64,000 bases of DNA from Armatimonadota bacterium (GTDB taxonomy: Bacteria; Armatimonadota; DTGP01; JAKQQT01): the NCBI GenBank assembly GCA_036504095.1, contig DASXVS010000053.1:1-64000 (forward strand), given 5' to 3'. This document shows positions 1 to 64,000 of this stretch, one piece after another. The notes below the pieces were generated by a model. That model did no database searches. It was given only the letters and a program-made list of their open reading frames with translations, and was not told the origin of the DNA. A program made the translations under genes and the position numbers. Every line of letters starts with the position of its first letter. The first letter of the stretch is position 1.

Positions 1-387
1 GACGCCATCGTCCTGGAGCTGGGATCGCAACTCGGCGGCGTTGAGGAGGTTGCCGTTGTGCGCGACGGCGATGGGTCCGTAGACGGAATCGACCTGGATG
101 GGCTGGGCGTTTCGGAGGACGCTGGAGCCGGTGGTGGAGTAGCGGGTGTGGCCGATGGCGGCGTGGCCGCGCATACCGGAGAGGACTTCCTCATGGAAGA
201 CCTGGGAGACGAGTCCCATCTCTTTGTAGGTGGCGATGGAATCGACATCGGCGACGGAGATTCCGGCGGACTCCTGGCCGCGGTGCTGAAGGGCGAAAAG
301 CCCGAAATATGCCAGGCGGGCGACATCGAGGCCGGGGGCGTGGATGCCGAAGACGCCGCATTCATCATTGGGGTGGTCCATTCTCAT
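1..387 (-). CDS. purF: Amidophosphoribosyltransferase, N-terminal part (runs off the window)
   Basis: First 129 codons of a PurF-type glutamine amidotransferase, the first committed step of purine synthesis (PRPP to phosphoribosylamine). The start MRMDHPNDECGVFGI carries the N-terminal nucleophile Cys that is exposed after a short propeptide. It is followed by FGLFALQHRGQESAGI and later RYSTTGSS and AHNGNLLNAAELR, all typical of the class II (Ntn) glutaminase domain. The phosphoribosyltransferase half lies outside the window. Start ATG at 387; the in-frame ATG at 381 is equally possible. The frame stays open upstream as far as 888 through repeats and a decayed coding fragment, but an extended protein would bury the catalytic Cys, so the short start is preferred. 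Confidence 0.93.
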   Translation of the reverse strand, partial: MRMDHPNDECGVFGIHAPGLDVARLAYFGLFALQHRGQESAGISVADVDSIATYKEMGLVSQVFHEEVLSGMRGHAAIGHTRYSTTGSSVLRNAQPIQVDSVYGPIAVAHNGNLLNAAELRSQLQDDGV

Positions 388-494
388 AAGTACAGTGTAG
401 CAGGGCTGAGGGCTGGGTGCTGAGGGCTGAGACCGGACCTGATGAACCACGGAGGAGACGGAGGGGGCGGAGGTGCACGGAGGATTTCGGGGGA

Positions 495-528
495 ATTTGC
501 CATTGAGCATTTGCCAATGGACATTTGA
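495..528. repeat. 34-bp direct repeat, copy 1
   Basis: Same 34 bases as 665-698. Contains the inverted pair CCATTG/CAATGG around a 9-nt loop, so it can form a small hairpin. Lies between purF and the DUF2075 gene, in a gap with no intact gene. Confidence 0.85.
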
Positions 529-664
529 CATCGGGGGAACGGAGGGCGGGTACTGCAAATCGAAAAATGCAAATATTAAATTGGGGCGGAGGCGCGGCGC
601 AGCGAGCCAAACGTAGCGCGGGCGCCCTCGCCCGCATCCGGAACCGGAGGCGGGAGCCGGTGGG

Positions 665-698
665 ATTTGCCATTGAGCATTTGCCAATGGACATTTGA
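665..698. repeat. 34-bp direct repeat, copy 2
   Basis: Second copy of the repeat at 495-528, 170 bp away in the same orientation. It falls at the end of the decayed coding fragment 703-888, which suggests the repeat was inserted there or caused the loss of that gene's end. Confidence 0.85.
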
Positions 699-702
699 GA
701 TT

Positions 703-888
703 GGGTGACGGTTTTGAGGCTGGCCTCTGCGCGGAGAGGAGCACGGCGGCGGTGTCCTGCTCGCGCTCCGAGGTGACGGGCACGGCGGTGAGGATGAGGC
801 GGAGGGAGCGGTCGTTGTTGCCGATGGTCGCGGTGTGGAGGTTGCCGACCTTGGGCGAGACGGTTTCATTAAGATCGAAGTCGGGCTG
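703..888 (-). pseudogene. Orphan 3' coding fragment, origin unrecognised
   Basis: On the minus strand this stretch reads PDFDLNETVSPKVGNL, then HTATIGNNDRSLRLILTAVP and VTSEREQDTAAVLLSAQRP, with a strong preference for C or G at third codon positions as in real genes here. It has no start codon and begins two codons after the DUF2075 stop (894-896). It then runs without a stop through two repeats into the purF frame. I read it as the tail of a lost gene. I cannot name the family; a PAS-like sensor fragment is one possibility. No intact copy is seen in the window. Confidence 0.55.
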
Positions 889-893
889 TTATC

Positions 894-2870
894 CTAGAGC
901 GGCTGGAGGCCAATCGCTCTTAGATACTCGTATGTTGGATCATAGAACCCCGACTGACGAGTCGGGTCTGTCGGGTCACCATTGGGGACGACGATGACCA
1001 TACCCTGTCTTGCACGCGTCAGCAAGACGCGATAGGCGTTCTTCTGGTAGCTCTGGCCCTCTGCATTCCTGATATGGGTCCACTTCTGCCCTCGAAATGA
1101 CCAATGCTCCCAGCCGCACTTCGAATACCGGAAATCGGCGTCCCACGTTACACAGGCCCAATCCAGTTCCAGTCCCTGAACGTGAAACTCCGTGGCCACG
1201 TCTTCCAGGTAATATGACGACCGAACATGATCTTTCGGGTCGAGGAAGTAATGGATCGGGTCCATTGGCGAACGGACATCGATTGCATGCGGCTTCAGGC
1301 GCTCTGCTTGCGATGAAACCACGATCCCGTATCGCTCTGTCCCTCTAGCGGTATCCCTTAGCCACTCTTTGGCTGCTCGAAGGTCGCGCGTGAGCCGGAT
1401 GGGATACTTCGCGTCCACCGTCTGCAATGCCGCCTGAGCCTCCGCGACGTCCAAGTCGAGGATCCGCTTAACCAACAGCGACACGTTTTCCGCGCGAAAC
1501 GAGCGCATCGAGACGGATAGATGCAGATCATCGGTCCACGTGACATCAGTCGTCCGCTTGAGGTCGAGCAGCTGTTCTGCGGCTCCGTACTCAGAGTCCA
1601 CGAGGCGGCCGGAAACGTAGACATGCCACGCGGGAAATCTGTGCTTGATGGCCTTAACCCACTCGGAGATGCCGGCCTCGCCGCTATTGATCTCCTGGCC
1701 CCCACCAACGAGACAGACAATTGTTGCCCAGTCCGGCTGGCGGTCGAGGCAGGAGATGAGGAACTCCGGCTCCGACTGGTTAAAGTTCGGCAGCCCTTTC
1801 TTCTGACGCATGAACTTTGATGTCTGCTCCTGAGTCCAAGCACGCTGCGCTTCATCAAACAGGGCTACATGTTCAATGGGAGGTTGGGATGAATCAACCA
1901 GGCACTCATCGCGGAAGTTGTGCACGTTCTGGATGAAGGCCTTGACCTCACTCATAGCCTCCTTCTTTCTTATCTTGGTGCCCTGTTCCTTCTTGCGGCT
2001 TACTTTGTCTCGCGCCAGCGCTTCGCGGAGTACTGCGACGAGAGGCCCGTTTCCGGAAAGATAGACGCTGTACAAGTCGTTCTGGAGATCACTGTGGGTC
2101 GTAGCGATATTCAGGCCGACCAGCGTCTTGCCCGCACCCGGAACACCGGTCAGGAAGCAGATTGACTTCTGTTGAAGGTCTCTGGACTTCTGGATGATCG
2201 AAGCAATGGCATCGGACGTCTTTGATAGGTTGATGGCGCCGGCATCACTGCGTGAAATGCTCTCAACCTCATGCCCGTTGTATAGCGCCATGGCCGCTTC
2301 CACGATCGTGGGGGTTGGGGAATAACGCCCGTCCTCCCAGATACCGGCATCAATATGCATGCCAGATACTCCGGCCAAAGCACGACGCAACACGGACCCG
2401 ATACCGTTAGGATTGCATCGCACTGGTCTGAACAGCTTGTCTACGCCCCACGGAACCAAATCGTCATGAGGAGAGCTAGGTGCGTTCGTGGCGACAAGTA
2501 CGGGCACGATGGTGCACGGCTGACTGGATTCATGGAAGTTCTTGAGGTCGAGGGCGTAATCCGACACCTGATCTAGAGCGGCCGACGTGAACAGCCGCTC
2601 CCCCACTTTGAACTCAAGCACGAAGATTACTGGGCCGATCAGCAGAACCACATCGATCCGGCTCCCAACTCTGGGGACGCTGTACTCGAAGTAGACGGAA
2701 CCCTCTGTCCCAGCCAACGCTGGTTTGAGAAACCTGATCTCCGCGAGCCATGCGTCTCGTTGCGTCTGGGTTACGTCGAACTCGCTTGCCGCAACCAGTT
2801 CACCGAGAACCTCCGCCTCGGAAGCGGATTGGAAGCCTGAAATGCTGTTGCCGTAGTAATGCCGTTTCAT
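894..2870 (-). CDS. DUF2075 nuclease/helicase-like protein
   Basis: About 658 residues. The N-terminal part (roughly 59-90) has GSRIDVVLL and [10 protein letters not shown], the D...ExK pattern of a PD-(D/E)XK nuclease. This is followed by a superfamily 1-like ATPase of the DUF2075 (COG3410) family: Walker [11 protein letters not shown] near 240, Walker [12 protein letters not shown] near 335, [10 protein letters not shown], and C-terminal [17 protein letters not shown] (motif VI-like). Such proteins are often found among defence or accessory genes; the role here is inferred, not shown. Start chosen at [13 protein letters not shown] because relatives begin with a similar motif. The frame is open upstream to 3011, but that extension looks non-coding and no clear ribosome site is seen. 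Confidence 0.8.
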
Positions 2871-3048
2871 TTTGAGAGGTCGGCGTACATTCGGCGAAAT
2901 CGATTTCGGCGTCTCAAACGTCGTGTCGATCAGCCAAACCTCCGCACAAGAGGTGTGCCGTGGTAAACAGACCGCAGGGTGAGGTTTCAGCGGCCATCGC
3001 GTCGCCAGCACTACGCTCTAGTGCCAGGATAGCACCGGAGCGCTGGCT

Positions 3049-3315
3049 TCACCAGCAATCCACGAAGAATGATAGGTTCCAATCGTTTGATCGAAGCAGT
3101 GCCAGGAGGTTCTCGGCGTGCTCCTCGGGTAGCAGCGCGCGCAACCGTTCTGTGGCTTGCTCTCGAGCACCTTTAGCGTCTGGTACGACGATGCGGCCCG
3201 TGAATGTGAGCTCATCGTCTTTCCAGAGACCCAACCGGGTCATTTCCTCGACGATCTCGTTTGGGTACGCGTCTTCGTAGTTGAGGCGTACTACGGGTAC
3301 CATCACCTTCGCCAT
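3049..3315 (-). CDS. Small hypothetical protein upstream of the DUF2075 gene
   Basis: 88 residues, MAKVMVPVVRLNYEDAYPNE at the N-terminus. ATG at 3315 is preceded by an AGGGAG ribosome site, which fixes the start although the frame is open further upstream. Acidic helical protein with RLRALLPEEHAENLLALLRS in the second half; no membrane segment or catalytic motif. I do not recognise the family. Same strand and about 180 bp upstream of the DUF2075 gene, so the two may form one accessory unit. Confidence 0.6.
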   Translation of the reverse strand: MAKVMVPVVRLNYEDAYPNEIVEEMTRLGLWKDDELTFTGRIVVPDAKGAREQATERLRALLPEEHAENLLALLRSNDWNLSFFVDCW

Positions 3316-3479
3316 TTCGGTGCTCCCTTCGCTGCTGGCGTGATCCGCATGAATGGTCGTCCCGAAACGGCCTATGGGTCTACGGTTTATGAGTCCCATT
3401 TCGGACCTACCCCCCGCTCGCACGGCTCGCGGAGCACTACCCAAAAAGGATGGGGAACCGGAAGTGGCAGCGATGAACG

Positions 3480-3600
3480 AGGAGCGACGCGGCGATACGG
3501 TGACGCGGCGACGCGGCGAGGGGGCGACACGGTGACGCGGCGACGCGGCGAGGGGGCGAGGAGGCGAGGGGGCGAGGGGGCGATGCGGGCGAGGGCGCCC
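3480..3600. repeat. GC-rich minisatellite (GGCGACGCGGC / GAGGGGGC units)
   Basis: Tandem, imperfect units based on CGGTGACGCGGCGACG and GGCGAGGGGGCGAG. Related units occur just before 24341. Part of a 570-bp gap (3316-3886) with no gene. The rest of the gap holds degenerate CCTCCGTG / CCTCCGCG units (about 3660-3745) and the two elements listed next. Confidence 0.75.
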
Positions 3601-3770
3601 GCGCTACTGGAAGTTAGTGATTGGAGGTCTGATGTGGCGCCCCGCCATTCATCACTCGAAATCCTCCGTGCACCTCTGTCCCCTCCGTGTACTCCGTGGT
3701 AAATCCTCCTCCGCGAAACCTCCGCGATCCTCCGCATCCTCCGCGTTGAAGTCCAGTGGTTGTTGTCGAT

Positions 3771-3798
3771 GAGATTCTTCGCTGCGCTCAGAATGACA
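3771..3798. repeat. REP-like element (GAGATTCTTCGCTGCGCTCA...)
   Basis: The sequence GAGATTCTTCGCTGCGCTCA followed by GAATGACA recurs with changes at the right end of 49717-49784. It is directly joined to the hairpin repeat at 3799-3823. Confidence 0.6.
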
Positions 3799-3823
3799 GT
3801 CGGGCACGGAGGCCCGACCTACC
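3799..3823 (+). repeat. Dispersed hairpin repeat GTCGGGC-ACGGA-GGCCCGAC
   Basis: 25-bp unit GTCGGGCACGGAGGCCCGAC + CTACC with a self-complementary core. Five copies in the window: here, 44212, 44272, 54646 (reverse) and 54683, always in gaps between genes. Confidence 0.8.
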
Positions 3824-3886
3824 GTGGCGAAAAAAGTTCAGACAAAAGGGGCTTCTGCCTGGCTAGTAAGTGGGAGGCACATTTTC

Positions 3887-4774
3887 ATGGTGTACAACTA
3901 CAAGCAGGGCTGGGGGGAGCGGAATCTGCGGGGGCAGGGGCCGACGGGGATCAAAATGTATGGCGGCGGCGGTCGCTCGCCCATGTATGACGAGGGGGCG
4001 GCGGATTACAACGTTTATCCTTCAATGACGAGCATCACGCGTTTGCGGATGATGAGTTACCTGTGCCTACATGGTCCGATCCGGATCCCGGCTTTGGCGC
4101 GGAAGTTGGATGTGCCGGAGATAACGGTCCGGCAGGGGATGTGGGCGCTGAAATCGACCTGGGCGGTTGAGGGGAATCCGAGCGTTATCGGGCGGGGATA
4201 CTCGCGGTCGAGGACGGGTGGGTGCTATTCGATGGAGTGGGACGCGACGGAGACGGGTCGGAAATGGCTGTGGCGGTACGGCTGGGTGACGCGGCGGATC
4301 GGTCCTGACTTTCAATGGTACTGGCCGGGTTGGGGGTTTGATCTGCGGTGGGACCTGGCGCCGTACGACGTACTGCGGGATTACGCGGAGCCGACGTTGC
4401 TGCGTCCGGCGGCGATGGCGATAGCGCGGTTCCTGATGTATGAGAATCCGACGCAGGGGCCGAAGATCGCGGAGATGCTTGGGTTCAACCGGTGCATGGT
4501 GGAGCAGTATCTGAAGCGGTGGTACGCCCGGGGCTGGATCGACCATTTGGACGGCGAATTGTGCGTTCGGAGCTACTGGGCGCCCGACTGTGTTGTGGCG
4601 GCGCCGCGGTGGACGCTGACCCGGTACGGCGAGGCGGCGATGTACCGGCACGCGGATGCGCTGCGTTGGGCGAGCCAGACGTGCGGCTATACTCCGCCGG
4701 AGGACGATGATTTCCTGAACGACCGGGACATGGTGAATTACCTGCCGGCGGTGTTCTACTACGCGGAGCAGTAG
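3887..4774 (+). CDS. Winged-helix-like hypothetical protein
   Basis: 295 residues. Two segments look like winged helix-turn-helix units: RLRMMSYLCLHGPIRIPALA with RKLDVPEITVRQGMWAL near residues 50-90, and IARFLMYENPTQGPKIAEML with GFNRCMVEQYLKRWYARGWI near 180-220. The rest is Trp/Tyr-rich (WRYGWVTRRIGPDFQWYWPGW). Probably a DNA-binding protein; no ligand domain is evident. ATG at 3887 follows GGGAGG with good spacing and is preferred over the upstream in-frame ATG at 3824. Flanked on both sides by repeat-rich gaps. Family not recognised. Confidence 0.65.
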   Translation: MVYNYKQGWGERNLRGQGPTGIKMYGGGGRSPMYDEGAADYNVYPSMTSITRLRMMSYLCLHGPIRIPALARKLDVPEITVRQGMWALKSTWAVEGNPSVIGRGYSRSRTGGCYSMEWDATETGRKWLWRYGWVTRRIGPDFQWYWPGWGFDLRWDLAPYDVLRDYAEPTLLRPAAMAIARFLMYENPTQGPKIAEMLGFNRCMVEQYLKRWYARGWIDHLDGELCVRSYWAPDCVVAAPRWTLTRYGEAAMYRHADALRWASQTCGYTPPEDDDFLNDRDMVNYLPAVFYYAEQ

Positions 4775-4860
4775 AAGGCAGGAGACAGGAGGCAGGAGAC
4801 AGGAGGCAGCATTCAGCATTCAGCATTCGGCATCCAGGATTCAGGATTCAGGAAGCAGCC
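4775..4860. repeat. Tandem short repeats (GGCAGGAGACAGGA; CATTCAG)
   Basis: Starts at the stop codon of the preceding gene: GGCAGGAGACAGGA units, then CATTCAG heptamers, then GGATTCA. The remaining gap to 5027 is degenerate repeat with no gene seen. Confidence 0.8.
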
Positions 4861-5027
4861 TCCTGCGTTCAGGGCGGAACACGTCCCGGTAACCGGCCGG
4901 AGGCCGACCGTACCGTGAGGCGTGGGGGGCGCACGATGACGCCGGGTGCGGGCGGTCCTTCGACTTCGCTCGTTCCTCGCTACGCTCAGGATGCCGCGTT
5001 CGTTCTGCGTTCTGCCTTCTTCGTCGC

Positions 5028-5420
5028 CTAGTCTCTTGCGCGTTTCAGGACTATCACGGCTTGCGATTTCATTGGGCTGATGGTCAGTTTGTCGCCTTCA
5101 AGCTTGTAGGTCCATGTGGAGGTGGAGTGATCGGGGGCCGGAAACTGCATGCCGTCAGCCATGAGGCTGGCGACGGTGAGGGTCAGGGTGCCGTTACCGG
5201 CGGTGTATGTGCCTGTGGTCACGGACTGGTGCTGGGCGCCCATGTTGAGGGCGTCGGTGGTCTGTTTGAACTTGGCGTCCTTTGTGAGGGTCAACGCTAT
5301 TTTGACTTCGGAATTGTCGCTGGCGGCGCCTTTCCATGTGCCCACGATGGTGGGTTTGGAGCAACCCGCGAGGGCCAGTGCGGCCGCAAGGACGAACACC
5401 GTGATACTGCGCAATCTCAT
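5028..5420 (-). CDS. Small lipoprotein, lipocalin-like
   Basis: 130 residues with a lipoprotein signal peptide ending in the lipobox LALAGC, so probably anchored in the envelope. The mature part (IVGTWKGAASDNSEVKIALT ... GTYTAGNGTLTLTV ... WTYKLEGDKLTISP) has the strand pattern of a small lipocalin-like/META-type barrel. Its ATG overlaps the stop of the upstream gene by one base (TAATG), so the two are translationally coupled. It is a diverged paralog of that gene. Ligand unknown. Confidence 0.8.
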   Translation of the reverse strand: MRLRSITVFVLAAALALAGCSKPTIVGTWKGAASDNSEVKIALTLTKDAKFKQTTDALNMGAQHQSVTTGTYTAGNGTLTLTVASLMADGMQFPAPDHSTSTWTYKLEGDKLTISPMKSQAVIVLKRARD

Positions 5421-5806
5421 TATTTCACCCTTGTCAGCACGACCTTGTCGGGCTGTCCCATGTTGAGAACCAGTGTGTTGCCGTGGACCTCAAAACGGTG
5501 TGTCTCGATGAGGACTTTGGCGCGCTGGATGTCGACCCCGTTCACGGTGGAATTCCTCTGGCGGAACGTGATGGTGTTGCCCGCTATTTCGTAACTTCCC
5601 GCCTGAACCGTTTTGAGGCTTCCAACGTTGGACGACACGCTGTTTTCCGACGTGTAGTGTTTGTCCGAATCGAACGTGTACCGGACGGCGGCGGTCACGG
5701 GGCCGATTGCCTTCGTTCCCTTCCACTCGCCCTCGATGGAAGGCTTGAAGCATCCGGACAGGCCGGCGGCCGCCAGTCCCGCCATACATATCAGCGCCAA
5801 TCTCAT
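5420..5806 (-). CDS. Small lipoprotein, paralog of the downstream gene
   Basis: 128 residues with signal peptide and lipobox GLSGC. The mature part (IEGEWKGTKAIGPVTAAVRY ... AGSYEIAGNTITFRQ ... GNTLVLNMGQPDKVVLTR) matches the layout of the 5028-5420 protein: a G-x-W-K-G opening, a G(S/T)Y centre and a final K-V-V-L strand. First gene of the two-gene unit, coupled through TAATG. Likely arose by tandem duplication. Function unknown. Confidence 0.8.
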   Translation of the reverse strand: MRLALICMAGLAAAGLSGCFKPSIEGEWKGTKAIGPVTAAVRYTFDSDKHYTSENSVSSNVGSLKTVQAGSYEIAGNTITFRQRNSTVNGVDIQRAKVLIETHRFEVHGNTLVLNMGQPDKVVLTRVK

Positions 5807-5990
5807 GGTAGCCCCCTATCCCCCGATTGCCGGGCCGGTTCTATATATTAGTGCAGAAAGGCGACGGGAGACAGGCGGGCGGGAACCTGACGGCCGGTCG
5901 TGGGCGTTGGCTCTTTGACACATGTGCCGTCCGGGCGCGTACAATGGCGCTGCAGCGCCGTATATGAACCGGGCGGCGCCGAAACCCACC

Positions 5991-7196
5991 ATGCGCCAGA
6001 TCATCATGCTCATTTTGGCCGCCATGGGCGGCGGGTGCCAGGGCCATTGGGCGCCGGCGGCCCATCCCGCGCCGGCGGCGTGGCGGACCGTCCGTGCGAG
6101 GCCCGGCGGGTTGGGCTGGGCGGCCGGCGATGCGGGGCTGGTTTTCGCCACCGTGGATGGGGGCAGCACGTGGACGCCGCAGTCAACGCCTCTCGCGAAC
6201 AGCATCCTCAGCGTGGATTTCGGGTCTGCGCTCGTCGGCTGGGTCTCCGGTGTGAACGGAGACGCCGCGCGCACCGCGGACGGCGGCGCTTCCTGGGTGC
6301 AAATGCCGATCGCCAAGGATGATCTGGGAATCGGGCCGCCCGACTCCATCTCGCCGATCGTCTCGCCGGACGAAGCGCACGCGTGGGCGCTCGCGCGCTG
6401 GTTGGACACCACTGTCCTCTATCACACCGCCAACGCGGGGTCCTCGTGGTCCACGGTGGCGTATACGGACCACGGTTACGCCTCCCCCAACACCTTGTAC
6501 GGCATGGGGCTCACGTCGGATACGGAGGGGTGGCTGGTCGCCAGCCGGCTCGTGAGCGGCAACTACATCCCGGTGTTATTGCGCACGGTGGATGGCGGGA
6601 CGACGTGGCAGCCGTTCGATGCCCCGGCCACGCAGTTGAACGGTGCGTCCGACCCTGCCTGGGAGGTGGCCATTCAGGCGGTCTCGACCGGCCGGGTGTG
6701 GGTGAGCGTGTGGGACACGGTGAACAGCCGGGGCAACATCTTCAGGCTGGAACTGACGAGCCCGCCCAATACGTGGACCTGGAGCGTATGGCCCTGGAAC
6801 AGCCGGGTCCGGGAGATATCGTTCTCCGGCCCCGCGCGGGGCATCCTGGCGGGCGACTCGACGTGGGAGACCCCGGATCTTTTCGCCACGGTCCATACCA
6901 CAACGTTTTCGGGCGCCGCCCCACTGGCGGCGGATTTTGCATCGCAAACCGAGGGATACGCCGCGGGTCCGGATGGCGTCCTTTACCGCTGGATACCGGA
7001 TCTGTGGGGTGACGCGAACCAGGATGGGCGGGTAGACGTGCGGGACGCGTGTATCATCGCGGATATCGCCACAGGTGGAACGCCGGATGCGTCGGTATCG
7101 CGGGTTCTTGCGGATGTGGACGGCGACGGGCAGGTTACCGTGGCTGATGCCGTCCGGGCGCTGCGCATCGCGGGCGGGCTGGCGGGGCAGGGCTGA
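5991..7196 (+). CDS. Secreted YCF48/BNR-like propeller protein with C-terminal dockerin-like module
   Basis: 401 residues. Signal peptide MRQIIMLILAAMGGGCQGH (the Cys gives a weak, atypical lipobox). Repeats of the type GWAAGDAGLVFATVDGGSTW, GWVSGVNGDAARTADGGASW and LLRTVDGGTTW are the hallmark of YCF48/BNR-like beta-propellers. The last 60 residues (GDANQDGRVDVRDACIIADI, DVDGDGQVTVADAVRALRI) form two Ca-binding helix units like a type I dockerin. ATG at 5991 is chosen because the signal peptide begins there; frame-open upstream ATGs at 5922 and 5964 lack one. Cell-surface or extracellular; partner not in the window. Confidence 0.82.
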   Translation: MRQIIMLILAAMGGGCQGHWAPAAHPAPAAWRTVRARPGGLGWAAGDAGLVFATVDGGSTWTPQSTPLANSILSVDFGSALVGWVSGVNGDAARTADGGASWVQMPIAKDDLGIGPPDSISPIVSPDEAHAWALARWLDTTVLYHTANAGSSWSTVAYTDHGYASPNTLYGMGLTSDTEGWLVASRLVSGNYIPVLLRTVDGGTTWQPFDAPATQLNGASDPAWEVAIQAVSTGRVWVSVWDTVNSRGNIFRLELTSPPNTWTWSVWPWNSRVREISFSGPARGILAGDSTWETPDLFATVHTTTFSGAAPLAADFASQTEGYAAGPDGVLYRWIPDLWGDANQDGRVDVRDACIIADIATGGTPDASVSRVLADVDGDGQVTVADAVRALRIAGGLAGQG

Positions 7197-7227
7197 GGGC
7201 GGAGGTCAAATAGTTGGGGGCCGTGGC

Positions 7228-7307
7228 ATACTGATAGCAAGTAAGTAGGCTGTTTGCTACCGCTAACGCCGACGACTGAATGCGCCGGCGTGCCGAGGAG
7301 GTTCGCT
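7228..7307 (+). promoter_or_regulatory. Duplicated leader upstream of beta-helix gene 1
   Basis: About 80 bp nearly identical to 8639-8720, including ATACTGAT, AAGTAAGTAGGC, CGCTACCGCTAACGCCGACG, a CGCCGGCG palindrome and the GAGG ribosome site. The ATACT hexamer region could be a -10 box. Conservation of a non-coding leader between paralogs suggests a shared promoter/5' UTR. Confidence 0.5.
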
Positions 7308-8603
7308 ATGCGTGGCTGCCGATCGTTCCTCAGGGCGCTTGCCCTCCCCCTGTTTGCACTCTCCCTTTCTGTCCCCGGGCGGGCCGCCGTGGTGTATGTG
7401 AACAAGAACGGCGCGGGCGCCGTACACGACGGGACGTCATGGTCGGCCGGCTTCCAGTCAGTCCAGGCGGGTGTCAACGCTGCCGCGAGCGGCGACGAGG
7501 TGTGGGTAGCGGCCGCCACGTACAAAGAAGCCATAACGCTAAAACCTGGTGTGAAGCTGTACGGCGGCTTCTCTGGCGCCGAGACCGCACTATCGCAGCG
7601 TAGCATTTCCGCCAACATTACAGTCCTTGGCACAACCGACGTGTCCACCTGGGTGGGAGACAGTGTTGTCACCGCTCTGACCGGGTGCGGGCGCGATACG
7701 CTGCTCTCCGGCTTCACCATCAGCCGCGGGTCGGGCAAGAGCTTGGGGGGGCGCTTCTACGGTGGAGGCGTATATTGCGAGGACGCTTCACCCACCATCG
7801 AGAAGAACACAATTGTCGGCAACTTCACCTGGAATCAGTTTGACGGCCACACCTGGATCGGCGGCGGGAGCGGTGGGGGAATCGCGTGCTTTAGCGGCGC
7901 GGCGCCGCTCATCACCGGTAACGTAATCGCGCACAATTGGGCTGAGGCCGCCATTTTCGGCGGCGGTGACGGCGGGCTGGGCTCCGGTGTCTATTGCCGC
8001 GACTCCTCCCCGACGCTGATAAACAATACGATCGTTTCCAACAACTCGGCGCATCCAGGTGGCGGCATCTGCGGCGAAGGTACATCCTCTCCAACGCTCG
8101 TCAACAACATCATCGCTTTCAGCGGTGGGGGCGTAAGCCTGCCCGCAGGCGTGCTGCGGAACAACGATGTGTACGGGAATGGCAACAGTGTCCTGACCGA
8201 CTACTCCGGAATCGCCGACCCCACGGGCACGAACGGCAACATCAAGGTCGACCCTCTGTTCGCAAGCAAAACGGCCGACGACTACCACCTCCTGGCTGGC
8301 TCGCCGTGCATCGATGCCGGCGACGACTCGATGGTAGTTGCTGGGCAAACCGATCTTGATGGCAGACCGCGCAGGTTGGGCGCATATGTGGATATGGGCG
8401 CGTACGAGTTCCCCACATCCGGATACTTCACTTTGGCGGACGCGGCGTCGGCGCTACGCACCGCCGGAGGCCTGAACGCGCCCGACCAGTCCGGTGCCGC
8501 GCGTTTGAACGTGTGGTCGGACGCTCCCGGGGCGAGCGTGGTGGACATCCGTGACGCCATCGGCATCGCCCGAAAGGCAGCCGGGCTGGACACGAATCCG
8601 TGA
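7308..8603 (+). CDS. Secreted parallel beta-helix protein with dockerin-like C-terminus (paralog 1)
   Basis: 431 residues. Signal peptide MRGCRSFLRALALPLFALSL then VYVNKNGAGAVHDGTSW, the usual opening of polymorphic-outer-membrane/right-handed beta-helix proteins (SVQAGVNAAASGDEVWVAA, YGGFSGAE, DTLLSGFTISRG). Repeated N-T-I-x-x-N turns (PTIEKNTIVGN, TLINNTIVSNNSAHPGGGIC) and the ending DAGDD...DLDGRPRR...VDMGAYEF are typical. The last 55 residues (DAASALRTAGGLN ... VVDIRDAIGIARKAAGL) resemble a dockerin pair. ATG at 7308 follows GAGGAGG. Tandem paralog of 8721-10166. Confidence 0.85.
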   Translation: MRGCRSFLRALALPLFALSLSVPGRAAVVYVNKNGAGAVHDGTSWSAGFQSVQAGVNAAASGDEVWVAAATYKEAITLKPGVKLYGGFSGAETALSQRSISANITVLGTTDVSTWVGDSVVTALTGCGRDTLLSGFTISRGSGKSLGGRFYGGGVYCEDASPTIEKNTIVGNFTWNQFDGHTWIGGGSGGGIACFSGAAPLITGNVIAHNWAEAAIFGGGDGGLGSGVYCRDSSPTLINNTIVSNNSAHPGGGICGEGTSSPTLVNNIIAFSGGGVSLPAGVLRNNDVYGNGNSVLTDYSGIADPTGTNGNIKVDPLFASKTADDYHLLAGSPCIDAGDDSMVVAGQTDLDGRPRRLGAYVDMGAYEFPTSGYFTLADAASALRTAGGLNAPDQSGAARLNVWSDAPGASVVDIRDAIGIARKAAGLDTNP

Positions 8604-8638
8604 CGCAGAATTGAGAAGTGAGAGTTGAGATTCGTGAT

Positions 8639-8720
8639 ATACTGATGGTAAGTAAGTAGGCCGTTCGCTACCGCTAACGCCGACGACACACAACACGCCG
8701 GCGCGCCAAGGAGGTTCGCC
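8639..8720 (+). promoter_or_regulatory. Duplicated leader upstream of beta-helix gene 2
   Basis: Second copy of the 7228-7307 leader: TATACTGAT, AAGTAAGTAGGC, CGCTACCGCTAACGCCGACG, CGCCGGCG and AAGGAGG. The hexamer TATACT is a better -10 match than the CATACT of copy 1. No well-placed -35 is seen. Confidence 0.5.
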
Positions 8721-10166
8721 ATGCGTTGTTGCCAGTCGTTCCTTAGGGCTCTTGCCCTCCCCCTGTTTGCACTGTCCCTTGCTATCCCCGGCCGGGCCAC
8801 CGTGGTGTACGTCAACAAGAACGCGGCAGGCGCCTTGCATGACGGCAAGACATGGGGCACTGCCTTTGTCGCGGTCCAGGCCGGGATCAACGCCGCCGCC
8901 AACGGCGACGAAGTGTGGGTGGCGGCTGGGTCTTACTCCGAGAGCATCTCAATCACGACTGCCGTTCCCCTCTATGGAGGCTTTGCCGGCGCCGAGGCAC
9001 TCCGAAGCCAGCGCGATCCGAAGGCCAATGCCGCTGTCCTGGATGGCGGTGGTCTTCACCCGGTCGTCCGGATCGAAGGCGCTGGCACTGTGCTCGACGG
9101 CTTCACCATCCAGAACGGGCTGAACAACTTCCAGGGGGTCGGAGGCATTAACTGCATGGCGCCGAATGTGGTGATCGCAAACAACCTCATTCGGAACAAC
9201 AAGTATAGCGATACGTATATGGGAAGCGGCTCGGGCGGAGGGGTCTACCTGAGTCCGCAGGCAACGGGGGCGATTGTCCGCGACAACAGCATCACCGGAA
9301 ACACGGTCTACGCTGGTGCGGGCGTGAGTACGTATGCCGTTGGAGCGACAGCGTACGGCGGAGGCATCGCCGTTTATGCGGGCAACGTGACCGTTGAACG
9401 AAATGTGATCACGCAAAACAGCGTGACGGGAGAAGGGTTCAAGTTTGGGAGCTGCTCTCACTGCTTCGATCCCACGGGCTGGGCATTTGGCGGGGGGATC
9501 GCGGTCCTTGGGAGCACGTGCATCGTCAGGGACAATCTCATCGCGTATAACACGGCTACCGGAAACTACACCGGCCAAGGCGGCGGACTGGACGCTTCCG
9601 GGGCGACCGGCGCCTCATTGATCGCGAACAACACGTTCGTGGGAAACACCTCCGCAGGGGCAACCGTGATCGTGGCCGGCGCCGGCGTTTATGCCAACAA
9701 CATCGTATTCGGCAACTCCACCGGCCAGTCGGTTCAAGGAGTCACCCAGGGGCATAACGCGGTATTCGGCAACCGGACGTTCGACTACGCCCCGACAACC
9801 TCGTCAAGCCCCACTGATATTCATCTAGACCCGCTGTTCGTCAACACTACGGCAGGGGACTATCGCCTGCGCTCCGGATCACCCTGCATCGACGCGGGAG
9901 ACGATACGGTTGTCGTTACCGGCGACACGGATCTGGTCGGCAAGCCGCGCATCATCGGCGCTCACGTGGACATGGGCGCGTATGAGTTTACGGCGCCAGC
10001 CTTTGGTTTCCCCGACGTCCAACGAGCCCTTTCCCTTGCGGGAGGGCTCGAACAGAGGACCTCCGCGGACCAGAATCTGGACGTTCAAACCTCCGCACCG
10101 TCCGACGGTAAGATCGATATCCTGGACGTCGTCCGCCTCGCGCGGATCGCCATCGGGCTGGAATGA
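8721..10166 (+). CDS. Secreted parallel beta-helix protein with dockerin-like C-terminus (paralog 2)
   Basis: 481 residues. Signal peptide (MRCCQSFLRALALPLFALSL) nearly identical to paralog 1, then VYVNKNAAGALHDGKTW, VQAGINAAANGDEVWVAAGS, YGGFAGAEALRSQRDPKAN and GAGTVLDGFTIQNG. Multiple beta-helix coils follow (VVIANNLIRNN, VERNVITQNSVTGEG, IVRDNLIAYNTATGN, SLIANNTFVGNTSAG). The ending DAGDDTVVVTGDTDLVGKPR and VDMGAYEF matches paralog 1. The tail DVQRALSLAGGLE ... KIDILDVVRLARIAIGLE is dockerin-like but with poorer Ca loops. AAGGAGG ribosome site. Probably extracellular carbohydrate-binding, carbohydrate-cleaving or surface scaffold; no catalytic residues assigned. Confidence 0.85.
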   Translation: MRCCQSFLRALALPLFALSLAIPGRATVVYVNKNAAGALHDGKTWGTAFVAVQAGINAAANGDEVWVAAGSYSESISITTAVPLYGGFAGAEALRSQRDPKANAAVLDGGGLHPVVRIEGAGTVLDGFTIQNGLNNFQGVGGINCMAPNVVIANNLIRNNKYSDTYMGSGSGGGVYLSPQATGAIVRDNSITGNTVYAGAGVSTYAVGATAYGGGIAVYAGNVTVERNVITQNSVTGEGFKFGSCSHCFDPTGWAFGGGIAVLGSTCIVRDNLIAYNTATGNYTGQGGGLDASGATGASLIANNTFVGNTSAGATVIVAGAGVYANNIVFGNSTGQSVQGVTQGHNAVFGNRTFDYAPTTSSSPTDIHLDPLFVNTTAGDYRLRSGSPCIDAGDDTVVVTGDTDLVGKPRIIGAHVDMGAYEFTAPAFGFPDVQRALSLAGGLEQRTSADQNLDVQTSAPSDGKIDILDVVRLARIAIGLE

Positions 10167-10174
10167 GAATTGAG

Positions 10175-10225
10175 GTGTCCGGTATCGGGTGTCAGGTGTC
10201 GGGTGGCAGGTGTCAGGGCCCGGCA
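10175..10225. repeat. GGTGTC(A/G)GGTG(T/G) minisatellite
   Basis: Imperfect decamer units (GGTGTCAGGTGTCGGGTGGC) after the beta-helix gene. Same family as 11578-11656, 44153-44182 and 51841-51918, where it appears in the opposite orientation as GACACCCGCCACCTGACACC. Confidence 0.75.
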
Positions 10226-10369
10226 CCCGTTGCTCGGCCCCCGGTTCCCAGCCCTTGCTCCGATTTCCGCTGGCTTGGCCGCCGGCCGGCAGCCTGGTAG
10301 CATAATGGCATATCAACGCCGCCACCGGCCCATCCATTGCCGTTGTACTGCCGTTCCTTAGGAGGCCCT

Positions 10370-11572
10370 ATGCGTTACCTGATAGCCGTTGCCGCAGTCT
10401 TCGTAACTCTCATCGTCCGGGCACACTCCCAACAGGTGAAGATTGATGTTTCAGGAGAACTGACAGGGGCAACCGTTTGCGACGGGGTGGTTTACTTTGG
10501 CTCTTTTGGCGGCAAGCTGTACGCTGTGAGAGCATCCGATGGGACCACCATGCCAGGCTTCCCCGTGGATATCGCGGTCGCGGTCGGGGACGGCAGTTAC
10601 CCACGCATACGACCAGGCGTGTACTACGGCTCTCTTGGAAAGGCGGTCTACCTCGAAACGTCCAAGCACGGGGTCGTCAAGGTATGGCCGGATGGAGCCG
10701 TAGCCTGGATCAACCGACTCGACGGATCCTCCGTCTATTTCGCATCGGCCGCTCCTGCTGTCACTCCCCAGGGTGAGGTCATCGCCGAGATGAAAACCTT
10801 GCAGAACATCTTCCTGGTCAAATTGAAGGAGACGGACGGTACAGTTATCTGCACTTCCCCCCCTCTGTCCATGGTTCCGTCGGATTATGTTTCCCCGCCT
10901 GCTGTTGCCGGAGGCAATGTGTATATCACAGTTGTTGATTACCCTGCCGCGGGCGGAAGTAAATACATCACGGTTCTCAACCTGGCGGATCTCACGGTGA
11001 AGGCAGCGGTTTCCGGCTCAGCATATTACGGATCTACTCCCTACGTGCGCGGCAATGGTATCTTCTACGGCAGTAGCGGAATGTTCGGCGAACTGGTCTT
11101 CAAACTGAACTCAGTGACGCTGAACCCGGATCAACAATTCGGCGCCGGTCTTTCACCCGGCATTCCCGGAGTCACACGTGTGACGCCCCAGGGGTCAAGC
11201 CCTGCGGGAGCAGGCGTCTTTGCGTCACCCGTCTCCGCGGACCGGGACCCGGGGGGCACCGTTTACGCCGCGATCGGCAACAACATGCAGGGAACCGTAG
11301 TCGCTATCGATGCCGCAACCGGGAAGGTCCGCACGCTCTACGCAACGGGCAATCAAGGCGGTGGGATGGTTGTCAGCACAAAGAACGTGATCGCCTATTG
11401 CGACGGGAAGACGCTGCAAACGTTCGGCGTGGATGGCGGCCATTACGGCTCTTTCACACTGCCGGGTTATCCCAGCGGTCCCTGCTATGACCCCACCACC
11501 AACCGGTTCTTCGTAACCACGCAGCCGGACACCACCGGCACATCTTATCTGCTTGGGTTTGACAGCCCGTAG
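10370..11572 (+). CDS. Secreted PQQ-like beta-propeller protein (short form)
   Basis: 400 residues with signal peptide MRYLIAVAAVFVTLIVRAHS. Propeller blades of the PQQ/quinoprotein-like type: GVVYFGSFGGKLYAVRASDG, GNVYITVVDYPAAGGSKYIT, GTVYAAIGNNMQGTVVAIDA, ATGKVRTLYATGNQGG. The blade YFGSFGGKLYA...TTMPGFPV matches YFGSDDGKLYG...NTLPGFPA in 13672-15567, so the two are paralogs. No catalytic domain, so probably a binding or scaffold protein. TAGGAGG before ATG at 10370 fixes the start. Confidence 0.8.
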   Translation: MRYLIAVAAVFVTLIVRAHSQQVKIDVSGELTGATVCDGVVYFGSFGGKLYAVRASDGTTMPGFPVDIAVAVGDGSYPRIRPGVYYGSLGKAVYLETSKHGVVKVWPDGAVAWINRLDGSSVYFASAAPAVTPQGEVIAEMKTLQNIFLVKLKETDGTVICTSPPLSMVPSDYVSPPAVAGGNVYITVVDYPAAGGSKYITVLNLADLTVKAAVSGSAYYGSTPYVRGNGIFYGSSGMFGELVFKLNSVTLNPDQQFGAGLSPGIPGVTRVTPQGSSPAGAGVFASPVSADRDPGGTVYAAIGNNMQGTVVAIDAATGKVRTLYATGNQGGGMVVSTKNVIAYCDGKTLQTFGVDGGHYGSFTLPGYPSGPCYDPTTNRFFVTTQPDTTGTSYLLGFDSP

Positions 11573-11577
11573 TTTGG

Positions 11578-11656
11578 GTGACGGGTCACGGGTGACAGGT
11601 GCCAGAACCCGCCACCTGACACCCGCCACCTGACACCCGTCACCCGGCACCTGAAA
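11578..11656. repeat. GACACCCGCCACCT minisatellite
   Basis: Imperfect units of CCGCCACCTGACACC and GGGTGACAGGTGCC filling the space between two convergent genes. The mirror-image arrangement of the two halves could also fold into a hairpin and act as a terminator. Confidence 0.7.
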
Positions 11657-11664
11657 CCCTCTCC

Positions 11665-12156
11665 TCAGCGGTAGTTGACGAAATGGACGTCCATGGGGAG
11701 GTCCATGCCCTTCACCAGCGCGATCACAGACTGGAGGACGTCCTTGTCCTTGCCGGTCACGCGGACCTGTTCGTCCTGAATCTGGGTGGTGACCTTGATG
11801 GCGGCTTCCTTGATCGCCTTGGTGATCTTCTTCGCCTCGTCGGTGGGGATGCCCTGCTTGAACGTGACGGTCTGGCGTACGGTGCCCTTGGCGGCGGGTT
11901 CGATCTTGCCACGATCCAGCGATTTGAGCGAGATGCTCCGCTTCACAAGTTTGCTCTGCAGAATGTCGATCACCGAGTCCAGTTTGTACTCGTCGTCCGA
12001 GTGAATCAGGAGTTCGTCGCCTTTGAGTTCGATCTCGGAGACGCTGTGCTTGAAGTCGAATCGCGTGCCGATTTCGCGGGCCGCCTGGTCCACCGCGTTC
12101 TTCACTTCCGCCATATCGGTGCGGCAGACGATATCAAATGAAAATTCCTTGGCCAT
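11665..12156 (-). CDS. yajQ: YajQ family (DUF520) nucleotide-binding protein
   Basis: 163 residues, the usual length. MAKEFSFDIVCRTDMAEVKN at the N-terminus, DFKHSVSEIELKGDEL, LKSLDRGKIEPAAKG, TFKQGIPTDEAKKITKAIKE, IQDEQVRVTGKDKDVLQSVI and the terminal MDVHFVNYR are signature stretches. Family members are small cytosolic proteins with two ferredoxin-like folds; some bind cyclic di-GMP or RNA. AAGGAGG ahead of ATG at 12156 decides the start although the frame is open to 12255. Confidence 0.95.
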   Translation of the reverse strand: MAKEFSFDIVCRTDMAEVKNAVDQAAREIGTRFDFKHSVSEIELKGDELLIHSDDEYKLDSVIDILQSKLVKRSISLKSLDRGKIEPAAKGTVRQTVTFKQGIPTDEAKKITKAIKEAAIKVTTQIQDEQVRVTGKDKDVLQSVIALVKGMDLPMDVHFVNYR

Positions 12157-12340
12157 TTGTGTGTTACCTCCTTGTGCGCCGTCATATTGTAGCGCGAGGA
12201 GACGATGCGTCGGCGCTCTGCCAATGAATTGGCGGGCTTGGCGGCGGGAGCACACGATTTCAATGGAAGTGGTTGGGTAGTCAGGATCCAGCAGCCTCTA
12301 TATCAGGCTTTGAAGCATCGCGAGGGTGCAGGAGAAAACA

Positions 12341-12760
12341 ATGGCCGGAACAAATCCCTATATCAAGACCGCGGAGTATGAGACCGCCACGAAGCCGTAC
12401 AAGATCACTATCGTCCACGACGGGGAGTCGAAGACGCTGGAGATCGATCCGGCGCAAATCCCCTTCACACGCACCGGGCTGCCGGGCAGCATTCTGGACA
12501 TCTGCGAGGGGCACAACATCGACATCGAGCACACGTGCGGCGGGGTGTGCGCGTGCAGCACCTGCCACGTGATCGTGAGGCACGGCTTCGAGTCGTGCAA
12601 CGAGCAGACCGACGACGAACTGGACCAGTTGGAGGAAGCGCCGGGAATCACGATCTACAGCCGCCTGGGCTGTCAGTGCGTTCCCAACGGCGAGCAGGAC
12701 CTGGTGGTCGAGATCCCGTCCTGGAACCGGAACGCGGTGAAAGAGACGCCGCACGGGTAG
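12341..12760 (+). CDS. [2Fe-2S] ferredoxin, adrenodoxin/Isc type
   Basis: 139 residues. Cluster ligands are in IEHTCGGVCACSTCHVIV and the later LGCQCVPNGEQDLVVEIP, giving the C-x5-C-x2-C...C pattern of Isc/adrenodoxin-type ferredoxins. The acidic helix NEQTDDELDQLEEAPG is where electron partners dock in relatives. An N-terminal extension of about 20 residues (AGTNPYIKTAEYETATK) is unusual. Cytosolic electron carrier, likely in Fe-S assembly or for an oxygenase. No isc genes are nearby. GGAGA precedes ATG at 12341. Confidence 0.92.
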   Translation: MAGTNPYIKTAEYETATKPYKITIVHDGESKTLEIDPAQIPFTRTGLPGSILDICEGHNIDIEHTCGGVCACSTCHVIVRHGFESCNEQTDDELDQLEEAPGITIYSRLGCQCVPNGEQDLVVEIPSWNRNAVKETPHG

Positions 12761-12884
12761 GGCTGAGGGCTGAGGGCTGAGGGCTGAGGGCTGAGGACTG
12801 AGGGCTGAGGGCTGAGGGCTGAGGGGCGAGGGCTGAGGGCTGAGGGCTGAGGGGCGAGGGCTGAGGGGCGAGGGCTGAGGGGTG
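12761..12884. repeat. Heptamer array GGGCTGA
   Basis: About 17 tandem copies of GGGCTGA with a few GGACTGA and GGGGCGA variants, starting at the ferredoxin stop codon. A shorter run of the same unit lies at about 402-432. Not a CRISPR: there are no spacers. Confidence 0.9.
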
Positions 12885-12886
12885 TA

Positions 12887-13012
12887 GTGGCCCGGTCAAC
12901 CAAACAGGCAATTTGGCCTCATTACAGCGCTGAAGTGAAGGCGCGGGCAGCCCTGCAGGCGATCCAGGGTCAGCAGACGGCGAACGAGATCGTCGGCGAA
13001 ATCGGGATTCAC
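12887..13012 (+). pseudogene. IS3-family transposase OrfA remnant
   Basis: From a GTG, MARSTKQAIWPHYSAEVKAR then AALQAIQGQQTANEIVGEIG matches the start of IS3-family OrfA proteins (F-S-x-E-x-K-x-x-x-A-L-x-A-I-x-G). After IHGVRGVLKSRR the reading falls apart and no OrfB or inverted ends are seen. It abuts the heptamer array. The gap to 13336 holds no other gene. Confidence 0.6.
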
Positions 13013-13336
13013 GGCGTCCGCGGCGTGCTGAAAAGCAGGCGATCGGGGGTCCGCCGGAGATCCTCCCCAAGGCCGGGTGACGGAAGCCGAGAATACGTCA
13101 TCGCTGAAGGCGACCCTTTACGAAGAGACAGGGCGCGATTCGGGTTCATCGCGCGTCGTCCATCGTTCACCATTCATCGCCGGCAATTTCCCCTTATTTG
13201 AACTTGATGATTCCCCGCCAAATCATGGCAGAATGGTATATCGTTTCTCCTTCTTTCCCTGGCTGCAGGGTGTTCGATACATCGGCGGTGCTCTCGGCCC
13301 TCCCGTGCCCTATGGCTTGGGCCGGAAAGGACTCTT

Positions 13337-13507
13337 ATGGAAATCGAAGTGAAAGACCGCGCGCGAAACGATGCGCCGCGCAAGGCGTACGCGAAGCCGC
13401 AGGTTCATTCGGAGAAGATGTTTGAGACATCCGCGCTGGCGTGCGGCAAATGCACCAGCGGCCCCGTAAGCCAGGAACAGTGCGGAACCCTGTTGTCTAA
13501 CTCCTGA
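13337..13507 (+). CDS. Small peptide with YxKPxV...FETxALACGKC motif
   Basis: 56 residues. The N-terminal half is charged (MEIEVKDRARNDAPRKAYAK), then PQVHSEKMFETSALACGKCT and a Cys/Ser-containing tail ending SQEQCGTLLSNS. GGAAAGGA sits 5 nt before the ATG. The KPxV-SE-FE(T)-ALACGK core recalls a family of short uncharacterised peptides that I associate with several environmental phyla and that looks like leader plus core. It has three Cys and several Ser/Thr after the leader-like half. A modified (RiPP) or exported peptide is possible; no maturase is in the window. Lies just upstream of a secreted PQQ-like protein. Confidence 0.6.
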   Translation: MEIEVKDRARNDAPRKAYAKPQVHSEKMFETSALACGKCTSGPVSQEQCGTLLSNS

Positions 13508-13671
13508 CCCGGCCCCACGGCCCCTCTGGGCAACAGCCTGTGGACTCCCCATCACCAATCGCGAAAGCGCGCCCCCTCGCGGCCGGCGGCTCCGCGTTCG
13601 ACTATCGCCATACAACGTTTTCCCCCGCGACGGCCGTACGGCCGCCCAACTCGTGGAGAAGGGAAGGAACT

Positions 13672-15567
13672 TTGAAAAAGCACTTTTGGGCCGTTTTGGC
13701 CATTCTCGCCGCTGTTGCAGCGCCGCGCGCGTTTGCGCAGATTAGCCTTGACGTAGTCGGGACAGCGTACAAGGAGACATTCGATGGCCTTGGCCCCTCC
13801 GCTACCGCAACACTGCCGACAAATTGGAAGGCCGGCAAGTCTACCCAATCATTCACAGTCGGGTCATACGCGTCAGCCGGAACGGCAACCGAGTTCTCGG
13901 TAGGCAACAATATGTCCGCTACCGCGCCAGCCGGAGTCCTCAATTGTGGCGCCGGAGACGCCGCGTCTGCGAGTGACCGGGCTGTCGGCTTCTTATCAAG
14001 CGGAACGGCAACTAGGAGCGGCAACCTGTACGGATGGTATGTAAACCACACCGGTGCAGCGCTCGCAGGATTGACACTCTCATACGACATTGAGAAATAT
14101 CGCCAAGGCACTTACAGTTCTGGCTTCTCTGTGCAGCTCTTCTATTCAACCAATGGCACCACATGGACCAATGCAGGGACCGGGTGGAAAACGGCGTTCG
14201 CTGCCGATACTACGAACAACGGATACGCGTCGGCTCCTGGCATGACACAGAGCGTCACGGGCAAGACGCTACGGGTGAGCTTGGCGAATGGTGATAGTGT
14301 CTATCTGGCCTGGAGCTACAGTGGGTCAACAACCTCCAACAATGCTCAGGCGTTGGCGATAGACAACATTTCAGTGACGCCCATCGCGGTGATGGCTGGC
14401 GCCGCTATCAAATCCTCGCCCACGGCCTACGAAGGCAAAGTCTATTTCGGTTCCGATGATGGCAAGCTCTACGGCATGGACATCGCCACCGGGAACACCC
14501 TGCCCGGATTCCCGGCGGTCGTCTCGACGACGGCCAAGATCCGCAGCAGGCCCGCCCTTCGTTTCCTCGCCGACGGACAGCCATACCTGTTTCTTACCTC
14601 AACCGACGGAGTCGTTTACAAATACGATCTCAGCGGCAATCAGAAATGGGCGACAACGCTCCCCGCAAGTTCGTTCGTTCTATTGTCCGGGACCGTCAGC
14701 ACGTCCTGCACCCCGGCCGTCGATGGCAACGGCAATGTCTTCGTCGGAGCGGTTGCGACCTGGACCACAACCAACACGCGGTCCGAATCGAGAATGTTCC
14801 GGCTCGACGCGGCCACCGGCGCGATAACCGCAACATCGCCTCCGCTCAACAGCACGACGTATGCCGGCCCAGCCTCTACAGGGCTCGGGTCGCCATGCAT
14901 GGACGGGTCGAGTGTCTACGTCACAGCCACATACCTTGGCCCCGCTTACGACGGGTACGGGGTGTTCGTGCTGGACGCCGACCTGGTGGTTCGCGCCTCG
15001 TTCGCGAAGGGTGAAATGACTACCGGATCGCCGTTCTTCCGTGAAGGATTCATGTACGTTGGCATTTGGGACGGCAAAGTCTATAAGGTCAATGCCGCGA
15101 ACTTCAATCCGGAAACCGGGTGGGGCAACAACCACAATGGGTCGACATCGATCACTAGTCTCAGCACCGCGGATCCGGTGACCATTAACTCAAGCCTTTA
15201 CGTGACGGGCGGCAAAGCCTACTTCACCGATATGCTCGACAACTTCTACTACCTGAACGTCGCTGACGGGACCGGGCCGGGACCGGGGGCCAACCCCTAT
15301 CTACTGCTTCAGACGCCGACAACGGGCTCTTTCGCCGGAGTTGCGGTAGACCCGACCGCTAATGGCGGCCATGGCGCTGTTTACGCGGCAAACACGGGAT
15401 CAGGCACAGACATGGTGTTCTATGAGGTTCCGCTGGATAATCCAGGGGCTTACGTCTCCTATCCCCTTGCCAACGCGTCATCAACTCTTCCCACCATCGA
15501 CATCTCGACGAACAAAGTCCTTGTGGGCGATGATGGCGGCTTGATCTACCGCTTCCCGCGACTGTGA
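13672..15567 (+). CDS. Secreted beta-sandwich plus PQQ-like propeller protein
   Basis: 631 residues from TTG at 13672, which sits after GAAGGGAAGGAAC and begins a clean signal peptide (KKHFWAVLAILAAVAAPRAF). Residues about 25-240 form a jelly-roll-like domain (YKETFDGLGPSATATLPTNW, SFTVGSYASAGTATEFSVG, LTLSYDIEKYRQGTYSSGFS), often seen in nuclease/exported proteins. Residues 245-631 are PQQ-like blades (GKVYFGSDDGKLYGMDIATG, GVVYKYDLSGNQKWATTLPA, GLIYRFPRL). Paralog of 10370-11572 with the extra N-terminal domain. The frame is open to 13540 upstream, but that part is not protein-like. Confidence 0.8.
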   Translation: MKKHFWAVLAILAAVAAPRAFAQISLDVVGTAYKETFDGLGPSATATLPTNWKAGKSTQSFTVGSYASAGTATEFSVGNNMSATAPAGVLNCGAGDAASASDRAVGFLSSGTATRSGNLYGWYVNHTGAALAGLTLSYDIEKYRQGTYSSGFSVQLFYSTNGTTWTNAGTGWKTAFAADTTNNGYASAPGMTQSVTGKTLRVSLANGDSVYLAWSYSGSTTSNNAQALAIDNISVTPIAVMAGAAIKSSPTAYEGKVYFGSDDGKLYGMDIATGNTLPGFPAVVSTTAKIRSRPALRFLADGQPYLFLTSTDGVVYKYDLSGNQKWATTLPASSFVLLSGTVSTSCTPAVDGNGNVFVGAVATWTTTNTRSESRMFRLDAATGAITATSPPLNSTTYAGPASTGLGSPCMDGSSVYVTATYLGPAYDGYGVFVLDADLVVRASFAKGEMTTGSPFFREGFMYVGIWDGKVYKVNAANFNPETGWGNNHNGSTSITSLSTADPVTINSSLYVTGGKAYFTDMLDNFYYLNVADGTGPGPGANPYLLLQTPTTGSFAGVAVDPTANGGHGAVYAANTGSGTDMVFYEVPLDNPGAYVSYPLANASSTLPTIDISTNKVLVGDDGGLIYRFPRL

Positions 15568-15600
15568 CACAGAGGTTCGGGCAGCGGTCATAGCAAAGCC

Positions 15601-15632
15601 GGTGGGGCTGCTCCTTTCGGGGCAGCCCCACC
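15601..15632. terminator. Hairpin terminator between convergent genes
   Basis: Perfect GGTGGGGCTGC / GCAGCCCCACC stem (11 bp) with a 10-nt TCCTTTCGGG-type loop, 33 bp after the stop of the propeller gene and 46 bp from the stop of the converging gene. The poly-T tract is weak (GCTTGTTTAT), so it may serve both strands. Confidence 0.75.
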
Positions 15633-15678
15633 AGCTTGTTTATACAGTACGCCGGCCGTTGGGCCGGGCGCGGTTATC

Positions 15679-16887
15679 TCAGTAAAGCAGCCAGGCGCTT
15701 ACTATGAAGCTGTCCGTGTCCGGCTTCGTCTGCTTGCGGAGTTCGGCCGCCAGGCGCAGGTTGCTGGTAAGGAGGTGGGAAGCGGCGAATGTGGTCGCCT
15801 TGGTGGTAAGGGTTCCCGAGACGTCGCTGGGCTTCAGGGTGTCGTATCGCAACGAAAATGCGGTTTTGCCCGGCTGGTAGAGGCTCAGTTCAATGAGGGC
15901 GCCTTTGCTTTTGGCGTCTATGATCGGCAGTGGCGTGGCCTCGCTGGACAGATCCGGTATCCTGTCCTTGCCCCAGAGGTACGCGCCGTTGAGTTCCAGA
16001 GTCATTTCGCCGGTCTTCTCGCCGGCTTTCAGCGGGTACGCATATGTTCCGAACACGGCGGCGCGGTTGAACTTATTTTCGTAGTCGAGCATCGGTGTGT
16101 TGCCGCTGTAGACGATGGCGCCGATGTGGCTGCCCGTTTCGCCAAAGAGGTACTCGCCCTGGAGCGCAAAGTCCTTGGCGCGTTTGCCGTTCAGCCCAAC
16201 GGCTCCTTCGCCGGCCTGGTTGACGCCGTTAAGCCAGCTCACTTTGCCGGTCACGGGGCCCTGGGTCACGCCGAATTCGAGGCCGCGCTCCAGCCCGGAG
16301 AGGCTGAAGTTGCCCGTATCTCCCTGGAACGGCCCGGCGCTGCCGAACATCAGGGGATCTGTGAGCGTTATGCTGCGCGCGCCGCCCAGTTCGAACCCGG
16401 ACATTACCGGCAGCTGGCCGGCCTTGAGGGTCATAATCGGGGCTTCGGGCTTGTTGTTGTTGTACTGAAGCCAGGACTCGTCGATGCCCGCGGGGCCATC
16501 GCCCGGGAACGAGTACGCGAATTTGGCGGCCAGGTTTTCGCCGATCGGCGTCACCAGCTGAATCTCGCTGCCGCTGCTGTCGAACCCGCGGGTATCCGAG
16601 GCGCTATCGCCCGGGAAGTGCGTGTTGGACGCGGTAACCTGAGTGTTGAAGAAGAGGGCGTTGGTCGGCGACGGCGCCTGTTCTTCGGCACCGGCGAGCC
16701 GGTAACCGGAGCGCAGGAACTTATACCCAAACGGCGTGAGGCGCGGCGGCATGGTGTGGCACTGTGCGCATTGCATGTTGTACTTGCGTGCAAACATCGG
16801 CATCGCCTTGGCGCGCGGTGCTAACGCTGTGACAGCAACGGCTGCCAGCATGGCTGGCGCGAACCATCGAATGGTTCCTGATGACAT
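15679..16887 (-). CDS. Outer-membrane beta-barrel protein with CxxCH heme motif
   Basis: 402 residues. Signal peptide MSSGTIRWFAPAMLAAVAVT, then FARKYNMQCAQCHTMPPRLT, a single CxxCH c-type heme site directly after cleavage. The rest is made of alternating strands (IQLVTPIGENLAAKFAYSFP, GKVSWLNGVNQAG, LTSNLRLAAELRKQTKPDTD, FIVSAWLLY) ending in an aromatic, as in porins. One-heme barrel proteins of this kind occur in metal- or iron-linked respiration and in many environmental genomes. AAAGGAGA before ATG at 16887 decides the start. Confidence 0.82.
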   Translation of the reverse strand: MSSGTIRWFAPAMLAAVAVTALAPRAKAMPMFARKYNMQCAQCHTMPPRLTPFGYKFLRSGYRLAGAEEQAPSPTNALFFNTQVTASNTHFPGDSASDTRGFDSSGSEIQLVTPIGENLAAKFAYSFPGDGPAGIDESWLQYNNNKPEAPIMTLKAGQLPVMSGFELGGARSITLTDPLMFGSAGPFQGDTGNFSLSGLERGLEFGVTQGPVTGKVSWLNGVNQAGEGAVGLNGKRAKDFALQGEYLFGETGSHIGAIVYSGNTPMLDYENKFNRAAVFGTYAYPLKAGEKTGEMTLELNGAYLWGKDRIPDLSSEATPLPIIDAKSKGALIELSLYQPGKTAFSLRYDTLKPSDVSGTLTTKATTFAASHLLTSNLRLAAELRKQTKPDTDSFIVSAWLLY

Positions 16888-17127
16888 TGTGCGTCTCCTT
16901 TCGAGTGTAGGGCGCAGCGCCGCCCGGCGTGGGCTCCGTGCGCCGCCAATGGACAGTGGGATTATCGGGACGCCCCGCCGCGCCATTTAGGGGTCTCCGC
17001 CATGTTCCGCCGGGTGAGGGCATTGCGCGCAATGGGTTGTTCCTTTGCGCCGCGTCGCCGTTATCATGAACTCACGAGATTTTCTAGCGGCCACGCGCTG
17101 CGTGCCTATAAAAGTGTTGGTGATATT

Positions 17128-19395
17128 ATGCCTCTGAAGGAAGAACTGCCGGCGTCGCTGGCTGCGCTGCTGCCCCAACCTGCCCATCCCGACGGCGACC
17201 TACGCGTGAGCGTTGAGGCCGACCTGGATGGGGACGGTAACTATGCCCGCCGCTGGCTCGCCGTCACGGGCGACCGCCTTTTCGTCATGGAGCCGGATCA
17301 TGGCGATCCCCGCCTGACGTTGGACCTGCCGCTCGCCTCCATCTCCGAAGTCAAGGCCCAGCCGCAGGTGGGTTCCGGCGTGCTGGAAGCCACCGTGGAC
17401 GGGCTGCCCGTCGAGTTGATGCGCTACAGCAACGCGATGGTCGGCAAGTTCATGCGTGTCGCCAAGTTTCTGGACGCGGATGTCAAAGGCGAGGAATCGC
17501 CGCCGGCGGCGGAACTGGAGGAACGCCCGCGTTGCTCCAAGTGCCATCGCATCCTGCCGGAAAACACGCGTGTCTGCCCGGCATGCCTCGACCGCAAGCA
17601 AGTCGCCCGGAGGCTGGCCCGGTATTTCGCCCCTTACAAGTGGACGGCGCTGGGCATCTGCATCCTCATGCTCTGCGGCACGGCGTTGGAATTGCTGCCC
17701 GGATACCTGAACAAACCACTGCTGGACAAGGCGCTTGTACCGGGGTTCGCGGCCGCGCGTTCCGGCGCCGGCCCCGGCGAGTTGCACAAATACGGCGTGA
17801 TCCTGGGCCAGCTCATCTGCGTACTGATCGCCGCCCGCCTCGTCGCATTGGTTATCAACGTCTTCCGTGGCCGTGCCGTCGCGTTCGTGGGAGGGCGCAT
17901 CACGTACGACGTACGGACCCAGCTCTACCGCGCGCTGCAACGGCTGAGCCTGTCGTTCTACGATAAACGCCAGAGCGGAAGCATCCTCTCCCGCGTCACG
18001 CAGGACACCCGCGAACTCCAGAACGCCCTCATCGACGGCCTCCAGTTCTTCGTGGTCAACATCCTCGTCATCGTCGCGATCATCGTGTGGCTCCTGGTAC
18101 TCGACTGGAGATTGGCGCTGCTGGTCCTCATCCCCACGCCGATCGTCATCGCCTGCTCGCTGTTCTTCTGGCGCCGCATCCACGCAATGTTCCGCAGGTA
18201 TTTCCACGTGAACAGCCGGATGGTGGGAACGCTGGCAGACGTGCTGGCCGGCATTCGGGTTGTGAAAGCCTTCGCGCAGGAAGAACGCGAAGTGGTCCGG
18301 TTCGACCAGAAGGTGGACGCCGTTTACGAGGCGATTGTGAAAGCGGAGCGCACGTGGGCGACGTTCTTCCCAATCCTGACATTCGTGACGATCTCCGGGT
18401 CGTTCATCGTCTGGTATTTCGGCGGCCTCAAGGTCATCCGCGGAGACATCACGCTTGGAACGTTCATGTCGTTCCTTTTCTTCGTGGGGATGTTCTTCGG
18501 TCCACTGCAGTTCATCACGCGCATCACGGACTGGCTCTCGCGCGCGCTGACCGCCACGGAACGCATCTTTGAGATCCTGGACGCACAGCCGGAAGTGGCG
18601 GACAGCTCGGACTCGGTCGCCATGCCGCACATCCGCGGTGACGTGACGCTGAACGACATCTCGTTCGGCTACGACAAGAACAAGCCCGTCCTTAAGGGCG
18701 TGAGCCTCGACGTGAAGGCGGGCGAGATGATCGGCCTCTGCGGGCACAGCGGCGCCGGCAAGAGCACCATCATCAACCTCATCAACCGGTTCTACGACGT
18801 GGACAGCGGTAGCATCAAGGTTGATGGCGTGGATCTGCGCAAGATCAAGATGAACGACCTCAGCCGCCAGATCGGCATCGTGCTGCAGGAGCCGTTCCTC
18901 TTCACGGGCAGCATCCACGAGAACATCAGTTACGCCAAGCCGGATGCCACCCGGGAGGAAGTGATGCGCGCCGCCAAAGCCGCCAATGCCCACGAGTTCA
19001 TCCTAAAATTCCCGGACGGCTACGATACGCGCGTCGGCGAACGCGGGCAGACGCTTTCGGGAGGGGAACGCCAGCGCATCAGCATCGCCCGCGCTATCCT
19101 CCACGACCCGCGCATCCTGATCCTGGACGAGGCGACCTCCAGCGTGGACACGGAGACGGAAAAACAGATACAGGAAGCGATCCAGCGACTCATCACGGGC
19201 CGCACCACCTTCGCCATCGCCCACCGCCTCAGCACACTCCGGGAGGCCGACCGCCTCCTGGTTCTCAAGGAGGGCAAGGTCGCCGAAGTCGGCACCCACG
19301 CCGAACTGCTGCTGAAGCCCGACGGCGAATTCCGAAAACTGGTGGAGATGCAGACCGAGATCAACCAGCTAACCACCCTGGCCGTGGGCGGGTGA
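17128..19395 (+). CDS. ABC exporter with N-terminal PH-like domain and zinc ribbon
   Basis: 755 residues. Unusual N-terminus: a PH-like beta domain (about 25-110, YARRWLAVTGDRLFVMEPDH) and a four-Cys ribbon CSKCHRILPENTRVCPAC near 133-152. Then a six-helix exporter membrane domain and a nucleotide-binding domain with GHSGAGKST, LSGGERQRISIARAIL, LILDEATSSVDTETE and switch AHRLST. Half-transporter, so it works as a dimer; substrate unknown. ATG at 17128 is chosen because MPLKEELPASLAALLP starts folded sequence. Its last 20 codons are repeated downstream at 19945 and, degraded, at 20544. Confidence 0.9.
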   Translation: MPLKEELPASLAALLPQPAHPDGDLRVSVEADLDGDGNYARRWLAVTGDRLFVMEPDHGDPRLTLDLPLASISEVKAQPQVGSGVLEATVDGLPVELMRYSNAMVGKFMRVAKFLDADVKGEESPPAAELEERPRCSKCHRILPENTRVCPACLDRKQVARRLARYFAPYKWTALGICILMLCGTALELLPGYLNKPLLDKALVPGFAAARSGAGPGELHKYGVILGQLICVLIAARLVALVINVFRGRAVAFVGGRITYDVRTQLYRALQRLSLSFYDKRQSGSILSRVTQDTRELQNALIDGLQFFVVNILVIVAIIVWLLVLDWRLALLVLIPTPIVIACSLFFWRRIHAMFRRYFHVNSRMVGTLADVLAGIRVVKAFAQEEREVVRFDQKVDAVYEAIVKAERTWATFFPILTFVTISGSFIVWYFGGLKVIRGDITLGTFMSFLFFVGMFFGPLQFITRITDWLSRALTATERIFEILDAQPEVADSSDSVAMPHIRGDVTLNDISFGYDKNKPVLKGVSLDVKAGEMIGLCGHSGAGKSTIINLINRFYDVDSGSIKVDGVDLRKIKMNDLSRQIGIVLQEPFLFTGSIHENISYAKPDATREEVMRAAKAANAHEFILKFPDGYDTRVGERGQTLSGGERQRISIARAILHDPRILILDEATSSVDTETEKQIQEAIQRLITGRTTFAIAHRLSTLREADRLLVLKEGKVAEVGTHAELLLKPDGEFRKLVEMQTEINQLTTLAVGG

Positions 19396-19399
19396 GAGG
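19336..19399 (+). repeat. 3' end of the ABC exporter gene, copy 1 (functional)
   Basis: 64 bp covering the last codons (KLVEMQTEINQLTTLAVGG), the TGA stop and four bases beyond. Repeated at 19945-20008 with only four changes: CTG/CTC, GAG/GAA, GTG/GTA and TGA/TAA, all silent. This is the reference copy for the cassette arrangement. Confidence 0.9.
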
Positions 19400-19413
19400 G
19401 GATCGGCCATGGC

Positions 19414-19689
19414 ATATCGATTGAATGGGACACGGACAAAGCAACGCGAAATGTCGCCAAACATGGTGTCCCTTTCGAGGAGGCCTGCACAGTGTTTGGA
19501 GATCCGCTTGAAGTGACGGTTGAAGACGAATCGCATTCTGAGGAAGAGGCAAGGTTCTTCAGTGTCGGCGTATCAGTTTCTGGCCGCCTCCTTGCTGTGT
19601 CATACACGGAACGCTCGGATAGAGTTCGAATACTGAGCGCGAGACTGGCATCGCGCCGTGAACCGAAAGACTATGAAAACCAAAGATGA
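19414..19689 (+). CDS. brnT: BrnT family type II toxin
   Basis: About 90 residues: SIEWDTDKATRNVAKHGVPF, EEACTVFGDPLEVTVEDESH, SEEEARFFSVGVSVSGRLLA, VSYTERSDRVRILSARLASR, REPKDYENQR. This is the full BrnT pattern (RNase-like toxin of RelE fold) and all conserved parts are present. Odd: no ATG, GTG or TTG exists in frame before residue ~27 (GTG at 19492), so translation must use ATA at 19414, ATT at 19420 or another rare codon, unless the gene is crippled. It begins about 20 nt after the exporter stop and overlaps brnA at its end. Confidence 0.8.
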   Translation: MSIEWDTDKATRNVAKHGVPFEEACTVFGDPLEVTVEDESHSEEEARFFSVGVSVSGRLLAVSYTERSDRVRILSARLASRREPKDYENQR

Positions 19690-19897
19690 GATAGGGGTCG
19701 ACGACATCCCCAAGGAGATTGATTTCAATAAAGGAGTGAGGGGAAAGCACCACGTTGAGTATGCGAAAGGCACAAATATCGTACGACTTGACCCGGACGT
19801 CGCTTCCCTCTTTCCCTCTTCCGAAGCAGTCAACACGGCCCTTCGGTTGCTTGCCAGCCTGGCGCGTCAGCAGGTTGGGTCCTCGCCTGCTTCCTGA
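19673..19897 (+). CDS. brnA: BrnA-type antitoxin
   Basis: 74 residues from ATG at 19673 (GTG at 19658 is an alternative). MKTKDEIGVDDIPKEIDFNK, then GVRGKHHVEYAKGTNIVRLD and PDVASLFPSSEAVNTALRLL; the last part is a ribbon-helix-helix DNA-binding/dimerisation unit. It overlaps the brnT end by 17 bp, the normal toxin-first brnTA order, so it probably represses the pair. No separate promoter is evident, so it may be expressed from the exporter transcript. Confidence 0.8.
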   Translation: MKTKDEIGVDDIPKEIDFNKGVRGKHHVEYAKGTNIVRLDPDVASLFPSSEAVNTALRLLASLARQQVGSSPAS

Positions 19898-19944
19898 ATC
19901 GTGGCGCACCCTGTCGGCTAGAGATGCGTGTTCCCTAAGCCAGC

Positions 19945-20008
19945 AAACTCGTGGAAATGCAGACCGAGATCAACCAGCTAACCACCCTGGCCGTAGGCGG
20001 GTAAGAGG
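19945..20008 (+). repeat. 3' end of the ABC exporter gene, copy 2 (displaced fragment)
   Basis: 64-bp fragment reading KLVEMQTEINQLTTLAVGG-stop in frame, 60/64 identical to 19336-19399 with only silent differences. Lies 47 bp after brnA and 60 bp before hicB. Not attached to any gene body, so it marks the earlier end of the exporter gene or one brought by the inserted DNA. Confidence 0.9.
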
Positions 20009-20068
20009 CCGCGCGTGGTACAATAGCGATGTCAACGGTTTGCTGAACGAGATGGAGGGCGGGCCCGA

Positions 20069-20278
20069 ATGGAACTGAAAGTTGTGGTCAAACCGGGCGA
20101 AGCCGGTCTCTTCGTTGCCCACATACCTGCGCTCAAAGGCTGCTGGTCGCAAGGTACGACGCGCGAAGAAACGCTACAAAACATACGAGAAGCCGCCGCG
20201 CTCTGGCTTGAGGTGGAGCAGGAAAAGCGCTCTCAACCGCTGACCGGCGCGGCTGAGGCATTCGCGGTCCAGATATGA
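20069..20278 (+). CDS. hicB: HicB family antitoxin
   Basis: 69 residues: MELKVVVKPGEAGLFVAHIP, ALKGCWSQGTTREETLQNIR, EAAALWLEV. This is the classic HicB fold (partial RNase H-like) with the G-C-x-S/T-Q-G-x-T-x-x-E-A/T motif. No separate DNA-binding tail, so a short HicB. GGAGGG precedes the ATG. Overlaps hicA by four bases (ATGA). Confidence 0.92.
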   Translation: MELKVVVKPGEAGLFVAHIPALKGCWSQGTTREETLQNIREAAALWLEVEQEKRSQPLTGAAEAFAVQI

Positions 20279-20505
20279 GCCGGTTGCCTGTTCTGTCGGG
20301 AGCCGATGCCGTTCGGGCATTCGAGCGTGCCGGTTGGGCTGTGGCTCGCCAGCGAGGTAGCCACGTGGTGCTCACAAAACCGGGCCGTTCCGCAAACCTG
20401 TCAGTACCCCAACACCGCCAACTGGACCCCGGCACCCCCCGCGGTTTGATCCACGACTCCGGATTGAGCGTTTCCGCGTTCGCCATTCTCCTCAAAGACC
20501 GGTAG
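20275..20505 (+). CDS. hicA: HicA family mRNA interferase toxin
   Basis: 76 residues. VLSGADAVRAFERAGWAVAR, QRGSHVVLTKPG (catalytic His in GSHVVL), SVPQHRQLDPGTPRGLIHDS and GLSVSAFAILL match HicA along its whole length. It cleaves mRNA; HicB binds and neutralises it. Order hicB-hicA with ATGA overlap. The module is followed after 38 bp by a decayed third copy of the exporter 3' end. Confidence 0.93.
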   Translation: MSRLPVLSGADAVRAFERAGWAVARQRGSHVVLTKPGRSANLSVPQHRQLDPGTPRGLIHDSGLSVSAFAILLKDR

Positions 20506-20543
20506 CCCACAGCGACCGCTGACTCGTCGCACATCTCCAGAGC

Positions 20544-20575
20544 AGATGCAGACCGAGATCTAACAGCTAACCCTC
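20544..20575 (+). repeat. 3' end of the ABC exporter gene, copy 3 (decayed)
   Basis: AGATGCAGACCGAGATC, TAACAGCTAACCCTC: clearly the same segment as 19348-19378 but with small deletions that destroy the frame. Sits just after hicA, so the array reads exporter-copy1-brnTA-copy2-hicBA-copy3. Confidence 0.7.
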
Positions 20576-20869
20576 ATTGCTCACTTCGGGGCATCCCGCT
20601 TTCGCCTATCGAATCCGATGGCGCGTCCCGCCGCGCTGTAAGGATCAGGTACCACCCCCACGCGGCGATGAGCATTCGTCCCAGACGGATTGTGGAGACG
20701 TCCGACCATGGCGGCGTAAAGACGACGTATGCTGCAAGCCGCCCTCCCTCCCATTTTGGCCCACCCTATGCCTGTTTGCCTGGTCCGATAGTACCGTCCT
20801 CACATCCAACCGGTCCCGGAAACGCAGGCACCCCCAGCGACACGTAGAGCGGCACGCACCGACTCGCGG
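20576..20869. other. Gap with no recognisable feature
   Basis: No convincing gene, repeat or RNA is seen between the decayed exporter fragment and the end of the HAF-repeat gene. Confidence 0.6.
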
Positions 20870-21592
20870 CTAACGTCGTTTCACCGACGTTGTCGGAATC
20901 AACAGGGCATGCAGCCGATTGGGTTGGCCGGCGGGAGCCGCCGGCCGCGCTACCATTGCGAGGATGCGTCCTCGCTCGTCGATGTCCAACGCGTAGGTCA
21001 CAGACCACCCGCCAGCGCCGATCACAAGGTCCCAGAACTCATAGGCATACCCCTTCAACCAGACCACCGGGTGCATGTGCTTTCCGCGTCCGTGCCCCAC
21101 GATGATGCCGTGGTTGTTCATGCCCGTTGGGAACAGGCGAGGGCAGTCCGGCAGCGTTCCCAGCCTGCGCATCACGCCGCGCTCCCAGATGAACGGCTGA
21201 GCGTAGGCGTCCACCCATTTTGCGTCTCCGAAGAGGGCGGGCCGGGTGCAAGTGCCAGCGATCTGCCCCCGGTTGTTGATGAACAGACCCGCGCTCTCGA
21301 AGTAATGCGGGAGTACGCCAAGGCTGGAAAATCGGCCGTTTCGCCATATGAAGGCGCGTCCATCCCGCTGACCCGTGACTTCGCGTGAATCGTTGATGCC
21401 GCGCGCTGCCGCGTGACCGGTTGGATCGAAGGGACGCGACCTTCCGTGCACGACAATCAGGGAGGGATCGATGGTCACCATGTCGCCCCTCGCGTTGACA
21501 TACGCCCGATTCACCCCGGGGGCCAGCAGCCGCTTCCTGCCCTTTGGCGTCCGGGCGTAGATTGGCGGAAAAACCCACCGTAACTGTTGCAC
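20870..21592 (-). CDS. HAF-repeat (extracellular repeat) protein
   Basis: 240 residues from a GTG. Repeats of the HAF type: ARGINDSREVTGQRDGRAFI then WRNGRFSSLGVLP, FINNRGQIAGTCTRP ... PFIWERGVMRRLGTLPDCPR, and GMNNHGIIVGHGRGKHMHPV VWL (broken here for length). These are propeller-like repeats found in secreted proteins. No signal peptide is visible from this start, and an ATG-led frame just upstream (MRYALWGATVTVGFSA at 21619) reads like a signal segment in another frame, so a frameshift near 21590 is possible. Confidence 0.65.
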   Translation of the reverse strand: MQQLRWVFPPIYARTPKGRKRLLAPGVNRAYVNARGDMVTIDPSLIVVHGRSRPFDPTGHAAARGINDSREVTGQRDGRAFIWRNGRFSSLGVLPHYFESAGLFINNRGQIAGTCTRPALFGDAKWVDAYAQPFIWERGVMRRLGTLPDCPRLFPTGMNNHGIIVGHGRGKHMHPVVWLKGYAYEFWDLVIGAGGWSVTYALDIDERGRILAMVARPAAPAGQPNRLHALLIPTTSVKRR

Positions 21593-21838
21593 CCCACAGA
21601 GCGTAGCGCATAAGGGGACTCCTGCGTAGCGTTTTGCGATACCGCTTGAGAATATGCCGTTTTACCGGACGCATGCGACATCTTGGTCAGCAAGCGTCGC
21701 GGCGGGCGGACAGCGTGTGCTGCCTGAATGCTGTATGCTGCCTTCTGCCCCCTGGCATACGAACTTTACTCCGCCGGCGACGCGTCTCCATAGTGATGGA
21801 GAATCACCGTCCCATTTCATATTCCAGCGAGGTGCGCC

Positions 21839-22765
21839 ATGATCCAGGTCCGTGATCTGCGGGTTGACTACGACGACGTCTGCGCCGTGAGGGACTTGTC
21901 CCTGGACATCGGCCCGGGCGAGGTGTTCGGGTTGATCGGCCCGAACGGCGCCGGAAAGACGACCACACTCAAGGCCCTGATGGGGCTCTTGGAACCCACC
22001 TACGGCGACATCTTCCTCAACGGCGTGGACATCCGCGAGCACCGCGAACAGGCCGAACGCATCGTGGGGTTTATGCCGGATTTCCCGCCCATCTACGACG
22101 ATCTGATGGTCTGGGAGTTTCTGGACCTCTTCGCGGCCAGCTATGGGATTGCCCCGGAACACCGCAGTTCGGTGATCGACCACTATCTGGCCGAGGTGGA
22201 CCTCACCGAGAAGAAATACGCTGTCACCGCCGGGCTCAGCCGTGGCATGAAGCAGCGGCTCATCCTGGCCAAGACCCTCCTCCCGGAGCCGAAGATCATC
22301 ATCCTCGATGAACCGGCCAGTGGAATGGACCCGCACGGCCGCGCCCTCCTCAAGAGCATCATGCGCGAGGTCGGAGCACAAGGCCGCATCGTCCTCATCT
22401 CCTCGCATATCCTCTCCGAGCTGTCCGAGTTCTGCACCTCAGTCGGGATCATGGAGCGCGGACGCCTGGTGATGAGCGGCCGTGTGGACGAGATCACCGA
22501 CAAGGTCCTGGGCCAGGCGGAGATGCTGGTGGAGGTTGTCTCAGGCGCCGAGGCGCTGCCCGGGGTGCTGGAAGCGGGCGGGCATTCGGGCGCTGTGGAG
22601 CGAAACGGCGATGTGTTCTCGTTCACGTTCCAGGGCGGCCCCGAGGAAGCGAGCGAGCTGTTAAGCGCTCTGGTGGTGGCGGGTGTGAAGGTGGCGTCTT
22701 ACGGGCGCAAGAAGGAAGGGCTGGAGGAAGTGTTCCTCGCCGTGGGCGCGAAGGAGGTGTCTTGA
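21839..22765 (+). CDS. ABC-2 type transporter ATP-binding protein
   Basis: 308 residues. Walker A GPNGAGKTTT, signature LSRGMKQR, Walker B KIIILDEPASGMDP and switch SSHIL. The last 90 residues are a C-terminal regulatory domain. The signature has Arg for the usual Gly (LSxGxxQR), which is common in Nod/Ccm-type subunits. Pairs with the permease that starts one base after its stop. Substrate unknown; relatives move drugs, polysaccharides or run gliding/secretion. Confidence 0.92.
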   Translation: MIQVRDLRVDYDDVCAVRDLSLDIGPGEVFGLIGPNGAGKTTTLKALMGLLEPTYGDIFLNGVDIREHREQAERIVGFMPDFPPIYDDLMVWEFLDLFAASYGIAPEHRSSVIDHYLAEVDLTEKKYAVTAGLSRGMKQRLILAKTLLPEPKIIILDEPASGMDPHGRALLKSIMREVGAQGRIVLISSHILSELSEFCTSVGIMERGRLVMSGRVDEITDKVLGQAEMLVEVVSGAEALPGVLEAGGHSGAVERNGDVFSFTFQGGPEEASELLSALVVAGVKVASYGRKKEGLEEVFLAVGAKEVS

Positions 22766-22766
22766 G

Positions 22767-24260
22767 ATGGCCGCCGAATCAATTCAGACCTTGGACGTGT
22801 CGAGACTGACCGCCGAAACGCTCGTGATGGACAATCCCGTGCTGGTAAAGCACGTGCGGTCGCGCCTGCGCAAGCAGCACGTCATCCCCAACATCGTCAT
22901 ACTGGTGATTATCGCCGCGCTTTCGACGTGGTCGTGTTTCAAGCTGAACGCCGTTCACGAAGGCTACGCTTTCAGCATCATCTGCGTTCTGCAGGGCGCC
23001 ATCCTGTTTGTAGGCGGAACGTCCCAGGTCGCGTCAGCGGTAGCGCAGGCGCGGGAGACGGGCATTCTGGATTTCCATCGCGTGAGCCCCCTCAGCGCGC
23101 TGGCGGTGACTCTGGGCTTCGTTCTAGGCGCGCCAATCCGGGAATGGGTAGCTTTCGTCACCCTCATCCCGTTTTCGCTGGCCTGCGTCGCCGGCGGCAA
23201 CCCCGATGCGGTGGGGTGGCTGAAGTGCATGGCGGCCATGATCGTTGCGGCTCTCCTGTACCACACCGTGGGCGCCCTGGTGGGCGCCACCAGCAAGCCG
23301 CGGACGGCGGGCGGGGTGGCTGTGGTGGTCGTGGTGCTGCTGTTCTTCGTCGGCAGCGTTTTCTGGAGGCTGACCCCCACGCCGGCCATCGCGGAAGCGA
23401 TTGGCCAGGCTAAGGATCTGCCGCTGACGAGCAAGTTCTTCGGCCTTTCATTCTCCCAGTTCAATCTGGGGCTGATGCATCAGGTCCCGTTGCTGGCATT
23501 TCTGCTGATCGCCACCGTGCGCAAAATACGGCAGGAACGCGCTTTCGTCTACGCCAAACCCATCGCGATTCTGTTCCTCGCCATCCTTGCGATTTACCTC
23601 CTCGGGGACACGCACACGTGGGACTACGCGCGTGTAACTTTCGACGGGTTTGAGGCCGTCTTCGTGGCCTACTTCATGACCGTCGCCGGAATCATGCTCA
23701 CAACCGCTGTCACGCCGAGTTGGGGCGCCTTCGCGAACGGGGTGCGGCGCGCGCGCAAGGCGAACCGCGTCCGGCCGAGGCCGATGGAGGATATGGCATC
23801 GAACCTGGCCCCCGTAATCGCTTTCGCGGTCATCGTATTGGCGGCGCCAGTCGCGTCCAGCCTGTTGCGTCATGCGCCGCACCATCTGCTGGCGCCGGCC
23901 AGCCTCGGTGGTGTGGTGGCCTCTGCCACAGTGCTCATGTTCGGCTGCGCTCAACAGGCGTTTGAGTTAACGCTTCGGCGAAGCGCCAAAGGATACTTTG
24001 CCCTGCTCCTCTTCCTCGCATGGGTCGTGCCGCTCCTGCTGGCGGCGGTGGCCGGCATCACGCAGATGGGCGAGCGGGTTACGATGACGCTTCTTTCGAT
24101 AAGCCCCCTCGCCGGCATTGGAATCACCGCGGTCATGCTCGATCCTTCGATCAAAGCGCAGGCGGCGCCCGTAGTGGCGGTCAGCGTATCGGTGGCGTGG
24201 GCGCTGCTCTTCCTGGTGATCAGCATCAGCGCCGCGCGCAAGGCGGAAGCCGAGGTGTGA
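22767..24260 (+). CDS. ABC transporter permease, polytopic
   Basis: 497 residues with roughly twelve hydrophobic segments (NIVILVIIAALSTWSCF, ILFVGGTSQVASAVAQARET, IAILFLAILAIYLLG, VIAFAVIVLAAPVASSL, LLFLVISISAARKAEAEV). It belongs with the ATPase immediately upstream (TGA-G-ATG spacing, GGAGG in the upstream gene's end). The motif ARETGILDFHRVSPLSALAV resembles the cytosolic coupling loop of ABC-2 permeases. No substrate clue. Confidence 0.85.
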   Translation: MAAESIQTLDVSRLTAETLVMDNPVLVKHVRSRLRKQHVIPNIVILVIIAALSTWSCFKLNAVHEGYAFSIICVLQGAILFVGGTSQVASAVAQARETGILDFHRVSPLSALAVTLGFVLGAPIREWVAFVTLIPFSLACVAGGNPDAVGWLKCMAAMIVAALLYHTVGALVGATSKPRTAGGVAVVVVVLLFFVGSVFWRLTPTPAIAEAIGQAKDLPLTSKFFGLSFSQFNLGLMHQVPLLAFLLIATVRKIRQERAFVYAKPIAILFLAILAIYLLGDTHTWDYARVTFDGFEAVFVAYFMTVAGIMLTTAVTPSWGAFANGVRRARKANRVRPRPMEDMASNLAPVIAFAVIVLAAPVASSLLRHAPHHLLAPASLGGVVASATVLMFGCAQQAFELTLRRSAKGYFALLLFLAWVVPLLLAAVAGITQMGERVTMTLLSISPLAGIGITAVMLDPSIKAQAAPVVAVSVSVAWALLFLVISISAARKAEAEV

Positions 24261-24340
24261 GTGGCGAGGCGGTGAGGGGGCGAGAGGGCGACAAGGCCAT
24301 TTTGCCCCGCCTCGCTCGCTCCGCCACACAATCCCGGGAT

Positions 24341-26521
24341 ATGAACACCCTTGCCCTCGCGTTACTGCTGGCTGCCCTTTTTACCATACCCTCCGCGGCT
24401 GGAGCGGAGGCCCCCGTGCGCACGGCCGGAGGCCAGTTGATCGCCGCGCCAGCCTCTACCGCGCAACAGTCCGAATGGCTGGCGAGTCTTAAGGCCTGGC
24501 GCACGTCCACTAACATCGACCGGTCGCTCTATACCGATCCCCATCGTGCGTGGACCCAGCGCAATTTCGTGCAGGCGCTCGTCATCGCCCAGGAGCGCAC
24601 CCTCTTCGACCCGAAGACCAACCGATACACGGTCGACCGCTACCTCTCCGACGTGACGAAGCGATACGGCGGGGTGGACAGCGTCATCATCTGGCACACC
24701 TATCCCAACATCGGGATCGACGACCGCAACCAGCACGACCACCTGCGCGATATGCCGGGCGGACTCCCGGGCCTGCGGAAGATGGTCGCGGATTTCCACA
24801 AGCGCGGCGTGCGGGTGTTCTTCCCGATCATGCCGTGGGACAGCGGCACGCGCGAGGAGTCCGTATCGCTGGCGGAGGCAACGGCCCGCGATATGGCCGG
24901 AATCGGCGCGGACGGCGTCTTCGGCGACACCCTCTCCGGAATCGACCGATCTTTCCTGGAGGCGGCCCGCACTTCCCTAGTCCTCGAGCCCGAGCTGAAC
25001 CTTGGGAACGACGAAATGCTGGGCTGGAACACGACGACCTGGGGGCAGTTCTGGGATGAACCGTTCGCGCCGGGTATCAGCGCCTACAAATGGTTGGAGC
25101 CCAGGCATATGGTCCACGTCACATCCCGGTGGGCGAAGGACCGGAACGGCGACCTCCAGTGCGCTTTCCTGAACGGCACGGGATACCAGAGTTGGGAGAA
25201 CATCTGGGGCCTCTGGAACGGCATCACGGGCAAGGACGCGGGCACGCTGCGCCGCGTTGCCGCCATCGAGCGAGAGTTCGCCTCTCTGCTGACGAGTGCG
25301 GACTGGGAGCCTTACGCCTCCACCGAGCGGGCAGGGGTCTTCGCGAGCCGCTTTCCCGGCGAGGGCCGGACATTGTGGACGCTTGTGAACCGGTCGGACG
25401 AGGACGTGGCCGGCCCGGTATTGAAGGTTCTTCACCGTGAGGACACGCGTTACTACGATCTGTGGCGCGGCGCGGAGATAAAGCCCGAAACCACGGATGG
25501 CGTGGATTCCCTGTCGTTCAGCATCCCCGCGCACGGATTCGGCGCGGCGCTGGCGGTGGGCTCCGGGTTCCGGGTTTCGGGTTCCGAGTCTCAGAACCCG
25601 AAATCCGGTTCGCTGCGACGCTTTCTGAAGGAGATGGCGGCGTTACCCGCACCTGACAATGGCGCGGACTGGAAGACTCTGCCGCAGCGCGTCACGCCAA
25701 TCCCGCCAACCAGGCCGGCCGCATCCGCACCTGACGGGATGGTACTCATACCGGGTGGACCGTTCGACTTCCGCGTCTCCGGCGTTGAGATCGAGGGATC
25801 CGACGAGTTCGGCATCGACGTTCAGTATCCCTGGGAGGATGCGCCGCGGAGGGACCATGTCCATCAGTTTCAGATGGCGCCGTTCTACATCGACCGCACG
25901 CCGGTCACCAACGCCCAGTTCAAGCGGTTTGTGGACGCGGCCCGCTACAAGCCCGGCGATGCCCACAACTTCCTGCGGCACTGGATAGATGGCTCGTACC
26001 CGGCGGGATGGGCGAACAAGCCGGTCACCTGGGTCTCCCTGGAAGATGCGCGCGCCTACGCCCGCTGGGCCGGCAAGCGCCTCCCGCACGAATGGGAGTG
26101 GCAGTACGCCGCGCAGGGAAGCGATGGGCGACGCTGTCCGTGGGGGCCGCAGCCGGATGCGAACGCGATTCCAAAGACCGACACTGGCCGGACCATGCGG
26201 CCGCCCACCGATGTTGACGCCTACCCGTCGGGAGCCAGCCCGTTCGGCGTACTGGACATGGTCGGAAACGTGTGGCAGTGGACCGACGAGTATACGGACG
26301 ATCACACGCGCTCGGCCATCCTTCGCGGCGGCAGCTACTACCAGCCGCAGGGCTCGAACTGGTATTTCCCGCAGGCCCATCGGTTGGATCAGCACGGGAA
26401 GTACCTGCTAATGTCCCCCGGCAAGGACCGCTCGGGTGCCATCGGATTTCGCTGCGTGGTGGATGCTCAAGCCCCACGCAAGGCGACAAGCCTCACTCCG
26501 GCGGCGGGGCCGGCTGGCTGA
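24341..26521 (+). CDS. Secreted glycosidase-like TIM-barrel fused to a SUMF1/FGE-like domain
   Basis: 726 residues; signal peptide MNTLALALLLAALFTIPSAA. Residues about 80-400 look like an alpha-galactosidase-type barrel (SVIIWHTYPNIGIDDRNQHD, RGVRVFFPIMPWDSGTREES, DGVFGDTLSGIDRSFLEAAR). Residues about 465-715 are a SUMF1 domain (DGMVLIPGGPFDFRV, FYIDRTPVTNAQFKRFVDAA, LPHEWEWQYAAQ, DMVGNVWQWTDEY, ILRGGSYYQPQG). The copper-binding Cys pair of true formylglycine enzymes is absent, so it is a binding or structural SUMF1. The linker (GSGFRVSGSESQNPKSGSLR) is encoded by a GGTTCCGGGTTTCGG-type repeat. Overlaps the converging gene by 29 bp. Confidence 0.75.
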   Translation: MNTLALALLLAALFTIPSAAGAEAPVRTAGGQLIAAPASTAQQSEWLASLKAWRTSTNIDRSLYTDPHRAWTQRNFVQALVIAQERTLFDPKTNRYTVDRYLSDVTKRYGGVDSVIIWHTYPNIGIDDRNQHDHLRDMPGGLPGLRKMVADFHKRGVRVFFPIMPWDSGTREESVSLAEATARDMAGIGADGVFGDTLSGIDRSFLEAARTSLVLEPELNLGNDEMLGWNTTTWGQFWDEPFAPGISAYKWLEPRHMVHVTSRWAKDRNGDLQCAFLNGTGYQSWENIWGLWNGITGKDAGTLRRVAAIEREFASLLTSADWEPYASTERAGVFASRFPGEGRTLWTLVNRSDEDVAGPVLKVLHREDTRYYDLWRGAEIKPETTDGVDSLSFSIPAHGFGAALAVGSGFRVSGSESQNPKSGSLRRFLKEMAALPAPDNGADWKTLPQRVTPIPPTRPAASAPDGMVLIPGGPFDFRVSGVEIEGSDEFGIDVQYPWEDAPRRDHVHQFQMAPFYIDRTPVTNAQFKRFVDAARYKPGDAHNFLRHWIDGSYPAGWANKPVTWVSLEDARAYARWAGKRLPHEWEWQYAAQGSDGRRCPWGPQPDANAIPKTDTGRTMRPPTDVDAYPSGASPFGVLDMVGNVWQWTDEYTDDHTRSAILRGGSYYQPQGSNWYFPQAHRLDQHGKYLLMSPGKDRSGAIGFRCVVDAQAPRKATSLTPAAGPAG

Positions 26522-27827
26522 GGGTTGGGTCCTGGAGGAAATCGGTGCGGTATTTCATCTGCGCGATGATGTCGCGCTCGTAGAGGGCAGCCGCGGCCAG
26601 GGTCTTGAGTTTGTGCTTCGTCATCACCTGCGCCACAACGTCCGGAAACGGCAGGATGTTGCCGCGATTCACCTTGCGGTCGAACAGGGTGGCCATGCCC
26701 GCTTCCGATTTCACCACATCGGAGACCACGCCGGTTATCTCCGCACCGTTGACGGTAACGGTCACCGGTAAGTCCGCGGGCCAGTAGATCCGCTTGGCGA
26801 TGGCGATCTGCGAGCTTCGGAATGCCCTGCTGTGACGGCCGTTGCGCTGGAACACCGCCGTGAGGCGCTTGTCCTCAATGATCTTCATCACGGCGGTGGC
26901 GCCGCTGATCTCGCCGCCGGTTGACGGGTCCAACACTACGATTTCCCCGTCGTCGTTCACGTCGATGCCGAACCGGTGAAACTCGATGAGGAAATCAACG
27001 ATGAAGTACTTCTTTTCATAGGCCAGAACCTGGGCGAGCGACCCCTTGCCGTCCGACGCCGTGATGAACTGAATGAATCCGATCGACACGTAGCCCGTAT
27101 CATACGTGTTGACGGTCTCGAATCCGCCCTCCAGTTTGGAGACCGCCCTTGCGATTCGCGATTCGGAGGGCGTCATCCCCGTGGAGAACAGCGGCGTGAG
27201 CTCCGCATCGGTCATATCCGACAATGCAGACCCGTACGCCACGGTGCCCTGGGGGAAACGATAATAGGCGAAACGCTCCCGGAAGGTGACATGGTCCTTG
27301 TACTCGAAGGTCTCGTCGTCGGCGAAGACCACCTTGTATTTGAGAGGGCTGCAAGGCTCGGAAAAGACCGGGGCGTTTCCCGCGGCCACGACCAGTCCCA
27401 AAGGCATTGGGCCGGGAGCAGCGGGCGGATACTGTGCCGCGCTGCCGGAACGGTTTTCCCGCGCGGCATTGGCGGCATCGGCGGTCTGAGACGCGACCCA
27501 GCGGTCGTGCACAAGTTTGGCCTTGACCCAGTCTTCCCAGTCGGCATTTGTTGAAGTCGCAGCGGCGTCCTGCGTGGGCGGGGTCTTGCCGGCGCCGTTG
27601 AGAGCCTTCTGATAGGCCAGAAACCACGCGGACCCATCGGGCGTAAGCCGCACCTGCCACGGGCTGGCCGGGTCAACGGGCGTCCCGTGTTCGTAACGTC
27701 CGGGGACATTCCAGAAGGCGACGATTTTGGATCGCTCGTCCTCCTTGAACAACGGCGCGGGCCGCGCCCCCACGCAAAGGACAGCGGCACAGAGAGCAAC
27801 AAAGGTTCCGCGGATACAGGATCGCAT
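26493..27827 (-). CDS. Secreted protein with lysozyme-like segment
   Basis: 444 residues, signal peptide MRSCIRGTFVALCAAVLCVG. The centre (ESRIARAVSKLEGGFETVNT, YDTGYVSIGFIQFITASDG, KGSLAQVLAYEKKYF) has the E...(S/G)FIQF pattern of lysozyme-like/chitosanase-like peptidoglycan enzymes, with the Glu of LEGGF as candidate catalyst. The flanks are not recognised. Envelope remodelling or a carbohydrate-acting role is inferred only from that segment. Confidence 0.6.
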   Translation of the reverse strand: MRSCIRGTFVALCAAVLCVGARPAPLFKEDERSKIVAFWNVPGRYEHGTPVDPASPWQVRLTPDGSAWFLAYQKALNGAGKTPPTQDAAATSTNADWEDWVKAKLVHDRWVASQTADAANAARENRSGSAAQYPPAAPGPMPLGLVVAAGNAPVFSEPCSPLKYKVVFADDETFEYKDHVTFRERFAYYRFPQGTVAYGSALSDMTDAELTPLFSTGMTPSESRIARAVSKLEGGFETVNTYDTGYVSIGFIQFITASDGKGSLAQVLAYEKKYFIVDFLIEFHRFGIDVNDDGEIVVLDPSTGGEISGATAVMKIIEDKRLTAVFQRNGRHSRAFRSSQIAIAKRIYWPADLPVTVTVNGAEITGVVSDVVKSEAGMATLFDRKVNRGNILPFPDVVAQVMTKHKLKTLAAAALYERDIIAQMKYRTDFLQDPTLSQPAPPPE

Positions 27828-27854
27828 AAGGACATTCTAGCGCGGGGCTGAATA

Positions 27855-29969
27855 TCAGGGGTTGCGGGCCGGCTTCGTACCTTCGCGGCCCGCGCGGTTT
27901 GCCTCCTCGGCTTCGGCGGGCGGGCGCAACATCTTGATGAACAGGCCTCCCACAACGGATCGCGCTTGAAAACCCGTCTGCCGCGCGGTCGTTGTGTCGA
28001 ACCAGTCGCAGAGCGGTACGCGGGATGGCGTCTCATTCGCGTAACGATAGAGCGGGGCGACCAGCGCCTCGAAGTCCGATTTGTCCTTCGCCAAAGCCGC
28101 GCACCACAAATTCCAGTCGATGAGGCTGGTTGGCGTGCGATTATCGACCGGCAGTCCGTACGCGCCCTGTGTTTTCAGGTACCACGCCGCCTCGGAATCG
28201 CCGACCGCCACCGGGAAAAGATTGGTGCCTAGAACGCGGTCCCAGATGAGATTGTGTTTCATGCTCCAGGTCCCGGGCTTGTCATAGGCCAGGCGTGTGT
28301 GCCCCGTATCGGAGGCCTTTTGCCGCCACTGGGCGGCGTACTCACGCGCGATGGCGGAGTATTTCCTGGCCTCATCGGGCTTGCCGGTCATCGCGCACAG
28401 CCGCGCGTACGCGCCGATGCCGATAATCCCCTTGAGAGCCAGGTCAGTGTTATGCGCCAGCGGGCCGAACATGTCTGCCGTACACAATTGATTGCCGGGG
28501 TCAAGGGCGTTGGCCACGAGGTAATCCGCCCATTTCGACAGCAAGTCCCAGTTTCGGGTCGCGAATTCCGGGGATGGCCGGGCCTTGCAGAGTGCGGCCG
28601 TGAGGATGAGCATATTGCCGGTCTCCTCAACGGGCATCTGGAACTCGAGCTTCAGTTCGCCGTTCACGAGGCCGTAGACCTGCCCGTTTGCCTTCGGATA
28701 TGTGCCCAGGTCATGCGGCGCGAACGGGAACGGCCACTTTCCGCCGCGGGCGTACGCGAAGATGGGAGATAACTGCGCTTCCAGGAGCGCCGGGCTGTAT
28801 CGCAGGAAGAACGGGGCGGACGGATACATGACGTCCACGGTGGCGATGCAGCCGTTGCTGAAATTCTCCTTCGCGAAACAAAGAGGCTGGCCGTCCGGCC
28901 CTGCCACGACCTTGTTTCCCGCGATGGTCTGGCGGTATGCCAAAGCACAGAGCTGCGCGTACCGGGCTCCGCCCGCCCGGGCCGCCTCCGCGTTCAGCGC
29001 CGCATCGAAGGCGTCACATCGCTTGATAAGCGTTTCGTAATCCGATTCAGCCGCGGCGACCATCCGCTCAGGCGTCATCGAGGCGTCCCGGCGCCACCAA
29101 CCGCGCAATTTCGCGCCGAAATACTCGATGCCGTAGACGTCATCGTAAGCGACCGTCACGTGCCGGCGGACCGGTTTGCCCGTGACAGACCCGAGATCGA
29201 ACAACGCCGTCATCACCGGCCACCTGTCCTTCGCGGGCCGGGGTTTCGCCGTGTCGTCCGGAGCCGGCAAGGCGCCATCAGCACTGAACCGGGCGCGCGC
29301 GTCGTCGGCGGAGACGATGGACGTAGAGGCATTCTGGCCCTTGCGAACGGACAGCATCAGACGACCCCAGTCGATGCGCAGGTTGTCGCCGGACTTGGCC
29401 AGGATGTTCTGGTCCACGCTTCCAACCTGCATGACATCCAGCCCGGGAATTGTGAGGCGGGACCACGTCACACTCTGCGTCGTCTGGTCCACCACCCATT
29501 CGGCGGAGATATCGAAGTAGAGCTGGACCGCGTGCCGTTTGCCATCCGCCGACCGGGCGGTAAAAGTCACGTAGGACGCCGGCCGGGTGAGCACATCGAG
29601 GTCGTTCGGCAGTAGTGGCGAGGTAAACGTGACGGTCAGCTCCACGCCCCGACACGAGAACACGTAGCGGCTCTGAGTGGCCGTTACGGTAACCGATGTC
29701 TGCGTTGCGGCAGCAGGCTGAGCATTGGCCCCACCCATGAATCGCATCGGGACGCCGTCAACGCGGACGATCCCCGCCATTGCGTGGTTGGCGCCCGTCC
29801 AGTGCCTGGTCCAGTCGTCGTAGAGGTGATCGGCCATCGACCAACAACTGAAATACGGATCGTGAGTCACGAGTGGTACGGCAGGTGGGCGAAATGCGCC
29901 GCGCGCCGGGCCCGTCCCGAGGCAGGTCAGCATCATGGCGATGGCCCTCATTCTGGATTGATTGAACAT
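27855..29969 (-). CDS. Glutaminase-family (DUF4965/DUF5127/DUF1793) secreted protein
   Basis: 704 residues. Start ATG at 29969 with GGAGGAG; signal segment MRAIAMMLTCLGTGPARG. FRPPAVPLVTHDPYFSCWS, LYDDWTRHWTGANHAMAGIV, YDDVYGIEYFGAKLRGWWRR, ALAYRQTIAGNKVVAGPDGQ, LCFAKENFSNGCIATVDVMY, PHDLGTYPKANGQVYG and MPVEETGNMLILTAALCK are signature stretches of GtaA-like proteins (six-hairpin toroid). The E in MPVEETGNM is the probable acid residue. Many bacterial members probably act on glycans rather than glutamine. Secreted. Confidence 0.85.
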   Translation of the reverse strand: MFNQSRMRAIAMMLTCLGTGPARGAFRPPAVPLVTHDPYFSCWSMADHLYDDWTRHWTGANHAMAGIVRVDGVPMRFMGGANAQPAAATQTSVTVTATQSRYVFSCRGVELTVTFTSPLLPNDLDVLTRPASYVTFTARSADGKRHAVQLYFDISAEWVVDQTTQSVTWSRLTIPGLDVMQVGSVDQNILAKSGDNLRIDWGRLMLSVRKGQNASTSIVSADDARARFSADGALPAPDDTAKPRPAKDRWPVMTALFDLGSVTGKPVRRHVTVAYDDVYGIEYFGAKLRGWWRRDASMTPERMVAAAESDYETLIKRCDAFDAALNAEAARAGGARYAQLCALAYRQTIAGNKVVAGPDGQPLCFAKENFSNGCIATVDVMYPSAPFFLRYSPALLEAQLSPIFAYARGGKWPFPFAPHDLGTYPKANGQVYGLVNGELKLEFQMPVEETGNMLILTAALCKARPSPEFATRNWDLLSKWADYLVANALDPGNQLCTADMFGPLAHNTDLALKGIIGIGAYARLCAMTGKPDEARKYSAIAREYAAQWRQKASDTGHTRLAYDKPGTWSMKHNLIWDRVLGTNLFPVAVGDSEAAWYLKTQGAYGLPVDNRTPTSLIDWNLWCAALAKDKSDFEALVAPLYRYANETPSRVPLCDWFDTTTARQTGFQARSVVGGLFIKMLRPPAEAEEANRAGREGTKPARNP

Positions 29970-29991
29970 GGCTCCTCCGGTTTCGGTTGCC

Positions 29992-31011
29992 TCATACGCG
30001 CGCCGGCGCTCCCGGCTGGCCCTGCACGGCGTCGAGGAACGCCAGCATATTCTCCAGGGGCACATCGCCTTCCACCGAGTGGGCCGGCGAGAAGATGAAC
30101 CCGCCGGAGAGGCCGTGTTCCAGCAGGCGTCGGCTCTCCTCGCGCACGTCGTGCACGCTCCCGTAGGGCAGCGTTCGCTGGGTGGACAGTCCGCCGTGGA
30201 ACACCAGCCTCCCGCGGTACTGATCCAGCAGCGCGTGAACGTCCATCACCTCCGGTTGGAATGGGTTGAAGCAGTTCAACCCGGCGGCGATGAGGTCATC
30301 GAACAACTCGTCCACGTCGCCGCAGCTATGAATCATCACGTACTTGCCTGCCTCGCGGACGCGGGCGTACATTCGCTGAATCTCCGGATAAAGGAACGTT
30401 CGCCAGATCTTCGGCGACATCTGGAGTCCGCGCTGGCTGCCCCAGTCGTCGCCGAAATACACGGCATCGATGTCGTACTTCAACGCCTCCTCGACTTGCG
30501 CGAGGTTGTAGTCCGCGATCCGGCGCAGCAACTCGCGGACGAACTCCGGGTGGTCGTAGAAATCCATCATCAGCGTCTCCATGCCGCGCATCGTCCAGGC
30601 GCGTTCGTACAGGGAGAAGCCGATGCGGAATACCCGGAAACGGTCGCCGTAGCGAGCGATCTTGGCGGGGATATCCTCGAAGAACCGTGCATCCAGCGGA
30701 TCGGGGAAGCTGTACCCATTCAGCGTTGGTTCCGGGAGGACGCAGCCTTCTACGATGCCGATGTCTTTGTCCACGCTGCGGTCCCATACAACGCCGAAGA
30801 CGTCTCGTACGCGGTCGCCGCCCAGGTCCTCGAAAAACCCGATGTCGCTGCCGAGGCCGAGGATGTGATTCTGGAGGGCATCCTCCAGGTCAGCGCCGGC
30901 GAAGTGGTCCCGCAGTTTCTGCTCCGCTTCCACTGTGAAGGAGCATGACCACGGCACATAGGGGGGCTTCCCGCCATCCAGCACGCATCGGATCACATCG
31001 CGCTTGTTCAT
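29992..31011 (-). CDS. Uroporphyrinogen decarboxylase-like (MtaA/CmuA family) protein
   Basis: 339 residues. MNKRDVIRCVLDGGKPPYVP at the start; FFEDIPAKIARYGDRFRVFR, YFGDDWGSQRGLQMSPKIWR, YVMIHSCGDVDELFDDLIAA GL and GGLSTQRTLPYG are UroD-family motifs. The HSCG segment is the metal/methyl-transfer type site rather than the heme-pathway type, so a corrinoid methyltransferase-like or sugar-related role is more likely than heme synthesis. The ATG shares a base with the stop of the upstream sugar-binding protein (TGATG), so the two are translationally coupled. Confidence 0.85.
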   Translation of the reverse strand: MNKRDVIRCVLDGGKPPYVPWSCSFTVEAEQKLRDHFAGADLEDALQNHILGLGSDIGFFEDLGGDRVRDVFGVVWDRSVDKDIGIVEGCVLPEPTLNGYSFPDPLDARFFEDIPAKIARYGDRFRVFRIGFSLYERAWTMRGMETLMMDFYDHPEFVRELLRRIADYNLAQVEEALKYDIDAVYFGDDWGSQRGLQMSPKIWRTFLYPEIQRMYARVREAGKYVMIHSCGDVDELFDDLIAAGLNCFNPFQPEVMDVHALLDQYRGRLVFHGGLSTQRTLPYGSVHDVREESRRLLEHGLSGGFIFSPAHSVEGDVPLENMLAFLDAVQGQPGAPARV

Positions 31012-31994
31012 CAGTATTTCCGTGTGGGCAGGACCGATGCGGCCTCCGACGCCTCGTAGGTTCGCTCCTTGAGAGAGATCTTCTTCGCGAGCGGCTTTCC
31101 GGCGAGATGGGCCTCGATGGCGTCGAAGATCGCCGGTCCCAGCAGAGGGTTGCACTCGACGGTGCAGTTCAGCTTGCCGGCGGCCATCGCCACAAACGCA
31201 TCATGGACCGCGTCGATCGATACAATCTTGATGTCCACGCCAGGCTTCAGCCCGGCCTGTTCGATCGCCTGAACCGCTCCCAGCGCCATGTCATCGTTGT
31301 GCGCGTAGAGGGCATCGATATGTTTGCCGACCGGGCTCTTCAGGAACGCTTCCATGGCCTCTTTGCCCTTGGCGCGCGTGAAGTCACCGCTCTGGGAGAT
31401 CACGATCTTCATGCCCGGGTATTTCGTCAGGATTTCGTGGAAACCCTTTTCACGGTCGTTCGCCGGCGAGGAGCCGACCGTGCCCTTCAATTCCACGATG
31501 TTGCCCTTGCCGTTGAGCGCCTTTGCCATCCAGCGCCCGGCCATGCGGCCCTCTTCCACGACATCCGGGGAGACCAGCGTTACGTAGAGACCCGGGTCCT
31601 GAACGTTGACGGCACGGTCCGCCAGGAACACGGGGATGCCCGCAGTCCGGGCCTCTTTGAGCACAGGTTCCCAGCCCGTTTCAACAACGGGCGCCAGGAT
31701 GATCGCGTCTACTTTCTGCGCGATGAACGTGCGGACCGCCTTGATCTGGTTCTCCTGCTTCTGCTGGGCGTCGGAGAACTGCAGACTGACACCACGCTTC
31801 TTTGCTTCGTCCTGTATGCTCTGAGTCTCCGCGGTACGCCACCCACTCTCCGCGCCGATCTGGGCGAAGCCTACAGTCGTCATTTTGCCTTTGGAAACGG
31901 CCGTGCCCGGATTCGATTTGCCCCCGCACCCCGCGGCCACGCACGCTGCCACCGCAATTGCGGCGAACACGCCGCATCGTTCGCGCTTTGTCAT
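31011..31994 (-). CDS. Sugar ABC transporter substrate-binding lipoprotein
   Basis: 327 residues; lipobox VAAGC after MTKRERCGVFAAIAVAAC. Periplasmic-binding-protein type 1 fold: VGFAQIGAESGWRTAETQSI, FIAQKVDAIILAPVVETGWE, PVFLADRAVNVQDPGLYVTL, DALYAHNDDMALGAVQAIEQ and VSIDAVHDAFVAMAAGKLNC. Closest in style to galactofuranose/ribose-binding YtfQ proteins. No permease or ATPase is attached; the only neighbour is the coupled UroD-like gene. AGGAGG before the ATG. Confidence 0.9.
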   Translation of the reverse strand: MTKRERCGVFAAIAVAACVAAGCGGKSNPGTAVSKGKMTTVGFAQIGAESGWRTAETQSIQDEAKKRGVSLQFSDAQQKQENQIKAVRTFIAQKVDAIILAPVVETGWEPVLKEARTAGIPVFLADRAVNVQDPGLYVTLVSPDVVEEGRMAGRWMAKALNGKGNIVELKGTVGSSPANDREKGFHEILTKYPGMKIVISQSGDFTRAKGKEAMEAFLKSPVGKHIDALYAHNDDMALGAVQAIEQAGLKPGVDIKIVSIDAVHDAFVAMAAGKLNCTVECNPLLGPAIFDAIEAHLAGKPLAKKISLKERTYEASEAASVLPTRKY

Positions 31995-32062
31995 CTGTGA
32001 TGTCCTCCTGGTTGGTTGCCCCTACGTCTGAATCGCCTCGCTGTCCCGTTCCTGTCCCGAAC

Positions 32063-32821
32063 TCAGCCGCCATCCCTGCCCATCCCCAGCAGAATCCCAT
32101 GGATGATGCTCCACGGATGCGGCGGATCCCCGGGAACGAAACTCGAAACGGGCACAAGGTCCGTGACGCCGTTCGCTTCCGCGTAGCCTCCCCGGTAAAG
32201 GCCGCCGGTGATCGCGCTCGTCCCGACGGCGATCACCAGGCGGGGCTCCGCCATCGCGTCGTAGCATCGAAGGAGCGGCTCCCGCATGGCGCGCCCGACG
32301 GGACCGGTGACGAGCAACGTGTCCGCGAAGCGCGGCGACGCCACGAACTGCACGCCAAGGCGCGCCACATCGAACACGGCATTCGTGGTCGCGATCACCT
32401 CCAGGTCCGCCGCGCTGTCGCCGGTGGACACCTCGCGGACTGCCAGCGAACGGCGGAACGGCTTGCCGCCGGACGGCGCCGCGGGCCGAGGCGTTATTGC
32501 CCGGTTGCTGAGCACCAGATCCTCCCGCCTCCGTGTCGCTGTTCGGGTCGAACGGTCCGTGGCGATCGTTCCCGTGGGGCAGGTCTCAACACACAGGTTG
32601 CACCCGACGCATAGCCCCCTGTCGAGTGACACATCCGTCCGCGCCCCGTCCTGGGCCAGCGCAATCGCCTGCGTCGGGCAGACTCCGGCACACTCTGCGC
32701 AGCCGGTGCACGGCGCCGCCGTGACGGCGGGCATGCCTGTGGCTTCCTCTGGAAGATCCGGGCACAGTCCCCGGTGCGTGATCACTCCGGTCCTCAGGAT
32801 AGCAAGTAAAGGGCTTGACAT
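32063..32821 (-). CDS. Ehr-type complex: 2x[4Fe-4S] ferredoxin fused to NuoB/HycG-like small subunit without cluster ligands
   Basis: 252 residues. N-terminal half: two [4Fe-4S] motifs, Cys 38/41/44/48 (CTGCAECAGVCP) and 71/74/77/81 (CVGCNLCVETCP), as in NuoI/HycF/HyfA. C-terminal half aligns with NuoB/HycG (TTNAVFDVARLGVQFVASPR, FADTLLVTGPVGRAM, RLVIAVGTSAITGGLY, VPVSSFVPGDPPHP). The Cys that hold the proximal cluster are replaced: GDSAADLE for DCNGCDIE, GTSA for GACG, GDPP for GCPP. Last gene of the six-gene operon, 13 bp after the large subunit. Probable electron entry arm of a membrane complex. Fusion and ligand loss are seen directly; function is inferred. Confidence 0.85.
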   Translation of the reverse strand: MSSPLLAILRTGVITHRGLCPDLPEEATGMPAVTAAPCTGCAECAGVCPTQAIALAQDGARTDVSLDRGLCVGCNLCVETCPTGTIATDRSTRTATRRREDLVLSNRAITPRPAAPSGGKPFRRSLAVREVSTGDSAADLEVIATTNAVFDVARLGVQFVASPRFADTLLVTGPVGRAMREPLLRCYDAMAEPRLVIAVGTSAITGGLYRGGYAEANGVTDLVPVSSFVPGDPPHPWSIIHGILLGMGRDGG

Positions 32822-32834
32822 GGCCGGGCTCTCC

Positions 32835-34358
32835 CTACAGGTCGTTTCCGCAATACGACAGGTTGAAACTCTTGTTGCACACAGGGAAATCCCCGATGAG
32901 GTTGCCCCGGACGGCGATGGCGAGACCGGTCCAGTTGTTGAGGCTGGGATCCTTGATGGCGTACCGGGCGATGCGGCCGGTTTCATCGGTCGTGATCCAG
33001 TGGATCAGCTCACCGCGCCACGCTTCCACAACCCCAATACCTGCCGCATTCGGCGGGAGAACACCTGCGATTTCCACGCGCGCCGGCGACACAGGCAGGT
33101 CGTCGAGCAGAGCACGGATGATGGCGATGCTGCTCTCGATCTCGTCGGCGCGAACCCGTGCCCGGGCCAGGACATCGCCTTCGGTGTAGCGGGCGGCGAC
33201 CGGCGCGCCCGCCGGGTAAATGCCGTGCGGGAAGGCCGCCCGCGCATCGTAACGGCCGCCGCTGGCGCGCCCCGCAGGGCCCACCATTCCGAAATCCTTC
33301 GCCAGCGCGGAAGACAGCCGACCGCAGCCCTCCATCCGGTCCAGAACGCCGGGGTTCTCCAATATTAACGGCACGTGCCGGCGCACCTGCTTGTGCAGCG
33401 CATTCAGGCCTTCGATCATCTCGCCCCGACGGGCATCGTCGATATCCCGGGCAACTCCTCCCGGCACAATGTACCAGCGCTGGCGCCGGTTGCCGGTCAG
33501 CGTCTGGGCGAGGGCCAGCGCCGCGCCGCGCATGGGGGGGAACAGCGTTGGTCCGATGTTGTAGCCGATATCGCCGGCAAGCGCGCCGAGGTCGCCGATG
33601 TGGTTGGCCAGGCGCTCGATTTCAAGGGCAATGGTGCGCAGCGCCTCCGCGCGGGGCGGCGGGGTAACACCGAGCATCTGCTCCACAGCGACCGCGTGCG
33701 CCAGAGCATTTCCCGCGGCGGTATCCGTGCTCGCGGACTCCGCAAGAAAGCGCGTCTGCGCAAGCGGGGCCTCGGCCAGTCTCCGCTCGAGCCCGCGATG
33801 CTGGTACCCCAGCCTGATCTCCAGGTTGGTGATAATCTCGCCCATGCAGCTAAAACGGAAATGCCCGGGCTCGATGATTCCCGCGTGGATAGGGCCAACC
33901 GGGATCTCGTGGATGCCCTCACCCTTGACCTTCATGAACGCGTAAGGTTCGCACGGTATGGGCGTCCCGCTCGCGCCGGACTCCAACGGAGCAAGATCAG
34001 GCACCCAGACAGGAGCGTGGAGGCGAAGCGTCTTCCAGCGCGGGTGGCCAACCGCTCGGAGGCCGAACATCTCGCCGGCCGCCCGCTCCATCCAGTGTGC
34101 GGCCGGGACAAGGGCGGTCATCGACGGGTACTCCCGCACCCCATCCGGCAGCGCAGCGGAGCAGATCACGCCGCTCCCCGTGGCGGTATCGAGCAGCAGA
34201 GCCTCCAGGGCCAACCGTCCGTTGGCGAGCACGCGCGCGGTGAGGTGGCCAAGCCGCCAGCCAGGCTTCTTTAATTGGCTCCGAACGGTCTCGGCCATTG
34301 CCTCGGGCGTCGTCTCGGTCTGTTGATAGCGTGATCCGGTGGGAAGGTTGAGTGTCAT
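32835..34358 (-). CDS. Ehr-type complex: NuoCD/HycE-like large subunit lacking NiFe ligands
   Basis: 507 residues. NuoC-like part about 10-120 (YPSMTALVPAAHWMERAAGE MFGL), then NuoD/HycE-like part (HEIPVGPIHAGIIEPGHFRF, IRLGYQHRGLERRLAEAPLA, IALEIERLANHIGDLGALAG). The N-terminal RxCGxC motif of [NiFe] hydrogenases is replaced by RFLAESASTDTA (203-214). The C-terminal DPCxxC is altered to DFPVCNKSFNLSYCGNDL, leaving Cys 494 and 503. So no normal NiFe site. ATG overlaps the HyfF-like stop (ATGA). It matches the energy-converting-hydrogenase-related (Ehr) class rather than formate hydrogenlyase. Confidence 0.88.
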   Translation of the reverse strand: MTLNLPTGSRYQQTETTPEAMAETVRSQLKKPGWRLGHLTARVLANGRLALEALLLDTATGSGVICSAALPDGVREYPSMTALVPAAHWMERAAGEMFGLRAVGHPRWKTLRLHAPVWVPDLAPLESGASGTPIPCEPYAFMKVKGEGIHEIPVGPIHAGIIEPGHFRFSCMGEIITNLEIRLGYQHRGLERRLAEAPLAQTRFLAESASTDTAAGNALAHAVAVEQMLGVTPPPRAEALRTIALEIERLANHIGDLGALAGDIGYNIGPTLFPPMRGAALALAQTLTGNRRQRWYIVPGGVARDIDDARRGEMIEGLNALHKQVRRHVPLILENPGVLDRMEGCGRLSSALAKDFGMVGPAGRASGGRYDARAAFPHGIYPAGAPVAARYTEGDVLARARVRADEIESSIAIIRALLDDLPVSPARVEIAGVLPPNAAGIGVVEAWRGELIHWITTDETGRIARYAIKDPSLNNWTGLAIAVRGNLIGDFPVCNKSFNLSYCGNDL

Positions 34359-35806
34359 GGCAGCCTGTGCCCTCCCGTCGCCAGCGCGCCGAGAAACGAC
34401 ATCACCGGCGGAGCCAGCGCCAATCCGGTCGCGAGGGTCGCGATCAGCAGCGCCGCCGGCACGGCGCCCCAGGCGGCGGCCGGCTTCCGTACAAGCGTTT
34501 GCGCCTTCACTCCGAACAGCATCGGCGTAACGTGCGACATCAGGGCGACGAACGCGACGGTGAGCCCCAGGATGACCAACGCCGCGGCGAGCGGCTGCCC
34601 CGCGGTGAAGGTATCCCGCAGCAGCAGCCACTCGCTGATGAACGTCCCGAACGGAGGGCTTCCCGCGATGGCGAACGTCGCCGCGATGAGGGCAACGCCC
34701 CACACCGGTGAGATGGCCAAAAGACCGCGGATCTTTGACAGGGCTTTTGTGCCGTATGCCTGCAGGATGCCGCCGCTGAGCAGGAACAGCGCCACTTTCA
34801 CGAGACTGTGGTTCAGAGCGTGGAGGATGAAGATCGGCGTTGCGCCTATGCCGATGGCAAGCGTCAGGAGCCCGACGTGCTCCACGCTGGAGTATGCCCA
34901 CATCCGCTTGAGATCGCGCTGGCGCAGCAGTAAAAGGGATGCAGCCAGCACTGTGATGACCCCGCCCGGCACGAGCACCTGTCGCACCAGGTCACCCTGC
35001 CCGGCGGCCCGAGCTACCTGCGCTACGCGCCAGATGGCCACCAAGGCACAGTTCAGGAGCGCGCCGGACAGCATCGCCGAGGCGGGCGCTGGCGCCTCGC
35101 TGTGCGCGTCGGGCAGCCAATTATGGAGCGGGAAAATACCCGCCTTCACACCGTAGCCCAGCACGCAGAACGCGAACGCGAGGCGGACCAGATGCGGATC
35201 GAGCCGCGGCCCACGCGCGACAATCTCGCCGAATACAAGGGTTGGCGTTCCTCCGGCCGCGTGCTGGGCGGCCAGCAGGAGCACCGTGCCAAACAGGGCG
35301 AAGGCGATGCCGACGCTGCACAAGAGAAGGTACTTCCAGGTGGCCTCCAGCGAGTGGCGGGTGCGATGGTGGTACACGAGCGGGGCTGAGAGCAGCGTGG
35401 TGGCTTCCATCGCGATCCACATATAGCCCAAATTGTGGGCCAGCAGAACACAGTACATCGCCGAGAGGAACAGGCCCGACAGCGTGTAGAACGAACAGAA
35501 TCGGCGGTCCGAGATGTCCGGGTCGTCCGCGCGCTCGGCGGGCAGGAGAACGGCCGATTGCACCAGCGCCGCCGCGGACACGAGGGTTGTGATGAGCAGG
35601 AATGCCGCCGTCATGCCGCCGATACCGAGGCTGCCCACCTCCGTTTCGCCGCGGCCGAAGGCCGGTCCGCAGACCCACACCACCATCGCGACCTGCCCCA
35701 GCATCAGTACGGCGGATACAAACGGCAGCCGTCGCGCGGTCCTCGGAAACAGCCCCAGCACGGCCATGATGCCGGGAAGGACGAATATAAGCGGCCAGGC
35801 GTTCAA
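34355..35806 (-). CDS. Ehr-type complex: HyfF-like proton-conducting membrane subunit
   Basis: 483 residues, about 14 helices, Mrp/NuoL/N-type. IAMEATTLLSAPLVYHH carries the helix-5 Glu, and GYGVKAGIFPLHNWLPDAHS then EAPAPASAMLSGALLN carries the helix-7 Lys and the broken-helix region used for ion movement. A later Lys is in HSLVKVALFLLSGG. Overlaps the HyfE-like gene upstream and the large subunit downstream by four bases each. Confidence 0.9.
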   Translation of the reverse strand: MNAWPLIFVLPGIMAVLGLFPRTARRLPFVSAVLMLGQVAMVVWVCGPAFGRGETEVGSLGIGGMTAAFLLITTLVSAAALVQSAVLLPAERADDPDISDRRFCSFYTLSGLFLSAMYCVLLAHNLGYMWIAMEATTLLSAPLVYHHRTRHSLEATWKYLLLCSVGIAFALFGTVLLLAAQHAAGGTPTLVFGEIVARGPRLDPHLVRLAFAFCVLGYGVKAGIFPLHNWLPDAHSEAPAPASAMLSGALLNCALVAIWRVAQVARAAGQGDLVRQVLVPGGVITVLAASLLLLRQRDLKRMWAYSSVEHVGLLTLAIGIGATPIFILHALNHSLVKVALFLLSGGILQAYGTKALSKIRGLLAISPVWGVALIAATFAIAGSPPFGTFISEWLLLRDTFTAGQPLAAALVILGLTVAFVALMSHVTPMLFGVKAQTLVRKPAAAWGAVPAALLIATLATGLALAPPVMSFLGALATGGHRLP

Positions 35807-36447
35807 TGGCGGAGCCCCCGCAACTGCGTGACGTCGATGTGCTCGAAACTTCGGTTCAGTCGGAAGATCACCAGCCCGGCCACCAGGACGGCGACCAGCA
35901 CGTCGAAGACCACGCCCATCTCGATGATCAGCGGCATACCGGCCGTCTGCGTGAGGCTGTAGGTGAAGATCCCGTTCTCGAGGACCAGGAACCCGATCAC
36001 CTGGCTGAGCGCGAGCCGCCGGGTGAGCATAAGCAGCATGCCGATGAGCATCAACGTGAGCGCGACGCCCGCGCTGCCGGAGCTTCCGAGCCCGGGAACG
36101 GCGAAGCGGGGCGCCAGGATGTACCCCACGGCGAGGAGCCCAAGCCCGATCAAAAGCGTGAGCGCCGGGCTCAGCATCACGCCGCCGTCCCGCTGTATTC
36201 CCAGGCGTCTGGAGGCCCAGGCGAGGTATCCCGGGATGCCGATCGCCTTCACCGTCAGCACCACAATCCCCAGCACCATAAAGTGCGGCGCGCCTTGCTC
36301 AACCGATATCTCCATCGTCGCCAGCGCCAGCAGCGCAGTCTGCGCGGCCAGTCCGCGGATCATCATCGGCACTCGCACAAGGCCGCACATCCAGATGGCC
36401 AGCAAGCCGGCGGTCCCCGTGATCACATCGTTCGTCGTCAGAACCAT
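35803..36447 (-). CDS. Ehr-type complex: HyfE-like (NuoK/MrpC-like) membrane subunit
   Basis: 214 residues, six to seven hydrophobic helices: VITGTAGLLAIWMCGLVRVP, HFMVLGIVVLTVKAIGIPGY, SQVIGFLVLENGIFTYSLTQ and MGVVFDVLVAVLVAGLVIFR. The VLENG Glu is the conserved residue of HyfE/NuoK. Start ATG at 36447; TTG at 36465 would overlap the upstream gene and is a close alternative. ATGA overlap with the next gene. Confidence 0.88.
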   Translation of the reverse strand: MVLTTNDVITGTAGLLAIWMCGLVRVPMMIRGLAAQTALLALATMEISVEQGAPHFMVLGIVVLTVKAIGIPGYLAWASRRLGIQRDGGVMLSPALTLLIGLGLLAVGYILAPRFAVPGLGSSGSAGVALTLMLIGMLLMLTRRLALSQVIGFLVLENGIFTYSLTQTAGMPLIIEMGVVFDVLVAVLVAGLVIFRLNRSFEHIDVTQLRGLRH

Positions 36448-36451
36448 CCGC

Positions 36452-37363
36452 TCAACCCTTCGCAACGGCGAGCAACGCCGCCAGCAGACTCAATCCCACG
36501 GAGTAAACAAGGAAACCCGGCACGCTCCGCCATTTGAGCTTTACCAGTACCCCCTCGGCCATCGCCACCACAACGCCGATGCCGAAGAGCCATGCGACGC
36601 TCAACGCATAGCGCGGCCCATCCGCGAGCGCAAGGAATCCGGGAACCGTGCGCAGCAACGTCTGCGCCGCCAGACCCAACAGCACGCACGAACGCAGCGC
36701 CACGGCATATTCCACAAGGGCGAGGTTCCGGCCGCTGTTCTCCAGGATCATCGCTTCGTGCACCATGGTGAGTTCGAGGTGCGTGGTCGGGTCATCGACC
36801 GGCATCCGGGAGAGTTCGGCAAGCGCCGCGACCACAAGGGCGACCCCGACGAGGCCCGCGATGATCGGATCCATGGGCGCCGCGTAGATCTTGGCGAGAT
36901 CGGTGCTTCCGGCCCCCAGGGCCAGGGCGGCCAGGCCGGCGATTACGGCCGGCTCGATCAGCAGCGAAATGGTGGCCTCGCGGCTGGCGCCCAGCCCTCC
37001 GAACGCCGATCCGGTGTCCATCGCCGCCAGCAGGCTCACAAATCGGCCCAGGCCCATCAGATAGACTACCAGGATCAGGTTCGTCGCCCCGCCCCAGGAC
37101 GGCGGCAGGAGCGGCCCCGCCCAGGGCACGAGGCAGGCGGTCGCCAGCGCCACGACCAACGCGATCCGAGGCGCCCACACGAACACCCAGCCGGCGTTCG
37201 TGCTGATGGTTTCGCCCTTCCGCAGCAGCTTGGCGATGTCAAAGAACGGCTGCCATACGGGGGCGCCTAGCCGTGTCTGCATCAACGCCTTCGCCTTCCG
37301 GATGACTCCGACCAGCAGAAGCGGGAGGACGGCCAGGTTCACGAACAACAGCACGGTATTCAT
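36452..37363 (-). CDS. Ehr-type complex: HyfC/NuoH-like membrane subunit
   Basis: 303 residues. IRKAKALMQTRLGAPVWQPF, FDIAKLLRKGETIS, GSAFGGLGASREATISLLIE, PAVIAGLAALALG and ALAELSRMPVDDPTTHLELT MVHEAMILENSG are the signature loops that contact the quinone-binding side in NuoH and its hydrogenase counterpart. ATGA overlap with the HyfB-like gene. Anchors the soluble arm to the membrane. Confidence 0.92.
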   Translation of the reverse strand: MNTVLLFVNLAVLPLLLVGVIRKAKALMQTRLGAPVWQPFFDIAKLLRKGETISTNAGWVFVWAPRIALVVALATACLVPWAGPLLPPSWGGATNLILVVYLMGLGRFVSLLAAMDTGSAFGGLGASREATISLLIEPAVIAGLAALALGAGSTDLAKIYAAPMDPIIAGLVGVALVVAALAELSRMPVDDPTTHLELTMVHEAMILENSGRNLALVEYAVALRSCVLLGLAAQTLLRTVPGFLALADGPRYALSVAWLFGIGVVVAMAEGVLVKLKWRSVPGFLVYSVGLSLLAALLAVAKG

Positions 37364-39330
37364 ACGCGCACCGCCATCCATATCAGGATCGCCAGCGCGA
37401 TCGCGACGTAAAGCAGGTACTGGTGAATGCTGCCGGCCTGAAACCGCATCAGGAAGGTCCCGGCGCCCCGCTGCACGGCCTGCAGGAACGGTGCGTACAC
37501 GCGCGTTTCCAGGTACGGCTCGTGGGTTGCGCTCACGTCCACCCCCTCGGGGAAGAGGCGGCGGCCCCGGCCTTTCACGCGGATCTCGATGGAGTAGCGG
37601 TACACCGCGCCGAACAATCGCGAAATTGGCTGGGCGAAACTGGTGGCCGTATATTGCGTGCGCGGACCAAGAGGGCCGAAACCGCAGTCCCATGTCGTAT
37701 ACTTCCGCGCCGGTTGCCGTTGAGCGAGGTACGCCATCCCGAGGACGACGGCCGCAAGCCCGCCCAGCAAGGCCAGCGCGAGAACGGCGGAAGGCAGGGT
37801 CCATGCGGACGCCAGCAGGGGCTGTTCACCCGGCGCGGTTACGATGCGGGCCAACGGGCCGAGCGCCAGCGGAACCGCCAGGCCGAGGGCGATACAGGCG
37901 GCGGCGAGGATCGCCTGGGCGGCGACCATGCCGGATGATCCCTCTGCGGCGTTGGCAGCCTGTTTGCTGCGCGGCGCGCCGAGGAACGCCACGCCGATCG
38001 CCTTCACGAAACAGGCCATCGCGAGGCCGCCGATCAAGCCGAGCCAGCCCATAAGGCAGAGCGCGCCCAGCCGGACTCCGGCGGCAGGCCCCAGGAGCGC
38101 CATACCGAAAAAACCCTGGTAAAGCAGCCATTCGCTGGCGAAGCCGTTCAGCGGCGGCAACGCGCAGATGGCCGCGCTTCCAACCACAAAGGCGGCCGCC
38201 GTGTATGGCATACGGTGTACCAGGCCTCCCAGCGCCTCGATGTCGCGGGTATGCGCCCGAGCGTCGACAACCCCCGCGCCCAGAAAAAGGAGGCTCTTAA
38301 AGACAGCGTGGTTCAACGTATGGAAGAGGGCGGCGGCCAGCCCCAACTGGGAGAGGAGCGCGTTGTGCTGCGCCCGTCCGGCGATGGAAAGCCCGAGCCC
38401 CATCAGGATGATGCCGATGTTCTCTATGCTGTGGTAAGCGAGGAGGCGCTTCAAATCGTGCTGAAGCAGCGCAAACAGCACCCCCCAAAGCGCCGATATC
38501 GCGCCGAGGACCAGGAGTATCGGCCCCAGAGCGGGAACGTTCAGGTGTTCGCCCACCACGAACAGGCGGACCATGGCGTAGATGGCGGTCTTGATCATCA
38601 CCCCGCTCATCAGGGCGGAAACCGGCGCAGGCGCGGCGGGGTGCGCGATCGGCAGCCAGAGGTGGAACGGCCAGCAACCGGCCTTGGTCGCGAGGCCGAC
38701 GAGGATCAGCAGCGCCGGTCCCAACGCCGCCGCGCCGTTCAGATGCCAGTCGGTGAACGTCCAGGTACCGGTGAGGTGATGCGCCCACAGGAATCCGGCC
38801 ATCAGGAACGAGGTGCCCACGCGGGTGGCGCCCAGGTAGATGAGCGCCGCGCGCTGCGTGCCGGGCTGGGTGTGGTCGCTGGCAACGAGAGCGAACGAGG
38901 AAAGCGCCATTACCTCCCACGCCACGATGAAGGCGATCGCATTGCCCGCCAGCACGACGCCGCACATGCTCATCAACAGCAGGACGAATCCGGACCAGAC
39001 GAACCCCAGCGGCACGCGCTCACGAAGGTGGTGCAGGTACCCAGGTGAGAAGACCGCCGTTACGAATCCGATGAAGCCGATGATGCCGAGGAACCATCGG
39101 CTCAGCGCGTCAAAGACAAGGAGAACGGGCGCATCGCCAAGGAAGACCGTGAGCGGCAGGCGAACCGTGCAGTCACCGCAAAGCGCGGCGGCCAGGACCA
39201 GCAGGCAGCCCAATGCGGCCAGGACCGGAAGGGTCGGTCCCTTCGCCCGCGGGAAGGCCAAGCCTATGATCATGGCGGCGATCCACGCGAAAAAGGCGGC
39301 TGCGCACCAAACGGTGCTGCCGCCCCCCAT
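37360..39330 (-). CDS. Ehr-type complex: HyfB-like large antiporter subunit
   Basis: 656 residues, about 16 helices; first gene of the operon. NAIAFIVAWEVMALSSFALV has the helix-5 Glu; GLATKAGCWPFHLWLPIAHP then AAPAPVSALMSGVMIKTAIY the helix-7 Lys; HTLNHAVFKSLLFLGAG the helix-8 Lys; LPPLNGFASEWLLYQGFF follows. TWDCGFGPLGPRTQYTATSF is typical of the HyfB C-terminal extension. ATG at 39330 is used; a TTG at 39354 in frame is possible. No strong ribosome site for either. Confidence 0.9.
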   Translation of the reverse strand: MGGGSTVWCAAAFFAWIAAMIIGLAFPRAKGPTLPVLAALGCLLVLAAALCGDCTVRLPLTVFLGDAPVLLVFDALSRWFLGIIGFIGFVTAVFSPGYLHHLRERVPLGFVWSGFVLLLMSMCGVVLAGNAIAFIVAWEVMALSSFALVASDHTQPGTQRAALIYLGATRVGTSFLMAGFLWAHHLTGTWTFTDWHLNGAAALGPALLILVGLATKAGCWPFHLWLPIAHPAAPAPVSALMSGVMIKTAIYAMVRLFVVGEHLNVPALGPILLVLGAISALWGVLFALLQHDLKRLLAYHSIENIGIILMGLGLSIAGRAQHNALLSQLGLAAALFHTLNHAVFKSLLFLGAGVVDARAHTRDIEALGGLVHRMPYTAAAFVVGSAAICALPPLNGFASEWLLYQGFFGMALLGPAAGVRLGALCLMGWLGLIGGLAMACFVKAIGVAFLGAPRSKQAANAAEGSSGMVAAQAILAAACIALGLAVPLALGPLARIVTAPGEQPLLASAWTLPSAVLALALLGGLAAVVLGMAYLAQRQPARKYTTWDCGFGPLGPRTQYTATSFAQPISRLFGAVYRYSIEIRVKGRGRRLFPEGVDVSATHEPYLETRVYAPFLQAVQRGAGTFLMRFQAGSIHQYLLYVAIALAILIWMAVRV

Positions 39331-39532
39331 AATAGTTTCAAGTGTGGCTGGCAATCGATTCGTTCCGGAGATGGTCGTACAATATTGGCCCGCGATACGC
39401 TGAATGGGTGGGCCGGCTCACGTCTGAGTATAGATTGCGGCGCCACGCATGGATTCGCCGACAGGCCTGAGTCCGCCGTGTCGCCGTGAATGGCGGGGGC
39501 GTCCCTGTATCCAATTTCTTCGTAAGGACCGT

Positions 39533-39561
39533 TTGAGAAGGCCGAAAGAAGTTCACATAGT
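39533..39561 (+). promoter_or_regulatory. Candidate promoter for the response regulator operon
   Basis: TTGAGA at 39533, 17-bp spacer, CATAGT at 39556: five and four matches to the sigma-70 -35 and -10 boxes. Lies in the 300-bp gap between the divergent Ehr-type operon and the regulator gene. Nothing else is recognised in that gap. Confidence 0.4.
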
Positions 39562-39630
39562 TGTTCGAGTGCCGGGTCCGGGACGGGCGATGCCGTACCC
39601 GTCGCTGGGGCAATGTCCAGGAGGCAGGAA

Positions 39631-40377
39631 ATGGCAAACATACTGGTGATCGATGACGAGCCGAACATCCGCACGATGGTCCGCATGGCGCTCGAGCAAA
39701 GAGGCGATCGTGTGGAAGAGGCTGACGACGGCCTCGACGGCCTCGAGCAGTACGGCGATGGAGCCGGTTGGGACGTCGTGCTTCTGGATCAACGGATGCC
39801 GGGTATCGAGGGGCTGGATGTCCTCCGGCAGATGAAACGGCTGGCGCCACGGGCAAACGTGGTCATGATGACCGCCTTCGGGACTCTGGACCTGGCGGTG
39901 GACGCGATGGCGGCGGGCGCGACCGATTTTTTGCGCAAGCCATTTTCGCTGGAGATGCTGCGGGGCGCCGTCGAGGCGGCGCAGCGGCATCACGCCGTCG
40001 CGACGCCCGAGCCCGGTGAAAACCGCCTCGTCTTCACCACGTTCAACGGCTACCGCATCGAACCACTCCGCGAACCGGCCAAACGCAGGAGCGGCGAGAT
40101 CCAGCAGACGGCGGCGGTGCGGGCGCCGAACGGCAATCTGACACCGTGCGTGGTCGTCTTTCCGCCGGACCTCGTGGAACAGATCCACCGCAAGGTGGGA
40201 GATTCGGACTGGCCCGTTATGGATCGCTTCTGGCAGGGACTGGCGGAGGAGATGCTGGCTCACTACGTTTGGCACAACGCCAGCGTGCCCATCGGAGCGT
40301 TCCTCCGCAGGGGAGACTACGGACCGTACCTGGATCACTGGCTCAACGCGGTGTCCGGAGACCGCCAGGCAGCGTAG
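39631..40377 (+). CDS. Response regulator with receiver domain and unrecognised output domain (1)
   Basis: 248 residues. Receiver: ILVIDDEPNIRTMVRMALEQ (acidic pair), VVLLDQRMPG (phospho-Asp), MMTAFG (Thr switch), DFLRKPF (Lys). Residues about 135-248 form an output domain with FTTFNGYRIEPLREP, TPCVVVFPPDLVEQIHRKVG and FWQGLAEEMLAHYVWHNASV. It recurs in the regulator at 42269 and is not a helix-turn-helix or enzyme type that I know. AGGAGG before ATG at 39631. Followed at 30 bp by a sensor kinase. Confidence 0.88.
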   Translation: MANILVIDDEPNIRTMVRMALEQRGDRVEEADDGLDGLEQYGDGAGWDVVLLDQRMPGIEGLDVLRQMKRLAPRANVVMMTAFGTLDLAVDAMAAGATDFLRKPFSLEMLRGAVEAAQRHHAVATPEPGENRLVFTTFNGYRIEPLREPAKRRSGEIQQTAAVRAPNGNLTPCVVVFPPDLVEQIHRKVGDSDWPVMDRFWQGLAEEMLAHYVWHNASVPIGAFLRRGDYGPYLDHWLNAVSGDRQAA

Positions 40378-40406
40378 CCCGTGGGGGCCCGAGGCAAGAG
40401 ACGGCG

Positions 40407-42263
40407 ATGATGAGAAACTTGAGGGTGCAGTTGCTCGCGAGCCATCTGACGCTGGTTGCGCTCATGGTGGTGATGATGGCGGGGGCGGTGGTCAACTTCC
40501 TTCACCTGGGCCGCTCCATCGATCGTATCCTTCAGGACAACTACAAGAGCGTGGCGGCGGCGCAGGATATGAAGGACGCGCTGGAGCGCATCAACAGCGC
40601 CAACGCCTTCCTCCTGGCGGGCCAGCCGGAGCGGGCGCGCCGGCAGTACGAAACTTACCGCACCCGGTTTCACGCGGCCTACCTGATCGAGGCGCACAAC
40701 ATCACGGAACGCGGGGAAAAGGTGATCACCGCCGACATCGGTGATCGGCTCTGGCCGGACTTTGAGCGAAACACGCAGCGGTTCCTGTACGCGAAACCTC
40801 CCATCCCCGTTCCCACGGCGCGCGCGTACTACTTCGGCACCCTGCAACCCGATTTTGTGCACTTGAAACAACGGGTGCAGGACGTCCTCAACCTGAACCA
40901 GATGGCGATCCTGCGCGCGGACCAGCGCGCCAAGGCCGAAGCACGGCAGGCGTCGCGCGTCGGCATCGCAATGACGGTGGGCGCCCTCGTTCTGGCATTG
41001 TTCTTCGCGCTCCGAGTGATCGGCTCCTCGCTCACGCCGCTCCGGACGCTGGCGCGGCAGGCGGAGGAGATCGGCGCCGGCCATCTGGACCAGCGCATCG
41101 AATTGCACCGCGAGGATGAGATCGGCAACCTGGCCGCTTCCTTCAACCACATGGCGGAAAGCCTTCGCGAGGCGCACCGCAGGGAAGAGGAGCGGCTTCA
41201 CCGCGCGGAACGAATGTCGGATGAAGCCCTTGAAAGCCTGTACGATCCGGTGGTGGTGACCGACGGCGAGGGGCGCGTTGTCCACCTGAACCGGGCCGCC
41301 GAAGGGTTGTTCGGGCCAGCGGCGCGCGCCGCCGGCCGGGCGGTCAGCCAGGTCATCAACGATCCCCGCGTCGCGAAGGGCGTGGAGCGTGCCATTCGGC
41401 AGGAACGGGTCTCCGCCGAGGAGGGTGAAAGCGCCTTCGTGGCGCTTTCCTCCGGGGAGGCGGAGCGGACATACCGACTGCGCGTTACTCCGATGAGGGA
41501 CAGCGATGACACGCTGCTCGGCGCCGTTGCGGTTCTTGAGGACGTCACCCATCTGCGGCAGTTGGACCGCCTGAAGACCGAGTTCATCAGCGTGGCCAGC
41601 CACGAATTGCGCACCCCGGTAACGTCGCTTCTGCTCGCGGTGCAGTTGATGGAAGAAGGCGCGACGGGCCCTCTCACGCCGGAGCAGCGGGAAGTTGTCG
41701 CCGCCCAGCGACAGGACCTGGAGCGGCTCCAGCGCATGATGCGCGACCTGCTGGACCTCACCCGTCTGGAAGCCGGCGTGGAGCCTCCGCGGTTTGAGAT
41801 CGTTCCGCCACGCGAGCTGATCGAGGCGGCCGTGGCATCGGTGGCCCCGCAGGTTGAGGGGCAGGGCATAACGCTCACATCGGAGATTCAGGCGGACCTC
41901 CCAACGGTGCGGGCGGACCGCGCGCAGCTGACGCGGGTGCTGGTGAATCTGCTGAACAACGCGGTGCGCCACACGCCGGAAGGCGGCCGGATCACCGTTC
42001 GGGCATTCGATGCGGACGATAAGGTGGCGTTTGAGGTGAAGGACACGGGGGTGGGAATCCCGAAGGAATACCTGCCGCGCGTTTTCGAACGATTCGTGCA
42101 GGTGCCAGGCGCCACGCGCGGCGGGGCGGGGCTCGGCCTCTCCATCGCAAATACTATCGTCCACGCACACGGTGGGGACATCCGGGCCGAGAGCGAGCCT
42201 GGGCAGGGCAGTGTGTTCACCTTCAGGTTGCCGGCCGTTGGCCGCCCGAAGGGTGAGGGGTGA
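40407..42263 (+). CDS. Membrane sensor histidine kinase (HAMP-PAS-HisKA-HATPase)
   Basis: 618 residues. Helix 1 at about 8-32, a periplasmic helical sensor domain of roughly 150 residues (four-helix-bundle style, rich in E/R), helix 2 near 190-210, then HAMP, PAS (DALESLYDPVVVTDGEGRVV; the first D is E in the protein), HisKA SVASHELRTPVTSLLLAVQL, N box LVNLLNNAVRHTPEGG and G boxes DTGVGIP, GGAGLGLSIANTIVHAHGG. Layout resembles KinB. Sits between two regulators with the same output domain, probably one operon; its stop overlaps a GTG of the next frame. Confidence 0.93.
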   Translation: MMRNLRVQLLASHLTLVALMVVMMAGAVVNFLHLGRSIDRILQDNYKSVAAAQDMKDALERINSANAFLLAGQPERARRQYETYRTRFHAAYLIEAHNITERGEKVITADIGDRLWPDFERNTQRFLYAKPPIPVPTARAYYFGTLQPDFVHLKQRVQDVLNLNQMAILRADQRAKAEARQASRVGIAMTVGALVLALFFALRVIGSSLTPLRTLARQAEEIGAGHLDQRIELHREDEIGNLAASFNHMAESLREAHRREEERLHRAERMSDEALESLYDPVVVTDGEGRVVHLNRAAEGLFGPAARAAGRAVSQVINDPRVAKGVERAIRQERVSAEEGESAFVALSSGEAERTYRLRVTPMRDSDDTLLGAVAVLEDVTHLRQLDRLKTEFISVASHELRTPVTSLLLAVQLMEEGATGPLTPEQREVVAAQRQDLERLQRMMRDLLDLTRLEAGVEPPRFEIVPPRELIEAAVASVAPQVEGQGITLTSEIQADLPTVRADRAQLTRVLVNLLNNAVRHTPEGGRITVRAFDADDKVAFEVKDTGVGIPKEYLPRVFERFVQVPGATRGGAGLGLSIANTIVHAHGGDIRAESEPGQGSVFTFRLPAVGRPKGEG

Positions 42264-42268
42264 GCGGG

Positions 42269-43099
42269 ATGGCGCGTATACTGGTCGTCGATGACGAGGC
42301 GAACATCCGCATGATGATCCGCATAGCGCTTCAGGCGGATGGGCATGTTGTGGAGCAGGCGGCGGATGGGCCGGAGGGGCTGGAGAAGTTCGACGACGGG
42401 AGCGATTGGGACCTGGTGCTCCTCGACCAACGCATGCCCGGAATGGAAGGGCTGGAGGTCCTCCGCGAGATGCGCCGCCTCGATCCCGGTGCGCGCATCG
42501 TTATGGTCACCGCCTACGGGACCTCAGGCCTCGCGATCGAGGCGATGAAAGAGGGCAGCACGGATTTTCTGCGCAAACCCTTCACGCTGGAGATGCTGCG
42601 CGGGGCCGTGCAGGCGGCGACGAGCGGGGCGGCCGGCGCCACCGACGGCGAGGGCCCGGTCATCAGCTTCACCACACTGAACGGCTTCAGAATCGAGCCT
42701 GGCCGGCAGCCGGGAGCGACAGAAGGTAATGACCTCGTCTACCACTTCACGGTCCACGGGCCTGGCGGGGAGACGACGGCGTGCACTGTCAGCCTCCCAG
42801 CGCACGTTTTGGAACTGGTGATCGCGCACGCCGGCCGCGAGCAGATGCCGGGCGGTGATTTGTTCTGGCAAGGGTTCTGCGAAGAGGCCCTCGCGAACTA
42901 TGTCTGGCAGAACGCCTGTCCTCCGGAGGAACGGCTCCGCGTGGAAGAACTCACAAAAGAGTTGCGCCGCTGGGTGGACTCCGCGCTGGCATCGCCAACC
43001 GGCGAAGGACACTGGCAATCCGGAGGTGACGCGAAGGGGGCCGGGGCGGGATCAGAATCCCGCGTCCCGGCCCCGGACTCCCGGCCCTCTACAGGTTGA
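42269..43099 (+). CDS. Response regulator with receiver domain and unrecognised output domain (2)
   Basis: 276 residues. Receiver motifs ILVVDDEANIRMMIRIALQA, LVLLDQRMPGMEGLEVLREM, MVTAYGT, DFLRKPFTLEML. Output domain as in 39631: FTTLNGFRIEPGRQPG, TACTVSLPAHVLELVIAHAG, DLFWQGFCEEALANYVWQNA. GTG at 42260 (GTGA overlap with the kinase) is an alternative start. The last ~24 residues (Ala/Gly/Ser/Pro-rich) are encoded by a GC-rich repeat and probably do not matter to the fold. Overlaps the converging Gfo/Idh gene by 11 bp. Confidence 0.88.
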   Translation: MARILVVDDEANIRMMIRIALQADGHVVEQAADGPEGLEKFDDGSDWDLVLLDQRMPGMEGLEVLREMRRLDPGARIVMVTAYGTSGLAIEAMKEGSTDFLRKPFTLEMLRGAVQAATSGAAGATDGEGPVISFTTLNGFRIEPGRQPGATEGNDLVYHFTVHGPGGETTACTVSLPAHVLELVIAHAGREQMPGGDLFWQGFCEEALANYVWQNACPPEERLRVEELTKELRRWVDSALASPTGEGHWQSGGDAKGAGAGSESRVPAPDSRPSTG

Positions 43100-44054
43100 C
43101 GCGGATGCCTTCGCTCGATGACTTGTAGGCGGCAGCGATGATGCGGTTGGCTGCGAGGCCGTCCTTCACGGTGATGGGCGCGGCGGTCTTCGTCTTCACG
43201 GCGTTGATAAACGCTTCCACCTCGCGCTCGAAGCGGTCCGGCCCATCGGTTTCGATCTTCTCCCACGCGCCGGAGCCCTTCAACAGCAGTTGCGCCTCGC
43301 CGTTGTTGTAGTTCACCGTGGCGGCGCCTTCGGTGCCGTAAACCTCGATGATGTTGGCCGAACCGGGGGAGGACCAGCTTCCCTCGATGACGCCATAGGC
43401 GCCCGATGCGGTGCCGAACGTGACGATGCAGCTGTCTTCAACGCGATGGATGCCGGCGATGTTGGCGACGGCGCCGGTGATCCAGGCGGCGTCACCCACC
43501 AGGAAGCGGAAGAGGTCGATGGAGTGGACAGAGGTATCCATCAAGGTGCCTCCGCCGGCGACCGCGGGATCGCCAAACCAGGTCTTGGACATGTCCTGCT
43601 TTCCGCCGAAACGGTTGCGGTACATCATCACCGCGCCGAGCTTGCCTGCGTCAATGGCTTCCTTGACCTTGATGACCGGCGGGTGGTAGCGGTGGCAGAA
43701 GGCGACCATGAACGGTACGCTCGCCTTTCCGGCAGCGGCGGCGATGCGCTCGGCGTCTTCGACGTTGAAGGCCATCGGCTTTTCGCACAGGACGGCCACT
43801 CCGCGCTCGAGGCACTGGACGGCGACGTCCGCGTGGAATTTCGGCGGGGTGCAGATGCTCACGGCATCCGGCTTCGCCGTGTTCAGCAGTTCCGTCACTG
43901 TCTCATAAGCGGAGGTCTTCCAGACGTTTGTCGCCTTTTCGCGGGACGCGGGCGAGACGTCCGCCACGCCCGCCAGTTCCACGTCCTCGAGGCGGTCGTA
44001 GCCCCGTTTGTGCTCGCCGGCGATTCCTCCGGCCCCGATGATACCAACCTTCAT
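43089..44054 (-). CDS. Gfo/Idh/MocA family oxidoreductase
   Basis: 321 residues. N-terminal Rossmann unit MKVGIIGAGGIAGEHKRGYD; VSICTPPKFHADVAVQCLER; catalytic-type CEKPMAFNVEDAERI (E-K-P); MVAFCHRYHPPVIKVKEAID; WFGDPAVAGGGTLMDTSVHSIDL trimmed here as GGGTLMDTSVHSIDLFRFL (His of the active site). NAD(P)-dependent sugar or inositol oxidation is typical of the family; substrate unknown. No operon partner. Confidence 0.93.
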   Translation of the reverse strand: MKVGIIGAGGIAGEHKRGYDRLEDVELAGVADVSPASREKATNVWKTSAYETVTELLNTAKPDAVSICTPPKFHADVAVQCLERGVAVLCEKPMAFNVEDAERIAAAAGKASVPFMVAFCHRYHPPVIKVKEAIDAGKLGAVMMYRNRFGGKQDMSKTWFGDPAVAGGGTLMDTSVHSIDLFRFLVGDAAWITGAVANIAGIHRVEDSCIVTFGTASGAYGVIEGSWSSPGSANIIEVYGTEGAATVNYNNGEAQLLLKGSGAWEKIETDGPDRFEREVEAFINAVKTKTAAPITVKDGLAANRIIAAAYKSSSEGIRVNL

Positions 44055-44152
44055 GTCGTCTCCTCCTATGCTACGCGCCGATTGTTATAGAGCAATTCTG
44101 CCTCAATAGCACTTTAGACATTGGAGCGTGATATAGAACAGTGCGGCCGACG

Positions 44153-44182
44153 CCGGGTATCGGGTGGCGGGTATCAGGTACC
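44153..44182. repeat. GGGTATC / GGTGGC minisatellite fragment
   Basis: Short run (GGGTATCGGGTGGCGGGTAT) of the same family as 10175-10225, in the 250-bp gap between two genes. Confidence 0.55.
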
Positions 44183-44211
44183 GTCAGGACATTTTAAATG
44201 GGCATCGGCGT

Positions 44212-44236
44212 GTCGGGCACGGAGGCCCGACCTACC
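44212..44236 (+). repeat. Dispersed hairpin repeat, copy
   Basis: Exact copy of the 3799-3823 unit (GTCGGGCACGGAGGCCCGAC then CTACC). Confidence 0.85.
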
Positions 44237-44271
44237 GAATTGGAGGTTGGAAAGTGGACGTTGGGCCCGAT

Positions 44272-44296
44272 GTCGGGCACGGAGGCCCGACCTTCC
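44272..44296 (+). repeat. Dispersed hairpin repeat, copy
   Basis: One mismatch from the 3799-3823 unit (CTTCC tail); 60 bp from the copy at 44212 in the same orientation. Confidence 0.85.
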
Positions 44297-44303
44297 GCGG
44301 AAA

Positions 44304-45500
44304 CTAACCCTCCTCCAGGCCGCTGCGGAAGGGGGCGGACCAGCGGGATGTCGCTTCCTGTAGGCGGGCGACAGCGGAGGCGTCTCCCTGGAGCCAGCCG
44401 AGCGACGCGGCGGCGGAGGGCGTGACGAAACCGCTGGCGATCGGGGTGAACGCGCGGATATCGCAATCCACGTCAGGTTCCGATGTCACGATCTCCGCCG
44501 GCGAGCCGTCGAGCGCGGTTTTCCACGTGCGCGTGCCGACCAGCTCGTCGTGAATCCGGATCGTCACCGGTTCCGTTCTACATGCGCACTTCATTAACGG
44601 GAAGATCGCGTCCGGGTGGATGATCCGGAAGCCGAACGACGCGTGCAGTTCCGTTTCGATCGCGCGTGCGTTCACGGCGAGGGAGCGGACCCTGTCGTTG
44701 ACGGAGAACGCCGCGCGGTATTTGCCGAAATCCGTGCGCTCCATAACGGCCCGGATGATCGCCACGGCGGCGGCGCCATCGAGCGCGCGGATCTCATTTA
44801 TCTCTAGGAACGCCGGCTTCTCACCATCCTTCGGTTCCGGTATCTCATACATCGCGTAGCCGACCGGCTTGCCTCCGCGGCGGCAGACGAAGCCCGTCTT
44901 GTTCGCCTGTCCGCTGCCGAAGCGCTCCGGCCCGACCAGGCTCTCCCAAACGTCCCATGCGCGCGCGGTAGAGCATCGGAAGCCGGGGGTAAGCGCATCC
45001 CACACACTCGAAACGTCGGGAGCATCCGCCGGCGTCAGCACGGAGACATCGCCGTCCGGTTCGATCAACCACTGGATATCGCGCGGCCATGTGGAGATGC
45101 GGACCTCGCCGCCGGTCTCCCAGCCGAACTTGCGGTAATACGCGTAGGAAAAGGGCCACATCGCCGAGCCTGTTATGCCCCAGCCGACCATTCGGCGAAC
45201 GGTTTCGGTCATCATCGCCGCGGCGCAGCCGATACGCCGCGCTGCGACAGCGGTCCCGACCCCTCCGACGGCGCCCCCCGGAACGGTCACGTCGCCCATC
45301 TGGAGGTCCTCCGGGGTGATCATCATGGCGGCCACGAGCCGGCCTTCGTGTTCAACGACCGGGATGTGTTCGCAACTGAACCGTTTGGCGTGGCGGTGAA
45401 ACGCCGTGACCCAGGGCTCCAGGTCCATCTCGAACGCTTCGGCGCCGATTTCCCCGGCCCGGTCCAGTTCCTCGGGTTTGATGCTGCGCGCAGTGACCAT
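44304..45500 (-). CDS. Eis-like GNAT N-acetyltransferase
   Basis: 398 residues, the size of the three-part Eis proteins. ATG at 45500 with GGAGGATA fixes the start; the open frame upstream is not used. N-terminal GNAT: VTARSIKPEELDRAGEIGAE, VTVPGGAVGGVGTAVAARRI, GCAAAMMTETVRRMVGWGIT, MWPFSYAYYRKFGWETGG. Middle GNAT-like part GFVCRRGGKPVGYAMYEIPE; C-terminal sterol-carrier-like part. Ends in the free carboxylate region (FRSGLEEG) used in Eis catalysis. May acetylate amines or aminoglycosides; substrate unknown. Confidence 0.85.
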   Translation of the reverse strand: MVTARSIKPEELDRAGEIGAEAFEMDLEPWVTAFHRHAKRFSCEHIPVVEHEGRLVAAMMITPEDLQMGDVTVPGGAVGGVGTAVAARRIGCAAAMMTETVRRMVGWGITGSAMWPFSYAYYRKFGWETGGEVRISTWPRDIQWLIEPDGDVSVLTPADAPDVSSVWDALTPGFRCSTARAWDVWESLVGPERFGSGQANKTGFVCRRGGKPVGYAMYEIPEPKDGEKPAFLEINEIRALDGAAAVAIIRAVMERTDFGKYRAAFSVNDRVRSLAVNARAIETELHASFGFRIIHPDAIFPLMKCACRTEPVTIRIHDELVGTRTWKTALDGSPAEIVTSEPDVDCDIRAFTPIASGFVTPSAAASLGWLQGDASAVARLQEATSRWSAPFRSGLEEG

Positions 45501-45693
45501 GGTATCCTCCGTGATGCGAAGATGTTTCCAGTACGATAGCACCGGGCGGAAGGCGTCAGGGAAGGAGGGATACCCGATCTGATACCATTCGCTACCGGGT
45601 ATCTCCAATGAGTTATCATAATATGGGAGCAGGCCCGGTGCGCGCATCTGGCGATCCTCCATTCGTTCCAAAGCCCTTGCCCGGAGAGGTTCC

Positions 45694-46932
45694 TTGGTCA
45701 GCAGAAGCAGATCAGCGCCAATATGTGTGGCGGCCAGCATCGCCGCGACGGCTACCCTGGCAGCCGGCGGGTGTCATCGCCGCGCGACCCCGGTCGCTTC
45801 CGTGCCCCCCCCGCCGCCAGCCTACGCGGCTAACACGGTCGTTGCCGGCGTCGCGGTCGCCGGGCTCACGCAGGACGCCGGCGCTAAATTCCTGGCCGAA
45901 CGCCTGAAACCGCTGGGAGTGAGGCCGCTCACGCTCACCTATGGCTCGCGCTCCTACCACCGTCATTGGGGGGAGTTGGGCATCAAGCCAAACGTGGACG
46001 CGATGTTGGCCTCCGCCTGGAAATCCCCCAATGTGCCTCTGGCGTTGACACTGGATATGCGCGCCGCCAAACGGTCGATCCGGCATGCGGCGCGCGGGTT
46101 GGACATCGAACCAATCTCGCCGCATTTTGTGGGACCACCTTCCAAAGGCTGGATCAAGCCGGGCCGCACAGGGAGGCGCGTTGATGTGTACGGTTCGGCA
46201 CTGCTCCTCCAATCCGCCGTGCAGAAGGATCCGGGTCTGAGCACTGTCCCGCTGGTGGTCGTTCCGTACGAGCCCGGCTTCACGGTGGAGGACCTGGAGC
46301 CGATCAAGACCCGGGTAGTCTCGTACACCACCTTCTTCAACCCGCGCGAAGCCAACCGAACCCACAATCTTCGGCTCGTTTCCCGAATGCTGAACGGCGC
46401 GTTCGTCAAACCGGGCGAGGTCTTCTCGTTCAACGGCTGGGTCGGGGAGCGCAACGCGTCGGACGGATTCCGCGAGGCCATCGTCTACAAGTACGGGAAG
46501 ATGGAAAAGGACATCGGGGGCGGGTTGTGCCAGGTTTCCAGCACGCTTTACAACGTCGCGCTGCTGTCCGGGCTGCCCATCATGCAGCGCAGCCACCACT
46601 CGCTCACGGTGCATTACGTTCCGTTGGGCCGCGATGCCACCGTTTACTGGGGAACACACGACCTGAGATTCAGGAACGATACCTCGACGCCGCTCTACAT
46701 CCGCACCAGGGTTTCGCGCGCCGCGCTGACCATTGAAGCGTGGGGCGAAGCGCCGCTCGGGAGAAAGGTCCAGGTCACTTCCACAGCCGATTGGTCGAAC
46801 GGCCAGGCTGTTGCCCGGGTTTACCGGATTATCGCCCAGAACGGCCAGCGAAAGAAAGAGATGATCTCGGACGACAAGTACGATACGCAGCACGTGATGG
46901 CCTCCGTTCCCGCGAAATCGAAACGGACCTAG
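45694..46932 (+). CDS. VanW family exported protein
   Basis: 412 residues from TTG at 45694 after GGAGAGG. N-terminal signal with possible lipobox (TLAAGGC). Residues about 45-220 match the peptidoglycan-binding-4-like half (VVAGVAVAGLTQDAGAKFLA). VanW domain: NLRLVSRMLNGAFVKPGEVF, SFNGWVGERNASDGFREAIV, DIGGGLCQVSSTLYNVALLS, HHSLTVHYVPLGRDATVYWG. Envelope protein linked to peptidoglycan; the exact job of VanW is not established. Followed after 3 bp by an anti-sigma-type ATPase. Confidence 0.9.
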   Translation: MVSRSRSAPICVAASIAATATLAAGGCHRRATPVASVPPPPPAYAANTVVAGVAVAGLTQDAGAKFLAERLKPLGVRPLTLTYGSRSYHRHWGELGIKPNVDAMLASAWKSPNVPLALTLDMRAAKRSIRHAARGLDIEPISPHFVGPPSKGWIKPGRTGRRVDVYGSALLLQSAVQKDPGLSTVPLVVVPYEPGFTVEDLEPIKTRVVSYTTFFNPREANRTHNLRLVSRMLNGAFVKPGEVFSFNGWVGERNASDGFREAIVYKYGKMEKDIGGGLCQVSSTLYNVALLSGLPIMQRSHHSLTVHYVPLGRDATVYWGTHDLRFRNDTSTPLYIRTRVSRAALTIEAWGEAPLGRKVQVTSTADWSNGQAVARVYRIIAQNGQRKKEMISDDKYDTQHVMASVPAKSKRT

Positions 46933-46935
46933 CCC

Positions 46936-47364
46936 ATGTCGACACAACACTCGTCTCAGCCAAAACGGGCTCTGTTGCGGATGCGAATCGCCGATATCGG
47001 CGAGCCGATCTACCGCGCCCGTGCCCGCGTGATGGCCCTTGGACGGCGCCTTGGATTCCGCGGCGAGGCGCTCGACGGCATTGTGCTGGCCTTCAGCGAA
47101 GCGGTAAGCAACGCTCTCCTGCACGGCGAATCCGGGCACCGCCAGTGCGTCCACGTGGCCGCCGTAATGGACGGCAATCGGCTGGTGCTGGAGATCATGG
47201 ACCATGGCTCGGGATTTCACCCGGCGAACCTGGACCTTCCCGCGCCGGACGACATGTCCGAAGGCGGCCGGGGCCTCTACCTGATGAAGACGTTCATGGA
47301 CCAGGTGGAGTGGAACGGCACGCCCACCGGCACGACCGTGCGCATGAGCAAGAGCGTCGGGTGA
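46936..47364 (+). CDS. Serine-kinase type ATP-binding protein (RsbW/anti-sigma-like)
   Basis: 142 residues. FSEAVSNALLHGESGHR (N box), EIMDHGSGFHPANLDLPAPD (G1) and SEGGRGLYLMKTFMDQVEW (G2) define the HATPase_c fold of RsbW/SpoIIAB-type regulators. Cytosolic partner-switching regulator, probably binding an anti-anti-sigma factor; none is adjacent. Starts 3 bp after the vanW stop, so likely same transcript, as is the next gene (27 bp). Confidence 0.9.
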   Translation: MSTQHSSQPKRALLRMRIADIGEPIYRARARVMALGRRLGFRGEALDGIVLAFSEAVSNALLHGESGHRQCVHVAAVMDGNRLVLEIMDHGSGFHPANLDLPAPDDMSEGGRGLYLMKTFMDQVEWNGTPTGTTVRMSKSVG

Positions 47365-47390
47365 GACCGCGATCCCGGAGGAACCACTGA

Positions 47391-48332
47391 ATGTCACAGC
47401 CGAAGATGACCCGCTGCGCGGAAAACCCCATCATCGCCCCCGCCGCCAACTGGTGGGAAAATCAGTTCGTTTTCAATCCCGCCGTCGTCGAATGGGAGGG
47501 CATGGTCCATATGCTCTACCGCGCGCACGGCGACGACCATTTCTCGCGGTTCGGCCACGCCTGGTCGGCTGATGGCGTGAGTTTCGAGCGCGATCCCCAC
47601 CCGGTTCTGGAAGCGGACATATCCGACCCGATGGAGCGTCTGGGAATCGAGGATCCTCGCGCCGTCGCCCTGGAAGGATGGGTCTACGCCACATTCACGG
47701 TCGCATCCGTTTACGGGGTTTGCGCGCCGCAGGAGCGCCGCAGTGCGAGCGAGCCGCCGTGGCGTGTACGGGTCTCGATGGCGCGCACGCAGGGCTTCCA
47801 GACCTGGGAACGCTTCGGAATTGTGTTGCCCGGAATCGACAGCAAAAACGCGGTCCTCTTCAACCGCAAGATCGGCGGCCGCTACGTAATGCTCCACCGC
47901 GTTGCGCCGGACATCTGCATCGCCAGCAGCGACGACATGCGCACGTGGACAAACCACGGGCCGATCATGAGCCCGCGCGACGTGAACCACTGGGACTTCA
48001 AGCGCATCGGCTCCGGCCCACCGCCGATGGAAGTCGAAAAGGGCTGGTTGCTCTTCTTCCACGGCATCGACCGCCATCACACCTATCGATGCGGCGCGGC
48101 GCTTCTGGACAGAGACGACCCGAGCAAGGTGGTGGCGCGCCTGGATGACTGGCTGCTGGAGCCGCAAGCCGAGTTCGAGCAACAGGGCTGGATCGGCAAC
48201 GTGGTGTTTCCCACGGGCTGCATCGAGCGCGACGGCCTGTACCGCCTGTACTACGGCGGCGCCGACAAGGTCATCTGTAGCTGCACCATCCCCCGCGCGG
48301 AAGTGGAGGAGGCGCTGTACGCGGCGATGTGA
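47391..48332 (+). CDS. GH130-family glycosidase/phosphorylase
   Basis: 313 residues. ENPIIAPAANWWENQFVFNP, AVVEWEGMVHMLYRAHGDDH, LGIEDPRAVALEGWVYATFT, GRYVMLHRVAPDICIASSDD, RIGSGPPPMEVEKGWLLFFH, GIDRHHTYRCGAALLDRDDP and LYYGGADKVICSCTIP trace the five-bladed propeller of beta-1,2/1,4-mannoside phosphorylases and hydrolases. Cytosolic, no signal peptide. Substrate specificity cannot be read. GGAGG ribosome site. Confidence 0.9.
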   Translation: MSQPKMTRCAENPIIAPAANWWENQFVFNPAVVEWEGMVHMLYRAHGDDHFSRFGHAWSADGVSFERDPHPVLEADISDPMERLGIEDPRAVALEGWVYATFTVASVYGVCAPQERRSASEPPWRVRVSMARTQGFQTWERFGIVLPGIDSKNAVLFNRKIGGRYVMLHRVAPDICIASSDDMRTWTNHGPIMSPRDVNHWDFKRIGSGPPPMEVEKGWLLFFHGIDRHHTYRCGAALLDRDDPSKVVARLDDWLLEPQAEFEQQGWIGNVVFPTGCIERDGLYRLYYGGADKVICSCTIPRAEVEEALYAAM

Positions 48333-48434
48333 TCGGCCCGCCGGCCCGCATCGAGTATCGCCGGCAGCCGGCCCGTATGGGTCCTCGCCGACATTGCGTA
48401 CCAGTCACCCTGTGAACTCGGACGAAATCGGACA

Positions 48435-48461
48435 TCCAGTGGACGATATTCGTCCACTGGA
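48435..48461. terminator. 27-bp perfect palindrome between convergent genes
   Basis: TCCAGTGGACGA, TAT, TCGTCCACTGGA: 12-bp perfect arms with a 3-nt loop. No T-tract follows. It sits in the 212-bp gap between converging genes, so a two-way terminator is most likely; an operator is the alternative. Confidence 0.5.
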
Positions 48462-48544
48462 CGGACGATGGCCAAGCGCACCGCAGATCGAATGAGCGTA
48501 AGTCGTTTGCCCGGAGTTGCCTCCCTGCGGTGATCACAAAACGT

Positions 48545-49372
48545 TCACGCCGCCACGAGCAGCGAGTCGCGGATGCTCAGGGATACCTCGGCGTCGCACG
48601 GGAAATCATCGGTACAGAGGTCGGCCACGGAATCCACCACGCGGTCGGGGGTGTAAGCGAAGCGCGCCAGGTCCTCCCGTTTGGTGCCGCCTGAAAGCAC
48701 AAGAATGGTCTGGTAGCCCATTTGCGTGCCGCCCAGGATGTCCGTCTCCATTGTATCGCCGACCATGATCGTTTGCGACGTGGTCAGCCCAAGCGTCTTG
48801 CGAGCTTCGCGCATCATCACCGGGCTCGGTTTTCCCACGCTGAACGCCTCGATCCCCGTCGCCTTTTCCAGCATTGCCACGATGGCGCCGCAGCCCGGTC
48901 GCAGTCCCTTGGCCGTGGGGCAATTGGGGTCCATGTTCGTCGCCACCAATTTGGCGCCGCGCATCACCATTCGGACCGCCGCCTCCATGGTCTCCATCAT
49001 AAAGGTCCGCCCCTCGCCAACAACCACGTAATCCGGGTCGTGGTCCACGATAGCGTACCCGTTCGCGTGAAGCGCCTGCAACAGGCCGCCCTCTCCAATG
49101 ACGTAGGCCGTGCCATTCGGCTTCTGCTTCGCCAGGAACCGCGCGGTGGCCATCGCGCACGTGAAAATGTGGTCTTCGCCGACGTTGATGCCCATCCGCT
49201 GAAGCCGGGTCATCATGTCGCGGCGGGTGCGTTGACTGTTATTTGTGAGAAACAGGAAGGGTATCTCGCGGGTGAGGAGCCGGTTGATGAAATCCACCGC
49301 TCCCGGGATAACCTCCGCGCCCCTGTAGATGACCCCGTCCATATCCAGTAGGAAACCGTATCTGCCGTCCAT
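48545..49372 (-). CDS. HAD-IIA (NagD-like) phosphatase
   Basis: 275 residues. FLLDMDGVIYRGAEVIPGAV (nucleophile Asp and acid Asp), FLFLTNNSQRTRRDMMTRLQ (motif II), VGKPSPVMMREA (Lys motif III), MVGDTMETDILGGTQMGYQT (motif IV) give the full NagD/p-nitrophenylphosphatase set, with the large C2 cap in between. Probably dephosphorylates sugar or nucleotide phosphates. Confidence 0.93.
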   Translation of the reverse strand: MDGRYGFLLDMDGVIYRGAEVIPGAVDFINRLLTREIPFLFLTNNSQRTRRDMMTRLQRMGINVGEDHIFTCAMATARFLAKQKPNGTAYVIGEGGLLQALHANGYAIVDHDPDYVVVGEGRTFMMETMEAAVRMVMRGAKLVATNMDPNCPTAKGLRPGCGAIVAMLEKATGIEAFSVGKPSPVMMREARKTLGLTTSQTIMVGDTMETDILGGTQMGYQTILVLSGGTKREDLARFAYTPDRVVDSVADLCTDDFPCDAEVSLSIRDSLLVAA

Positions 49373-49635
49373 TTTAACTCCCTTGTCTCACGCCCTGTTG
49401 CCGGAGCGGCACGACCGGGAAGTGCGATAGCCAGGCGATTCCGCCGATGCCCTCCCTGGAATCACTGTAGGGTGTCGATGTTGCGCTCTCGTTATGCTCA
49501 CGTTGCCTTGAGGTTAACGATTGGCAAACGGGCGGACAGGCAGGGTACATTTGAGGCTCATCAGAAAAGCGATTACCGACCGGGCACTGAAATACCCGTC
49601 TGAGGGGCCTTCGGCCAACCGTCCTCCGGACGACC

Positions 49636-49662
49636 GAAATGGATGGCATATGCATCCATTTC
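49636..49662. repeat. Inverted repeat GAAATGGATG / CATCCATTTC
   Basis: Ten-base arms around a 7-nt centre (GCATATG). Within a 450-bp gap (49373-49823) that has no gene. The gap also holds the element at 49717 and short CTATCTCC / CTAACTCC repeats at 49797-49840. Confidence 0.5.
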
Positions 49663-49716
49663 GTTGCAGTGCCGGGCAGGGAGTCGGGCGCCAGGGGGGC
49701 AAAAGTAAAGGAAAGC

Positions 49717-49784
49717 TGTCATATTGAGCGAAGCGGAACTTCCCTGCGTCCGGTCGAGATTCTTCACTGCGTTCAGAATGACAT
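49717..49784. repeat. REP-like element with TGTCAT / ATGACA ends
   Basis: 68 bp starting TGTCATATTGAGCGAAGCGG and ending with GAGATTCTTCACTGCGTTCA + GAATGACA, i.e. imperfect inverted ends. Its right end matches the element at 3771-3798. Confidence 0.6.
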
Positions 49785-49823
49785 TTCGCCGACGCCCAAC
49801 TCCTATCTCCTATCTCCCGTCTC

Positions 49824-50309
49824 CTAACTCCTGATTCCCATCTCGTGCGCCAGGAGCCATTCCTTGCGCGGCAGGCCGCCGCCATAGCCGACCAGTTTCC
49901 CGTTGGCGCCGATCACACGGTGGCAGGGAACGACGATCGAGATGGGGTTCCGGCCGTTGGCCAGGCCGACGGCCCGCACGCCCTTAGGGTTACCGATCCG
50001 TTCCGCGATCTCGCCGTAAGAGACTGTCAACCCGTACGGAATCCTGGTGAGTTCATCCCAGACGCGCTTCTGGAACTCGGTTCCCGCCGGGGCGAGGGGG
50101 AGATCGAACTCCGTTCGGTCGCCGGCGAAGTAAGCGGCGAGTTGACGCGCCGCCTCGGACAGGGGCGCCCTCGTTCCATCTTCCACCCAGTCTTTTCCAA
50201 TGACCGGCCCGTGCTCGTGGTCCGTCATATAAACGCCCGTCAGCGCCGCGCCGTCCGACGTCAGCAGCAACGGTCCAATCGGGCTAACCATCTTAGTGTA
50301 GTACGTCAC
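49824..50309 (-). CDS. ogt: Methylated-DNA--[protein]-cysteine S-methyltransferase (Ogt)
   Basis: 161 residues from GTG at 50309, which overlaps the upstream stop (GTGA) and has GAGGAGA ahead. SPIGPLLLTSDGAALTGVYM; FQKRVWDELTRIPYGLTVSY GEIAERIGNPKGVRAVGLAN (split); NPISIVVPCHRVIGANGKLV with the acceptor Cys in PCHRV; GYGGGLPRKEWLLAHE. Repairs O6-alkylguanine by suicidal transfer. In an operon with the AlkA/Ada fusion upstream. Confidence 0.95.
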   Translation of the reverse strand: MTYYTKMVSPIGPLLLTSDGAALTGVYMTDHEHGPVIGKDWVEDGTRAPLSEAARQLAAYFAGDRTEFDLPLAPAGTEFQKRVWDELTRIPYGLTVSYGEIAERIGNPKGVRAVGLANGRNPISIVVPCHRVIGANGKLVGYGGGLPRKEWLLAHEMGIRS

Positions 50310-51736
50310 AGTATCTCCTCCAGAGAACTCCAAAGGTGCATCGTGGCGTAGGCGCGCCACGGTCGCCAGGATTCCGCCAACTCCAGAATGCGTTTGGGAT
50401 CGTCTTCGTGCAGCGCCTTTCGGACGCCGAGGTCCGTGTGGGGAAACGCATCCGGCCATGAGAGCGCGCGCATGGCGATGTATTGGGCGGTCCACTCGCC
50501 GATGCCGGGTACAGCCATCAAGCGCGCGACCGTTTCTTCCACATCGCCTCCCGGTTTGAGGCGAATGCCGCCGCGATCGACGGTGTCCGCCAGCGCGACA
50601 ATCGTCCTCGCGCGGGCGGGCGTGATGCCGACCGCCGTAAGCGCATCGGCGCCGGCCGACAGGATCTGCCGAGGCGTGGGGGACACGCGGGTGAGGTCCG
50701 CAAACGGCGTCTCTATCGGCTCGCCCAGGGTTGCCGCCAGCCTTCCCGCCAGCGTCGTGGCGCCCGCGACGCTGATCTGCTGGCCGACGATCGCGCGAAC
50801 GGCGACCTCGAAGCCTTTGAACGCCCCCGGCACGCGCAACCCGGGCTTGGCGTCCGAAAGCTGTGACAGGCGTTCAGCGATGCGGCACGGCTCGGCGGCG
50901 AGGTCGAAGAGACGCTTCACGGCGGCCAACGTGCGCGGAAGGACCGGAGCGAGGCTCGGCGATACGTCAACCCGCAGCGTAAAGCCTGACGGCGACGGCG
51001 CAACCGACAACCAGCCGCGATGCTTTCCGAACGATGCCGTTCGCCGGTACGTTCTACCCTCAACGGCCTCCACGCCTCTCAACGCGCGCGCCGACAGGAA
51101 GCGCAGCATCGCGTCCCACTCCATCGGCGGCCGGTAGGCAAGTTTGAACCCGAGGGTGTCGGCCGTGTGCGCGGCCGCATGTCCCCTGCGCAGGTCGCTC
51201 GGACGCATCCGGTACCGCTCGGCGAAGAGCGCGTTGAAACGCCGAAGGCTGGAGAACCCGCTAGCGAAGGCCACGTCGGTAACCGGTAAGGCAGTGTCGG
51301 TGAGCAGTCGTTTGGCCAGGAGCAGACGCTGCGTCTGGGCCAATGCGATCGGTGATACGCCGAACTCCAACTGAATCGCGCGGCGTAGATGCCGATCGCT
51401 GACACCCATCTCGGCGGCCAGGGCCGTCACGCCGCCCTCGGTGAGCGCGCCGTCCTCTATGCGGCTCAGAGCGGCGCCGGCGAGGCGGCTCACGGCGTCG
51501 ATCCGCGCGTTACCCGGCGCCAGTTCGGGCCGGCAGCGAAGGCATGGACGGTGGCCGGCCTGCTCGGCCGCCGCCGCGCTGGGGTAGAATGTGCAGTTCT
51601 CGCGCTTGGGCGTCTTCGCGGTGCATACCGTGCGGCAGTAGATGCCGGTCGAGGAGACGCCCACGAAGAACGCGCCATCAAAGCGCGGATCGTGCGTCCG
51701 CAGCGCGTGGTAGCATGTGTCCGGATCGAATTCCAT
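50306..51736 (-). CDS. Ada-like regulator fused to 3-methyladenine DNA glycosylase (AlkA)
   Basis: 476 residues. Ada Zn domain at about 1-75: FDGAFFVGVSSTGIYCRTVC, then CTFYPSAAAAEQAGHRPCLR CRPE (four Cys; methyl-phosphotriester sensor). AraC-type helix-turn-helix at about 85-185 (EMGVSDRHLRRAIQLEFGVS, VAFASGFSSLRRFNALFAER). AlkA N-domain, then HhH-GPD: VRAIVGQQISVAGATTLAGR, MAVPGIGEWTAQYIAMRALS and PDAFPHTDLGVRKAL with the catalytic Asp. This fusion is well known for adaptive-response units. Drives the ogt gene downstream. Confidence 0.95.
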   Translation of the reverse strand: MEFDPDTCYHALRTHDPRFDGAFFVGVSSTGIYCRTVCTAKTPKRENCTFYPSAAAAEQAGHRPCLRCRPELAPGNARIDAVSRLAGAALSRIEDGALTEGGVTALAAEMGVSDRHLRRAIQLEFGVSPIALAQTQRLLLAKRLLTDTALPVTDVAFASGFSSLRRFNALFAERYRMRPSDLRRGHAAAHTADTLGFKLAYRPPMEWDAMLRFLSARALRGVEAVEGRTYRRTASFGKHRGWLSVAPSPSGFTLRVDVSPSLAPVLPRTLAAVKRLFDLAAEPCRIAERLSQLSDAKPGLRVPGAFKGFEVAVRAIVGQQISVAGATTLAGRLAATLGEPIETPFADLTRVSPTPRQILSAGADALTAVGITPARARTIVALADTVDRGGIRLKPGGDVEETVARLMAVPGIGEWTAQYIAMRALSWPDAFPHTDLGVRKALHEDDPKRILELAESWRPWRAYATMHLWSSLEEIL

Positions 51737-51840
51737 AAAGGAATTGTGCCACAGGAATCACGCACAGACTAGCCGGTTTCGGACACAGAATGAAAAGAGA
51801 GTTGAGAATTGAGGACTGAGGGAAAATGGCCGGGGGCTGA

Positions 51841-51918
51841 GTCCCGACACCCGGCACTTGGCACCCGCCAACCGGCACCCGACACCCGCCACCTGACACC
51901 CGGCACCGGTCACCCGCT
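51841..51918. repeat. GACACCCGCCACC minisatellite
   Basis: Imperfect units (CCCGGCACTTGGCACCCGCC, ACCCGACACCCGCCACCTG) in the divergent gap ahead of the second ABC exporter. Same family as 11578-11656. Confidence 0.75.
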
Positions 51919-51939
51919 CCCCGGTAACATACTTCCTGT

Positions 51940-53715
51940 ATGAGACGGAACGCGGATGTCAGCATATCTTCCTCGCCGGCCGGAGACCTCAGGCGTCTCG
52001 GGCCGTTCCTGCGCCCGTACCTGTGGCCGATCCTGTTCGGCACCGTTTGCGGGATCCTGGGCATCGCCGCGGAGTTGTTCCCGCCACTGGTCTGGGGCTA
52101 CGTGGTCGACAAGGTCATCAAGTCGCGGCAGGTGAGCGGGCTGTACCGCCCCGTGATGCTGATGGCGGCGGTTTACCTCGCGGGCGTGGCGCTGACTGCC
52201 GCGCGCCGCAACGTGATGGAGAAGGCCGGACAGGCATTCCTCTTCGACCTGAGGAACACGGTCTACCGCAAACTTCAGCGGCAGAGCCTGGCGTATTTCG
52301 GAGAGCACCGCACGGGCGACCTGATGGCCCGCGTGGGCGGCGAAATCGATACGATTCAGGAGGTCGTCATCCGCGGCACCGACGCCGTGGTGGCGAACGC
52401 GCTGCGCCTCGTGGGGGTCGCCGCCATCTTCATCGTTCTCCAGTGGGAACTGGGGCTCATCTGCCTCATGCCGATCGTGCTGGTGGGCATCGGCCTGAAG
52501 CTGTACAACGCGCGTATCAAGGCGATGTACCGCGTGTCGCGGGCGCGGCTCGGCGATGTGGGCGCCACGCTGCAGGACGACCTTTCCGGCATCCGCGTCA
52601 TCAAGGCGTTCGCCCGAGAGGACGATGAGCAGGAGAATTTCGAGCGCGCAACGCAGGAATACCGCCTGGCGCAGGTGAAGGTGATCAACCTCAGCACGAG
52701 GTTCTTCCCCATCGTGCGCTACATCGCGCAATGGGGCCAGATCCTGATGCTCGGCTTCGGCGCCTATTTCATCATGGTCGGGCGGTTCACCGTAGGCGGG
52801 CTGGTGACCTACCGGGGCTACGGCCGTTATTTCTTCGGCCCGATCGACGACCTCATGGACATCAACGATACGCTGCAACGCGCCTCCGCCGCGTGGGGAC
52901 GGGTGCTTGAAGTGCTCGACGCGCCGGAAGCGATCACCGACGCCGCCAGCGCGGTCGGCCTCGCGAATGTGCGCGGAGAGGTGCGTTTTGACGACGTTTC
53001 ATTCGGATACACCGCCGATCGCAACGTGCTGGAGGGTGTCTCGTTTTCAGCCTGGCCCGGGCGAATGGTCGCGCTTGTGGGCACGAGCGGCGCGGGGAAA
53101 TCGACGGTCCTGAACCTCGTGCCGCGCTTCTGGGACGTGACCGGCGGTCGCGTGCTTGTGGATGGGAACGATGTCCGCAATCTGACGCAGGCGTCGCTGC
53201 GCGGCGCGCTGGCGATCGTTCAGCAGGATACGTTTCTGTTCAACGACACGATTCTGAACAACATCCGGTACGGACGGCCGGATGCGAGCGCGGAGGACGT
53301 GGAAGCCGCCGCTCGGATGGCGAATGCGCACGAGTTTATCACCGAAATGCCCGAGGGGTACGATACGGTGGTGGGCGAACGCGGCGTGAAGCTGTCCGGC
53401 GGGCAGCGGCAACGCATCAGCATCGCCCGCGCGTTCCTGACGGACCCTCGGATCCTGCTCCTCGATGAGGCGACCAGCGCCGTCGAGGCCGAGAGCGAGT
53501 GGATCATCCAGGCCGCGCTGGAACGGCTGATGGCGGGACGCACAACCATTATCGTGAGCCACCGGATGAGCATGGTTCGCGGCGCGGACGAGATCCTGGT
53601 CCTGGACGGCGGGCGCATCGTGGAGCGGGGGCGCCATGGAGACCTGATGGCGGAAAACGGCCCGTACGCGCGGATGGTCAACATGCAGCGGGGCGAACCC
53701 GTGGACGTGGCATAA
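51940..53715 (+). CDS. ABC exporter half-transporter
   Basis: 591 residues. Six-helix membrane domain, then GTSGAGKSTVLNLVPRFWDV, QQDTFLFNDTILNNIRYG, LSGGQRQRISIARAFLTDPR, ILLLDEATSAVEAESEWIIQ and VSHRMSMVR. The D-loop reads SAVE instead of the usual SALD, a common variant. No extra N-terminal domain, unlike the exporter at 17128. MsbA/multidrug-type; substrate unknown. A GTAACATACTTCCTGT segment separates it from the repeat; no strong ribosome site is visible. Confidence 0.92.
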   Translation: MRRNADVSISSSPAGDLRRLGPFLRPYLWPILFGTVCGILGIAAELFPPLVWGYVVDKVIKSRQVSGLYRPVMLMAAVYLAGVALTAARRNVMEKAGQAFLFDLRNTVYRKLQRQSLAYFGEHRTGDLMARVGGEIDTIQEVVIRGTDAVVANALRLVGVAAIFIVLQWELGLICLMPIVLVGIGLKLYNARIKAMYRVSRARLGDVGATLQDDLSGIRVIKAFAREDDEQENFERATQEYRLAQVKVINLSTRFFPIVRYIAQWGQILMLGFGAYFIMVGRFTVGGLVTYRGYGRYFFGPIDDLMDINDTLQRASAAWGRVLEVLDAPEAITDAASAVGLANVRGEVRFDDVSFGYTADRNVLEGVSFSAWPGRMVALVGTSGAGKSTVLNLVPRFWDVTGGRVLVDGNDVRNLTQASLRGALAIVQQDTFLFNDTILNNIRYGRPDASAEDVEAAARMANAHEFITEMPEGYDTVVGERGVKLSGGQRQRISIARAFLTDPRILLLDEATSAVEAESEWIIQAALERLMAGRTTIIVSHRMSMVRGADEILVLDGGRIVERGRHGDLMAENGPYARMVNMQRGEPVDVA

Positions 53716-53845
53716 GTTCGCCCAATTCCAATGGGCGCATGCTATCCTTTAGGCCGTCAAGGGGCGGCAATGTGAAACCGGAGGCAGGTTGCCTGAAAGG
53801 CCGCCCCATTCATCCGGCGCTGATTGTCGGCTGATGCGATGAATC

Positions 53846-54613
53846 ATGCAAGGACTTCTGCACAATAAGGTAGCCCTCATCACGGCCGGGGCCAGCGGCA
53901 TCGGCGCCGCCATCTCGCGCGTATTCGCCGGGCACGGAGCCCGCGTCATCATCCACTACCGCGGCGGCGAGGATGCTGCCAAACGTCTGCGCGACGACAT
54001 CCTGGCAGCCGGTGGGCGCGCGCTGACGGCTCAGGCGGACCTGCGAGATGCCGATGCGGTGAACGCCGCCTTCGCGCACGCTTCATCGGAACTCGGCCCC
54101 ATCGATATCCTGGTGAACAACGCCAGCATATTCCTGGACCCCAAGCCTGTAGAAAGCCTGCTATTTTCGGACCTTCAGGCGGAGTTCGAGGGTTCCATGA
54201 TGACGGCGTTCAACGCCACGCAGGCAGTGCTGCCGGGGATGCTGGAGCGCGGAGGCGGGCGCATACTGTTCATGGTCGGCACAATGCTGGAACGGCCGGC
54301 CACGGGATACGCGGCGCACGCGGTCGGCAAGGGGGCGATGCTGGCGTACGCGCGAACGATGGCGAAGGAGTTGGGGCCGAGGGGCATTGCGGTGCACTGC
54401 ATTTCGCCGGGGATGGCGCTCACGCCGAACGTCCTGAAAACAGTTCCCGAAGGGGAGCGGGAGGCGCTTCGAAAGAAAACGCCGATCCGCCGCCTTCAGA
54501 CGCCGGAGGAAATCGCCGGCCTGGCGGTATTCCTCGCCTCGGATCTAGCGGCCAGCGCCACGGCTCTGCATCTGAACGCCGATGGCGGACTGGCGGACTT
54601 GGGCGGAATCTGA
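53846..54613 (+). CDS. SDR-family protein with altered catalytic residues
   Basis: 255 residues with the Rossmann motif AGASGIGAA (15-22), NNAS (91-94) and the terminal LHLNADGGL, as in FabG/3-oxoacyl reductase-like SDRs. The usual YxxxK is HAVGK (158-162): the catalytic Tyr is His, and the Ser about 13 residues before is Gly. The adjacent Tyr155 is three residues early. Either a changed mechanism or a non-catalytic NAD(P)-binding protein. Isolated; 130 bp after the exporter. Confidence 0.8.
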   Translation: MQGLLHNKVALITAGASGIGAAISRVFAGHGARVIIHYRGGEDAAKRLRDDILAAGGRALTAQADLRDADAVNAAFAHASSELGPIDILVNNASIFLDPKPVESLLFSDLQAEFEGSMMTAFNATQAVLPGMLERGGGRILFMVGTMLERPATGYAAHAVGKGAMLAYARTMAKELGPRGIAVHCISPGMALTPNVLKTVPEGEREALRKKTPIRRLQTPEEIAGLAVFLASDLAASATALHLNADGGLADLGGI

Positions 54614-54645
54614 CTTGCGCCGGACCATCGTGGCCGACGCCATCC

Positions 54646-54670
54646 GGTAGGTCGGGCCTCCGTGCCCGAC
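54646..54670 (-). repeat. Dispersed hairpin repeat, copy in reverse
   Basis: Reverse complement of the 3799-3823 unit (GGTAGGTCGGGCCTCCGTGC then CCGAC). With the next copy it forms an inverted pair. Confidence 0.85.
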
Positions 54671-54682
54671 TCCGCGGATCGC

Positions 54683-54707
54683 GTCGGGCACGGAGACCCG
54701 ACCTACC
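54683..54707 (+). repeat. Dispersed hairpin repeat, copy
   Basis: One mismatch from 3799-3823 (GGAGACCCGAC). Ends 5 bp before the ribosome site of the next gene, so the hairpin lies in its 5' leader. Confidence 0.85.
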
Positions 54708-54725
54708 TTTACGGAGGATTTGAAT

Positions 54726-55727
54726 TTGAAGCATACCATCGCGCTGCTGCCGGGGGACGGCATAGGCCCCGAGATCACGGACGCGACCATCCGCGTGCTC
54801 GCGGCGGCCGGAACCGAGATCGACTGGGTCCCGCTTGAGGCAGGCGCGGAGGTTACCGCCAAATACGGCGAGCCCATGCCGCAGCACGTCCTCAGTGAGA
54901 TCCTGAAGTGCCGCGTCGCGCTGAAGGGCCCCATCGGCACCCCCATCGGCAAGGGGTTCAGAAGCGCCAACGTGGCGCTCCGCCAGTCCCTTGACCTGTA
55001 TGCGGCGGTCCGCCCGTCCAAGACCGTGCCCGGCATCCCCACTCGCTACGACCACGTCGACATCACTGTCGTTCGCGAAAACACCGAAGGCCTTTACTCG
55101 GGGATAGAGCATCTCGTGATCCCCGGAGTGGCGGAAAGCATCAAAGTCATGACCGAGAAGGCGTGCACGCGAATCAGCCGATTTGCGTTCGAACACGCTC
55201 GCCGCATCGGCAAGAGCAAGGTAACCTTCGTCCATAAGGCCAATATCATGAAGATCTCGGACGGCCTTTTCCTGGAGTGCTATCGCAAGGTGGCCCGCGA
55301 CTACCAGGAGATCGAGCCGGACGAGATGATCGTTGACAACATGTGCATGCAACTGGTCAAGGATCCCACGCGCTTCCAGGTGCTGGTAATGGAAAACCTG
55401 TACGGCGATATCGTGAGCGACCTTTGCTCCGGACTGGTCGGCGGCCTCGGCGTGGTTGGGGGCGCCAACTTCGGCGACCATGTGGCGGTATTTGAGGCGG
55501 TTCACGGCAGCGCGCCGGACATCGCCGGAAAGGGAATCGCCAACCCCACCGCGCTGTTGATGTCCGCCTGCATGATGCTGGACCACCTGGAAGAGCGCCA
55601 GGCAGCCGTCAGGGTGCGCACCGCGCTGGAAACCGTTCTGGGTGAAGGCAAGCACACAACAGGGGACCTCGGTGGATCGGCGAGCACGAAGGAGTTCACG
55701 GAAGCGGTGATTGAAACGATGAAGTAG
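54726..55727 (+). CDS. NAD-dependent isocitrate/homoisocitrate-type dehydrogenase
   Basis: 333 residues. Start is TTG at 54726, because GGAGGA at 54712 is 8 nt away; TTG at 54720 is too close. LLPGDGIGPEITDATIRVLA, GFRSANVALRQSLDLYAAVR (substrate loop S-x-N-V-x-L-R), TVVRENTEGLYSGIEH, FVHKANIMKISDGLF, DNMCMQLVKDPTRFQVLVME NLYGDIVSDL and EAVHGSAPDIAGKGIANPTA. The SxNVxLR loop points to isocitrate or homoisocitrate rather than isopropylmalate. Oxidises and decarboxylates in the TCA cycle or a related path. Confidence 0.9.
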   Translation: MKHTIALLPGDGIGPEITDATIRVLAAAGTEIDWVPLEAGAEVTAKYGEPMPQHVLSEILKCRVALKGPIGTPIGKGFRSANVALRQSLDLYAAVRPSKTVPGIPTRYDHVDITVVRENTEGLYSGIEHLVIPGVAESIKVMTEKACTRISRFAFEHARRIGKSKVTFVHKANIMKISDGLFLECYRKVARDYQEIEPDEMIVDNMCMQLVKDPTRFQVLVMENLYGDIVSDLCSGLVGGLGVVGGANFGDHVAVFEAVHGSAPDIAGKGIANPTALLMSACMMLDHLEERQAAVRVRTALETVLGEGKHTTGDLGGSASTKEFTEAVIETMK

Positions 55728-55786
55728 GAGAAGGTAGACGTGTAACGGTTTGCGCTTCTGCGGGAGGCGCTCTTCTGGGAAGAGTA

Positions 55787-56109
55787 ATGTTGACGTTTCG
55801 GTGCACCCATCTCGAATCCGACGTGGAACTGACCGATGAGCGGGTGGCGCACGTTGCTGCCGAGCACCCGGAACTGGTACCTGTACGCCTGGCGCTTCTC
55901 GCAGAGACTCCCGCAGCGCCGGATAGCGTCAGGAGAAACAGCCGCTCCGAGAACACTTGCTGTTCATCCGCTGGTTTCCCAACGTACGCGGCGGAAAACA
56001 TGCGGTTGTGGCGTCTGATACCGGCCCCAGAACGCGGCATTGGGTGGTTACGGCCTATCTCACACGCCGCCTTGCGCAAGGAGCGCGCATCGAATGGAAG
56101 AAAGGCTGA
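55787..56109 (+). pseudogene. Frameshifted PBECR/nuclease-like toxin gene
   Basis: Frame 1 from ATG 55787 gives MLTFRCTHLESDVELTDERV, AHVAAEHPELVPVRLALLAE and TPAAPDSVRRNSRS. From about 55951 the same protein continues in the -1 frame as EHLLFIRWFPNVRGGKHAVV, ASDTGPRTRHWVVTAYLTRR and LAQGARIEWKKG, to the stop at 56107. Together about 107 residues that read like the small phage-barnase/EndoU/ColE5-type nuclease family (TDExWxHIxxxHPEL ... F.IxAYLT). One base has been lost near 55945-55951 with no slippery heptamer, so true inactivation or a sequence error. Overlaps the DUF2283 gene by 16 bp. Confidence 0.65.
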
Positions 56110-56327
56110 CATTTCGGTTCGACCGGGAAGGCGATATTCTGTACGTAAACCGGGTGCCTCCCTACGCTGAACAGGAGTCCGAAGAATTGGAGGACGGGGT
56201 AGTTGCGCGCCTGAAACCGCACACCGGCGACGTGGAAAACTGGGAAGTGTTGTTCTTCTCCACCCGATTGATGCGCGACACGCTTTTCGACCTGCCCACG
56301 CACGTCAGTCTTCAGAAGGCGTCGTAG
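56094..56327 (+). CDS. DUF2283 domain protein, probable antitoxin partner
   Basis: 77 residues: MEERLTFRFDREGDILYVNR, VPPYAEQESEELEDGVVARL, KPHTGDVENWEVLFFSTRLM. The D-x-E-x-D-I-L-Y and E-x-x-D-G-V-V-A-R signatures are DUF2283. AAGGAG precedes ATG 56094. Gene overlap with the preceding nuclease-like frame suggests a toxin-antitoxin pair; this is inference from arrangement. Confidence 0.75.
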   Translation: MEERLTFRFDREGDILYVNRVPPYAEQESEELEDGVVARLKPHTGDVENWEVLFFSTRLMRDTLFDLPTHVSLQKAS

Positions 56328-56477
56328 TCGCAATGGGTCCAGTTCAATGCCGGATGAGCCGCATGCGGCCCACCATTGAGTTCCCCGGCGGCCTCCGCGT
56401 TAAATCCGGTCTCATCGTCCGTCGTTCATAACTCACCGCTACTCTGGAACGCATTTTGCTCTCTGAACGTATAGTGG

Positions 56478-57506
56478 ATGAAAGCGCCTGCAATGCACAC
56501 CTTGGAACGTCCCGCACATTCGAACCCAAACCTTCCTGAGCCGGCGGATGAGCGGCCGTACGCGGCCACCATCGGCGGCGCCCTTTCGCGCGCCGCGCGG
56601 GAACTCACAAATGCAGGCGTTTCCGAGCCCCGTCTCGACGCCGAACTCCTCCTGGCCTACGTCCTGGCGTGGGACCGCTCCCGGGAAGACATGGAGTTCC
56701 GCCTGAAATTGCGCGACCACCGCCTGGAAGCGGTCCGGGAACAGCGCATCTTCAACCTCACACACCCGGAGGCGCCGCTCACGGAATGGGGGCGCAGGTT
56801 CGGCATGTTCGTTCGCGAGCGCGCGGCCGGACGGCCGACGGCCTATTGGCTGGAGGCCGTGGAGTTCATGGGCCTTCAGTTCTACGTGAACCGGTACGTG
56901 CTCATCCCCCGGCCGGAGACGGAAACGCTGGTCGAAACAGCCTTGGGGTTGCTCGAAAAGACGCCGCACCCGTTCGTCCTGGACGTGGGCACCGGGAGCG
57001 GTTGCGTCGGGCTCAGCATCGCTACGTTCAAACCCGGCGCTGTGGTATGGGCGCTGGATATATCGCCGCATGCCCTCCGCGTCGCCAGGAAGAACGCCTC
57101 GTGGCTCCACGTCCGCGACCGCGTGCATTGGAAGCGCGCCGATTTCACGGCTCTGGATCCGAGCCAACCCATCACCGATGCATCTGGAGCGGTTGCGCCG
57201 CCGTTCGACCTGATTGTCTCCAATCCGCCCTACGTCGCCCCGGAGGAAGCACCAACTCTGTCGCAGGAGGTCTTGCGCGAGCCGAAGGAAGCAGTTTTCG
57301 CCGATGATGGCGGGTTCGCCGTCATCAACGCACTCTTTGCCAAGTCGCGGACCCTGCTGAAGCATCAGGGGCGGCTCGTCATGGAACTCGGCTACACCCA
57401 GAGCACGGAGGCGATCCGGCGCGCCCAGGCCGCCGGCTGGCAGGATGTGGAGGTCCTCCCGGACCTCGCCGGCATCCCCCGGGTCCTGGTCGCGCGGAAC
57501 GGCTGA
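56478..57506 (+). CDS. prmC: Release factor glutamine N5-methyltransferase
   Basis: 342 residues, longer than the usual ~280. N-terminal helical part SRAARELTNAGVSEPRLDAE LLLAYVLAW, then IPRPETETLVETALGLLEK, FVLDVGTGSGCVGLSIATFK (SAM site), FDLIVSNPPYVAPEEA (NPPY) and VMELGYTQSTEAIRRAQAAG. The extra length is an inserted helix (SREDMEFRLKLRDHRLEAVR) near 70-115. Methylates the GGQ Gln of peptide-release factors. ATG at 56478; ATG at 56493 is an alternative. Confidence 0.93.
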   Translation: MKAPAMHTLERPAHSNPNLPEPADERPYAATIGGALSRAARELTNAGVSEPRLDAELLLAYVLAWDRSREDMEFRLKLRDHRLEAVREQRIFNLTHPEAPLTEWGRRFGMFVRERAAGRPTAYWLEAVEFMGLQFYVNRYVLIPRPETETLVETALGLLEKTPHPFVLDVGTGSGCVGLSIATFKPGAVVWALDISPHALRVARKNASWLHVRDRVHWKRADFTALDPSQPITDASGAVAPPFDLIVSNPPYVAPEEAPTLSQEVLREPKEAVFADDGGFAVINALFAKSRTLLKHQGRLVMELGYTQSTEAIRRAQAAGWQDVEVLPDLAGIPRVLVARNG

Positions 57507-57507
57507 C

Positions 57508-58476
57508 TCAGACTGCCCTACGCGCCCGAAGACGGTCCAGCGCGACCGAGATGATGATGATTCCACCGGTGATCATCTCCTGACGCCAGTTTTCCCACCC
57601 GATCTGCGACCCCCCGGAGCGGAGAGTCGTCATGATGAACGCGCCGAGCAGTGATCCGACCACGGAGCCTTCTCCGCCGGACAGGCTGGCGCCGCCGATG
57701 ACCACGGCCGCGATGACGTCGAGTTCCTGCCCGATCGCCACCGTTGGGTCACCCACACTCAGCCTGGAAAACAGGAGGAGCCCGCCCAGTCCGGCGAAAA
57801 GCCCGCTCATCGTGTAGACCAGCAGTTTCACACGCTCCACCGGGACGCCGCAGAGGCGCGCGGCCGCCTCACTGGAACCCACCGCCACAACGTGTCGGCC
57901 GAACTGCGTGTAGCGGAGCGCCCACGCGACGGCCACCGCCAGAACCAGCATCAGCCACACGCCGGCGGGGAAAAGCATCGCACGTTGATCCGGCCCCAAT
58001 CGCGCGACAAGGTCGTTCAACCAGGTGATGGGGGCGTCGATTTTCTGCTCGTGCGCCATGCCTTTCGCGGCGCCGCGGACGATGAGGTAGGTGCCCAGCG
58101 TAACGATGAACGGGGCCACCTTCAGGCGTGTGATGAGGAAGCCGTTGACGAGTCCACAGAACGCTCCGGCGCCAACACCGGCCGCCAGCGCCGCCACGGG
58201 CCCCATATTCCGCTGGAGTATCCACGCCACCACCACCGTCACAAACGCCATGATGGAACCGACGGACAGATCGATCCCGCCCGAAACGATAACGTAGGTC
58301 ATTCCCAGCGCCGACATGCTCACAACGGTGCCCTGGCGCGCCAACGTCTCCAGGTTGTCCATCGTGTGGAAACTGGGGGCGTAGTAACTGAAATAGCCGA
58401 ACACGGCGAGCCACGCGAGCGCCAACCCTCCGAGGTTCACCGCTCCAGCAGGAAGACGAAGCCTCTTCTTCATCAC
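57508..58476 (-). CDS. Ribose-type ABC transporter permease
   Basis: 322 residues, eight to ten helices. VSMSALGMTYVIVSGGIDLS (VGSIMAFV follows), GAFCGLVNGFLITRLKVAPF, IVTLGTYLIVRGAAKG, GSSEAAARLCGVPVERVKLL VYTMSGLFAGLGGLLLFSRL and DVIAAVVIGGASLSGGEGSV are RbsC-type signatures. Last gene of the importer; ATGA overlap with the ATPase. Confidence 0.93.
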   Translation of the reverse strand: MMKKRLRLPAGAVNLGGLALAWLAVFGYFSYYAPSFHTMDNLETLARQGTVVSMSALGMTYVIVSGGIDLSVGSIMAFVTVVVAWILQRNMGPVAALAAGVGAGAFCGLVNGFLITRLKVAPFIVTLGTYLIVRGAAKGMAHEQKIDAPITWLNDLVARLGPDQRAMLFPAGVWLMLVLAVAVAWALRYTQFGRHVVAVGSSEAAARLCGVPVERVKLLVYTMSGLFAGLGGLLLFSRLSVGDPTVAIGQELDVIAAVVIGGASLSGGEGSVVGSLLGAFIMTTLRSGGSQIGWENWRQEMITGGIIIISVALDRLRARRAV

Positions 58477-59978
58477 GATCCGGTTGCCTCTCTCATCAGG
58501 GTTTCGGCGGTCGTCCGGTCCACCGGGACCGCCGCTCCGAGTTCACCCTTGTGCATCACCGCGATGCGATCGCACACCCCCATCAATTCCGGTAGGTAAC
58601 TGCTGACCATCAGGATGGCCTTGCCGTCCCGCGCGGATTCATCGATGAGGCGGTAGATCATCTCCTTGCTGCCTACGTCGATGCCGCGCGTAGGCTCATC
58701 CAGCAGCAAAACGTCGACCCCGTGCAGCAGCAGGCGCGCCAACGCGACCTTTTGCTGGTTGCCGCCGGACAGGTCGCGCACGGGCTGCTGGGGCCCCAGG
58801 CACCGGATGTCGAGGCGTCGGATCCACTCCGCAGCGGCCGTATTCTGTCGCCGCGGCCGGATCGTTCCCGCCGTTCCCATGCGGTGCAGGCTGCTGAGCG
58901 TTACGTTGTCGGCGATGCTCATTGGGAGCGCGAGGCCTTCCAGTTTGCGGTCTTCGCTCAGCAGGCCGGCGCCCTGCGCCCAACGGCGGGCCGGCGACGC
59001 CCATCCGATGTGAACCCCCAGCCTGATCTCACCCCGCCGGATCGCGTCCAGGCCGAACAGCGCTCGCAGGAGTTCCGTGCGGCCCGAACCGTTGAGACCC
59101 GCGATTCCCAGCACTTCCCCGCGATGCAGGACAAACCCGGCGCTTTCGGGCTTCGATACACCGGCGAGGCCCGCCACTTGCAGCAGCGGCTCGCCGAGAG
59201 GGCGGTTCGAGCGAGGATACAAGGAATCGATCTTGCGGCCGACCATCATCGTCACGATGTCGTCGGGTGTCGCGTCGCCGGTGATTCGCGTCCCTATCAT
59301 TTTGCCGTCGCGCAGTACGGTCAACCGGTCGGAAACGCGCTGGATCTCGTCCATGAAATGCGAGATGTAGACGATGGCGTGCCCCTGCGACCTCAAGATG
59401 GCGATCACATCGAAGAGCCGCTCCGCGTCTCTTTCCGACAGACTGCTGGTGGGCTCGTCGAGTACGACTACGCGGCAGCCAATCGCAACGGCGCGGGCAA
59501 TTTCAGCCACCTGGCGGATGGCGATTGGCAGGCTTCGAACCGGAACGTCCGGATCGAGGTGTCCGTAGCCCAGCATATCGAGGGCTCGAAGGCAGCGGCT
59601 CTTCATCTCGCCTCGGCGGAGGACGCCAAAACGGGCGTCTTCCATGCCAAGCAGCACATTCTCGGTCACGGAAAGATGGCCGCACAGCGACAATTCCTGG
59701 TGGATCATTGCCACGCCGCGTCGGCGGGCGTCCATCGGGTTGCGCGGGCGGAACGCTTCACCGGCGAAGGTCATCGTGCCTTCGTCCGGCCGCAGAGCGC
59801 CCGCAAGCACATACATCAAGGTGCTCTTGCCGGAGCCGTTCTCCCCAACAAGGGCGTGCACTTCCCCTTCGCGCGCCTCGAAATCCACTCCATCGAGCGC
59901 AGTCGTAGCGCCAAACCGTTTGGTGATGCCGCGCATCGCCAGAAGGGGGGGTGAATCGGGAGTGCCGGGAGACTGCAT
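58473..59978 (-). CDS. Ribose-type ABC transporter ATP-binding protein (two domains)
   Basis: 501 residues, double NBD as in RbsA/MglA/XylG. First half: GENGSGKSTLMYVLAGALRP, RSLPIAIRQVAEIARAVAIG (weak signature), VVLDEPTSSLSERDAERLFD. Second half: IAGLNGSGRTELLRALFGLD (altered Walker A), RDLSGGNQQKVALARLLLHG, VLLLDEPTRGIDVGSKEMIY. Sits between the binding protein (upstream, 65-bp gap) and the permease. Confidence 0.94.
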   Translation of the reverse strand: MQSPGTPDSPPLLAMRGITKRFGATTALDGVDFEAREGEVHALVGENGSGKSTLMYVLAGALRPDEGTMTFAGEAFRPRNPMDARRRGVAMIHQELSLCGHLSVTENVLLGMEDARFGVLRRGEMKSRCLRALDMLGYGHLDPDVPVRSLPIAIRQVAEIARAVAIGCRVVVLDEPTSSLSERDAERLFDVIAILRSQGHAIVYISHFMDEIQRVSDRLTVLRDGKMIGTRITGDATPDDIVTMMVGRKIDSLYPRSNRPLGEPLLQVAGLAGVSKPESAGFVLHRGEVLGIAGLNGSGRTELLRALFGLDAIRRGEIRLGVHIGWASPARRWAQGAGLLSEDRKLEGLALPMSIADNVTLSSLHRMGTAGTIRPRRQNTAAAEWIRRLDIRCLGPQQPVRDLSGGNQQKVALARLLLHGVDVLLLDEPTRGIDVGSKEMIYRLIDESARDGKAILMVSSYLPELMGVCDRIAVMHKGELGAAVPVDRTTAETLMREATGS

Positions 59979-60043
59979 TTGAACTCAGGGTAATTGAGAG
60001 GAGGACGGGGATGGGGGCCAAAACCATCCCCGTCTGCCCGCTT

Positions 60044-61042
60044 CTAGATCCGGGGCGGCGCGAGGAGCTTCTGGATCGCCGCTGTGTCCATATTCTCCTT
60101 CGTCGCGAGGGTCACGCCGGTGTCGATTCGCTTCTCCACCTTCGTACCCTTCAGGCTCTGCACCAACGTCTTGACGCCCAGGTAGCCCATCTTGTACGGG
60201 TTCTGCAGCACCAGGCCATCTATCTGGCCCGCCTTCAGAGCATCGACAAGTTTCTGTGACGAGTCGAATCCCACGAACCTCACCTTGCCAGCGAAACCGC
60301 CGTCCTGCAGCACGCGCAGCATCCCGAAGGTGGTGCTCTCATTGGGGCAGAAGATGCCGTCGACGCCCACTGAGCCGTCCGGCGTCTTGTAGGGCGTCAA
60401 CAGGTTTTCGCCCATCTTCTGGGCCGATTCCGTGGTCGCGCCGCCATACTGATTGGAGCTCAACACCTGAATCCCCGGCGCGGCCTTGATGGCGCTCAGG
60501 AAGCCCTCCTCGCGGTCGTGAGTGCTGGCCGAGCCCTCCTGGTAGCGCATCATAACAACCTTGCCTTTACCGCCAAGCAGCTCGATTAACTGCTTGCCGG
60601 CGATCTGGCCGCCTTTGAAGTTATCCGTGGCGACGAAACTCACGTAGTCCTGGCTTTTCAGAGCGGAATCGATAATCAGCACCGGGATGCCGCTCTTCGT
60701 GGCTTCCGCGACCGGCGTCCGAAGCGCAGTGTCGTCCAGTGGCGCGAGGACGATGCCGCTCACCTTGTTGACCACGAAGTCCTCGACGACCTTGATCTGG
60801 CTCTCCCGATCGTCTTCCTTCAACGGACCCTTCCACACGATCTCGACGCCGTCTTCCTTCGCCGCATCGGCGGCCCCGGCGTGGACCGCTTTCCAGAACT
60901 CGTGGGTGGTGCCCTTGGGGATCACCGCGATTTTGAGGGATTTCCCGGCCTCGCCGGTCGGCGGCGGGGCGGACGATTTATTGCCACACCCGGTAAGAAT
61001 CGCGGCAAACAGAGCCAACCCGATCATTCGCTCGAATCTCAT
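60044..61042 (-). CDS. Ribose-type ABC transporter substrate-binding lipoprotein
   Basis: 332 residues; lipobox ILTGC; start ATG at 61042 after GGGGGAGGA. LKIAVIPKGTTHEFWKAVHA, DFVVNKVSGIVLAPLDDTAL, SFVATDNFKGGQIAGKQLIE, GIFCPNESTTFGMLRVLQDG and RFVGFDSSQKLVDALKAGQI DGLVLQNPYKMGYLG are type 1 periplasmic binding-protein segments. First gene of a complete three-gene importer; sugar not determined. Confidence 0.93.
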   Translation of the reverse strand: MRFERMIGLALFAAILTGCGNKSSAPPPTGEAGKSLKIAVIPKGTTHEFWKAVHAGAADAAKEDGVEIVWKGPLKEDDRESQIKVVEDFVVNKVSGIVLAPLDDTALRTPVAEATKSGIPVLIIDSALKSQDYVSFVATDNFKGGQIAGKQLIELLGGKGKVVMMRYQEGSASTHDREEGFLSAIKAAPGIQVLSSNQYGGATTESAQKMGENLLTPYKTPDGSVGVDGIFCPNESTTFGMLRVLQDGGFAGKVRFVGFDSSQKLVDALKAGQIDGLVLQNPYKMGYLGVKTLVQSLKGTKVEKRIDTGVTLATKENMDTAAIQKLLAPPRI

Positions 61043-61200
61043 AGGGTCCTCCCCCGGAACGACAACCATTCCCGACAAGACGGAAATGTTGTCTGTGAAA
61101 TAGCAGGCATCCGCCGCCTGAATCTATGGTGTCCCGCCTGGCGCGTCGAATGCCAAAGCGGTCCGTTCGGAACGATCCACTATGGCGCCGACCGGACCAG

Positions 61201-61297
61201 CTACTGCCACAGCTTCCTATCGAGGCTCCGGTACTGCAACGCTTCGGCCACGTGGGCCGGCGCGATGGACGGGACGTCTGTCATATCTGCGGCGAAC
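61201..61297 (-). pseudogene. Displaced 3' fragment of a comM-like gene
   Basis: On the minus strand it reads EFAADMTDVPSIAPAHVAEA, LQYRSLDRKLWQ-stop. The last 22 residues equal the comM C-terminus except for one (S for D), while the DNA differs at about nine positions, nearly all silent. It starts directly after the stop of the PUR-domain gene (61298-61300) and has no gene body of its own. Confidence 0.85.
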
Positions 61298-61756
61298 TCA
61301 CTTCATCTGTAGTTTTCGCAGCCTGCTCTCAATATCGCGTTCCTGCCGCCCTAACATCGCTGCCACCGAACGAACGCTTTGCCCCTGCTCGTATGCGAGC
61401 CGAAGTCGCGCATCCTCAGTTTCCGTCCATGGCTCGTAGGCGCGAGAACACATTGATCGAGTATCCATTCGTCTGGGCTCACGGTTTGGTTCATCCATGC
61501 TCGCGTCAATAATGTGTGGGTCACCAAGCACGGCCATTGCGCGCGTGAGCGCCCAGCAAAGGTCGGGAGCGTGCTCTTCGAATATGAACACACCTCGCCG
61601 TTCCTCCTCGTCTCGGCGGGCGCGGCGCACATCCACCATTCGCAGGTAGCGCGAGCCAGTCGAAGCCTCGCGCACTTCTAGACGGTATTCGTGACTTCCC
61701 CCGCAAATCTCCGTTTCAAACAGCAATGGATTTGAATTCGGGAAAGGGCTACTCAT
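61298..61756 (-). CDS. PUR-domain (DUF3276-like) protein with C-terminal SANT-like helix
   Basis: 152 residues; AAGGGAG ribosome site before ATG at 61756, only 23 bp after the comM stop. LLFETEICGGSHEYRLEVRE, YLRMVDVRRARRDEEERRGV and FIFEEHAPDLCWALTRAMAV match the PUR-alpha-type nucleic-acid-binding fold. The tail PWTETEDARLRLAYEQGQSV, RSVAAMLGRQERDIESRLRK resembles a Myb/SANT helix set, so it may bind DNA by two means. It is a cargo gene inserted between comM and an extra comM 3' end. Confidence 0.7.
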   Translation of the reverse strand: MSSPFPNSNPLLFETEICGGSHEYRLEVREASTGSRYLRMVDVRRARRDEEERRGVFIFEEHAPDLCWALTRAMAVLGDPHIIDASMDEPNREPRRMDTRSMCSRAYEPWTETEDARLRLAYEQGQSVRSVAAMLGRQERDIESRLRKLQMK

Positions 61757-61779
61757 AAAAGTCACTCCCTTCGCGCTAT

Positions 61780-63321
61780 CTACTGCCACAACTTCCTATC
61801 AAGGCTCCGGTATTGCAGGGCCTCAGCCACGTGGGCGGGGGCGATGTCCGGCAGGGCCTCGAGGTCCGCGATGGTACGGGCCAGTTTTAGCACGCGGTCG
61901 TAGGCTCTTGCCGAGAGCGCCAACTGGTTGATGGCGGCGCGCAGGAGGCTCTGGGTGGCATCGTCCACAATGCAGAACTTGCGCAGGTGCTTGCTGGTCA
62001 TCTGGGCGTTGGTGTAGATGCCCAGGCCGGCGAAGCGCTCGCCCTGGATATCGCGCGCCTTCTGCACGCGGACGCGAATCTCCTTGCTCGCCGGCCCCGT
62101 GCCGCCCTTCTGGACCATCTCCTCCTGCTTCAAGCGCGGGACCTCGATGTGGATATCGAGGCGGTCGAGAAGCGGACCGCTAAGCCGCTGGCGGTACTTC
62201 TGGATCTGGAACGGGTTGCATGTGCACGCGCGCATCGTGTCACCGTGGTGACCGCACGGGCACGGATTCGCCGCGCCGATGAACATAACGCGCGCCGGGT
62301 AGGCGATGCTGCCAGCGATGCGGGCTATCGTGACGACGCCGTCCTCGAGAGGTTGGCGCAGCATCTCGAGGATATCGCGGCGGAACTCCGGCAACTCGTC
62401 CAGGAACAGCAAGCCGTTGTGTGCGAGACTGACCTCACCCGGCTTGGGATACGACCCACCGCCGACCAACCCCGCGTACGAGATCGTGTGGTGCGGCGCG
62501 CGGAACGGGCGCGTTGTGAGCAAGGCGGTGTTGGATGGCAATTGGCCCGCGATAGAGTAGATCTTCGTGACTTCCAGCGCCTCGTCCAGCGTAAGGGGAG
62601 GCAGGATGGTCGGCAAGCGCCGCGCCAGCATCGTCTTGCCGGATCCCGGAGGACCAACCATCAGACAGTTGTGACCGCCCGCCGCCGCCACCTCCAGCGC
62701 GCGCTTGGCGTGGTCCTGACCCTTCACGTCGTTGAAATCGACCTCGAAGATGGGGTCTTCCAGGTCGCTGAACGGCGACGGTCCGCTGAACGGCTCCGCG
62801 CCGACGCCGTCGTTCAGCAGTCCGACGACCTCCGCCAGCGACTCCACCGGGTAGATCTCGACGTCTGTGACGACGGCGGCTTCATGTGCGTTCGCTGTGG
62901 GCACGATCAGGCGGCGCATGCCGGCGGTCTTTGTGCCGAGCGCGATCGGCAGCACGCCGGACACGGGACGCACGGCGCCATCGAGCGCAAGCTCACCAAT
63001 GAGCACGGTGTCCTTCAGAGCGAGGCGTTCGATCTGACCGGATGCCGCCAGCAGGCCGCATGCGATGGGGAGATCCAGGCCGGGCCCTTCCTTGCGCACG
63101 TCGGCGGGCGCGAGGTTCACCGTGATACGCTTATCCGGAAACGCGAGGCCGGTATTGCGGATGGCGGAGCGCACGCGCTCGCGGGCTTCCTGGACCGCCG
63201 TGTCGGGGAGGCCGACGATGGGGAACTGGCCGGCCATGCCGCGGCCAACGTCCACTTCCACCTCAACGAGATACGCGTCTATGCCGTGAACCGCCGCGGA
63301 GAACGCTTTCGCAAGAGCCAT
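61780..63321 (-). CDS. comM: YifB/ComM family Mg chelatase-like AAA+ ATPase
   Basis: 513 residues. N-terminal ChlI-like part (VEVDVGRGMAGQFPIVGLPD, ITVNLAPADVRKEGPGLDLP, IGELALDGAVRPVSGVLPIA), AAA+ core (MVGPPGSGKTMLARRLPTIL, FRAPHHTISYAGLVGGGSYP, GLLFLDELPEFRRDILEMLR, RVMFIGAANPCPCGHHGD) and C-terminal part with LSARAYDRVLKLARTIADLE. ComM is the hexameric branch-migration helicase of natural transformation. ATG at 63321 with AAGGAG. The gene end is duplicated at 61201-61297. Confidence 0.96.
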   Translation of the reverse strand: MALAKAFSAAVHGIDAYLVEVEVDVGRGMAGQFPIVGLPDTAVQEARERVRSAIRNTGLAFPDKRITVNLAPADVRKEGPGLDLPIACGLLAASGQIERLALKDTVLIGELALDGAVRPVSGVLPIALGTKTAGMRRLIVPTANAHEAAVVTDVEIYPVESLAEVVGLLNDGVGAEPFSGPSPFSDLEDPIFEVDFNDVKGQDHAKRALEVAAAGGHNCLMVGPPGSGKTMLARRLPTILPPLTLDEALEVTKIYSIAGQLPSNTALLTTRPFRAPHHTISYAGLVGGGSYPKPGEVSLAHNGLLFLDELPEFRRDILEMLRQPLEDGVVTIARIAGSIAYPARVMFIGAANPCPCGHHGDTMRACTCNPFQIQKYRQRLSGPLLDRLDIHIEVPRLKQEEMVQKGGTGPASKEIRVRVQKARDIQGERFAGLGIYTNAQMTSKHLRKFCIVDDATQSLLRAAINQLALSARAYDRVLKLARTIADLEALPDIAPAHVAEALQYRSLDRKLWQ

Positions 63322-63523
63322 GGGGCTGTGCTCCTTCGCCGTGCCGTCGTTATGGGAATGGTACGCCGAGGGGGTGGAAGCTGTCAAGCGAAGGGCTGGC
63401 AGCGGAGCCAACATGCCTCCGCCCGCGATGCCTCGCCACAGTCAGCGAGAGCCGGGCGGAGTATCGCCCGGATCTCTTCAATGCGCCCGGCGGACGGGCC
63501 GCCGCCATCCCGTAGGTGGTGCG

Positions 63524-64000
63524 TTAGTGGCGTATCAACTGGCGCAGTTCCGCCGGGTCCGGTGAGGTGACGAGAGCGGTTTCGTGCGTGATCGCGCGGC
63601 GCTCCACCAGTTCGGCGAGGCTCATGTTGAACGTCTGCATCCCGAAATGCGCGCCTTCACGGATCGACTCGGAGAGGCCGGCCATCTCGAAACCCTCAAT
63701 CTGCCGTTTCACCGTCGGCGAACCGGTCATAACCTCCACGGTCGGCACCCGTCCTACCCCGCCGGCGCACGGGACCAGGCGCTGGCTGGCAACACACAAC
63801 AGACCGCCCGCAATCTGCGCCGCAATCTGCGAACGCTTCTCGGACGGAAATGCGTTCATGATGCGCTCTATCGTCTGCGGAGCGCCGCTGGTGTGAAGAG
63901 TGGTCAGCACAAGGTGCCCAACTTCGGCCGCGGTGAGGGCAACTTCGATGGTGGCCGGGTCGCGCATCTCGCCCAGCATGATCACGTCCGGGCTCTGGCG
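63524..64000 (-). CDS. pilT: Type IV pilus retraction ATPase PilT, C-terminal part (runs off the window)
   Basis: Partial, 158 codons. RQSPDVIMLGEMRDPATIEV is the Walker B/Asp box; ALTAAEVGHLVLTTLHTSGA PQTIERIMNAFPSEKRSQIA (His box) and AAQIAGGLLCVASQRLVPC follow, with SESIREGAHFGMQTFNMSLA near the end where PilT has its AIREG element. Drives pilus retraction, which also takes up DNA during transformation; comM is the next gene on the same strand. The ~200-bp gap between them has no other feature I can see. Confidence 0.92.
   Translation of the reverse strand, partial: RQSPDVIMLGEMRDPATIEVALTAAEVGHLVLTTLHTSGAPQTIERIMNAFPSEKRSQIAAQIAGGLLCVASQRLVPCAGGVGRVPTVEVMTGSPTVKRQIEGFEMAGLSESIREGAHFGMQTFNMSLAELVERRAITHETALVTSPDPAELRQLIRH

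Follow-up and report, generated by a model that had tools for sequence, protein, structure and literature searches.

comM Locus and Exporter Array of the Window

The window, i.e., the whole stretch of 64,000 nucleotides from an Armatimonadota genome that was analyzed here, carries close to its end an intact comM gene (61780..63348, minus strand), whose product matches the Pfam families Mg_chelatase (E 2.5e-96), ChlI, and Mg_chelatase_C. Behind it, on the same strand, lies an open reading frame of 152 codons (61298..61756), which starts at position 61756, 23 nt past the comM stop codon, and ends with its own stop codon at 61300-61298. The 97 bp directly following this frame (61201..61297, minus strand) correspond to the 3′ end of comM with its stop codon included (tblastn E 2e-9). 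The assignment of this segment as a displaced comM end rests on a 72-nt direct repeat with 85% identity and on a comparison of codons. Over 22 residues, the intact and the displaced end differ by nine silent changes and one amino-acid change, and over the last 21 codons by nine silent and no amino-acid differences. The similarity of the two copies stops at the stop codon. In the following, the intact gene of such an arrangement is called the anchor and the inserted genes are called the cargo.

The cargo at comM was identified as a PUR-fold (DUF3276-like) protein with a C-terminal Myb/SANT-like domain on the basis of its open reading frame, its homologues (35 and 30% identical) and a structure model. 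A Pfam search with the protein from the window gave no match to DUF3276; its homologue from genome G004 passes as DUF3276 in Pfam. The AlphaFold model of the cargo protein matches the Borrelia Pur-alpha structure 3nm7 (Foldseek E 5.8e-5) and comprises a PUR fold followed by a Myb/SANT-like helical domain.

A second locus of the window, located on the plus strand, has an intact ABC exporter gene as anchor (17002..19395), which was recognized as an open reading frame with a 73% identical orthologue in G001. It is followed by a gene for a BrnT toxin (19408..19689; Pfam BrnT_toxin, E 2.7e-26), a gene for a presumed BrnA-type antitoxin, named by its position only and without Pfam match (19673..19897), and a second copy of the exporter 3′ end (19945..20008; 94% identity, with three of three codon differences being silent). 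Further downstream, genes for a HicB-like antitoxin (20069..20278; Pfam HicB_lk_antitox, E 2.9e-7) and a HicA toxin (20275..20505; Pfam HicA_toxin, E 4.7e-13) precede a third and most decayed copy of the exporter end (20534..20597; 61% identity to the first copy, and recognized in a view of the junctions).

These results agree with the initial annotation of the window in several respects. The layout described for the comM locus (comM, a spacer of 23 bp, a PUR-domain gene and 97 bp encoding the comM C-terminus) is exact to the base, the 22-residue fragment does show one amino-acid change next to the roughly nine silent ones reported, and the exporter, the BrnT gene with its presumed antitoxin, the exporter 3′ end, the hicBA genes and the decayed exporter 3′ end follow each other in the order claimed. 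The PUR label of the cargo protein is correct as a distant fold, given the DUF3276 match of the G004 homologue and the match of the model to Pur-alpha.

At positions 19393-19420, the BrnT reading frame lies in frame behind the exporter stop codon and has no ATG at the expected start; an alternative start codon may be in use, or the gene may have lost its own start. The window additionally contains short-unit tandem arrays at 12731-12905 and 3476-3588, with 7-nt GAGGGCT-like and 8-nt GCGACGCG-like units.

Occurrence in the Genome, the Phylum and Other Phyla

The same layout was found at over a dozen further loci in the phylum. Displaced 3′ ends were observed for comM in three other genera, for ilvD, an ilvH-like gene, a formate-dehydrogenase-like gene, mfd, and a DUF1638 gene, and mirror-image cases with a displaced 5′ end for uvrB and for comM of a genus of the same class (G002). 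The names uvrB, ilvD, ilvH-like and formate-dehydrogenase-like were assigned by reading the sequences rather than from database matches and are presumptive. Across the loci, most of the inserts are toxin-antitoxin modules. At comM of the three other genera, the cargo consists of HicAB (G006), of a GIY-YIG nuclease (G047), and of a Y1 transposase followed by HicAB (G027), and the mirror layout at the 5′ end of comM in G002 encloses a PIN-domain VapBC-like pair. A rule restricting the layout to 3′ ends was dropped because of the 5′-end cases at uvrB and at comM of G002. The statement of the initial annotation that all parts lie on one strand fails as a rule as well, since the inserts at mfd and at the G007 gene are oriented antisense to the host gene.

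A scan for displaced gene ends covered 1.06 Mb of the window genome (G000; about 23% of the assembly) with 714 open reading frames of at least 150 aa, obtained by simple ORF calls. For five of the 714, a displaced 3′ end was found downstream on the same strand, namely for comM, the exporter, an integrase with MNT/HEPN cargo, mfd, and the DUF1638 gene. Other geometries were represented only by paralogues, copies at contig ends, a recurring dockerin-like tail or matches of 15-17 residues. The displaced gene ends in this genome are not due to chance. When four of these loci (comM, exporter, mfd, and DUF1638) were tested in the sister genus, none of them had a displaced end, which was counted in favor of the recombination model presented below. 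Among comM loci of other phyla, one of 71 was a similar case.

Some of these loci show additional features. The integrase locus on contig C15 of G000 (L069, 266-1138 and 8701-10694) contains the integrase, the MNT/HEPN genes and the displaced integrase 3′ end, and a second, 54% identical integrase is encoded on the same contig. This case may have a different origin, since related integrases share its contig. At uvrB (L264, contig C31 of G000, about 60.6-62.0 kb), stacked displaced 5′ ends include promoter-like sequence, with HicAB and a 142-aa ORF located between them and the intact gene. Furthermore, comM is apparently struck more often than other genes, as a rough comparison gives five cases in about 50 genomes (L006, L022, L024, L029 and the window) vs. 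roughly six loci per 1 Mb in G000.

In a survey that did not start from the comM finding, HicA and BrnT genes, and these two toxin families only, were sampled across the phylum. Direct repeats were present on both sides of the module at 11 of 56 loci and inverted repeats at none (0/56); in a control in which the upstream flank of one locus was paired with the downstream flank of another, 2 of 224 pairs matched. According to a stricter test at the protein level, 9 of 95 modules have an intact gene on one side and, on the other, a displaced copy of the terminus with which that gene faces them (mismatched-flank control: 0/142). Two of these nine loci, comM of G027 and the exporter of the window, were already known, and the others include uvrB of the window genome (5′ end, two stacked inserts), ilvD, the ilvH-like gene and the formate-dehydrogenase-like gene. 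For other phyla, direct DNA repeats were found to flank 7 of 30 HicA loci (L321-L350), and the protein-level test gave matches for 5 of 47, none of them located, in our judgement, at a recognizable gene end and none therefore counted. Some of the repeats at HicA loci outside the phylum may belong to other repeat families or cassette sites. The recurrence in the phylum, the scan of 714 open reading frames and the HicA/BrnT survey all uphold the earlier suggestion that a general process, rather than chance, underlies the layout.

Divergence Between Intact and Displaced Copies

If a terminus were copied on the spot, with the intact copy drifting silently only and the displaced copy drifting neutrally, about 41% of the differences between the two would be expected to be silent. 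Synonymous differences amounted to 67 of 93 in nine pairs and to 30 of 39 in six new pairs, which had been found independently via toxin genes or flanks. The pooled value of 97/132 vs. the expected proportion corresponds to a p of about 3e-14. This excess implies that both copies were functional alleles for most of the time over which they diverged, which would most simply be understood if they stemmed from different lineages. Considered alone, mfd showed no synonymous excess, and this was counted against the recombination model.

The copies cease to be similar at the stop codon or close to it and, for comM of G002, at the start codon. Such an edge at the coding limit is as expected when conservation between a donor and a recipient is confined to coding sequence. 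In the comM repeat of G027, about 120 identical nt are followed by a stretch touching the insert that holds every difference, which would fit a short donor tract remaining from a crossover. With the sister genus as outgroup, the displaced copy of comM agrees with the outgroup at seven sites and the intact copy at two. The corresponding numbers (displaced:intact) are 0:2 for the exporter and 4:7 for mfd, a direction opposite to that of comM, which was likewise counted against the recombination model.

In stacked arrays, the older copies are located farther out, with 94 and then 61% identity for the exporter and 95 and then 59% (protein level) for comM of G027. The short comM fragments comprise about 26-29 residues in G000, G006, and G047 and about 60 in G027, i.e., the crossover position is not fixed; the junctions also vary among events. 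The protein sequence of the anchor terminus is unchanged at comM, ilvD, uvrB, mfd, the exporter, and others. The short inserts consist of one or two small genes each, among which there was no integrase gene and, in one case, a Y1 transposase.

Proposed Mechanism and Alternative Explanations

From these patterns we infer, with a fair degree of confidence, that such loci record one-sided homologous recombination with the DNA of a related lineage, a process akin to homology-facilitated illegitimate recombination (HFIR), in which integration proceeds by homology at one end and by illegitimate joining at the other (PMC3240628). The incoming DNA would have contained the comM 3′ end of the donor with the PUR gene beyond it. 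Exchange anchored by comM homology would have created an intact gene now ending in donor sequence, while the far, non-homologous end would have been rejoined inside the comM 3′ end of the recipient, whose original terminus would thereby have been left behind as the displaced fragment. Repeated events at one anchor would stack cassettes, the newest adjoining the intact gene and older fragments lying farther out, and a finished cassette with gene homology on both sides could be spread by ordinary double crossover. The prevalence of toxin-antitoxin cargo may be linked to the ease with which an insert between direct repeats loops out, a loss that addictive cargo would resist; that addiction is the reason for this type of cargo is our own supposition.

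The similarity to HFIR lies in the joining of one end via related, diverged DNA, as suggested by the synonymous excess and the G027 mosaic. The difference is that HFIR is known from laboratory transformations and conjugation, whereas here it is deduced from natural scars in which the anchor end is duplicated. In experiments, HFIR is rare and mostly yields deletions, and a duplication by this route needs a second chromosome copy or copying, both being points against the model. For larger duplications, interchromatid joining with repeats has been documented in pneumococcus transformation (PMC3784515). The variety of cargo and anchors without a common recombinase was counted for the recombination model, and the close fit of the inserts to single modules, which leaves less surplus sequence than random donor ends would, was counted against it. 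The initial annotation had likewise considered uptake of related DNA and partly homologous joining, and referred to the competence role of comM and pilT. The joining of DNA from diverged relatives via partial homology is in line with the synonymous excess and the G027 mosaic. The link to competence genes was dropped because most other anchors (uvrB, ilvD, mfd, the exporter, and the formate-dehydrogenase-like gene) are unrelated to competence; any route of entry bringing in DNA of a relative would fit.

The displaced ends might also have been generated locally, by duplication of the terminus at insertion (a very long target duplication or a template switch during replication), with a later allele exchange of the intact gene introducing the silent differences. 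The compact and bounded inserts would suit such a process, as would the 28-40 nt of non-coding DNA that some of the repeats include. The synonymous excess rules this out unless allele exchange is assumed, and with allele exchange the differences in G027 should not cluster in the stretch touching the insert, so that we regard this origin as rather unlikely. That a recombinase acting in cis or in trans inserts cassettes at gene ends, comparable to islands at ssrA or tRNA genes, appears improbable: the short cassettes contain no recombinase, the edges of the fragments differ by gene and event, the anchors have no sequence in common and are also used at their 5′ ends, and the serine recombinases of G000 are encoded on contigs other than that of the window. 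What such elements would explain are the long comM 3′ fragments of G019 directly behind large serine recombinases and the common edge of several G044 fragments, and the ssrA islands of Dehalococcoides are similar in look (PMC3146451).

Two full gene copies would diverge mostly silently as well, and the fragment could then be what is left of a tandem second copy deleted down to its end. The initial annotation had named a full second comM of relatives at this position as evidence against an insertion, but no complete second comM adjoins comM at about 50 loci of the phylum. Moreover, it is always short ends alone that are left, and the foreign cargo would still have to be added, which makes this course of events very improbable. 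The possibility of an assembly chimera of two strains has to be considered because many of the genomes are fragmented drafts and mixed strains differ mostly silently. However, no sequence is common to the parts that meet at a junction, such an artifact could not produce stacked arrays or decayed third copies, and assemblies made independently show the pattern again, with complete modules enclosed; a chimera is therefore extremely unlikely.

The long comM 3′ fragments form a separate class. Fragments of about 500 nt were found directly behind large serine recombinases in G019 (L042, L043, and L044) and, several of them with one common edge, in G044 (L045, L047, L048, and L049). Both genomes belong to genus g19 and represent one lineage, and a case in G033 from another family is doubtful on account of contig breaks. 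This class probably comprises site-specific islands that use comM as their target, comparable to the Dehalococcoides ssrA islands, rather than elements from which the short inserts arose, and it probably constitutes an undescribed family of comM-targeting integrative elements. The idea that the short inserts are remnants of such comM-targeting serine-recombinase elements was abandoned because the fragments of the latter are about 500 nt long and several have a fixed edge.

Relation to Known Systems and Significance

Taken together, the layout resembles the displacement arrays of T6SS and Rhs loci, but is found at housekeeping genes. In Vibrio T6SS clusters, older modules are shifted outward as new ones are added next to a conserved anchor, and an explanation by HFIR has been proposed for the stacked immunity genes (PMC5361080). 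Sequential stacking with the older remnants outermost is shared by these clusters, by rhs C-terminal displacement and by the exporter and G027 arrays. The displaced parts of the T6SS/Rhs systems are toxin ends and immunity genes, whereas the anchors described here are housekeeping genes unchanged in function, used at either end, and their cargo comprises toxin-antitoxin modules and other small genes.

Neisseria minimal mobile elements carry varied small cargo at one place between conserved genes and are spread via flanking homology. The varied small cargo at one site is a feature in common with the present loci; these elements are not known to be defined by displaced gene ends. The ssrA islands of Dehalococcoides form tandem series behind a single gene, and a repeat of this gene’s 3′ end borders each of them (PMC3146451). 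They have a fixed crossover and an integration module, in contrast to the short cassettes, which possess neither, and the comM elements of G019 fit this type better than the short cassettes do. With regard to integrons, neither the comM nor the exporter arrays had an integrase next to them. Searches of the literature brought up nothing comparable to displaced gene fragments that enclose toxin-antitoxin cargo.

It is conceivable, if rather doubtful, that selfish modules of small size, mainly toxin-antitoxin pairs, are spread through the phylum by a favored or dedicated process, in which conserved gene ends would serve as portable attachment sequences in an integron-like but recombinase-free manner, each module travelling with a copy of the host-gene terminus. 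How toxin-antitoxin modules move when they bring no recombinase with them has so far found little explanation. In the phylum, roughly one HicA/BrnT locus in ten bears a readable scar, which reveals the anchor gene, the sequence in which events took place, and two alleles of that anchor. Such scars make it possible to measure one-sided recombination from genome sequences alone and to test whether addictive cargo survives between unstable repeats. For annotators, this means that short displaced gene ends are to be taken as scars of recombination and not as duplicated genes.
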